Shown piece after piece: positions 1 to 28,771 of a stretch of DNA of 28,771 nucleotides (positions are counted from its first letter, which is position 1; each line of letters starts with the position of its first letter). The translations under genes were made by a program, and so were the position numbers. The stretch lies in the IMG/VR virus record IMGVR_UViG_3300005613_000320, positions 1 through 28,771 of that record; one strand, 5' to 3'. The DNA comes from a virus. The notes beneath the pieces were generated by a model. That model was not told the origin of the DNA, did not search any database, and saw only the letters and a list, made by a program, of their open reading frames with translations.

Positions 1-1
1 A

Positions 2-529
2 AAGAATATTATTTTAAGATATGATTCTAATCTCACCAAGTTGCACTGGTCTGGATGTCATATCAAGGATTATATCAAACATTTCAAAAAATGTGATATT
101 AGTTTTTCCTTGGATGGATACGGTAAATATAATGATTACATCAGGTTTCCATCTAAGTGGGAAGAAGTTACTGCAAATTATCAAGAAATAAAACAATATA
201 CTAACGTCAATATTTCAGTAACGTTGACTGCACTGTCTGTTCTACATCTAGATGAGTTATATCAATGGATTGGAGATCTTCCTGTTCAGTGGAACAATAT
301 ACACACACCTGAGATAGCGATGATCGAGAACTTGCACCCATCAATTCGCAAGAGACTGGTCAATAAATATCAGGACACAGAGTTGAGTTTCTTATGTGAT
401 GAATTGTCTAAAAATGTGCTAGACTGGGAGCATAAGTGGGAAAAATTTACTTCATACTTGGAGGCAATTGATCATGTCAATGGATCCGATTACAAATCTG
501 TATTCCCAGAACTGTGTAATTTGTCTTAA
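2..529 (+). CDS. Radical SAM/twitch-like protein, 5' truncated by window edge
   Basis: The frame is open from base 2 with no upstream stop, so only the C-terminal part (about 175 residues) is visible. The segment DISFSLDGYGKYNDYIR followed by an SKWEEV helix resembles the later strands of the radical SAM barrel in the twitch-domain radical SAM proteins common in T4-like phages. The CxxxCxxC cluster motif would lie upstream of the window and cannot be checked. A TTG at 41 is not credible as a start because the homologous-looking sequence continues before it. It overlaps the next gene by 56 bases, which suggests co-translation. The substrate is unknown; a peptide or sugar modification role alongside the adjoining glycosyltransferase is inference. 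Family call moderately sure, function unsure. Confidence 0.6.
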   Translation, partial: KNIILRYDSNLTKLHWSGCHIKDYIKHFKKCDISFSLDGYGKYNDYIRFPSKWEEVTANYQEIKQYTNVNISVTLTALSVLHLDELYQWIGDLPVQWNNIHTPEIAMIENLHPSIRKRLVNKYQDTELSFLCDELSKNVLDWEHKWEKFTSYLEAIDHVNGSDYKSVFPELCNLS

Positions 530-1199
530 AGTAGGTGACTTATACTCAGCAGATTATGTAAATAACTTATATCATGCGGTTCGTAAGCAGTGTGATTGGA
601 ACTTCATATGCTTTACAGATGATCCCACAGACATTGATCTGGGAGTCATCTGTCATGGAGTAGAACCACGAGAATGCACGGGATGGTGGCCAACTTGGCA
701 TAAGGTTGAGATCTTTGGTAGAAAGGAAATCAAACAGTATGAGAAAAAAGTCTTCTTCGACTTGGATATAGTAATTCAGGGAGACATCACGCCTATTTTA
801 GAATTTGATAATGAATGGTCTTTCATTCGTTGTGATTGGAAAGGTATAAAGTTTAGGATGGAACATCCCGAACAACCATTTTTTACAAGTTGTTGTATGG
901 TTTGGAAGGACTTGACGTGGGTGTATGATCTATGGGAATCTGATTGGGAGAATATCGTAAAGAGCAATGTCGGTACTGATGTGTGGTATCATCGGCAGAG
1001 ACTACCACATACTACTCTACCGAAAGTTTTTTATTCTTATAGAGAAGGATCTAAACCTAGTCACTATTGGGAGAATAATTTTCAACCACACTTTCAATAC
1101 TATCCAGACTATTCTGTCTGCTTATTTCACCAAAAACCTGATGTTCACGAACTAGATCATGACAATATCTTATACAAGATCTGGAATGACGCCATTTGA
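474..1199 (+). CDS. Glycosyltransferase (GT8-like, DxD)
   Basis: A 241-residue protein with the layout of a GT-A fold glycosyltransferase. It has an N-terminal nucleotide-sugar region (CVICLKVGDLYSADYVNNLY), a FTDDP segment near residue 48, and FFDLDIVI with D96-x-D98 as the probable metal/nucleotide-sugar binding DxD. Downstream are W-rich acceptor-side segments and a late histidine-containing LFHQKPDVHELDH that could be the second metal ligand. ATG at 474 is chosen over TTG 468 and ATG 480 because GGAGG at 460-464 sits about 9 bases upstream. The start lies inside the previous gene and the end overlaps gp59. It probably glycosylates a phage or host surface component; the acceptor cannot be told from sequence. 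Confidence 0.7.
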   Translation: MSMDPITNLYSQNCVICLKVGDLYSADYVNNLYHAVRKQCDWNFICFTDDPTDIDLGVICHGVEPRECTGWWPTWHKVEIFGRKEIKQYEKKVFFDLDIVIQGDITPILEFDNEWSFIRCDWKGIKFRMEHPEQPFFTSCCMVWKDLTWVYDLWESDWENIVKSNVGTDVWYHRQRLPHTTLPKVFYSYREGSKPSHYWENNFQPHFQYYPDYSVCLFHQKPDVHELDHDNILYKIWNDAI

Positions 1200-1770
1200 T
1201 ACTTATAAACAGTATCTTGCTTTCAAGCAACACTTTACCAAACCGAAGTTTGATTACTTCCGGTATGGTGCTAACTCGCGGGTAAAACTTGAAACATTTT
1301 ACAAGCGTAAGGACAGATATTTCTTTGAGAAGACCTCAAGGAAGTATAAAGATGATGAAGTAAAGGCATTTTTCCTTGCTAACTTCACAGCATCAGATAA
1401 CCCTGATGGACTGTGGATTGGTGAGATGTCTCGCAATGGTGAGAAGGTCTATGAAGCATGGCAAGCAAGGCAGCAAAGTCTTTATTACCGTTTTACACAG
1501 GAAGTTGCTAATCTATATGATGAGCATGAACTTAACATATTCTTTGCCTCCAAAGGGCATCCACCTGTGCTAAAATCATACCTTGCTGGAGACACCAGCA
1601 TTGAAACCATGGCTATCCTGGACTTGATCTTTGGATATTGTGATGATTTCGACAGCAAACTTAAAGATCCAATATGGGAGCGCGTTGGACTAAAAATTAA
1701 AAAGTACAAACCGTTTCTAAATATTGATATCTTCAAGTATAAGAAGTACCTGAAGAACTTAGTGGAGTAA
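1186..1770 (+). CDS. 59: gp59 DNA helicase loader
   Basis: A 194-residue protein matching T4 gp59 in length and pattern. It has an N-terminal YKQYLAFKQHF helix, then KRKDRYFFEKTSRKY (T4 has KRRDKYFFQKLSEKY), and a C-terminal IWERVGLKIKKYKPFLNID matching the T4 LVWNNYSIKLKAYRKILNID region. gp59 binds fork DNA and gp32-coated single strands and loads the gp41 helicase. ATG at 1186 is preferred to the ATG at 1159 because the protein then begins MTPFDTYKQYL, close to the family's usual N-terminus; neither has a good ribosome site. It overlaps the glycosyltransferase by 14 bases, and the DUF1825, gp33-candidate and gp32 genes follow, an order comparable with the T4 59-33-32 cluster. Confidence 0.88.
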   Translation: MTPFDTYKQYLAFKQHFTKPKFDYFRYGANSRVKLETFYKRKDRYFFEKTSRKYKDDEVKAFFLANFTASDNPDGLWIGEMSRNGEKVYEAWQARQQSLYYRFTQEVANLYDEHELNIFFASKGHPPVLKSYLAGDTSIETMAILDLIFGYCDDFDSKLKDPIWERVGLKIKKYKPFLNIDIFKYKKYLKNLVE

Positions 1771-1774
1771 AACC

Positions 1775-2107
1775 ATGGGCAAATTTTTCCAGTCAGACAT
1801 TATCCGTGAAGAACTAGAAGATATTTTCCTAATTCAAAAAGATCTATATAAGGTAATCGTTGACTTTGGTTCTTTCAGTGATGCTGAAAAGCATGAGCAC
1901 ATTGAAAAACTGAAGACACTACTAGACAAACAAGAGGTCATGTGGACTCGCCTCAGTTTGTCTGACGATCCTGAAGCGTTGGAAATGAAAGAGAAGATTC
2001 GTATGACTTCTGAAGCCATGGGTTTCAAGGATGTTGATATGAATATTATCTTTAGAAATATGCGAAGAACATTAGAACAACTGCAAGATCGCTTAGCAAA
2101 TCAATGA
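1775..2107 (+). CDS. DUF1825 family protein (cyanobacterial type)
   Basis: A 110-residue, mostly helical acidic protein beginning MGKFFQSDIIREELEDI, with a central LLDKQEVMWTRLSLSDDPEA. This pattern is that of the DUF1825 family known from cyanobacterial chromosomes. Function is unknown. GGAG at 1764-1767, 7 bases before the ATG, supports this start. The stop overlaps the next start (ATGA). Finding a host-family gene inserted between gp59 and the gp33 candidate suggests acquisition from a cyanobacterium, perhaps to interfere with a host process; that is inference. Family assignment is fairly sure, role not known. Confidence 0.75.
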   Translation: MGKFFQSDIIREELEDIFLIQKDLYKVIVDFGSFSDAEKHEHIEKLKTLLDKQEVMWTRLSLSDDPEALEMKEKIRMTSEAMGFKDVDMNIIFRNMRRTLEQLQDRLANQ

Positions 2108-2316
2108 TACCTAATACCGAAGAAGACTGGTACGCATCATTCGACTTAGGGATAGAGGAAATCAAATTGTTACACAGTCATCTTGACTATGCTATCAAGA
2201 TGTGGCCTGGTGCCCCTGCTCGTCCAGCGGAGGAGCAGGAATTTTTGCATTTCATGAAGATGAAACTATCAGCAATCCTTATGCAATACAGTTACGACTG
2301 CATTGACATGGACTAA
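2104..2316 (+). CDS. Candidate gp33 late-transcription co-activator
   Basis: A 70-residue protein rich in W, acidic and hydrophobic residues (EEDWYASFDLGIEEIKLLHSHL), ending in YDCIDMD. Its position between gp59 and gp32 is that of T4 gene 33, whose product bridges RNA polymerase and the sliding clamp at late promoters. The T4 clamp-binding tail (LDFLL) is not recognisable here, so the call rests mainly on synteny and size. It starts within the previous stop (ATGA). Its own stop codon is part of a CTAAATA motif, and a sigma70 promoter for gp32 overlaps its last codons. It could instead be an unrelated small cyanophage protein. Confidence 0.45.
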   Translation: MIPNTEEDWYASFDLGIEEIKLLHSHLDYAIKMWPGAPARPAEEQEFLHFMKMKLSAILMQYSYDCIDMD

Positions 2317-2331
2317 ATACAGTGCTATACT
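2303..2331 (+). promoter_or_regulatory. Sigma70-type promoter of gp32
   Basis: TTGACA (2303-2308), a 17-base spacer, then TATACT (2326-2331): a near-perfect bacterial sigma70 promoter lying over the 3' end of the gp33 candidate. The start of transcription would fall near 2338, giving a leader of about 40 bases for gp32. This suits early or middle expression by host polymerase, independent of the late motif that overlaps it. Confidence 0.75.
2313..2319 (+). promoter_or_regulatory. CTAAATA late promoter motif before gp32
   Basis: CTAAATA is a one-base variant of the core of the T4-type late -10 element (TATAAATA). It contains the TAA stop of the gp33 candidate and recurs before several genes in the window. 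Located inside the spacer of the sigma70 promoter, it would give gp32 a second, late start. Confidence 0.45.
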
Positions 2332-2376
2332 ATGTTCAGGTGATCAATCCAATTCAATCCACCTAATACTCCGAAT

Positions 2377-3276
2377 ATGTCTTTTTCTGATCTTAAGAAA
2401 AATTCCCGTCTGGGCAGCCTGACTTCCAAACTCACCAACGAGATTGAGAAGATGAACAAGGGCAGCACTGGCGGTGCTGATGAACGTCTGTGGAAACTGG
2501 ACGTTGATAAAGCAGGCAACGGTTATGCTGTTATCCGTTTTCTGCCTGCTCCCAATGGCGAAGAACTGCCTTGGGCAAAGGTATGGTCACACGCTTTCCA
2601 AGGTCCTGGTGGTTGGTACATTGAGAACAGTCTGACCACCCTTGGTGGTAAGGATCCTGTCTCAGAGTACAACCGTATCCTGTGGAACAGTGGTGCAGAC
2701 GAAGATAAAGAACAAGCACGTAAGCAGAAGCGTAAGCTGACTTACATTGCTAACATCTATGTGGTCAAAGACCCAGCTAACCCCCAGAACGAAGGCAAAG
2801 TCTTCCTCTACAAGTTCGGCAAAAAGATCTTTGATAAGATCAGTGCTGCTATGCAACCCGAGTTTGAGGACGAGCAAGCCATCGATCCGTTCGACTTCTG
2901 GAAGGGTGCTAACTTCAAACTGAAAGCAAAGAACGTTGCTGGTTATCGTAACTACGACAGCAGCGAGTTCGCAAGTCCCGATGCATTGCTCGATGACGAC
3001 GACGAACTGGAAGCAATCTGGAAGAAGCAGTATTCGCTGGAAGAGTTCACCAAGCAGGACCAATTCAAGTCCTATGATGAACTTGAGAAGCGTATGAATG
3101 CTGTGCTCAACCCCAACAACACCCGTCGTGCAGTTGCACCCGAAGTGTTTGATGAAGAGGAAGAGATCCAGACCAAGAGCATCGAACAAATCAAGGAAGA
3201 GTCCCGTGTGGTCTCATCCGCTTCTGATGATGACGATGATGTGCTCGCACGTTTCCAACGTCTTGCTGAAGAGTGA
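2377..3276 (+). CDS. 32: gp32 single-stranded DNA binding protein
   Basis: A 299-residue homologue of T4 gp32, which coats single-stranded DNA in replication, recombination and repair. Recognisable blocks are the AGNGYAVIRFLPAPN strand near residue 46 (T4 AGNGQAVIRFLPSKN), the WYIEN segment, KRKLTYIANIYVVKDPANP, and GKVFLYKFGKKIFDKI of the OB fold. The C-terminal tail is acidic (a DDDDD run, then an AEE end), as needed for partner binding, and the basic N-terminus (KKNSR) may replace the T4 LAST motif. The protein has no cysteine at all, so the T4 zinc site is missing. No clear ribosome site precedes the ATG; AGGTG (2338-2342) and CACCT (2360-2364) can pair in the leader. A sigma70 promoter and a late motif lie upstream, a terminator downstream. 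Confidence 0.95.
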   Translation: MSFSDLKKNSRLGSLTSKLTNEIEKMNKGSTGGADERLWKLDVDKAGNGYAVIRFLPAPNGEELPWAKVWSHAFQGPGGWYIENSLTTLGGKDPVSEYNRILWNSGADEDKEQARKQKRKLTYIANIYVVKDPANPQNEGKVFLYKFGKKIFDKISAAMQPEFEDEQAIDPFDFWKGANFKLKAKNVAGYRNYDSSEFASPDALLDDDDELEAIWKKQYSLEEFTKQDQFKSYDELEKRMNAVLNPNNTRRAVAPEVFDEEEEIQTKSIEQIKEESRVVSSASDDDDDVLARFQRLAEE

Positions 3277-3306
3277 TACCAAAATCACTTTTTAGTTTCA
3301 AAAAAC

Positions 3307-3325
3307 GGTGGAAAAATTTTCCGCC
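3307..3325 (-). terminator. Possible minus-strand terminator of gp54-like gene
   Basis: On the minus strand an imperfect inverted repeat (GGCGGAAA / TTTCCACC, one mismatch, loop of 3) is followed by GTTTTTTG. It lies beyond the stop of the minus-strand gene, so it could end that transcript. The stem is short and mismatched on this strand. Confidence 0.35.
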
Positions 3326-3350
3326 AAAAAATTCCAAATAGGTTTTTTCA

Positions 3351-3377
3351 GGGGTCAAGCAATTGACCCCTTTTTTT
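3351..3377 (+). terminator. Rho-independent terminator after gp32
   Basis: A perfect 8-bp stem GGGGTCAA (3351-3358) with TTGACCCC (3363-3370), GCAA tetraloop of the GNRA class, followed at once by seven T. It ends the gp32 transcript before it runs into the opposing gp54-like gene, whose stop codon overlaps the T tract. Confidence 0.92.
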
Positions 3378-4185
3378 ATGCAAATGGGTTTCTTACAGCA
3401 GTCACATCACTTTCAAATTTCTTCTGATCACCTTCATAAGAAATACGATCAACATAATAGTTTTCGTAAGTTAGATTAACTGTTGTTTGAATTAGTTGTG
3501 CTCCACCATACTGCAATGGTGCAGAAACAACACTTCTAGGGAATGCACCAGTCAAATTATAAGTGATTGTGCTTGGCGGAACCGATAGATTTGCTTCTAC
3601 AGTATCAAAGTCCTGATTTGCTTGAATAATTAGTTTATTGTTATCTGAGAACGCTTCCCGACTAAATGCAGATATTTGAACTTTGCACTTATATTCTTCA
3701 GGGTACTTCATTTTTCTATATGAAGCAGTTGCATCAATTCGTTCTCTTGTAGAAGAACCATGCCCACCACCCGCAATATATGTTGGTGAGATGAACTCTA
3801 ACCAAGCATTGAAGAGGTCATTAGTATAATAGTCTTGCTGGGTGAAGAATACTAATTGAATATCTGGAAATTGTCTATAATATGCATACTTACTAACAAC
3901 ACCCTGTCTTAGACCCCTTGCTTCACCAACTTGTAGGTCAGAACCTGGAAGAACTGCCTGTGAGCAGAATAAAGCCATGTAATCGCCGGGATTACTTGTA
4001 GTATTGGGTCTGTGTTGATTGAGAAAATTTTTCAGGTTGCCTGATGTGGTATTGAAGTCAATCCAGACATCATATAGGTTGTTAAACGCTGGTACAATGC
4101 TATTTTTAGCACCTAGATTGTACAATTCCCACGACGGCACATAGTATCTCTTTTCTGTAATTACATTTTGACTACTCTTTGCCAT
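3376..4185 (-). CDS. gp54-like baseplate tail-tube initiator
   Basis: A 269-residue protein with a tail-tube-type fold signature at its C-terminus. TYNLTGAFPRSVVSAPLQY near residue 209, then IQTTVNLTYENYYVD, parallels T4 gp54 (FTGCIPISVSAPELSYDG followed by a T-V-F-Y strand). In T4, gp54 sits on the gp48 cap and starts polymerisation of the gp19 tube. The first half (WELYNLGAKNSIVPAFNN) is not recognised. It lies on the minus strand, unlike gp48, gp53 and the other baseplate genes here, and is convergent with gp32. No clear ribosome site; a TATAAAC-like late element is about 15 bases upstream. A gp19-family tube paralogue is the alternative. Confidence 0.65.
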   Translation of the reverse strand: MAKSSQNVITEKRYYVPSWELYNLGAKNSIVPAFNNLYDVWIDFNTTSGNLKNFLNQHRPNTTSNPGDYMALFCSQAVLPGSDLQVGEARGLRQGVVSKYAYYRQFPDIQLVFFTQQDYYTNDLFNAWLEFISPTYIAGGGHGSSTRERIDATASYRKMKYPEEYKCKVQISAFSREAFSDNNKLIIQANQDFDTVEANLSVPPSTITYNLTGAFPRSVVSAPLQYGGAQLIQTTVNLTYENYYVDRISYEGDQKKFESDVTAVRNPFA

Positions 4186-4192
4186 CTAAATA
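4186..4192 (+). promoter_or_regulatory. CTAAATA late promoter motif
   Basis: CTAAATA begins one base beyond the start codon of the minus-strand gp54-like gene and points to the rightward genes (NUMOD protein, gp4, gp48 and on). Transcription would begin near 4199, just before the start at 4215. Confidence 0.5.
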
Positions 4193-4198
4193 CAAGGA

Positions 4199-4206
4199 CG
4201 TTTATA
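4199..4206 (-). promoter_or_regulatory. Possible late promoter of gp54-like gene
   Basis: The minus strand reads TATAAACG here, matching six of eight bases of TATAAATA, 13 bases before the ATG of the gp54-like gene. With the plus-strand CTAAATA at 4186-4192 it would make a compact two-way promoter region. Weak match. Confidence 0.3.
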
Positions 4207-4214
4207 TAGTATGT

Positions 4215-4619
4215 ATGTCTATTAGCGAAGCTTTGGGTATGCTTCCCTTTGAGGTCGATTTAGATAGTGCTAACTTTGAACCCTTTGATTGCTATTCACA
4301 ACCAGAACGCGAACGAAAAAGCAATATAACTTCATTTTATTGGAACAATCTTTCTGGTGAAGAAAGACTGGGGCGACTTGAAAATCACGGAATGACTGGA
4401 AAGAAACATTCCCAAGAAACCCGTGAAAAAATGTCTAAAAGTGCGATTGGAATAGAGCGTCCCAATATACGCAAGGCGGGCACTATTATAGCACCAAACG
4501 GTAAAAAAGTCAAGTTTCGATGTATATCACATTTTTGCAAAGAACATAATTTGCATAAGGGTCATATTACTGAAGTTTTGCAAGGTAAGAGAAAGTCACA
4601 TAAGGGGTGGCATCTATGA
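4215..4619 (+). CDS. NUMOD-type DNA-binding protein without nuclease domain
   Basis: A 134-residue protein. Near residue 60 is GKKHSQETREKMSKSAIG, a typical NUMOD3 repeat. The C-terminus (from GTIIAPNGKKVKF, ending in LQGKRKSHKGWHL) looks like the helix-turn-helix NUMOD1/IENR type found at the end of GIY-YIG and HNH homing endonucleases. No GIY-YIG or H-N-H catalytic motif is present, and the N-terminal 40 residues (MSISEALGMLPFEVDL) are not recognised. It may be a decayed homing endonuclease or a stand-alone DNA-binding protein. ATG 4211 is out of frame; a TTG at 4179 would lie inside the divergent gene. The stop overlaps the gp4 start (ATGA). Confidence 0.6.
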   Translation: MSISEALGMLPFEVDLDSANFEPFDCYSQPERERKSNITSFYWNNLSGEERLGRLENHGMTGKKHSQETREKMSKSAIGIERPNIRKAGTIIAPNGKKVKFRCISHFCKEHNLHKGHITEVLQGKRKSHKGWHL

Positions 4620-5053
4620 ATACATACAAGGGTAAGTTCCGTCCTCAAAATCCTCAAAAGTATCGTGGCGACCCAACCAATATCATCTATCGTTCTTCTT
4701 GGGAGTTGAAATTTTGTCGATATTGCGACACCAACAAGAATATTCTGAAGTGGTGGTCGGAAGAACTTGCTATTCCTTATAGGTCACCCATCGACAATAG
4801 AATTCATAAGTATTTTCCAGACTTCTATATCAAATATGTTGATATCAAGGGAAATGTGAAAGAAAGTTTGATTGAAATCAAACCTGCTAAACAAGTCAGA
4901 GAACCCAAAAAGCAGAAAGTACGATCGAAGAAGTATGTGTCTGAAGTAGTTGAATATGCTAAAAATCAGGCAAAATGGGAAGCAGCAAAAGACTATTGTG
5001 ATGATCGTAAGTGGGAATTCAAAGTCCTAACGGAGCACGACCTTGGAATATAA
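4616..5053 (+). CDS. 4: gp4 head completion protein
   Basis: A 145-residue protein starting MNTYKGKFRPQNPQKY, as T4 gp4 (formerly 50/65) does. It has a restriction-endonuclease-like core: WELKFCRYCD, then IPYRSPIDNRIHKYFPDF and LIEIKPAKQ, where E, D and ExK form a PD-(D/E)xK pattern related to TnsA-type nucleases. gp4 acts at the portal vertex to finish DNA-filled heads before tail joining. AAGGGG at 4602-4607, 8 bases ahead, selects this ATG over the GTG at 4607. It lies among baseplate genes; in T4 gene 4 also neighbours 53 and 5. Confidence 0.92.
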   Translation: MNTYKGKFRPQNPQKYRGDPTNIIYRSSWELKFCRYCDTNKNILKWWSEELAIPYRSPIDNRIHKYFPDFYIKYVDIKGNVKESLIEIKPAKQVREPKKQKVRSKKYVSEVVEYAKNQAKWEAAKDYCDDRKWEFKVLTEHDLGI

Positions 5054-5468
5054 GTCACAGTTTCCAGAATCTGAAATAACATCTATCGTCAAAGTAGGAC
5101 ATTTGATGATGTTTCGCTATGAGGCAGTGACTGCTAATAAAAGAGCATATGATAGAAATCCATTGTGCTATATTGTTATTGATGAGGATGATATATTCTA
5201 TGGAATGAATTTGCACTACTATAAACCATCAGATAGACTTGCTATTGTCGAAATGCTTCGGGAAACGGAGCAAAGTGATAATCAAAATTGGGAGTCTTTC
5301 TTCTTTGGTAGCAAAGGGTTCCATAAATACCTGAAGAATGAAGTAGAAAGTAACTTTATAGATATTGCCCCTACCGAATGGGGTAAAGCAGTAGAACTTC
5401 CCGCTGCTGAGTTTGTAAGGTCTTTCCGTGGAACTGAAATGCCCGTCAATCCTAGGAGTATCTGGTAA
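5043..5468 (+). CDS. Conserved-looking phage hypothetical protein
   Basis: A 141-residue protein I cannot name. IVKVGHLMMFRYEAVTA is followed by YDRNPLCYIVIDEDD and FYGMNLHYYKP, a pattern (central Y-D-x-x-P and a G-x-N-L-H-Y strand) that recalls small structural or head/tail-completion proteins of T4-like phages. It probably starts with TTG at 5043, because an in-frame stop lies at 5028, GGAG at 5032-5035 is 7 bases upstream, and the next ATG (5106) would remove the first strand. It sits between gp4 and gp48 and overlaps gp4 by 11 bases. Confidence 0.75.
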   Translation: MEYKSQFPESEITSIVKVGHLMMFRYEAVTANKRAYDRNPLCYIVIDEDDIFYGMNLHYYKPSDRLAIVEMLRETEQSDNQNWESFFFGSKGFHKYLKNEVESNFIDIAPTEWGKAVELPAAEFVRSFRGTEMPVNPRSIW

Positions 5469-6980
5469 ATGGCTTGCAAACCAATCATAAACGAACCTTG
5501 TGAAAAAAGGATTCAGTTTCAAGAAGGTGGGAAGACTTATGAAGCATATATTTCTTATGATACTGGTGGAACAGATTTTCTGAAAATTCTTCGCATTAAA
5601 CAACATAACCAGGGATTTCTTGGTATTAATGATAAAATATTTCAACCGAATGATCGTGAATTTGAAAGACTAATTGAAACAACAGAATTTAAAGATGTTT
5701 ATAGAAGAGATCTTAGTACGCTGAAGGCAAGAGTCAATGCTCTTAGTGGAAATACAAAGGAAGTTGTAGAAGAGGCAGTAAATCGTTCTGATAGTAGAAA
5801 AGCATGGAATGATACAAACGCGGGAACGAAACAAGGACCTATATTCAATCCAGCACCAGATCCAGGCAATGCTCAACCAGTTGCAGGACCTGCACCAAAG
5901 CCCAATAACGTGGTTCTTCCAGAAGTTATCAAAAAACTTCAAGAAACTGCAGATCAGGAAAGGCAATTATTGTTGCTTCCTGGTGAACAGCAATTTGCAG
6001 TTCAATATCCTGCAGATGCATATTATGAAAATTCTCAGGATAGTGTAGTAATTGAGCAATTTACATATAGGGCACCTCAAGAGGAACTACTGGTTGATGA
6101 GGCTACTGGAAATATCCGCACAGCAAATCCATTTCAAACTTTCGCCCAAGGTCTCCGAAGAAATTCTAATTTAAGGGAGTCTGTAGGAACAGTAAGACTC
6201 CCTATTCCCAATCAACTTGCTATGAGTGATGGTGTTGACTGGGGGCAAAGAAAAGCAAATGCATTTGAGGCAGGTGCATTTTACACTGCTATGGGTCTTG
6301 CTGGTACAGTAGTTGGTGGTAACTTTCTGAAAGCAGCGGGTGCGGCTGGTAATGTTCTTGGACAAGCAGCAAGTTTTGTTGGTCAAGGTGGTTTAAGTAC
6401 AGGTACTCCTTCAGGAACACTATTCACAGCACTAGCGGCACAGTATGGACTGAGTAAAGTTGGTATTAATGTTGATCCTGCTCAGTTCATCACAAGAGCA
6501 ACAGGAACAACAATTAACCCAAATCTTGAGTTGTTGTTTGGTGGTCCAAAACTTCGCAATTTTAGTTTAAGTTTTGAGTTTGCTCCAGATAATCAAACAG
6601 ACGCAACCAATGCTAGAAGAATTATTCGCTTTTTCAAGCAAGGTATGGCTCCCAAAAGGTTGGGAGAAAATCTAATTTTTATTGGGTCTCCTAATGTATT
6701 CCGTGTTAAATATAAAAACGGGAATCGGGATATTAAAGGTATCAACGCACATAAAATTTGTGCTTTGACTACTTGTGAAGTCAATTATACTCCTGATGGC
6801 GTGTATCAGTCATATGATGATCCTCAGGCAGTGTCTCAACCTGTGAAGACTATTATGACCCTTTCGTTTACAGAATTGACCCCAATCTTTGCAAGCGATT
6901 ACGACACTAGTGTAATTGAGCCAAAAGGCAGTGTTGATGATGCTAACGTTAGTTTCGATCCAGACAGTATAGGTTTCTAA
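5469..6980 (+). CDS. 48: gp48 baseplate tail-tube cap
   Basis: A 503-residue protein. The C-terminal 160 residues carry the gp48 pattern: LELLFGGPKLRNFSLSFEF, then ARRIIRFFKQGMAPK, and ALTTCEVNYTPDGVY before the final MTLSFTELTPI strand. gp48 caps the baseplate hub as the first tube-like ring, on which gp54 and gp19 assemble. It is longer than T4 gp48 (364 residues). The extra N-terminus begins MACKPIINEPCEKRIQF, has a charged domain, a P/N-rich linker near residues 118-145, and a Gly/Ala-rich hydrophobic stretch near 275-300. AGGAG at 5454-5458 supports the start. gp53 follows after one base. Confidence 0.82.
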   Translation: MACKPIINEPCEKRIQFQEGGKTYEAYISYDTGGTDFLKILRIKQHNQGFLGINDKIFQPNDREFERLIETTEFKDVYRRDLSTLKARVNALSGNTKEVVEEAVNRSDSRKAWNDTNAGTKQGPIFNPAPDPGNAQPVAGPAPKPNNVVLPEVIKKLQETADQERQLLLLPGEQQFAVQYPADAYYENSQDSVVIEQFTYRAPQEELLVDEATGNIRTANPFQTFAQGLRRNSNLRESVGTVRLPIPNQLAMSDGVDWGQRKANAFEAGAFYTAMGLAGTVVGGNFLKAAGAAGNVLGQAASFVGQGGLSTGTPSGTLFTALAAQYGLSKVGINVDPAQFITRATGTTINPNLELLFGGPKLRNFSLSFEFAPDNQTDATNARRIIRFFKQGMAPKRLGENLIFIGSPNVFRVKYKNGNRDIKGINAHKICALTTCEVNYTPDGVYQSYDDPQAVSQPVKTIMTLSFTELTPIFASDYDTSVIEPKGSVDDANVSFDPDSIGF

Positions 6981-6981
6981 A

Positions 6982-7656
6982 ATGGCTAAAGGATATTTTT
7001 CTTACTTTTCAAATTTAGAATTACCTTCCTTTACAGATGGTCGTAATTCCAGTTACGATTATGTAACTGTGAAGAACTTATTTCGTCGTGGAAAAATTAG
7101 GGAAGATTTTTTCCAGAATGCAACAGTATTTGATAAGTATTCGATCACTGGTGATGAGCGTCCAGATGAAGTCGCTAATAAAGTCTATGGTTCTCCCTTG
7201 TTAGATTGGGTTGTTCTAATTTCTAACAACGTCATCAATATTCGTGATGAATGGCCAATGGGTCAGACTGATTTCAACAACTATCTTGATGATAAGTACA
7301 GTCAAGACCAGTTGAATGAAATTCATCATTATGAAACAAAAGAACTAAAAGACGCTACTGGTAGTGTTCTACTTTCTTCTGGTCTGGTGGTAGATCAAAG
7401 TTATATCTTCATGTATACTGATCTATACGGAGATTTGCAAACAGTATCTGGATCTGATGTGGTAACTTCAGTTTCTTATTTTGATTATGAGCAAACGAAA
7501 AATGATGATAAGAGGTCTATTTTTATTCTGAGACCAGAGTATCTACAAACTGTAATTGATGATATGCGAGATATTATGACTTACACTGATAGTTCTCAAT
7601 ATATTGATAAGCGTACCAAAAAAGGTGCGAATGTGAGGATCTTAGATCCCCGCTAA
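6982..7656 (+). CDS. 53: gp53 baseplate wedge protein
   Basis: A 224-residue protein with the gp53 core: RPDEVANKVYGSPLLDWVVLISNN, matching RPEELANAIYGNPQLYWVLLMCND of T4. The start YFSYFSNLEL also parallels T4. gp53 joins wedges to one another around the hub. The C-terminal half (IFMYTDLYG onward, ending KGANVRILDPR) includes a strand-rich insert and a basic tail. Its TAA stop is part of a CTAAATA motif for gp26. The ribosome site is weak, so translation may depend on coupling to gp48. Confidence 0.9.
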   Translation: MAKGYFSYFSNLELPSFTDGRNSSYDYVTVKNLFRRGKIREDFFQNATVFDKYSITGDERPDEVANKVYGSPLLDWVVLISNNVINIRDEWPMGQTDFNNYLDDKYSQDQLNEIHHYETKELKDATGSVLLSSGLVVDQSYIFMYTDLYGDLQTVSGSDVVTSVSYFDYEQTKNDDKRSIFILRPEYLQTVIDDMRDIMTYTDSSQYIDKRTKKGANVRILDPR

Positions 7657-7659
7657 ATA
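7653..7659 (+). promoter_or_regulatory. CTAAATA late promoter motif before gp26
   Basis: CTAAATA includes the TAA stop of gp53 and lies 21 bases before the gp26 ATG, the spacing expected for a T4-type late -10 element with a short leader. Confidence 0.55.
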
Positions 7660-7680
7660 AAGCCGATGATTTGAAATTCT

Positions 7681-8412
7681 ATGCCATTACCAAAGGTTGT
7701 TACTCCTTCGTTTGAACTGAACTTGATTTCAACCGGCAAGACTGTAAAATACCGTCCATTCCTAGTCAAGGAAGAAAAGGTTCTACTGATTGCTACCGAA
7801 CGCGGGACTGAAAAAGATATTACTAATGCCGTAAAAGATGTTCTTAATGCTTGCATCCAAACTCGTGGTGTAAAAGCAGAGAACCTACCTAGTTTTGATC
7901 TGGAATATCTATTCCTGAACATTCGTGGTAAGTCGGTTGGTGAAAGCGTTGAAATTTTAGTTACTTGTAAGGATGATAATGAGACCCAGGTTCCACTGAC
8001 GGTCAGACTATCTGATATTACACTTGCTACACCAGAAGAGCACACTGATACTATTGATTTGGGTGGTGGTATTTTCCTTAAAATGAAGTACCCATCACTT
8101 CAACAATTTGTTGAAAATAACTTTGTAGTATCTGATGCTGGATCAAACCAAAACTTGATCGATAAAGCATTCAAAGCAATTGCTTCTTGTATTGAAAGTG
8201 TTTATCAGGGTGAGGAAGCATGGAGTGCATCTGACTGCACCGAAAAAGAACTGGTTGAGTTCCTTGAGCAGTTAGATTCTGTTAGGTTCTCAAAGGTCGA
8301 AGAGTTCTTCACGACAATGCCAAGGTTGTCTTATCGTACTACGGTCAAAAATCCCAAAACTGAAGTTGAATCAGAAGTCGTCATTGAGGGCTTATCTAAT
8401 TTTTTCGCATAA
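7681..8412 (+). CDS. 26: gp26 baseplate hub assembly protein
   Basis: A 243-residue protein with the T4 gp26-family N-terminus (LPKVVTPSFEL, then KTVKYRPFLVKEEKVLLIA) and the FDLEYLFLNIRGKSVGE segment. Gp26 is needed for hub assembly but may not remain in the finished baseplate. The last codons read TCT AAT TTT TTC GCA TAA, so a T TTT TTC slippery heptamer (8400-8406) lies just before the stop. A -1 shift there leads directly into the next ORF. A late motif precedes the gene; there is no strong ribosome site. Confidence 0.85.
   Translation: MPLPKVVTPSFELNLISTGKTVKYRPFLVKEEKVLLIATERGTEKDITNAVKDVLNACIQTRGVKAENLPSFDLEYLFLNIRGKSVGESVEILVTCKDDNETQVPLTVRLSDITLATPEEHTDTIDLGGGIFLKMKYPSLQQFVENNFVVSDAGSNQNLIDKAFKAIASCIESVYQGEEAWSASDCTEKELVEFLEQLDSVRFSKVEEFFTTMPRLSYRTTVKNPKTEVESEVVIEGLSNFFA
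8386..8406 (+). promoter_or_regulatory. Putative programmed -1 frameshift site (gp26 to gp51-like)
   Basis: T TTT TTC (8400-8406) is in the gp26 zero frame. A -1 slip places the ribosome in the frame of the 8412 ORF, which is open from 8400 (the previous stop in that frame is 8397-8399). GAGGG (8386-8390) lies 9 bases upstream of the heptamer, a position where Shine-Dalgarno-like sequences stimulate -1 shifting in dnaX. No strong downstream hairpin was found. Confidence 0.5.
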
Positions 8413-8600
8413 TGCTATATCACACAAGTTTGGACTCATACTTTGAGGACAACTTTGCTCTGATGCAACATCACAATTGGAGCTTGAGTGATATGGAAAA
8501 TATGATGCCGTGGGAACGAGAAATCTATGTGAAATATCTTGAGAATTACTTGGAGAAAAAACGTTTAGAAGCCGAGCAAGCAGCGAATGCAGCAACTTAG
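8412..8600 (+). CDS. gp51-like small hub-assembly/chaperone ORF
   Basis: A 62-residue acidic helical protein. YFEDNFALMQHHNWSLSDMENM is followed by MPWEREIYVKYLENYLEKK, an aromatic-acidic motif reminiscent of the second ORF of tail-assembly chaperone pairs. In T4 gene 51 (hub assembly catalyst, 249 residues) follows gene 26; this protein is far shorter and is placed mainly by synteny. ATG 8412 overlaps the gp26 stop (TAATG) and has no well-spaced ribosome site. It may be made by reinitiation, by -1 frameshifting as a gp26 fusion, or both. It overlaps the tape-measure-like gene by 14 bases. Confidence 0.6.
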   Translation: MLYHTSLDSYFEDNFALMQHHNWSLSDMENMMPWEREIYVKYLENYLEKKRLEAEQAANAAT

Positions 8601-10290
8601 TTACATTCCATCTATTAATATGCCTCGCCCCGGTCAAAAGACTAGGCAGGAGGCAGCTCGGATGTGGGCACTAGGACAATCTGCTGAGAAAAACCAAAAG
8701 CGATTGCTAACGTTGGCGTCTCCACAGACGCAAATGCTTGCTTCATGGAAACCTAGTAAATCAGAACCTGCTTTGGGTGAAGGTCAGGGTCCAGACATCC
8801 AACGTAGAATGTCTGCTGCCTTTGATAGACTAGAAGCAGAAAAACTAGTACAAGAAACTGCAACAAAGGTAGATAGTAAAACTACCAGACAATTAGGAAA
8901 ACTGGTTCTAGAATTTGAGCAAGTCAATAATAATTTGTTAGGTATTCAGAAAGGAATTAAGAAAGATATTAGAGAAAGAAATAAGTTTTTCGATAAAAAA
9001 AAGAAATTACAAGAAAAGGAAGAAAAAGAACTGAAGTCCCTGAAGGGGGCATTCTTTGGATTCCGTGCAAGAGTTGGTGCTGTTAGTGGTGCTATTGCCC
9101 TAAAAGAACTTGCAGAAGGTGATGTTGCAGGTGCTGTTCAACCTGCTGCTGTTGCCGTCGCATCATTCCTACCAGAGATCGTCAACATCACCTCATCTGT
9201 GGTCCTAGGAGGACTTGCTCTAAGGGGTCTAGGGGGCGGCAGAGGACGTGTTGCTGCTACTGCTGGTGCTCGTGCTCCTAGGGTCCGTGGAGGCGGCAGA
9301 GCAGGTCTCCTGTTGGGTGCTGGTGGTCTGGCTCTTGGTGCCGCTGGTATGGGAATGCTTGGTGGTGATAGTGAAGAACGAAGACAGGAACTAGTTGCTC
9401 AGGCAACGGCAGAAAATACTATTGCTCCAGAAGATGTAAATAGATTTTCTTCTCAACTGACCAGATTCAATAAGGTCATTGATCTAATGTTGCAGAGGAT
9501 GAAAGGTAAGGATGATCCTACATTCACTCCTCATAAAGATGAAACTGGAATTATACAAACATCTAATAAAGTTCCTGGTAGAAAACCATTAATGAGTGCT
9601 GGTGGTAATGTATTCAGTCAGATTGATGTTAATGATCCAGAAGCAAAGGCATTTATTGCAACTGTAAGACAACTAGAAGGAACTGCAGGATCAGGGGGAT
9701 ATAATACTTGGTTTGGTGGAAGGACCGACATGGATCTTTCCAAGATGACTGTTAGTCAGGTTGTAGCAGAACAGAAGCGAAGACTTGCAACTGGTGAAGC
9801 AACTTATGGTAAATATACTTCCGCTGCTGTAGGTGCTGGTCAGTTTATGAAACCAGAGGAAACAGTTCGTGAAATGGGATTGGATCCTGATAAGGTAAAA
9901 TATACACCAGAATTGCAGAACAAGATGATCTTGTTCCAATCAATGAAACGTCGTGGCGTTGATCCTACCAAACCATTGTCCATTGAGGATGTTAGAAAAC
10001 TTGGTAAGGAATGGGCAAGTTTTACACCACATTATGGACAAACTGATAGAACTGCTGGTGAATCTTTGCGTATCTATGAGCAAAACTTAGATAAAGCAAG
10101 GCAACTACAATCTACGGCACCTACAACAGGACAACCCATGCTTATGAACTTAACTGTTCCTGGGCAAACTCAGACTGTAACACAGGCACCACCACAGCAG
10201 GTTGAGTCACAATCAACACCATACATTGATACGAATTATCCTAGTAATGATAGATTTGCTTCTAATCTACTACTTGGAGCATTCGCATGA
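8587..10290 (+). CDS. Tape-measure-like hub protein with muramidase-like domain
   Basis: A 567-residue protein. Residues 75-150 form a charged coiled coil; 155-260 are Gly/Ala-rich and hydrophobic, with glycine-zipper character. Residues 350-500 resemble a lysozyme/lytic transglycosylase of the GH104-like kind: an ATVRQLEGT helix with E364 as candidate catalytic acid, GYNTWFGG, then DLSKMTVSQVV and SAAVGAGQFM. A P/Q/T-rich tail follows. By order (gp26, gp51-like, this gene, next gene, gp27) it occupies the place of T4 genes 28/29, so a tape-measure role is likely, with a cell-wall-cutting domain in place of the lysozyme absent from gp5 here. The enzymatic claim is inference from pattern. ATG 8620 is an alternative start. 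Confidence 0.6.
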   Translation: MQQLSYIPSINMPRPGQKTRQEAARMWALGQSAEKNQKRLLTLASPQTQMLASWKPSKSEPALGEGQGPDIQRRMSAAFDRLEAEKLVQETATKVDSKTTRQLGKLVLEFEQVNNNLLGIQKGIKKDIRERNKFFDKKKKLQEKEEKELKSLKGAFFGFRARVGAVSGAIALKELAEGDVAGAVQPAAVAVASFLPEIVNITSSVVLGGLALRGLGGGRGRVAATAGARAPRVRGGGRAGLLLGAGGLALGAAGMGMLGGDSEERRQELVAQATAENTIAPEDVNRFSSQLTRFNKVIDLMLQRMKGKDDPTFTPHKDETGIIQTSNKVPGRKPLMSAGGNVFSQIDVNDPEAKAFIATVRQLEGTAGSGGYNTWFGGRTDMDLSKMTVSQVVAEQKRRLATGEATYGKYTSAAVGAGQFMKPEETVREMGLDPDKVKYTPELQNKMILFQSMKRRGVDPTKPLSIEDVRKLGKEWASFTPHYGQTDRTAGESLRIYEQNLDKARQLQSTAPTTGQPMLMNLTVPGQTQTVTQAPPQQVESQSTPYIDTNYPSNDRFASNLLLGAFA

Positions 10291-11591
10291 ACTATCTAAA
10301 GTTATCTTCAGTAGCACAGCAAACTGGTAGAAGTGCAGTTGATCTACAAAAGTTCTTTGCACAAAGCCAGAAAGAACTTGTTGTTCAGCAAAAAGAAGAA
10401 CTAAAGCAAGAAGAAAAACTTATTGCTACTAGAAAAGACGTATTCAGATCTCTTCTAGATCAAGTAGAAGAAGCAAAGAACGCACAATCAAAGAACAGTC
10501 CTTTAGGAACACTTTTAGGTGCTCTTGGATTAGGTGGTCTTGCTTCAGGTCTAAAAAGTATCAAAGCACCAAAACCAAGTGTTCCTAAACTTCCAACGGG
10601 TGTAAAAATCCCCAAACCAAATCTTGGTGGTATCAAATCACCAAGGGTTCCTAAAGTTGGTCTTGGTCGTGCTATCCCTGGTCTCAATATTGCCTTGACT
10701 GGTGTTGATTTTATTCAGCGAAAGCAGGAAGGACAGACCAATCTACAGGCAGGAGCAGGCGCTGTAGGCGGTCTAGCAGGTGCTCTAGCAGGTGGTAAAG
10801 CGGGCGCAGCGCTTGGTGCTGGTATTGGTGCTCTATTCGGCGGTGTAGGCGCTGCTCCAGGTGCCCTGATCGGTGGTCTGCTTGGTAGTGTTGCTGGTGG
10901 TTTTGCTGGTAGTGGTCTTGCAGATACTTTGACTGGTGCTAATTCCACTGATGAAAGAGTAGCACAATTGCGAAGAGAAAAACTTAACCTTGGACCATCA
11001 AAGTTTTCGTCAGCGTTGGATCAATTTGATGTTGCTATCAACAATCTGACTAAGTTAGCTGCTTCACTTGGTGTAACTGAAACTAAACTAAAAAAACTGG
11101 ACGGTAGTCGTGATCTCACAGGTCCAGGAGAACAACCTAAGGATGAACGTTCCCTTGAAGACATTATCAATGAACCATATACTGCCGATCAAATTGATGA
11201 TACAGAAACATCACCAGCACCAGATGGTGGATCTTATATACCAGATCCAGAAATCTTCAGCAAACCAAGTACACCAATGCCGGATGCATCTAGACCGGGT
11301 GCATTATCTGATCCATCTAATCCAGATAGTCCAAGAATTGGTGAGCAGGTTGGTGCTGCTCCGATGCCTCAGATGGGCAGCACTTTATTAGCAGTGTCCG
11401 AAACTTTTACTAAAGAAACTCAAATGTCTGCCGGACAGGACAGTGTATTGATGATTAATAATCAACCAAATACTGTGGTGGCGATGTCTCCACAGATGCA
11501 ACAACCTATGGGTGGAGGCGGATCTACTCCACCATCATCCTACGATAATGCAACTAAATACGCACAGATGATCAGTAGTTTGACGAGATAA
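10287..11591 (+). CDS. Glycine-zipper tail/hub protein (gp28/29 position)
   Basis: A 434-residue protein with an N-terminal charged coiled coil (about residues 15-65), a P/K-rich linker (91-125) with repeated K-P and G-G elements, a strongly Gly/Ala-rich hydrophobic stretch at about 155-210 of glycine-zipper type (GGLAGALAGGKAGAALGAG), a helical segment, and a P/S/D-rich low-complexity region at about 275-355. It has the same general plan as the preceding protein but no muramidase-like domain. The start overlaps the previous stop (ATGA). It may be the tape measure proper or a membrane-piercing hub protein ejected with the DNA. I cannot equate it with a T4 gene from sequence alone. Confidence 0.6.
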   Translation: MNYLKLSSVAQQTGRSAVDLQKFFAQSQKELVVQQKEELKQEEKLIATRKDVFRSLLDQVEEAKNAQSKNSPLGTLLGALGLGGLASGLKSIKAPKPSVPKLPTGVKIPKPNLGGIKSPRVPKVGLGRAIPGLNIALTGVDFIQRKQEGQTNLQAGAGAVGGLAGALAGGKAGAALGAGIGALFGGVGAAPGALIGGLLGSVAGGFAGSGLADTLTGANSTDERVAQLRREKLNLGPSKFSSALDQFDVAINNLTKLAASLGVTETKLKKLDGSRDLTGPGEQPKDERSLEDIINEPYTADQIDDTETSPAPDGGSYIPDPEIFSKPSTPMPDASRPGALSDPSNPDSPRIGEQVGAAPMPQMGSTLLAVSETFTKETQMSAGQDSVLMINNQPNTVVAMSPQMQQPMGGGGSTPPSSYDNATKYAQMISSLTR

Positions 11592-11592
11592 T

Positions 11593-12846
11593 ATGTCCCT
11601 GTTTTCGTCTGGACATAAGATTATAGATTTTGCTGTGGTTCCACCTAATGGAGGCACACCTGTTGATATGCGTCTACAGACTGGTTTGATTTCATATTAT
11701 GAGGACGTAACTGATTCATCTTTGCATATCACTGTAGACATTCAGGATACTGCAGGATTTCTAGCACTTGTTCCAATTCGTAGTGGATCGGAAGTAATAC
11801 TAAGAATTGAGCATCCAAGTGGTGAAATAGATTTCCTAAACGAACCATTGTATATTTCTAATATTGTTGGAAATAATTCATCATCAAAGCGTGAATTTTA
11901 CACGCTAGAATTAGTAACAAAAGGAGCAATATCAAACCATACACATAGAATATATAAAAAGTATAAAGGAAAGATTAGTGATTCTGTTAGAAAAATTTTG
12001 ACGGAAGATCTGGATATTTCCACAGATAGAATCAAGGAAGTAGAGGACACGTCCAATGAATATTCTTTCATGGGCAATTACAAAAGACCCTTGTTTAGTT
12101 GCACCTGGTTGTGTCCCAAATCCATCCCACAAGTTAACAATCAAAAAACCACTGGTACGGCTGGTTACCTATTTTACGAAACGCTAGAAGGATATCATTT
12201 CAGAAGTATTGATAGTGTATTTCAAAAGTCAAATAGGGAAAATGTATTTGAATATTTTTTCAGTGAAAGTGCAGACGCACTAGATGTAAAAAATAATTTT
12301 AGGATATCCACACCACCAGTCTGGAATACAAACAACGATATTCTAGATAAACTAAGACGCGGAACTTATAAAGCACAAACACTATACATCAACGCTATCA
12401 CTAAGGTACCTGAATTCAACGAATATAATCTAAAGGGTAGCATCAACAATCAGATGCAACTAGCAAATGATGATGAGGTTATTCCAACTGAGTTTGAAAA
12501 ACTACCGTCACGAATTATGCTATCCGTACAAGATCAAGGTACATTGTCGGAGAAAGGCGATCTAAAAACACCACAAGAGCAGAATTTATACCAGGCACAA
12601 GGTCATGCTAGGTACTCCACACTGTTTTCTCAAACGTTAAATATAACAGTACCTATGAATTTGAAGTTGAATTGTGGTGATATGATTTATTGCAAGTTTC
12701 CTAAACTCAATATGGAAGCCGCGGATTATGGAGACAATCCAAACTCCGGTTATTATATGATCAAGTCATTAGCACATAAATTCTCTGCAGATGGTGACTT
12801 TACTGGATTACAATTAGTAAGAGATTCCTACACAGAGCTATCATGA
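11593..12846 (+). CDS. 27: gp27 baseplate hub protein
   Basis: A 417-residue protein (T4 gp27 has 391) with the hub-ring pattern: an N-terminal VDMRLQTGLISYYEDVTDSS strand pair, ITVDIQDTAGFLALVPIRSG, FLNEPLYISNI, and the typical GYLFYETLEGYHFRSIDS strand near residues 190-210. The C-terminal domain has LNCGDMIYCKFPKL and SGYYMIKSLAHKF. gp27 trimers form the ring that joins the spike gp5 to the tail tube. It starts one base after the upstream stop. Its stop overlaps the CP12 start by ATGA, so CP12 would be translated together with a virion gene. Confidence 0.85.
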   Translation: MSLFSSGHKIIDFAVVPPNGGTPVDMRLQTGLISYYEDVTDSSLHITVDIQDTAGFLALVPIRSGSEVILRIEHPSGEIDFLNEPLYISNIVGNNSSSKREFYTLELVTKGAISNHTHRIYKKYKGKISDSVRKILTEDLDISTDRIKEVEDTSNEYSFMGNYKRPLFSCTWLCPKSIPQVNNQKTTGTAGYLFYETLEGYHFRSIDSVFQKSNRENVFEYFFSESADALDVKNNFRISTPPVWNTNNDILDKLRRGTYKAQTLYINAITKVPEFNEYNLKGSINNQMQLANDDEVIPTEFEKLPSRIMLSVQDQGTLSEKGDLKTPQEQNLYQAQGHARYSTLFSQTLNITVPMNLKLNCGDMIYCKFPKLNMEAADYGDNPNSGYYMIKSLAHKFSADGDFTGLQLVRDSYTELS

Positions 12847-13055
12847 AATCAATCGAACTACACATCGAAAAAAACGAAGACGCACTTTATGATCCTGGTA
12901 TTTCCAGCCAGCGTCGTAGGTTCCTTGAAGCAGAACTACACGATCTGCAGGATTACAAAGAAGCACACCCTGAGGATCACCACGATCCTACATCGCTGGA
13001 ACTATTTTGCGACAAAAATCCAGATGCTGTTGAGTGCAGAATTTACGAAAACTAA
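12843..13055 (+). CDS. cp12: CP12-type Calvin-cycle inhibitor (auxiliary metabolic gene)
   Basis: A 70-residue, highly charged protein whose C-terminus, LELFCDKNPDAVECRIYEN, is the CP12 signature (C56 and C65 with NP between, ending in C-R-x-Y). A weak match to the core helix is ELHDLQDYKEAHPED. In cyanobacteria and plants CP12 locks GAPDH and phosphoribulokinase into an inactive complex when oxidised. Phage copies are known auxiliary metabolic genes thought to turn the cell from carbon fixation to the pentose phosphate route. The N-terminal cysteine pair found in many host CP12 proteins is absent; only the GAPDH-binding C-terminal pair remains. It sits between the two hub genes, overlapping gp27 and abutting gp5, so expression should be late. 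Confidence 0.85.
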   Translation: MKSIELHIEKNEDALYDPGISSQRRRFLEAELHDLQDYKEAHPEDHHDPTSLELFCDKNPDAVECRIYEN

Positions 13056-15014
13056 ATGCTTGAACAACGCCTGTCTAAAATTGATTTTTTAGGTGAAGAT
13101 GGACTACATTGGTTCATCGGACAGGTCACCGTAGATGCAAACTGGCGTGAATTCAGCGAAAAGTACGGATACCGTGCTAAAGTTAGGATCCTAGGTCATC
13201 ATCCTGCTTCGGATGAGGTCAAAGATGAAGAATTGCCTTGGGCACATTTTCTAGTACCACCAAACCTTGGTGCAGGAAAAAACTTTGGTGGTTCTAGTTT
13301 TGCTTTGCAAGGTGGAGAAACCTGTATTGGTTTCTTCCTTGATGGTGAAGATGCCCAGCAACCAGTTATTCTGGGTGCTCTATTCAGTTCCCAGTCAGAA
13401 GAATCACTGATCAAATGGGACAAAGCATTAGCAGCACAGACAACAGGATTCAAACCTGTTGAATACAACAGGCAACTACCATATTCTCCTGCGGTAAAAC
13501 CAGCAGATGGTACAGCACCAAAAGGTAATGGTGTTCCTAAAGGTGGCGAAACTGCTGACGGAAAGCAAAGTCAGCAAGGTAAGAGTAATAACGAAGTAAA
13601 AGAAAAGGTTGTTGGTAAGGCAAAAGGATGCAAGTCTGGTAAAGGTGCTACTGCTACGATTGCTAGATCACTACAGACATTCATCACAGCAGTAGAAGGA
13701 CTGAAAGCATACAAAGGTGCATTCATTGACCCTGCACTGAATACATTTGCAAATATAAATGCACTAGTAAGTCAGACTGCATCATCTATTTCAGGTGCAT
13801 TTACACAACTTATTAGACTTGCTAGAAAGTTTTTGTTCCAGAAGATCTTTGATCTGGTCAAGAAGATTGTTAGTTTCCTAATTCCAGATAGTCTTCTCAA
13901 AGATATCGCAGTCAAGAAGGCAGTCGATCAGATTTTCTGCCTTATCGAGAATATTATCAAAGGACTACAAAAGTTTATTGAAGACTTCTTACTGCAGATG
14001 ATTGGTAAGATCGTCAATGTGCCATTGTGTGCTGCAGAGCAGTTTATTGGTGGTCTAATCAGTCAGATTACAGAGCAGATCAACAGTGCAATTGGTCCTG
14101 CTCTGGGTTCTATTCAGAAAGCAGTAGGTTCTGCTCTTGGTAGTTTTACACAATACATGGATCAAGCACTGAACTATGCACAAACAGCACTGAACTTCCT
14201 CAAGTGTGAAGGCAACTTCTGCGAACCAGAACCATACAACTGGGCAGTGAATTTTGGTCCCACACAGGAAGCAGCAATTAATTTTAGAAGAACTATTGAT
14301 ATTTCAGGTAGAATTGGTAATCTGAATAAAGACGTAAGAAATACCATTAATGGTTGGTTTGGTCCTACACCAGATGCTAACACAGTTCAAAGTCAGGTTG
14401 GTGGATGTAAACCATACAATAAGGAATGTGGTCCACCAAGAATTGAAATCTTTGGTGGTGGCGGTGCATCTGCTGCTGCAAGAGCAGTCGTTAATAGTAT
14501 CGGTCAGGTAGTGGGCGTGAATATGACTGAACTTGGTTTTGGATATACTTCTGAACCATTTGTAAGTATTATTGATGATTGTGATAATGGATATGGTGCA
14601 ACAGGTAGAGCAATCATTAGGAATGGTCAGGTTGTTAATATCATCATCGATCAAAGTGGTGGTGGATATATTCCAGAGTCACCACTTACACCAGATGATG
14701 AAGGTATTGATGTTGTTGGTCAGATCGAAGATGTAGAGATCGTCAATACTGGTATTGGTTATGAAGAAGGAGATATGATTACTAGTGACTGTGGTGTACT
14801 CAAACCACAACTCGATGAAGACGGTAGAGTTGTAGGTGCAGACATCATTTCTACTGATGTAGGATGTAAAGTCATTCCAGACCTAGCAATAAATAGTCCG
14901 ACTGGATTTGGTGCTATCATCAGACCAGTGATGAGATATATTCCAAGAAGTGAATTTAAGGGTGAAGTTCCTGCTGGTGGGGTCATCCGTGTTGTGAATT
15001 GTGTTAGCTCATGA
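13056..15014 (+). CDS. 5: gp5 baseplate hub/spike base, without lysozyme domain
   Basis: A 652-residue protein. Residues 15-115 form the gp5/VgrG OB fold: GLHWFIGQVTVD, AKVRILGHHP, LPWAHFLVPPN, then CIGFFLDG and QQPVILGAL. A K/G-rich linker follows (145-200). Where T4 has its lysozyme domain there is instead a long amphipathic helical region (about 200-385) and cysteine-containing loops. The C-terminus (460-652) holds three GxGY modules (GFGY 494, GGGY 535, GIGY 566) with strand-rich spacers. No octad needle is present; it is in the next gene. The start directly follows the CP12 stop, and the end overlaps the needle gene by ATGA. Identification is firm for the OB domain, tentative for the rest. 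Confidence 0.85.
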   Translation: MLEQRLSKIDFLGEDGLHWFIGQVTVDANWREFSEKYGYRAKVRILGHHPASDEVKDEELPWAHFLVPPNLGAGKNFGGSSFALQGGETCIGFFLDGEDAQQPVILGALFSSQSEESLIKWDKALAAQTTGFKPVEYNRQLPYSPAVKPADGTAPKGNGVPKGGETADGKQSQQGKSNNEVKEKVVGKAKGCKSGKGATATIARSLQTFITAVEGLKAYKGAFIDPALNTFANINALVSQTASSISGAFTQLIRLARKFLFQKIFDLVKKIVSFLIPDSLLKDIAVKKAVDQIFCLIENIIKGLQKFIEDFLLQMIGKIVNVPLCAAEQFIGGLISQITEQINSAIGPALGSIQKAVGSALGSFTQYMDQALNYAQTALNFLKCEGNFCEPEPYNWAVNFGPTQEAAINFRRTIDISGRIGNLNKDVRNTINGWFGPTPDANTVQSQVGGCKPYNKECGPPRIEIFGGGGASAAARAVVNSIGQVVGVNMTELGFGYTSEPFVSIIDDCDNGYGATGRAIIRNGQVVNIIIDQSGGGYIPESPLTPDDEGIDVVGQIEDVEIVNTGIGYEEGDMITSDCGVLKPQLDEDGRVVGADIISTDVGCKVIPDLAINSPTGFGAIIRPVMRYIPRSEFKGEVPAGGVIRVVNCVSS

Positions 15015-15553
15015 AACAGAAAGAACCTAACTTGACGTTTTCGCATCCAACAGCTGGTGCGTTAGATATTGGTGAAGAAAAACAGGATAACGTATTAAGA
15101 AAGCACCACGTTCAACTATCTGGTGGTAGCGGTGCAGCACTACACATCTACAAAGATGGTGGTTGGGGACTGTTTGCTGCACCAAACGATAAGGGGTCCA
15201 CACTACTCCAGGAAGGTAAGGGTCCTATTGCTATTCAAGCAGAAGGTGATATTCTGATTGATGCTGGTGGTGATCTTACGCTGCGGGGTAAAAACATCAC
15301 AATGGAAACTACCGACCAGGATGGTGATATTGTACTAAACGCAATTCATAACATCAGGTTGGACGCAGATAATAACGTCACCGTACTAGGAACTAATGTT
15401 ACCACAAAGGCAACATCTACACTATTGAATGCTGCTGATGGTTGGGTCATCAATTCCGGTTCTACTAATTTCCTATTGGATCAGAAGACAAAACTAATTC
15501 CAGATGGTCTATCAGATCTGGTAAATACATTACTAGGAGAACTTGTACTATGA
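15011..15553 (+). CDS. Separate spike needle protein (gp5C/VgrG-like octad repeats)
   Basis: A 180-residue protein. Residues 73-137 are built from 8-residue beta repeats, for example IAIQAEGD then ILIDAGGD, continuing nearly without break (one 10-residue unit). This is the VxGxxxxx-type octad of T4 gp5C, which winds three chains into a triple beta-helix needle. N-terminal residues 31-65 (HHVQLSGGSGAALHIY, GGWGLFAAP) may form the connection to gp5. In T4 the needle is the C-terminal part of gp5, cut from it by proteolysis; here it is a separate gene overlapping gp5 by four bases. It should form the membrane-piercing tip beneath gp5. Repeat assignment is seen in sequence; function follows from the family. 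Confidence 0.75.
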   Translation: MKQKEPNLTFSHPTAGALDIGEEKQDNVLRKHHVQLSGGSGAALHIYKDGGWGLFAAPNDKGSTLLQEGKGPIAIQAEGDILIDAGGDLTLRGKNITMETTDQDGDIVLNAIHNIRLDADNNVTVLGTNVTTKATSTLLNAADGWVINSGSTNFLLDQKTKLIPDGLSDLVNTLLGELVL

Positions 15554-16386
15554 GCATCGCAGGCGAACTATCGGCAGGTAAGGTTTATATCGGACCAGAA
15601 GTTCCAACTAGACTGGATCAGTCCATGCTAACATTGAATGGTGAAAGTCCATTCTCAGGCACACTAGCTTGTGTGGGACCGGCATTCTTCGGTGCTCCTA
15701 CCAGTCCAGGATTTGCTAGAGCAGCAGTCAACATTGGTGCTCCAATGGCACCATTTGTTCCTAGTATTCCTACGCTGGGTCTTGATGTTACTGGTGGTAC
15801 CCACCATAATGGGTATATGAATAACTTTGGTGTTAGCAATTTCTTTGGGATGGGCAACACCTTAGGTGTGCTAAACAAGATCGGAACCAACAATGCTATT
15901 GGCTTATCCAACAGGGTGGGGTATAATATCGGTGTTGGAGGCGAGCAGAACGCACAGCCATCGCAAACAGATGCTGCTGCAAATAAAACTTCTGCTGCTC
16001 CGCTATACACACATTATGGGAATATGACTGTGACTGGAGCATTTTCTGCTGGAGCAAAGGCATTTGAGATTGAGCACCCACTCAATCCCGGTAAGAAATT
16101 GATGCACGGTGCCTTGGAAGGACCGGAGCACGCTGTCTATGTGCGTGGTAAAGTCACGACTGACGGTATTATTGAACTACCACTATATTGGACTAAACTT
16201 GTTGATCCTGAATCGATCACAGTTCAATTGACTCCCTGCCGTTTTGGTCAGGACTTGTTTGTTGATCGTATCGAATGGGGTCAGAAGGTCGTCGTCAGAA
16301 ACGCAACTGGTGGAGCCATTGAAGCCTACTACTTTGTTCAGGGCACACGGGTCGATGTTCCTGCCCTTGACGTGGAACCCGAGTGA
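15550..16386 (+). CDS. Spike-tip or tail-fibre protein with hexad repeats
   Basis: A 278-residue protein overlapping the needle gene by ATGA. Residues 90-125 are six successive hexads of the form x-N-x-x-G-x (e.g. MNNFGV then SNFFGM), probably a narrow beta helix or fibre shaft. A low-complexity linker (130-150) leads to a C-terminal domain with KAFEIEHPLNPGKKLMHGAL, then EGPEHAVYVRG and IELPLYWTKLVDPESITVQL. This E-H-P...L-x-H...EGPE pattern occurs at the ends of phage tail fibres and spikes and usually lies by the intramolecular chaperone region. It may extend the gp5 spike or be a small fibre; no PAAR motif is evident. Confidence 0.6.
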   Translation: MSIAGELSAGKVYIGPEVPTRLDQSMLTLNGESPFSGTLACVGPAFFGAPTSPGFARAAVNIGAPMAPFVPSIPTLGLDVTGGTHHNGYMNNFGVSNFFGMGNTLGVLNKIGTNNAIGLSNRVGYNIGVGGEQNAQPSQTDAAANKTSAAPLYTHYGNMTVTGAFSAGAKAFEIEHPLNPGKKLMHGALEGPEHAVYVRGKVTTDGIIELPLYWTKLVDPESITVQLTPCRFGQDLFVDRIEWGQKVVVRNATGGAIEAYYFVQGTRVDVPALDVEPE

Positions 16387-16395
16387 TGGTAGAAT
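16367..16395 (+). promoter_or_regulatory. Sigma70-type promoter for small-gene cluster
   Basis: TTGACG (16367-16372), 17-base spacer, TAGAAT (16390-16395). The start of transcription would be near 16402, just before AGGA (16405-16408) and the ATG at 16417. It lies over the end of the preceding structural gene and would let host polymerase express 16417-16979 early. Confidence 0.65.
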
Positions 16396-16416
16396 GAGGT
16401 CTGCAGGAATCCCCCA

Positions 16417-16611
16417 ATGCATCTAGACATCCTTGACGAATACGTCGAAAAAATCAAAATTGACGTTGTAGCACGCAAGTTCTACATGTATGGATCAGAT
16501 GGATCTGAGATCGAGATTCCATGTGATGCAGACCAATTTATGAATATGCTAGTCGTAGCAAGAGACTGGACAGATCAAGCAGATGTCGAAGTCGAATACG
16601 CCGGGCATTAG
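16417..16611 (+). CDS. Small acidic hypothetical protein
   Basis: A 64-residue acidic protein (MHLDILDEYVEKIKIDVVAR) with alternating strand and helix character: KFYMYGSDGSEIEI looks like a beta hairpin, and CDADQFMNMLVVARDW like a helix. I do not recognise a family. AGGA at 16405-16408, 8 bases upstream, fixes the start, and a sigma70-type promoter precedes it. Its end overlaps the zinc-finger gene by 29 bases. It is first of three small genes set between large virion genes; an early regulatory or host-takeover role is possible but only inferred from promoter type and size. Confidence 0.7.
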   Translation: MHLDILDEYVEKIKIDVVARKFYMYGSDGSEIEIPCDADQFMNMLVVARDWTDQADVEVEYAGH

Positions 16612-16747
16612 ATGCCCAATGTGTGGTAAGATCTGTGCTAATCGAATAGAATTCGGATCCCACTTGCGAAGGTGTAAAAGAGCAAACGACAAGTTTGTCT
16701 TCAATCGAAGACAAAAGGAGCGTAAAAAGAAGAACCGAGGTAAATAA
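16583..16747 (+). CDS. Small zinc-finger protein
   Basis: A 54-residue basic protein, ATG 16583 to TAA 16745-16747. Residues 11-31 form a zinc-finger pattern: CPMC (C11, C14), then SHLRRC with H27 and C31, i.e. CxxC-x12-HxxxC. The rest is strongly basic (RRQKERKKKNRGK at the end), suggesting nucleic-acid binding. It overlaps the preceding gene by 29 bases in another frame and ends in a GTAAATAA motif before the next gene. No clear ribosome site, so translation may be coupled. A small phage transcription or nucleic-acid binding factor is the likely role. Confidence 0.65.
   Translation: MSKSNTPGIRCPMCGKICANRIEFGSHLRRCKRANDKFVFNRRQKERKKKNRGK
16740..16746 (+). promoter_or_regulatory. Possible late promoter motif (GTAAATA)
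   Basis: GTAAATA overlaps the stop of the zinc-finger gene and precedes the next ATG by 14 bases. It differs from CTAAATA in its first base, so it is a weak candidate supported mainly by the repeated stop-overlap arrangement elsewhere in the window. Confidence 0.25.
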
Positions 16748-16760
16748 TTTTTAACCCTTA

Positions 16761-16979
16761 ATGCACCATATCCTTATGGACGACATTTCCATGGAAAATT
16801 GGCAGAAAGTAAAAGATGCAATGGAGGCATCGGGCAGCACAAACAACTTCTACTATAAAAGAGCTTGTGCTATCCTTGGTGGACAGAAAGACCCTATCAA
16901 CGCAATACTGAGACCCGTAGAAGTTGATTACACACCATACGAAGAATCAAAAGATTACGACGGCGAGGAACGAGCTTGA
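16761..16979 (+). CDS. Small hypothetical protein
   Basis: A 72-residue protein. The core ENWQKVKDAMEASG, then NNFYYKRACAILGGQ and DPINAIL, looks like two or three helices with a conserved-type YKRA segment. I do not recognise the family. The start is uncertain: ATG 16761 gives 72 residues, and ATG 16776 (MDDISMENWQKV) gives 67. Neither has a good ribosome site. The C-terminus is acidic and tyrosine-rich (VDYTPYEESKDYDG). It is the last of the small-gene group and is convergent, with 8 bases between, with the minus-strand structural gene. Confidence 0.65.
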   Translation: MHHILMDDISMENWQKVKDAMEASGSTNNFYYKRACAILGGQKDPINAILRPVEVDYTPYEESKDYDGEERA

Positions 16980-16987
16980 CGAATAAG

Positions 16988-17710
16988 TTATTCTAAGAAC
17001 CATTGTTGGTTATCTGGATCTTCCAGTGCTACAATTAGATTTTGTTTCTTGACGATTTCACCTTCTAACTGAACTTTAGCAACATCATAACCATATTTTT
17101 GTAGTTGATATCTTGCTCTTTCTTCTTTCAAGATATTGATTTCTGTGATTACCTCATTTCGCTGTGTGCGGAGTGGGGTAATTTGTGCTTGCAAATTACT
17201 GATAGATGTAGCATATCCGGCACAGTCTACTCCATCATCTGATGCAAAGTTTGCATATGTACCAATAGATACTGTACTAATACCATTATAAGTTCCAACG
17301 CCTAGGTTATTTGCTGTGAGAACTTGCTGGGATTGGGAGAATGGATTTGGTGAAGTAAACGACCAGATGTGTAGATTGACCTGATCACCAATAACTGATG
17401 TTACAGTTGTTCCAAGACCCACACAGCCAAATGCGTTAGCAGATTGTCCTAAACCAACAATCTGTTCTTGTAGATTTCTGATTTGGTTGTTTAGTGATAG
17501 AATTCTGGTATCTAAACCTTTTGTAGAAGGGTCAAATCTATTGATCTGATCGTTGACGCCTTCGATAATTGCTGTCGGTTCTTCATCTTCTTCAGTTTTA
17601 ATTACAAGACCTTTAATAACTTGATCTAACTGCTCTAACTGTGTTTGATCTTGTTTAATTGCACGCTTATAAGATTCAATCAAATACTCCGTTTCTGGAC
17701 CGGCAGGCAT
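16988..17710 (-). CDS. Coiled-coil virion structural protein
   Basis: A 240-residue protein. Two long helical arms (about residues 10-95, rich in LEQLDQV and LNNQIRNLQEQI heptads, and about 180-235, LQAQITPLRTQRNEVITEI) enclose a small strand-rich globular middle containing FGCVGLGTTVTSV and VNLHIWSFTSP. This hairpin-with-head plan suggests a trimeric or dimeric fibre or connector. I do not recognise a T4 counterpart. ATG 17710 (MPAGPETEYLIESY) is chosen rather than GTG 17758, because a TATAAATA late promoter on this strand (17747-17740) would lie inside the longer reading and the GTG start would overlap the facing gene. Confidence 0.7.
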   Translation of the reverse strand: MPAGPETEYLIESYKRAIKQDQTQLEQLDQVIKGLVIKTEEDEEPTAIIEGVNDQINRFDPSTKGLDTRILSLNNQIRNLQEQIVGLGQSANAFGCVGLGTTVTSVIGDQVNLHIWSFTSPNPFSQSQQVLTANNLGVGTYNGISTVSIGTYANFASDDGVDCAGYATSISNLQAQITPLRTQRNEVITEINILKEERARYQLQKYGYDVAKVQLEGEIVKKQNLIVALEDPDNQQWFLE

Positions 17711-17712
17711 GG

Positions 17713-17720
17713 TATAAATA
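17713..17720 (+). promoter_or_regulatory. TATAAATA late promoter for 1820-residue fibre gene
   Basis: An exact T4-type late -10 octamer, 31 bases before the ATG at 17752. It lies just upstream of the minus-strand ATG and faces the opposing late promoter at 17740-17747. Confidence 0.75.
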
Positions 17721-17739
17721 ACTTGAAGAACGGTGTCAG

Positions 17740-17747
17740 TATTTATA
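17740..17747 (-). promoter_or_regulatory. TATAAATA late promoter for minus-strand structural gene
   Basis: The minus strand reads TATAAATA exactly, 29 bases before the ATG at 17710. Together with the plus-strand copy it forms an inverted pair separated by 19 bases, so the two transcripts would overlap by only a few bases at their 5' ends. Confidence 0.72.
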
Positions 17748-17751
17748 GGCA

Positions 17752-20700
17752 ATGCCACTAAGCAGACTAGAGAATTTCCTTAAGAACGTTCAGGGTAATG
17801 TAATTTACGTTAACCCAGAAGAACTTGATGCAACAGACGATATTTCCAATACTGGCAATTCAAGAACTCGTCCTTTCAAGACGATTCAGCGTGCCCTGAT
17901 TGAGTCTGCTAGATTTTCCTATCAGTTGGGTAAAGATAACGATAGATTTGATAAGACAACTATTTTAGTTTCTCCTGGTGTTCACTACATTGATAACCGC
18001 CCAGGTTTTTCTATTGATACTGGTGGTAACATTGAGGATGTAAATGGTAGTGCGGCATCGATCAATCAACTGACTACCGAATCAAATTTTGATATTCAGG
18101 ATCCAAACAACGTTCTTTATACTTTCAACTCCACTGAAGGTGGTGTAATTCTACCTCGTGGTACATCGATTGTTGGTCAGGATCTTCGTAAGACTAAGAT
18201 TAGACCAAAGTTTGTACCAGATCCATCAAACGATAATATTTCCCGTTCTGCACTATTCCGTGTAACTGGTTCCTGCTGGTTCTTTGGATTCAGTTTCTTC
18301 GACGCAGATCCTAACGACAGAATTTACAGAGACTACACAACTTCTGTATTCACCCCCAACTATTCACACCACAAACTAACCTGCTTTGAGTATGCAGATG
18401 GTGTGAATATCATTTCGGGTAAGGGTAACACCGATCTCGATATGTACTATCATAAGCTTACGCTTGCTTATGGTACAAGTTCTGGTAGAGCACTACCTAA
18501 CTATCCTGCTAATGATGACTTTGAAGCAGTAGTAGATGAGTACCGTATTGTTGGTGCTATCTCCCAGGTCGGTGCAATTCAAATTGAAGACATCTATTCT
18601 GGTGCTACCCCAACAGATACAACTGCAACATCTATTGTTACAGTAGTCACAGAGACTAACCATGGTTTCTCTGTAGGAACTCCTATTCTGATTGCTGGTG
18701 TTGATAACGCTGAGTATGATGGTAGCTATGTTGTGTCTCAAGTACAAAGCGACACTGTATTCACATATTCTCTAGCGAATACTCCAACATCTACAGCAAC
18801 ACCAAACCTTGCCGGTAAGAACCCAACAGTAGAAGTTGAGTCTGATAGTGTATCTTCTTCTTCTCCATATATCTTCAACTGCTCCATCAGATCGGTATTT
18901 GGTCTGAATGGTATGCACGCCGATGGTAGCAAAGCAACCGGATTCAAGTCCATGGTTGTGGCTCAGCTAACCGGTATTGCCCTAAACAAGGACGACAACG
19001 CATACGTCAAGTATAATTCTACAACAGGTATTTACCAAGATCAGGCAGCTCTAGGTTCTGGTGTATCACTACACACAGATAGTCTTGCTAGACATAAACC
19101 AGAATGGCAGAACTTCCACGTCAAGGTATCTAACAACGGTATTATTCAGGCAGTTTCTGTCTTTGCTATTGGTTATGCACAGCATTTCGTTGCTGAGTCT
19201 GGTGGTGATATGTCTATCACCAACTCTAACAGTAACTTTGGTGCAAAATCTTTGGAAGCAGACTTCTTTAGAAGAGAAGCATTCCTCAAGGATGACCAAG
19301 GTTATCTGACTGAAATTATTCCTGCTCAGCAGAATCGTAGAGCAGCAAATGCAGTCAATTATCTACCACTTGATGTAGAAATTATTTCTGGTGCTGGTGC
19401 TACAGATACTAGACTTCACTTCTATCAGTTCAACAGAATTGATGCACCACCATCAAAGTTTGCGAGTAATTATATTGTTGGTGCAAAGACTGACGATCTT
19501 CTGTTCTGTAACGTCAATAACGTCGTTTATTCTGCACCAATCGTAATGCCTGTTCCTGGTGATGAACCAGACGACAGAATTGCTACTAAGAAAGAATATC
19601 TAGTTGGTAGAGTATCTGGTATAAACTCGATCACTGGTAGCACACTAACACTACAAGAGAACCACAGACTACTGCCTGGTGAATCTATTAGAATTTTCTC
19701 GAAAGATGGTGACCTTCCTGATGGTCTTGAGCATAGAACTGTATATTATGCAATCACTGAAAGTCTGAATGCAGACCAGATTCGTATTGCTTCTACTTAC
19801 AACAACGCAATTAACAATAGTAATCTCAGCAATATTAACAACCTGGGAGGAGAACTACGTGTCGTATCTTTAGTATCTGATAAAGAACCAGGAGATCCAG
19901 GTCATCCAATTCAGTTTGATACTAGCGGTTGGTATATCAACGTTGGTGCTGGTAATAGTCTTGCTTCAGGTATCTCGACACAAAGATCTGTAGTTACACC
20001 TAAAACTGGTAATAGTTTCATCAGCAGAACTGATGATATTAGAACTGATGATCAGAAGTCTTATCAACTAAGATATTCTATTCCACAGGTATCTTCTCTT
20101 GCTTCACCACCACAGAATGGTTTCTCGATTGAAGAATCTAGTGCTGTTATTGACGACGATAACTTCCAGAACGATAATACTGCACTAACATCAGTTCAAG
20201 ATCTTCGTACCAAGACAAACATCATCAACGCATCTTGGTCCTCTAATGTTGGTGTTGTTACTACACTATATCCACACAAACTGAAAGAAGGTCAGTTGGT
20301 TGAAATCCAACGCCTGAAGTCTACTAACAATGAAACCGGTGCTCAGAACTCAGGTTTCAATGGTCTATTCGTTGTTTCTGATGTTGTTGACCGTGTTACT
20401 TTCAACGTTGGTCTGAACACTGACCCAGGTGGTATTTCTACCATTGCTTCTAGTTCTAACAATGTTCCATATACATTCTATGATAGAACAATTATTGGTT
20501 CTGGTAGAACTGATTCTCCATACTTTATCAAGCGTGATTTTGGTCCTTCTTATCAGATCTATGATCAGACTGAAATTCAAAGTTATACACGAGATGTCCA
20601 AGATGGTGTCTATGATCTAACTATTCTTGGTTATCTTGATAATGTTGCTGTTACACCATTCTCCACAGCATCCAATAAGTTCCCACAGAACTATGCAGAT

Positions 20701-23214
20701 CTAATTCCAGTCAGTGGTCAGGATAATGTTATCGATGATCCTCAGGCAGCATCCAGTTATGCGATGCGTAATATTATTGGTCAGGTAGAAACAAGTGACC
20801 CTGCTGATAGTGTTACAAGGGAATCTTTGGATAGTTTCCTAGAGCAAACTGGTATTGGTATCGGCATTACAGGATCTTCTATTTCTGGTGATACGGTAAC
20901 TATTCAGACTGAGGTTGAGCATGGTCTTCGTGGTATTAAAGAAATTACTCTATCCAATGCCGGTGCTGACTTGGGTGATAATAGTGGATCTGCTGAGTTC
21001 TACTTTAATATCCGAGCAGAAGGTGGTTCTGGTACAGGTTGCCTAGTTGATGTAACGGTCAACGCAGCAAGTGTAGTCAGTGCAATAACAATTAGAGAAC
21101 CTGGTAGTGGTTACACTGTTGGTGAAACATTAACCTTACGTGGTCTTCCAACACACGGAACTCCTACTGCTCCAACTATTGATGTTGATACAATTTACAA
21201 TGAGGTTGGTGATGTTATTCAGGTTATCGGTGTTAGCAGCGAGACCTACAACGGTCTATACAGAATCACTTCTATCCCCGACAATAAGCAGATCAGCTAC
21301 ACTGCGGTAGCAGGTGCAGCGGCAACTGATGGTATCTTCTATCATGTTGGTGTTGCTACAGATATTCAGACTATTTCACATGACCCCAGCAGCGGTATTG
21401 CGACGGTCACAATGCTTAGTGATCTTGGTCTTCGCCGTGGTGATCAAATTGTTATTGATGGTTGTACTGGGTTCTCCACAGTCTATAACGGCACACACTT
21501 TATTATTGATCGTATTGGTTATGGTTCTTCACTAACAGTCAATCTTGGTATTACAAGTAATGCTCCTGCACTGACTGGTGTAGCAACAGCACACGGTACA
21601 GGTTTCTCTGTCCGTGGAAATGGTCGTGGTGTTCCAATCTATGGTGGTAAGACACTAGAACTAACTTCTGGGATTACTACAACCACAACAACAATCAACC
21701 TGACCGAGAACGGACTAGATGCATCTGTTCAGCGTGGTGATTACTTCTTGATTGAAAGTGAAATTGTTAGATCCACAAATGGCGGTACTGGTTTCATCCG
21801 TGCTTGCCTAGGTTCTAATGCTGCACCACACGATGCAAACGTCAAAGCAAGGAAAATCAACCCACTACCAGTAGAGAACCGTAGATATTCTATTCTACGT
21901 GCTTCTGGTCATACGTTTGAATATGTTGGTTTTGGTCCTGGTAACTATTCTACTGCGATGCCGCAGACACAGGATAGAGTTCTAACTGAGAACGAGAAAG
22001 TTATCTCCCAGTCACTACAAACTCGTGGTGGCTTGGTTGTTTACACCGGCATGAATGATGTTGGTGAATTCTTCATCGGCAGAACTAAGTTTGATCCTAC
22101 AACTGGTAAGCAAGAAACATTTGGTTTCGATGCTGCTACTGAAGGTGGTACAATCAATGAAGACTCGACAAGTCTAACAGTTGATAATCTAACCGTCAAT
22201 GATAACCTTCTAAGTCTAGGTAACACCGAAGTTATTTGGCTAAGTTTGAAGGGTAATCGCTTCTCATCAGATATCAACAAGAACGTTACTGTTGGTATCC
22301 GTGACGGCAATGATTGCCCACCAACAAACCAGAACAACGATAACATTCTATTCAGAACAGAATGGGATCGTGGTGGTTACATGGGTTGGGTCAGAACCAA
22401 CGAAGCAGTTGCTGATCAGCGTTGGAAGCGTTTCGGTCTAGTATCACACGAATGTACTTCCGAACACTACTCAATGGATAAGTTGGGTGTTGGTGTTACC
22501 TACGCGATGGACATTTCTGTTCTATCGATTTCTGGTTTCAGTACATTCAGTGGAGATACATTCACAACTGGTTTCAGCACAGTAACAAGAGATGTAAACA
22601 TTGGCGCTGGTCAAACATATCGCGTCAATAGTAATCCACTACTACCAGTTGGTATGGTTATGCCTTTCGCGGGTACAACTGCACCACCACTTTACAGGTT
22701 CTGTGATGGTTCTGAAGTTTCTAGAACAACATTTGCAGCACTATTTGAAGCCATCGGTACGCAGTACGGCGCGGGCGATTCTAGTACCACGTTCAACTTG
22801 CCAGATATGCGTGGTCGCGTGATTGCTGCTCCTGATAATATGGGTGGAACAGCAGCAAATAGATTGTCTGGTCAGACAGCGAACTCTTCACAGTCTACCA
22901 ACTTCAATGCTCCTGGTGTAACTGGTGGTGATCAAGAGCACGTTCAGACAGTTGCTGAAATCGCAACGCACGGTCACGCTGGTTCTTCTACTGATAATGC
23001 TTTTACTGGGGTAAATGACAATGCTGTCCAACATCCAGTTGCTGCTAGCTTAACATCTGGTGGTTCGGGTGTAAGTCGAGCAAACGCCACCCAAACCGCA
23101 ATTGATCTGACGCACAACCACACCGTTACAATCGCTAACAACGGTTCTAGTCATCCAATGAACAATGTTCAACCAACAATGGCTATGAACTACATTATCT
23201 TTGCGAATGCCTAA
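17752..23214 (+). CDS. Giant beta-helical fibre protein with tail-collar domain (gp12-like C-terminus)
   Basis: An 1820-residue protein. The N-terminus (QGNVIYVNPEELDATD, then SRTRPFKTIQRALIESARFS) and residues to about 520 have a pectate-lyase-like parallel beta-helix character, ending in SITNSNSNFGAKSL. The middle (520-1620) repeats modules of the form T-x-x-x-H-G-L...G-D-x-V-x-I...Y-N-G-x-Y-x-V. From about 1629 a Phage Tail Collar domain begins (VGMVMPFAGTTAPP, FCDGSEVSRTTFAALF, FNLPDMRGRV) with H1740-x-H1742 and H1788-x-H1790 metal-site candidates, as in T4 short tail fibre gp12. It probably forms baseplate-attached receptor-binding fibres. A TATAAATA promoter precedes it; its stop is part of CTAAATA for the next gene. 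Confidence 0.8.
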   Translation: MPLSRLENFLKNVQGNVIYVNPEELDATDDISNTGNSRTRPFKTIQRALIESARFSYQLGKDNDRFDKTTILVSPGVHYIDNRPGFSIDTGGNIEDVNGSAASINQLTTESNFDIQDPNNVLYTFNSTEGGVILPRGTSIVGQDLRKTKIRPKFVPDPSNDNISRSALFRVTGSCWFFGFSFFDADPNDRIYRDYTTSVFTPNYSHHKLTCFEYADGVNIISGKGNTDLDMYYHKLTLAYGTSSGRALPNYPANDDFEAVVDEYRIVGAISQVGAIQIEDIYSGATPTDTTATSIVTVVTETNHGFSVGTPILIAGVDNAEYDGSYVVSQVQSDTVFTYSLANTPTSTATPNLAGKNPTVEVESDSVSSSSPYIFNCSIRSVFGLNGMHADGSKATGFKSMVVAQLTGIALNKDDNAYVKYNSTTGIYQDQAALGSGVSLHTDSLARHKPEWQNFHVKVSNNGIIQAVSVFAIGYAQHFVAESGGDMSITNSNSNFGAKSLEADFFRREAFLKDDQGYLTEIIPAQQNRRAANAVNYLPLDVEIISGAGATDTRLHFYQFNRIDAPPSKFASNYIVGAKTDDLLFCNVNNVVYSAPIVMPVPGDEPDDRIATKKEYLVGRVSGINSITGSTLTLQENHRLLPGESIRIFSKDGDLPDGLEHRTVYYAITESLNADQIRIASTYNNAINNSNLSNINNLGGELRVVSLVSDKEPGDPGHPIQFDTSGWYINVGAGNSLASGISTQRSVVTPKTGNSFISRTDDIRTDDQKSYQLRYSIPQVSSLASPPQNGFSIEESSAVIDDDNFQNDNTALTSVQDLRTKTNIINASWSSNVGVVTTLYPHKLKEGQLVEIQRLKSTNNETGAQNSGFNGLFVVSDVVDRVTFNVGLNTDPGGISTIASSSNNVPYTFYDRTIIGSGRTDSPYFIKRDFGPSYQIYDQTEIQSYTRDVQDGVYDLTILGYLDNVAVTPFSTASNKFPQNYADLIPVSGQDNVIDDPQAASSYAMRNIIGQVETSDPADSVTRESLDSFLEQTGIGIGITGSSISGDTVTIQTEVEHGLRGIKEITLSNAGADLGDNSGSAEFYFNIRAEGGSGTGCLVDVTVNAASVVSAITIREPGSGYTVGETLTLRGLPTHGTPTAPTIDVDTIYNEVGDVIQVIGVSSETYNGLYRITSIPDNKQISYTAVAGAAATDGIFYHVGVATDIQTISHDPSSGIATVTMLSDLGLRRGDQIVIDGCTGFSTVYNGTHFIIDRIGYGSSLTVNLGITSNAPALTGVATAHGTGFSVRGNGRGVPIYGGKTLELTSGITTTTTTINLTENGLDASVQRGDYFLIESEIVRSTNGGTGFIRACLGSNAAPHDANVKARKINPLPVENRRYSILRASGHTFEYVGFGPGNYSTAMPQTQDRVLTENEKVISQSLQTRGGLVVYTGMNDVGEFFIGRTKFDPTTGKQETFGFDAATEGGTINEDSTSLTVDNLTVNDNLLSLGNTEVIWLSLKGNRFSSDINKNVTVGIRDGNDCPPTNQNNDNILFRTEWDRGGYMGWVRTNEAVADQRWKRFGLVSHECTSEHYSMDKLGVGVTYAMDISVLSISGFSTFSGDTFTTGFSTVTRDVNIGAGQTYRVNSNPLLPVGMVMPFAGTTAPPLYRFCDGSEVSRTTFAALFEAIGTQYGAGDSSTTFNLPDMRGRVIAAPDNMGGTAANRLSGQTANSSQSTNFNAPGVTGGDQEHVQTVAEIATHGHAGSSTDNAFTGVNDNAVQHPVAASLTSGGSGVSRANATQTAIDLTHNHTVTIANNGSSHPMNNVQPTMAMNYIIFANA

Positions 23215-23217
23215 ATA
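23211..23217 (+). promoter_or_regulatory. CTAAATA late promoter motif
   Basis: It includes the TAA stop of the 1820-residue gene and lies 27 bases before the ATG at 23245. Confidence 0.55.
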
Positions 23218-23244
23218 CCTAAAAATCTGGAAGTTACTAGATAG

Positions 23245-25281
23245 ATGGCGTCAGTAAACAAAAAGTTTTCCGTTGAGAAGGGTCTCGAAGTCGGGAATGA
23301 TGCCCTAATCGTTGATGCCGACAATTCGAGAACTGGTGTTGGTAAAACTGACCCATCTTATGGATTGGATGTTGCTTCAACAGCAAACTTTGATGGTATT
23401 ATTGCTGCTGGACAAATCGGCATCGGCAGCACACAACCAGCACAAGATCTTGATGTTCGTGGAACAGCACAGTTTCATGAAGAAGTATATGATGTAAATG
23501 ATAGTGCAGGTGCAAATGGGCAGGTTTTAAGATCTGTTGGTACTGCTGTATCTTGGACAGACATTGCAGAGATCCAAGTAAATGCTGCTGGTACTGACTT
23601 CCAAGTTCAATACAAGAGAACTGATGGTGACTTCGGTGGTGCTAATCAATTATATTATAATGATACAACCGATCGTGTAGGTATCGGTACATCTGCACCA
23701 GAATACCTATTTCAAGTTGCTAGACCAAGAGATGATACTGCTAATGGATTAGTTCAGATTGGTGGTACTTTCCTTGACTCATTTGGTAGTGTAGGTTCTG
23801 CCGCATCTGTTCTTGGTGCTACTAACGATGGCGAACTTGTTTGGGTTGGTGCTGCATCGAGTGAATTTAATGTTATTTTCGTCACCGAAGTTGGTGATGA
23901 TGCACAGGATGGGCAAAGTATATCCAAAGCAAAACGCACAATCAAATCTGCTTGTGGTATTGCAACAGCTGGAATGGTTATTAGAGTAACCTCAGGTGTT
24001 TATACAGAAGATAATCCAGTTGATATTCCAAAAAATGTAACAATCGATGGTGATGATCTAAGAAATACACAAGTCATCCCACAAAATGTTGGACAAGATT
24101 TATTCTTCGTTGATAATGGTGTTCTAGTTCAGAACCTATCATTCATCGGTGCTGCAAACACTGGTGCGATGATTGCATTCAATCCAGATGCAACAACTGG
24201 TATCATTACACAATCCCCATATGTAAGAAACTGTACAAACTTTATACCAGATTCAATGGGTATGAAGATTGATGGTAATCATGCCGAAGGGTTGAAGTCA
24301 ATGGTTGTTGACTCATATACCCAATACAATCAAGGAGGTATCGGTGTTTCTATCACAAATGATGGATACGCTCAGTTAGTTTCTATCTTCACGATTTGTG
24401 ATGATATTGCAATCTATTGTGGTTCTGGTGGACAGTGCGACCTAACAAACTCAAATAGTTCTTTTGGTAATAAAGGTCTGGTTGGACAGGGAATTGGAAC
24501 AGTTCACTATACAGGTATTCTTACAACAGCAGGTGTTTTTGAAGATAACACAATTGTAGTTTCTAATCTAGGAACAGAAAGACCTTATACTGGTCAGGTA
24601 TTCTACATTGGTGAATTGTTCAATGAAGTCAGAACAATTTCAGTTACCAATTCTGGTGCTGGTTATACTTCAGCAAATCCACCAAGAGTAACACTTTCTG
24701 CACCATCTGGTCCAGGCGGTATTACTGCAGAAGCTGTTGCTGTTGTTAGTGGATTTGGTTCTATTACTTCGATCGATATGGTATCGAATGGTAATCAGTA
24801 TAGAGATACAGATACTGTTACTGTTACGATTGATCCACCAACTAGTGGACTTACAACTGCTTTTGCAACAGCAAACTTAAGTCCTTTGTACTTCACTATA
24901 AATAGTGCTACGACGCCTACGGCAGGCGTATCTACGATTACCGTTGACCAACTTCTACCATCAAACATTGGTGTTGGATCTACAGTTCCATTTGCAAGAC
25001 AATCACTAATTCTTGCATCTTCCCATTCCTTTGAATATATTGGAACTGGAGTTACTATTGCAAGTGCTAGACCTAGCCAGGGTGGAGTAACAATTTCGGA
25101 TAATCAAGTCATCTCTATTGATGGTGGTAAAGTTGTTCACACATCTACAGATGAAAAGGGCAACTTCTTAATTGGTGATGGTATTATCATTAACCAGCAA
25201 ACAGGAACTGTTTCTGGTGATTCGTTTGATAAGAGTATTCAAGCAACATTAACACCACTCATTATCGCATTAGGTTCATAA
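23245..25281 (+). CDS. Beta-helical tail fibre/structural protein, 678 residues
   Basis: The N-terminal 160 residues hold three repeats of the V-G-I-G-T-x-x-P-x-x-x-L-D-V type (TGVGKTDPSYGLDV, QIGIGSTQPAQDLDV, RVGIGTSAPEYLFQV). Residues about 200-430 form a pectate-lyase-like beta helix (ITKAKRTIKSA-like segment KAKRTIKSACGIATAGMVI, GVYTEDNPVDIPKNVTI) ending in DLTNSNSSFGNKGL. A GAGYTSANPPRVTL module follows, and the C-terminus has SHSFEYIGTGV and GGKVVHTSTDEKGNFLIGDG. Several of these elements recur in the 1820-residue protein, so the two are partial paralogues. Probably a fibre or baseplate-periphery protein. A late motif precedes it. Confidence 0.75.
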   Translation: MASVNKKFSVEKGLEVGNDALIVDADNSRTGVGKTDPSYGLDVASTANFDGIIAAGQIGIGSTQPAQDLDVRGTAQFHEEVYDVNDSAGANGQVLRSVGTAVSWTDIAEIQVNAAGTDFQVQYKRTDGDFGGANQLYYNDTTDRVGIGTSAPEYLFQVARPRDDTANGLVQIGGTFLDSFGSVGSAASVLGATNDGELVWVGAASSEFNVIFVTEVGDDAQDGQSISKAKRTIKSACGIATAGMVIRVTSGVYTEDNPVDIPKNVTIDGDDLRNTQVIPQNVGQDLFFVDNGVLVQNLSFIGAANTGAMIAFNPDATTGIITQSPYVRNCTNFIPDSMGMKIDGNHAEGLKSMVVDSYTQYNQGGIGVSITNDGYAQLVSIFTICDDIAIYCGSGGQCDLTNSNSSFGNKGLVGQGIGTVHYTGILTTAGVFEDNTIVVSNLGTERPYTGQVFYIGELFNEVRTISVTNSGAGYTSANPPRVTLSAPSGPGGITAEAVAVVSGFGSITSIDMVSNGNQYRDTDTVTVTIDPPTSGLTTAFATANLSPLYFTINSATTPTAGVSTITVDQLLPSNIGVGSTVPFARQSLILASSHSFEYIGTGVTIASARPSQGGVTISDNQVISIDGGKVVHTSTDEKGNFLIGDGIIINQQTGTVSGDSFDKSIQATLTPLIIALGS

Positions 25282-25282
25282 A

Positions 25283-25621
25283 ATGGCTGCAATCCCCTTA
25301 AATAAATTCCGAACTATTACACATACTCTTAATTCGAGTAGTGTCGGTATCTACACTTGCCCTCCAGGTGTAGCGGCATTGATCATTTACGGTAATGTTG
25401 CAAACGTTGGTACTGGAACTTCAGTCACTGAATTTACTGTATTCCATAGTAGGGATGGCGTAGATACTCCAATCATTGAAGATGCAAGAATTCCAAGTCA
25501 AGATTCTATGGCTTTTATTGATGGAAGACTTGTTCTAGAAACGGGAGATATCTTAAAAATTCAGGGTGGTACTATCAATACAATGAAGTGTATTATTAGT
25601 GTATTGGAGAACGCTAAGTAA
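25283..25621 (+). CDS. Small virion structural protein (probable)
   Basis: A 112-residue, strand-rich protein (THTLNSSSVGIYTCPPGVAA, then TEFTVFHSRDGVDTPI and LVLETGDILKIQGG) that reads like a compact beta-sandwich, possibly a trimerising or fibre-associated domain. No family recognised. It begins one base after the upstream stop and overlaps the next start (TAATG), so it belongs to the fibre gene operon. Length and setting match small structural proteins found among cyanophage fibre genes; this is by context only. Confidence 0.75.
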   Translation: MAAIPLNKFRTITHTLNSSSVGIYTCPPGVAALIIYGNVANVGTGTSVTEFTVFHSRDGVDTPIIEDARIPSQDSMAFIDGRLVLETGDILKIQGGTINTMKCIISVLENAK

Positions 25622-26220
25622 TGCCTAGACTTCTTTCGGGTAAAGTTGGTGTAACGTCTTTTGCGGGTCTTTCAACATCCCGTAATCAGATTGTTGGTGG
25701 TGATCCAACTTTCATAAATCTATCAGAAACAGAACCAAGTTTAGGTTTATCCCCAAACAACGATTATGTTTTGTATGGTGATGCTGATGGTACAAGACGT
25801 TGGGGTGCTATCACACCACAAGGTGCTGTAGATGGTATTACTGTTCAAGATGAAGGTGTAACACCAGTTGGATTTGCTGGTTCTATTACTATCTTGAACT
25901 TTGTTGGAACTGGTATTACCGCGATTCAATCTAAGTTTGTTCAGGGCACAGCAACAGTTGGTATTGCTACGATTATCGTCAATCCAACAGACGATGTTGG
26001 TATTGGTAGTAATATTGTTGGTGCCACAGGTATTATTGAATACCTTAATAGTGAAGTTGGATTGGGCGTATCAATTACTCTAGATAGTGCTACTATGCCC
26101 AATGCTACTAAAGCGTGGACAATTTACGAAGAACTTGTTATCGAAGAACCAAATGGAGAATTGGTAGTTGGAGACGGGAAAGTCTTTACTGTCGATATTC
26201 TAAATCTCGATACTTTGTGA
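25621..26220 (+). CDS. Virion structural/fibre-associated protein
   Basis: A 199-residue protein starting MPRLLSGKVGVTSFAGLSTS, with an LYGDADGTRRWGAITP segment near residues 52-67 and a strand-rich second half (VNPTDDVGIGSNIVGATGII, SVGLGV-like SEVGLGVSITLD). The YGD-x-D-G-T-R-R-W-G element is typical of the linking parts of phage fibres that precede repetitive shafts. Not assigned to a named family. It overlaps the previous stop, and a TATAAATA promoter directly after its own stop starts a new transcript. Confidence 0.72.
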   Translation: MPRLLSGKVGVTSFAGLSTSRNQIVGGDPTFINLSETEPSLGLSPNNDYVLYGDADGTRRWGAITPQGAVDGITVQDEGVTPVGFAGSITILNFVGTGITAIQSKFVQGTATVGIATIIVNPTDDVGIGSNIVGATGIIEYLNSEVGLGVSITLDSATMPNATKAWTIYEELVIEEPNGELVVGDGKVFTVDILNLDTL

Positions 26221-26221
26221 G

Positions 26222-26229
26222 TATAAATA
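26222..26229 (+). promoter_or_regulatory. TATAAATA late promoter before fibre gene
   Basis: An exact T4-type late octamer, two bases after the preceding TGA and 40 bases before the ATG at 26270. AGGGA at 26259-26263 gives the gene a good ribosome site. Confidence 0.78.
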
Positions 26230-26269
26230 AAACAAAGAAAGAAGAAACCACTTTTTCCAGGGACTTATA

Positions 26270-27592
26270 ATGTCAAAGATTCGCGTCAATACAGTTGTAA
26301 ACAGGACGAATAGCGACAAGGTTACTTTTCCTTTCGGTATTGGTGTTACGAACGGCATCCAAGTTTCTGGTGTTGTAACGGCAACATCATTCGTTGGTAG
26401 TGGATCTTCTTTGACCGGCGTTCCTGGTGAGATCAGTGTATCTGGTTCTGGAGTAACTTTTACTGGAATTACAACAATCTTTGTTGGTGCTGGATTAAGT
26501 CTTACAAATGGTGCAACTGGTGTTGCAACTATCACCAATGTATCTGCAGCATCTAGCGATTTTAATTATATTAATGTAACTGGTATTGGTACCATTGCAG
26601 AATTTAAGTCCGACAATGTTGTTGTTACGGGTCTTGCTACTGCACATTCCTTTAATGGTGGTTTAATTGGTCTTCATACTGGTCGTCTTTTGGGCGAAGT
26701 TAACTCCACAGGTATCAATACTCTATCACACATTGAAGGTACTCATCTCAACCTAAGTGGTGTTGCTACCATTTCAGAACTAAGATCGGATATTACTTCA
26801 CCTGGTGTTTCTACTTTTTCACAACTAAGAACAACCAATCTCAATGTTTCTGGTATTACTACCGCGAATGTTCTTAATGTAACTGATATCAATGCGAGTA
26901 ACAACCTAGACGTTACTGGTATTGTAACATTCAGAGATCTGGTTGATTTTGAAAATGGTATTATTGTTAATAATGGTAGTCTAATCTCAGATATTATTTC
27001 TGATCCAGCAAATGCCGGAAGTACTGGTATTTCCACAATTAAGTTTTTGCAAGGTGATACAATTAACATCACTGGTGTTATTACTGCATCATCTTTCTCT
27101 GGTTCCGTTGCAGAATCTACATACTCTGCACTATCTGGTGTAGCAACTCATGCAGGTATTGCTACAGCAGTAACACTAGTTGCAACAAATAACACCAACG
27201 CAGTTCATTACGTAACTTTCGTAGACACTGCAACAGGCAATGAGAACGTCAGAACAGATACTGATCTGATGTATAACCCAAATACGGGTATTCTAACAGC
27301 AACAACATTCTCCGGTAATGCAACTGGTCTTACTGGTACTCCTGATGTTATCGTAGGTCATACAACATCATTTACGATTTTACCAGCTTCAGCCAACACT
27401 TATGATCTTGGTGCAAGCAGCAACAGATGGGCAAATATCTATTCTGCCGACATGCACTTCAGTAATGAAGGTGGTGCAAATGATGTTGATGGAACTTGGG
27501 GTGATTGGACATTGCAGGAAGGAGAAAACGATATCTTTATGCTGAATAATAGAACCGGCAAAAAATATAAGATCAACCTAACAGAAGTCTGA
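26270..27592 (+). CDS. Tail fibre-like protein with conserved C-terminal cap
   Basis: A 440-residue protein. It begins MSKIRVNTVVNRTNSDKVTF, followed by many short degenerate shaft repeats of the type N-V-S-G-I-T-T-A / V-T-G-I-V-T-F, rich in V, T, G and I. The C-terminus (from YDLGASSNRWANIYSADMHF) ends in NDVDGTWGDWTLQEGEND, then FMLNNRTGKKYKINLTEV, the closing motif I know from cyanophage tail-fibre proteins. Probable trimeric fibre. A TATAAATA promoter and AGGGA ribosome site (6 bases before the ATG) support independent late expression. The repeats overlap in composition with the next, incomplete gene. Confidence 0.75.
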   Translation: MSKIRVNTVVNRTNSDKVTFPFGIGVTNGIQVSGVVTATSFVGSGSSLTGVPGEISVSGSGVTFTGITTIFVGAGLSLTNGATGVATITNVSAASSDFNYINVTGIGTIAEFKSDNVVVTGLATAHSFNGGLIGLHTGRLLGEVNSTGINTLSHIEGTHLNLSGVATISELRSDITSPGVSTFSQLRTTNLNVSGITTANVLNVTDINASNNLDVTGIVTFRDLVDFENGIIVNNGSLISDIISDPANAGSTGISTIKFLQGDTINITGVITASSFSGSVAESTYSALSGVATHAGIATAVTLVATNNTNAVHYVTFVDTATGNENVRTDTDLMYNPNTGILTATTFSGNATGLTGTPDVIVGHTTSFTILPASANTYDLGASSNRWANIYSADMHFSNEGGANDVDGTWGDWTLQEGENDIFMLNNRTGKKYKINLTEV

Positions 27593-27593
27593 G

Positions 27594-27600
27594 CTAAATA
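27594..27600 (+). promoter_or_regulatory. CTAAATA late promoter motif
   Basis: It lies one base after the TGA of the preceding fibre gene and 33 bases before the ATG at 27634. The leader then contains a small hairpin. Confidence 0.55.
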
Positions 27601-27602
27601 AT

Positions 27603-27620
27603 CTTGTATATTCATACAAG
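27603..27620 (+). promoter_or_regulatory. Leader hairpin before last fibre gene
   Basis: A perfect 7-bp inverted repeat, CTTGTAT (27603-27609) and ATACAAG (27614-27620), with ATTC loop, just downstream of the CTAAATA motif. If transcription begins near 27607 the stem would be incomplete in the RNA. Without a T tract it is not a terminator; it may stabilise the mRNA end or mark a DNA site. Confidence 0.4.
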
Positions 27621-27633
27621 GGTATAATCTATT

Positions 27634-28771
27634 ATGTCTAGAGCTAGAGAACTAGCGAAGATGGGTGGATCCACACAGGTTATTTCTGGTGTATCTACCT
27701 TTGTCGGTATTGCAACCTTCGCATCGGATGTCGATATGTTCAGTAACCTTTCGGTTACTGGAGACCTAAACGTAACAGGCGACCTGTCGTACGACGAAAC
27801 GACAGCAACTAACAGCAGAATTACTGGTGTTAGCACAACAAAAGATTTAATTGTTACTCAGAACGCAAACGTAACCGGCATTGTAACTGCCGCATCGTTT
27901 GAAGGTACACTTGCTACCACAGATCTTAGTGGTACGATCACCAACGATCAACTAGCGGGTTCGATTGCTAACGCTAAGTTGGCTAGTCCTAGTGCTACCA
28001 TCGGTGGTGTAACAATCACTTTGGGTGATACAGACGCAACTCCTGCATTTAACCTTGCTGATGCAACAGGTCTACCAATCAGCAGCGGTGTTTCTGGTCT
28101 TGGCGCTAACGTTGCAGGTTTCCTTGCTACTCCATCGTCTGCAAACCTAATTTCTGCAGTAACCGACGAGACAGGTTCTGGTTCTCTAGTATTCGGCACA
28201 TCGCCAACTATCGCAACACCAACTATCACTGGTCGTGCATCACTTGCTGACGTTGTTCTAAGTGGTGGACTTCAGGTTGGTGCTGCTCTAACTGTTACTG
28301 GCGATCTATTTGTTAATGGTACTACAACTACTATTAACTCCACAACCCTAACAGTAGACGACAAGAACATTGAACTAGGTTCTGTTGATACTCCAAGTGA
28401 TACCACAGCAAATGGTGGTGGTATTACCTTGAAGGGTGCAAGTGATCATACTCTAATCTGGTATAACGACAACGATCACTGGGAGTCCAGTGAGCACTTC
28501 AACCTTGTATCTGGTAAGTCTTATCAGATTGCTGATAGCACAGTTCTTTCTGCTACTACACTTGGTGCTGGTGTTACGAGTTCTTCGCTAACTCGTGTTG
28601 GTACCATTACTGTTGGTACTTGGAATGGTACTGCGATTGCTAATGCTAACCTAGCAAACAGCACAATCTCCGGTACTTCCCTTGGTAGCAACCTACCAAC
28701 TGCAACTTTTGCAACTTCTGGTACTGGTCTAAGTGGTAGTGCAACCTACAATGGTACTGGTTCTGCTACCT
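27634..28771 (+). CDS. Tail fibre-like protein, 3' truncated by window edge
   Basis: Open from ATG 27634 to the end of the window (379 codons, no stop). It begins MSRARELAKMGGSTQVISG. A shaft follows made of V-T-G-D/I repeats (LSVTGDLNVTGDLSY), then TTDLSGTITNDQLAGSIAN and a module VNGTTTTINSTTLTVDDKNI with ELGSVDTPSD, GGITLKGASDHTLIWYND and WESSEHFNL. This module is familiar from cyanophage and other long tail fibres. Composition is G/T/S/A-rich to the edge. It probably continues for many more repeats and is a large receptor-binding fibre. The CTAAATA motif at 27594 should drive it. Confidence 0.75.
   Translation, partial: MSRARELAKMGGSTQVISGVSTFVGIATFASDVDMFSNLSVTGDLNVTGDLSYDETTATNSRITGVSTTKDLIVTQNANVTGIVTAASFEGTLATTDLSGTITNDQLAGSIANAKLASPSATIGGVTITLGDTDATPAFNLADATGLPISSGVSGLGANVAGFLATPSSANLISAVTDETGSGSLVFGTSPTIATPTITGRASLADVVLSGGLQVGAALTVTGDLFVNGTTTTINSTTLTVDDKNIELGSVDTPSDTTANGGGITLKGASDHTLIWYNDNDHWESSEHFNLVSGKSYQIADSTVLSATTLGAGVTSSSLTRVGTITVGTWNGTAIANANLANSTISGTSLGSNLPTATFATSGTGLSGSATYNGTGSAT

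Follow-up and report, generated by a model that had tools for sequence, protein, structure and literature searches.

Introduction

Frameshifting of the G-T type is widespread among long-tailed phages, with T4 listed as the exception (PMC5009743, a review), and the lambda G/GT case (Levin, 1993; Xu, 2004) is covered in the same review (PMC5009743). In T4 itself, gp51 counts as an essential protein of unknown function (PMC3004832). The locus described here, in which a short gp51-like open reading frame (ORF) overlaps the end of gene 26 of a T4-like virus, raises the question of whether the two are separate proteins or one gene read in two frames, and the comparison of gp26 with gp51 bears directly on the position of T4 as an exception. 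The original prediction was that a -1 frameshift joins them and that this had gone undescribed in T4-like phages. The second point has to be withdrawn: according to PMC12846349 and PMC10885494, Vladimirov, Gautam and Davidson (2022; Virology 566:9-15) had already identified the tail chaperone genes of T4-like phages. The TAC-N genes of such phages are described, with credit to that study, as having known poly-T slip sites (PMC12846349), and some T4-like phages instead carry one short and one long gene (PMC10885494). Since poly-T sites and chaperones of T4-like phages are already in print, the frameshift predicted here is a well-supported case of a described kind. We found no account in the open-access literature of its spread to Ackermannviridae with a relaxed site, of a clade-specific hairpin or of a coding test upstream of the possible starts.

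The gp26 Locus and the Predicted Frameshift

The window, i.e., the whole stretch of DNA analysed, comprises the 28,771 nt of IMG/VR record IMGVR_UViG_3300005613_000320, from a T4-like (cyanophage-type) virus. Judging from PHROG and Pfam profile matches, it is filled by a structural gene block of that type, with the following features.

3376-4185, minus strand: tail tube family protein (phrog_45, PF23849)
Between the tail tube gene and gp53: gp4-, gp2- and gp48-like proteins
6982-7656: gp53, just before gp26
7681-8412, plus strand: gp26 (TAC-N, putative short chaperone), 243 aa (PF12322, phrog_150; AlphaFold pLDDT 87)
8386-8390, plus strand: SD-like GAGGG, probable 5' stimulator, 9 nt upstream of the heptamer (from sequence)
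8400-8406, plus strand: slippery heptamer T TTT TTC (conserved in relatives, single codon at both Phe)
8410-8412, plus strand: gp26 stop codon TAA, one codon past the shift site
8400-8600, plus strand: predicted -1 frame extension, made up of the shift site and a C-terminal gp51-like domain, stop at 8598-8600 (phrog_634, alignment, synonymous pattern)
8412-8600, plus strand: gp51-like ORF from ATG 8412 in the style of existing annotation, 62 aa, possible re-initiation product
8413-8467, plus strand: predicted downstream RNA fold, possible 3' stimulator, low confidence (z -2.65)
8587-10290, plus strand: next gene, 567 aa, candidate client (tape measure) from the phiM12 annotation at a comparable place

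The minus-strand tail tube gene adjoins the gp4/gp2/gp48-like genes, and a second tail tube gene lies at a comparable place in phiM12. A homing-endonuclease-type remnant with NUMOD3 and I-HmuI NUMOD-like domains (4179-4619) overlaps the starts of both the gp4 head-closure gene (4607) and the tail tube gene (4185).

Both partners of the junction belong to known families. The gp26 protein matches PF12322 over residues 9-243 of 243 (E 1.7e-70) as well as phrog_150 (E 3.2e-76), and the 62-aa ORF matches phrog_634, annotated as baseplate hub assembly catalyst, over positions 59-118 of the 121 of the profile (E 8.2e-24). T4 gp28, considered as a third relative of gp26, gave no profile match. In the zero frame gp26 ends with ATT GAG GGC TTA TCT AAT TTT TTC GCA TAA TG. 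A TAA at 8397-8399 closes the -1 frame just before the heptamer, and from there the frame is open from 8400 to 8597, giving a predicted gp26-51 fusion of 306 aa. The positions originally given for the heptamer, this stop, GAGGG and the ATG all proved correct. The ATG at 8412 overlaps the gp26 stop, so that re-initiation could also yield the 62-aa protein alone.

The gp26 gene is very probably joined to the gp51-like ORF by a programmed -1 frameshift at T TTT TTC. Most ribosomes would terminate at 8410-8412 and release gp26, the short tail assembly chaperone (TAC-N) of 243 aa, and a fraction would slip back by one base on the heptamer, aided by pairing of the upstream GAGGG with 16S rRNA and perhaps also by downstream RNA structure. 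The slipped ribosomes would then read the -1 frame to 8597 and produce the 306-aa fusion (TAC-NC), with a small helical domain at its C-terminal end. If the pair works like lambda G/GT, gp26 would coat the tape measure protein, and the added domain of the fusion would recruit the tail tube or hub; T4 would obtain the same two proteins from two genes, 26 and 51. We infer from the sequences that slippage occurs, together with its rate, its stimulators and the chaperone role.

Conservation of the Slip Site and Its Surroundings

Altogether about 110 related loci were compared, among them a near-relative set from IMG/VR, 80 loci in which gp26 shows 52-70% protein identity. In 80/80 of these the heptamer is present one codon ahead of the stop and the -1 frame runs open into the gp51-like protein, and in no relative does a stop separate the two ORFs, which bears out the -1 frameshift reading. 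TTTTTTC by itself is not unusual in the window (11 occurrences against 8.8 expected); chance is excluded by the conservation of the heptamer and by the single codon used at each of its two Phe residues, not by its rarity. Codon usage in 61 aligned genes, which are related sequences and therefore do not give independent counts, although third positions elsewhere in them vary freely, singles out the same site: among 52 columns with an invariant residue (Met and Trp left out), only F241 (TTT) and F242 (TTC) are encoded by a single codon, compared with a mean top-codon share of 77% in 28 two-fold control columns. The Phe-Phe pair is TTT TTC in all 61 genes at the site and in only 4 of 61 Phe-Phe cases elsewhere in the gene.

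The putative 5' stimulator is tied to a Glu-Gly pair, whose Glu is GAG in 51/61 of these related, non-independent sequences; in the gene body GAG accounts for 30% of Glu codons. Of the 10 sequences with GAA at this place, 8 have GGG as the next codon. Downstream of the heptamer, 45-nt stretches fold better than their shuffles (mean z -2.1), and the window's own 64-nt stretch at 8407-8470 reaches z -2.65. A set of 25 cyanophage sequences has an 11-bp hairpin starting 5 nt past the heptamer. Pairing holds in 89.8% of its cells, both sides have changed in 9 cells, and the covariation score is 0.193; slid controls give 28-52% paired and a covariation of at most 0.097. This hairpin is absent from the window and its clade. 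A single downstream structure common to all 61 sequences was sought with RNAalifold and none was found.

T4 gp51 and the Likely Role of the Two Predicted Products

Comparison with T4-type phages gives the two products a likely identity. T4 gp26, which belongs to the same family (PF12322, phrog_150), ends in GAG TTC TTT GAG TTA CTA TAA with no slip site and with gene 25 next, and gene 51 is a separate gene on the opposite strand from gene 26; in Tulanevirus and Pseudotevenvirus, too, gp51 is full-length with a gene of its own, and the site is missing. The T4-type gp51 (250 aa) aligns with the predicted fusion across the junction over 246 columns (hhalign Prob 99.1, E 6.7e-18). It matches phrog_150 from end to end, its C-terminal part also matches phrog_634, and its N-terminal domain is shared with T4-type gp26 (hhalign Prob 97.5). 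T4 gp51 is thus the in-frame equivalent of the predicted fusion, the difference being that T4 has two genes, with TTC TTT in place of TTT TTC and gp51 on the other strand, whereas the window has one gene and a predicted frameshift. As the T4-type phages examined have two genes and no site, and the others one gene with the site, the phages sampled show either arrangement in a complementary distribution. In cyanophages, what is annotated as gp51 therefore probably forms the C-terminal portion of a larger product.

In our view gp26 and the fusion are most plausibly the short and long tail assembly chaperones, made via a -1 frameshift, because of the conservation of the site, the coding pattern of the -1 frame (below) and the end-to-end alignment of T4 gp51 with the fusion. 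A short and a long form with a common N-terminal domain is also what the sequence predicts here. The equivalence to lambda G/GT that had been proposed is strengthened by the T4 gp51 alignment and only weakly by fold. The gp26 and -1 ORF models were computed apart, not as a fusion; that of gp26 matches gp26-family models in BFVD but, in Foldseek, no PDB chain significantly, the highest probability listed (0.30, with E 3.2) being that of the HK97 tail assembly chaperone 2ob9. The extension is modelled as a small helical domain with weak matches to a gp51 and to a tail chaperone, and a sequence search for a solved structure found none. The two systems differ in their slip sites, T TTT TTC in the window and G GGA AAG in lambda.

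Alternatively, gp26 and the fusion could be parts of the baseplate hub, as annotated, with the frameshift setting the ratio of two hub proteins. Such a role would agree with the hub annotation in most records, with T4 genetics, which links gp26 to the hub (PMC3004832), and with the state of the next gene. Two large ORFs, 8587-10290 and 10287-11591, follow the 62-aa ORF in the window, and the identification of the next gene (8587-10290) as a tape measure, part of the original argument, could not be established: its 567-aa product has no PHROG or Pfam match, and it is a candidate, the gene at the comparable place in phiM12 being annotated as similar to tape measure proteins. We nevertheless regard a hub role as unlikely, as the making of two products through a -1 shift is typical of tail chaperones, gp51 is needed yet absent from the particle (PMC3004832), the title of Vladimirov et al. 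(2022) assigns chaperones to T4-like phages and the fold match, weak as it is, is to the HK97 chaperone. As a separate observation, the product of 8587-10290 contains the stretch GTAGSGGYNTWFGGRTDMDL, which by eye resembles part of a lysozyme or transglycosylase.

Coding Pattern of the -1 Frame Upstream of Any Start

Evidence for the joining of the two frames comes from the few codons between the slip site and the possible starts. Directly after the heptamer, the zero frame of the 81 loci encodes Ala in 52, Gly in 23, Glu in 3 and other residues in 3, whereas the -1-frame codon at this place is Arg in 78/81. In 23 loci the extension has no ATG ahead of its residue 8. Over the three codons from the gp26 stop up to that residue in these loci, single-base differences had a synonymous to non-synonymous ratio of 273:30 in the -1 frame, against 36:261 and 0:287 in the other frames. 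Because the codons tested precede any ATG, a later start cannot account for the 273:30, and this pattern of differences indicates that the -1 frame is translated as a continuation of gp26.

These data also weigh on translational coupling, in which translation of the gp51-like domain as its own protein would begin at an ATG that overlaps or closely follows the gp26 stop, the heptamer being incidental. Such coupling would fit the TAATG overlap of the window, the separate gp51 of the records and the 58/61 relatives that carry an in-frame ATG 4-8 codons past the slip site. It would maintain neither both Phe codons nor coding evolution upstream of the ATG, however, and none of the common starts occurs there in Aeromonas phage Aeh1, Desulfovibrio phage 7757 or Methylophilales phage Melnitz-2 (no ATG, GTG or TTG in the first 16 -1-frame codons). 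As a replacement for the frameshift, coupling is thus most improbable; it may operate alongside frameshifting.

Spread Among T4-Like Phages

The same kind of site recurs well beyond the near relatives. TTTTTTC, TTTTTTG or TTTTTTT, each time with the -1 frame open, is present in KVP40-type Vibrio and Aeh1-type Aeromonas phages as well as in phages of Stenotrophomonas, Rhizobium, Sinorhizobium, Xanthomonas and Desulfovibrio. Only T TTC is kept in Ackermannviridae, where the P site is relaxed (AATTTTC, GATTTTC), the -1 frame is open and the next gene encodes a gp5-like lysozyme. Among them, the gp26 of Serratia phage 3M carries GGTTTTC with an open -1 frame, a relaxed site of the same kind as that of the T7 gene 10 frameshift, with G_GU at the P site (PMC5009743), in an unrelated capsid gene. 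The chaperone frameshift of Vandenendeviridae and Andersonviridae likewise combines a poly-T site, a -1 shift and a stop-free open frame in relatives, and is argued along similar lines, with the differences that the motif is GTTTTT and that other phage families are concerned (PMC12846349).

In all 81 loci the T run is six T ending in an invariant C. Transcriptional slippage on the run, which would give mRNAs with an altered number of U and normal translation, has in its favour the homopolymer itself and the seven T of Melnitz-2, but is made extremely improbable by this fixed length and by the Ackermannviridae, whose four T are short for polymerase slippage.

That programmed frameshifting, our preferred reading of the locus, is also the ancestral route to the tail chaperone pair across T4-like phages can be proposed tentatively, at somewhat less than even likelihood. 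According to this proposal, which covers Kyanoviridae, KVP40- and Aeh1-like Straboviridae, the Rhizobium, Sinorhizobium, Stenotrophomonas, Xanthomonas and Desulfovibrio phages and Ackermannviridae, T4 would have switched by gene duplication, Ackermannviridae would use a relaxed N NTT TTC site with an unannotated C-terminal domain, and cyanophages would have a clade-specific 3' hairpin. The predicted production of the gp51 equivalent as a frameshifted gp26 in relatives suggests that it is T4 that is derived. In Cronobacter phage Invicta (2501-3794), the genes for a full-length gp51 and for gp26 follow one another on the same strand, whereas the T4 pair is divergent; the tandem may possibly be left over from the duplication by which the frameshift would have been replaced.

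The C-terminal part of the predicted long protein is missing from the annotation of several Ackermannviridae and Aeromonas phage records, and in the public records of Mooltan, Serratia 3M, Klebsiella 0507-KN2-1, Aeh1 and avDM12 the -1 extension downstream of gp26 is unannotated.

Follow-up and report, generated by a model that had tools for sequence, protein, structure and literature searches.

At the locus considered here, two genes are read in opposite directions from a short intergenic region, a tail fibre gene to the right and a gene for a 240-aa protein to the left, and two exact copies of the motif TATAAATA face inward between them within a 35-bp stretch (17713-17747; Table 1). The window, meaning the whole 28,771-nucleotide stretch of the IMG/VR record IMGVR_UViG_3300005613_000320 that was analysed, appears from its size and gene content to be a fragment of a T4-like genome, and the locus group to which it belongs consists of marine T4-like viruses related to cyanobacterial phages. 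The first-pass annotation had described two exact late-promoter motifs, inverted and 19 bp apart, and both their coordinates and their orientation are confirmed in the window sequence; the start codons it assigned, at 17752 (+) and 17710 (-), are also right, the latter being where the alignment of relatives begins. Upstream extension of the plus-strand gene is blocked by an in-frame TAG (17746-17748), and the minus-strand reading frame stays open past its ATG, up to a GTG at 17758.

Table 1. Genes and predicted transcription features of the divergent locus, in window coordinates
Feature	Coordinates	Strand	Description
Divergent gene	16988..17710	-	240 aa; coiled coil with an inserted beta region
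Predicted 5' leader, minus-strand mRNA	17711..17734	-	24 nt, start at 17734; includes the plus promoter; T4 convention
Predicted late promoter of the tail fibre gene	17713..17720	+	TATAAATA; -13 to -6 by T4 convention
Inter-motif spacer	17721..17739		19 bp in the window, 18-21 bp in relatives
Predicted 5' leader, fibre mRNA	17726..17751	+	26 nt, start at 17726; includes the minus promoter; T4 convention
Predicted late promoter of the minus-strand gene	17740..17747	-	TATAAATA; in 13/13 loci with a divergent gene and 1/68 without
Tail fibre gene	17752..23214	+	1820 aa; phrog_529; tail-collar-like C terminus; cyanophage-type

A tblastn search with fibre residues 1-333 matched 460 phage records, all of them named Synechococcus, Prochlorococcus, cyanophage or marine virus. 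The 240-aa protein has its nearest named relatives in S-CAM9-type phages and in a single-cell phage that is unannotated, and its comparison with Pfam, NCBIfam and PHROGs gave weak matches only, those in Pfam and NCBIfam lying under the curated cut-offs. Its AlphaFold model (mean pLDDT of 86.5) had no match in the PDB at E < 0.001 and three among viral folds at the same threshold, namely one uncharacterised S-CAM9 protein and two unnamed proteins.

Exact TATAAATA occurs four times in the window (17713+, 17740-, 24897+ and 26222+) against 1.58 expected, and four or more exact motifs were present in 6 of 100 shuffles of the window, so that the count of four is not striking by itself. Of 1500 windows simulated at the same composition with a first-order Markov model, one had an exact face-to-face pair with a spacer of 10-40 bp. 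When late-type motifs were searched for on both strands, 14 were found (seven NATAAATA and seven CTAAATA), of which 13 lie on the plus strand, and the sole exception is that at 17740-17747. Chance pairing was rejected as unlikely on the strength of the simulation together with conservation in relatives.

The T4-type late promoter motif TATAAATA/NATAAATA is present in exact form on both strands of the window. In T4 the late motif spans -13 to -6, as described in PMC1524935, and NATAAATA is given as the cyanophage late-promoter consensus in PMC2984593, which also reports homologues of g55, g33 and g45 in all cyanomyoviruses. A gp45 sliding-clamp model gave one weak, sub-threshold match in four records, and the same model missed P-SSM2 too.

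Relatives were chosen in two ways, by the fibre protein and by the minus-strand protein. The fibre-based sample comprises the window and the 80 best among at least 581 viral-contig matches (81 loci in all), among which near-copies are included and the rows are unthinned in the counts of motif and gene. The plus motif, as ATAAATA or CTAAATA, lies no more than 60 bp upstream of the fibre gene in 81/81 loci. A divergent gene was counted where a minus-strand frame of 108-248 aa had its ATG 41-53 bp from the fibre ATG, a definition that left out 113-aa minus-strand frames 6 bp from the fibre ATG (L033, L034 and L038) as well as shorter frames and frames beginning farther off. On this basis, the exact minus promoter, seen as TATTTATA before the fibre ATG, is present in all 13 loci with a divergent gene versus a single one of the 68 others (L021), an association for which Fisher's test gives p = 4e-14 if relatedness is ignored. 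On a tree of the fibre N-terminus the minus motif requires only three changes, and the tree offers two (supported branches) to four (all branches) independent comparisons; because these are so few, the association cannot reach significance with relatedness counted, and it rests on few independent evolutionary changes.

Three loci illustrate how the minus side varies. In L022 a gene of the 240-aa type is followed by one of the 108-aa type, both on the minus strand; in L020 the former is absent and the 108-aa gene stands directly behind the same minus promoter; and in L021 neither gene is present and the minus motif is still kept. The arrangement in L020 and L021 reads as recent gene loss. The 108-aa gene (L020:934-1260, minus strand), which comes second to the 240-aa-type gene in L022 and replaces it in L020, corresponds to phrog_6464.

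The second sample, obtained by scanning with the aligned protein family of the minus-strand product, yielded 22 loci, in 21 of which the region is visible (L099 is truncated). Here the plus motif is exact in 21/21 and the minus motif in 19/21, with AATAAATA in the remaining two (L100 and L111); since AATAAATA falls within NATAAATA, a minus motif of the form NATAAATA is present in all 21 visible loci. The layout recurs, with AATAAATA, in the single-cell phage AG-345-D19. Among named phage records with a homologue of the minus-strand protein, this is the only one with divergent genes; in the nine from Synechococcus phages the homologue and the fibre gene share one strand. In L112 the minus-protein homologue is interrupted (267-1003), its 737-base match holding eight stops in one frame, through either a frameshift or a sequencing error. 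The loci L113-L131, found by a pattern holding both motifs, are excluded from all counts.

The comparison of the intergenic region in relatives supports the earlier proposal that each promoter serves the gene lying beyond the other one, both motifs being retained where the divergent gene is present rather than one of them alone. Among 12 T4-like genomes searched, neither an exact facing TATAAATA pair nor an exact outward-facing control pair was found (0/12 each), and facing NATAAATA pairs occur only in T4 (two, at genes with hairpins) and in AG-345-D19 (at this same locus). Of 20 contigs from which the loci were taken, every one of the 12 that carry the minus motif was matched at this place, one of them also at a second place, and none of the eight others was. 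In record G016, which has an extra pair at 31286, a plus-strand reading frame seems, by eye, to lie directly upstream of it. No face-to-face late promoters in T4-like phages were found in the literature searched, in which subscription journals are thinly covered.

Conservation of the minus motif was assessed against the background divergence of the fibre gene. In nine representatives, 46 fourfold sites were compared over the first 233 codons of the fibre gene and none is identical in all, pairwise identity at such sites being 26-74%, and these sites are near saturation. At the minus motif, seven core bases are identical in all nine and the eighth base in eight. By comparison, in 39 same-clade relatives that lack the minus gene the place of the motif is taken by 19 distinct 16-base strings, none of which contains TATTTAT. 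Some of these forms are close to the motif: L042, L045, L046 and L048, which are without a minus gene, carry GGATTTATAGG, one base off GTATTTATAGG, and a single base, GGATTTATA versus GTATTTATA, divides some motif-less leaders from motif-bearing ones. Neighbouring leader columns are conserved as well among the nine representatives, and part of the conservation of the minus motif may serve the fibre leader. Within the spacer, TGAAG...GTGTC (17722-17737) is conserved in relatives both with and without the minus gene and, because it is also present without that gene, is not explained by the promoter pair. It coincides with the predicted RNA start.

Taken together, the comparative evidence supports two real late promoters, and it is likely that the locus has two distinct T4-type late promoters, which face and overlap each other and drive divergent late genes, the fibre gene to the right and the 240-aa gene to the left. 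Transferred from T4, the late-gene start sites would lie at 17726 (+) and 17734 (-), and the predicted plus- and minus-strand transcripts would overlap by 9 nt.

Among the competing explanations, the one that survives best, although improbable, is a switch of the type found at T4 gene e and I-TevI, in which the late promoter and its complement form the two arms of an RNA hairpin and the second motif is no promoter; the start codon would be hidden in read-through transcripts, and transcripts begun at the late promoter, which do not contain the 5' arm, would be translated. A late-promoter hairpin blocking translation is described for I-TevI and implicated for segB in PMC3014915. The only two facing NATAAATA pairs in T4 precede segB and I-TevI, and these two leaders fold well (z of -6.7 and -4.0). 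The locus does possess such arms, a late promoter on the 5' side and its complement beside the start codon, which are able to pair, and L009 folds well (z of -4.9). However, L009 is the only one of six plus-strand leaders with the pair whose stem goes well beyond shuffled sequence; the other five fold ordinarily (z of -0.4 to -1.4), and the window itself gives -1.4 on the plus and -1.8 on the minus strand. Further points against the hairpin are that the 3' arm is absent in relatives that lack the minus gene and in those with a plus-strand gene directly upstream, where read-through is likeliest, that the plus promoter changes to CTAAATA without a matching change in the other arm, and that L100 and L111 lose the end pair with no compensation, the promoter still being legal. 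A T4-type RNA hairpin is weakly supported, and it could coexist with both promoters.

Slightly less probable still is that only the plus promoter works, the minus TATAAATA being fortuitous or part of the leader and the minus-strand gene being read from inside the fibre gene. The general conservation of the leader and the occurrence of GGATTTATA leaders without any minus gene are in keeping with this, as is the other minus-strand gene of the window (3376-4185), which has no consensus late motif in front. Against it stand the distribution of the minus motif over loci with and without the divergent gene (13/13 versus 1/68) and the invariance of its core over nine lineages whose fourfold sites are close to saturated.

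That other minus-strand gene forms a second divergent pair in the window. It belongs to a tail-tube family, and its ATG abuts a plus-strand CTAAATA (4186-4192). No facing consensus late motif was found within 90 nt of it, nor, by eye, in 23 of 24 relatives (those with the region visible); as a repeat of the layout described above the pair is not supported. Because this gene has none within 90 nt, a minus-strand late gene need not have a facing motif. Some 20 bases upstream of its ATG the window has a conserved stretch, TATATAAACGTC, which is not a late consensus; 23 of 24 relatives share it, and the remaining one is truncated. An HNH/homing-endonuclease-like reading frame (4179-4619, plus strand) adjoins a head-closure gene in this part of the window.

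If both promoters are active, their spacing has consequences for polymerase occupancy. T4 gp55 open complexes are reported to be melted from -12 to +2 (PMC7892883), with the clamp at the upstream end of the late complex (PMC7892883, PMC2988020). By analogy with T4, a gp55-type RNA polymerase would open 17714-17727 for the plus-strand gene (start at 17726) and 17733-17746 for the minus-strand gene (start at 17734). Because this geometry puts the melted regions 5 bp apart, two polymerases on both promoters at once are implausible. Complexes would be expected to collide, such that one genome copy would serve one direction at a time, by chance, and many genome copies would allow both mRNAs to be made. 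Late in infection, many genome copies would allow both genes to be expressed together. The first-pass annotation had further proposed that the genes are fired alternately from one shared site, which is unsupported, as steric exclusion yields random competition, not alternation. A site deliberately alternating between the two genes is very unlikely: the overlap does imply, by T4 geometry, that the polymerases exclude each other, but neither a regulator site nor a timing signal nor a precedent was found, and competition at bidirectional promoters is random and strength-dependent. At E. coli bidirectional promoters, according to PMC12825309, competition is negligible at basal activity and appears once one direction is strongly activated. 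A palindromic operator bound by a dimeric regulator controlling both genes, for which the exact 8-bp inverted repeat might speak, was rejected as scarcely credible on account of its variable half-site spacing (18, 19, 20 and 21 bp), and its repeat units are exactly the phage late-promoter consensus.

A more speculative extension of the two-promoter reading concerns the sliding clamp of replication. A T4 late promoter is activated by this clamp only if the orientation is right, and the orientation is set by the strand with the 3' end (PMC2988020, PMC7892883). It is conceivable, but a long shot, that clamp polarity chooses the direction at this site. Were this true, clamps of opposite polarity would license opposite promoters, with fork direction or the nicked strand deciding which gene is read, and a fixed fibre-to-partner ratio would be obtained without a regulator.

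The origin of the arrangement can be approached through S-CAM9, which has a homologue of the minus-strand protein (26% identity, 226 aligned residues). There the gene is on the plus strand; it follows another gene directly, precedes the tail fibre gene and has no late motif just ahead of it. In the window's group the gene is inverted relative to S-CAM9 and set against the fibre promoter. A search of 16 records without a 240-aa-type gene at this place gave no family match elsewhere in the contig, records which are possibly fragments; two control records with a 240-aa-type gene were both matched. Probably, a gene that belongs to a plus-strand late operon in S-CAM9-type phages ended up in inverted orientation next to the fibre promoter, and the minus motif would then have formed inside the fibre leader, the one-base change separating some leaders being compatible with either direction. 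The loci constitute a natural set, some members having and others lacking a second late promoter within the same 35 bp, and some forms being one base apart. They open the questions of how a promoter can newly form in the leader of a different gene upon gene inversion and of how clamp-activated late promoters, which have no -35 element, behave on collision.

The locus can be compared with several known systems. Like T4-type late promoters dependent on gp55, gp33 and gp45, it has the exact consensus at promoter distance before two genes, one of them a late structural gene; unlike them, two such promoters overlap head-on. With the hairpins of T4 gene e, I-TevI and segB described in PMC3014915 it shares a late promoter and its complement flanking a leader, whereas those cases involve one gene and a stable RNA stem and here there are two divergent genes and mostly ordinary folding. 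The bacterial bidirectional promoters of Warman et al. (PMC12825309) resemble it in having divergent genes and opposing polymerases that exclude each other (a property that would follow here from T4), but they are described as having a single symmetric -10 element, transcription starting next to it or inside it. In place of one shared -10, the locus has two separate -10-like elements 19 bp apart, with predicted starts between them and a predicted 9-nt transcript overlap. The strict published definition of a bidirectional promoter does not cover it, and it is not a proven switch either. The pR-pL region of phage 186 is a case of face-to-face promoters forming a regulated lysis-lysogeny switch, in which the promoters are more distant than here. 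The locus is a late-promoter version of a known arrangement, real and conserved.
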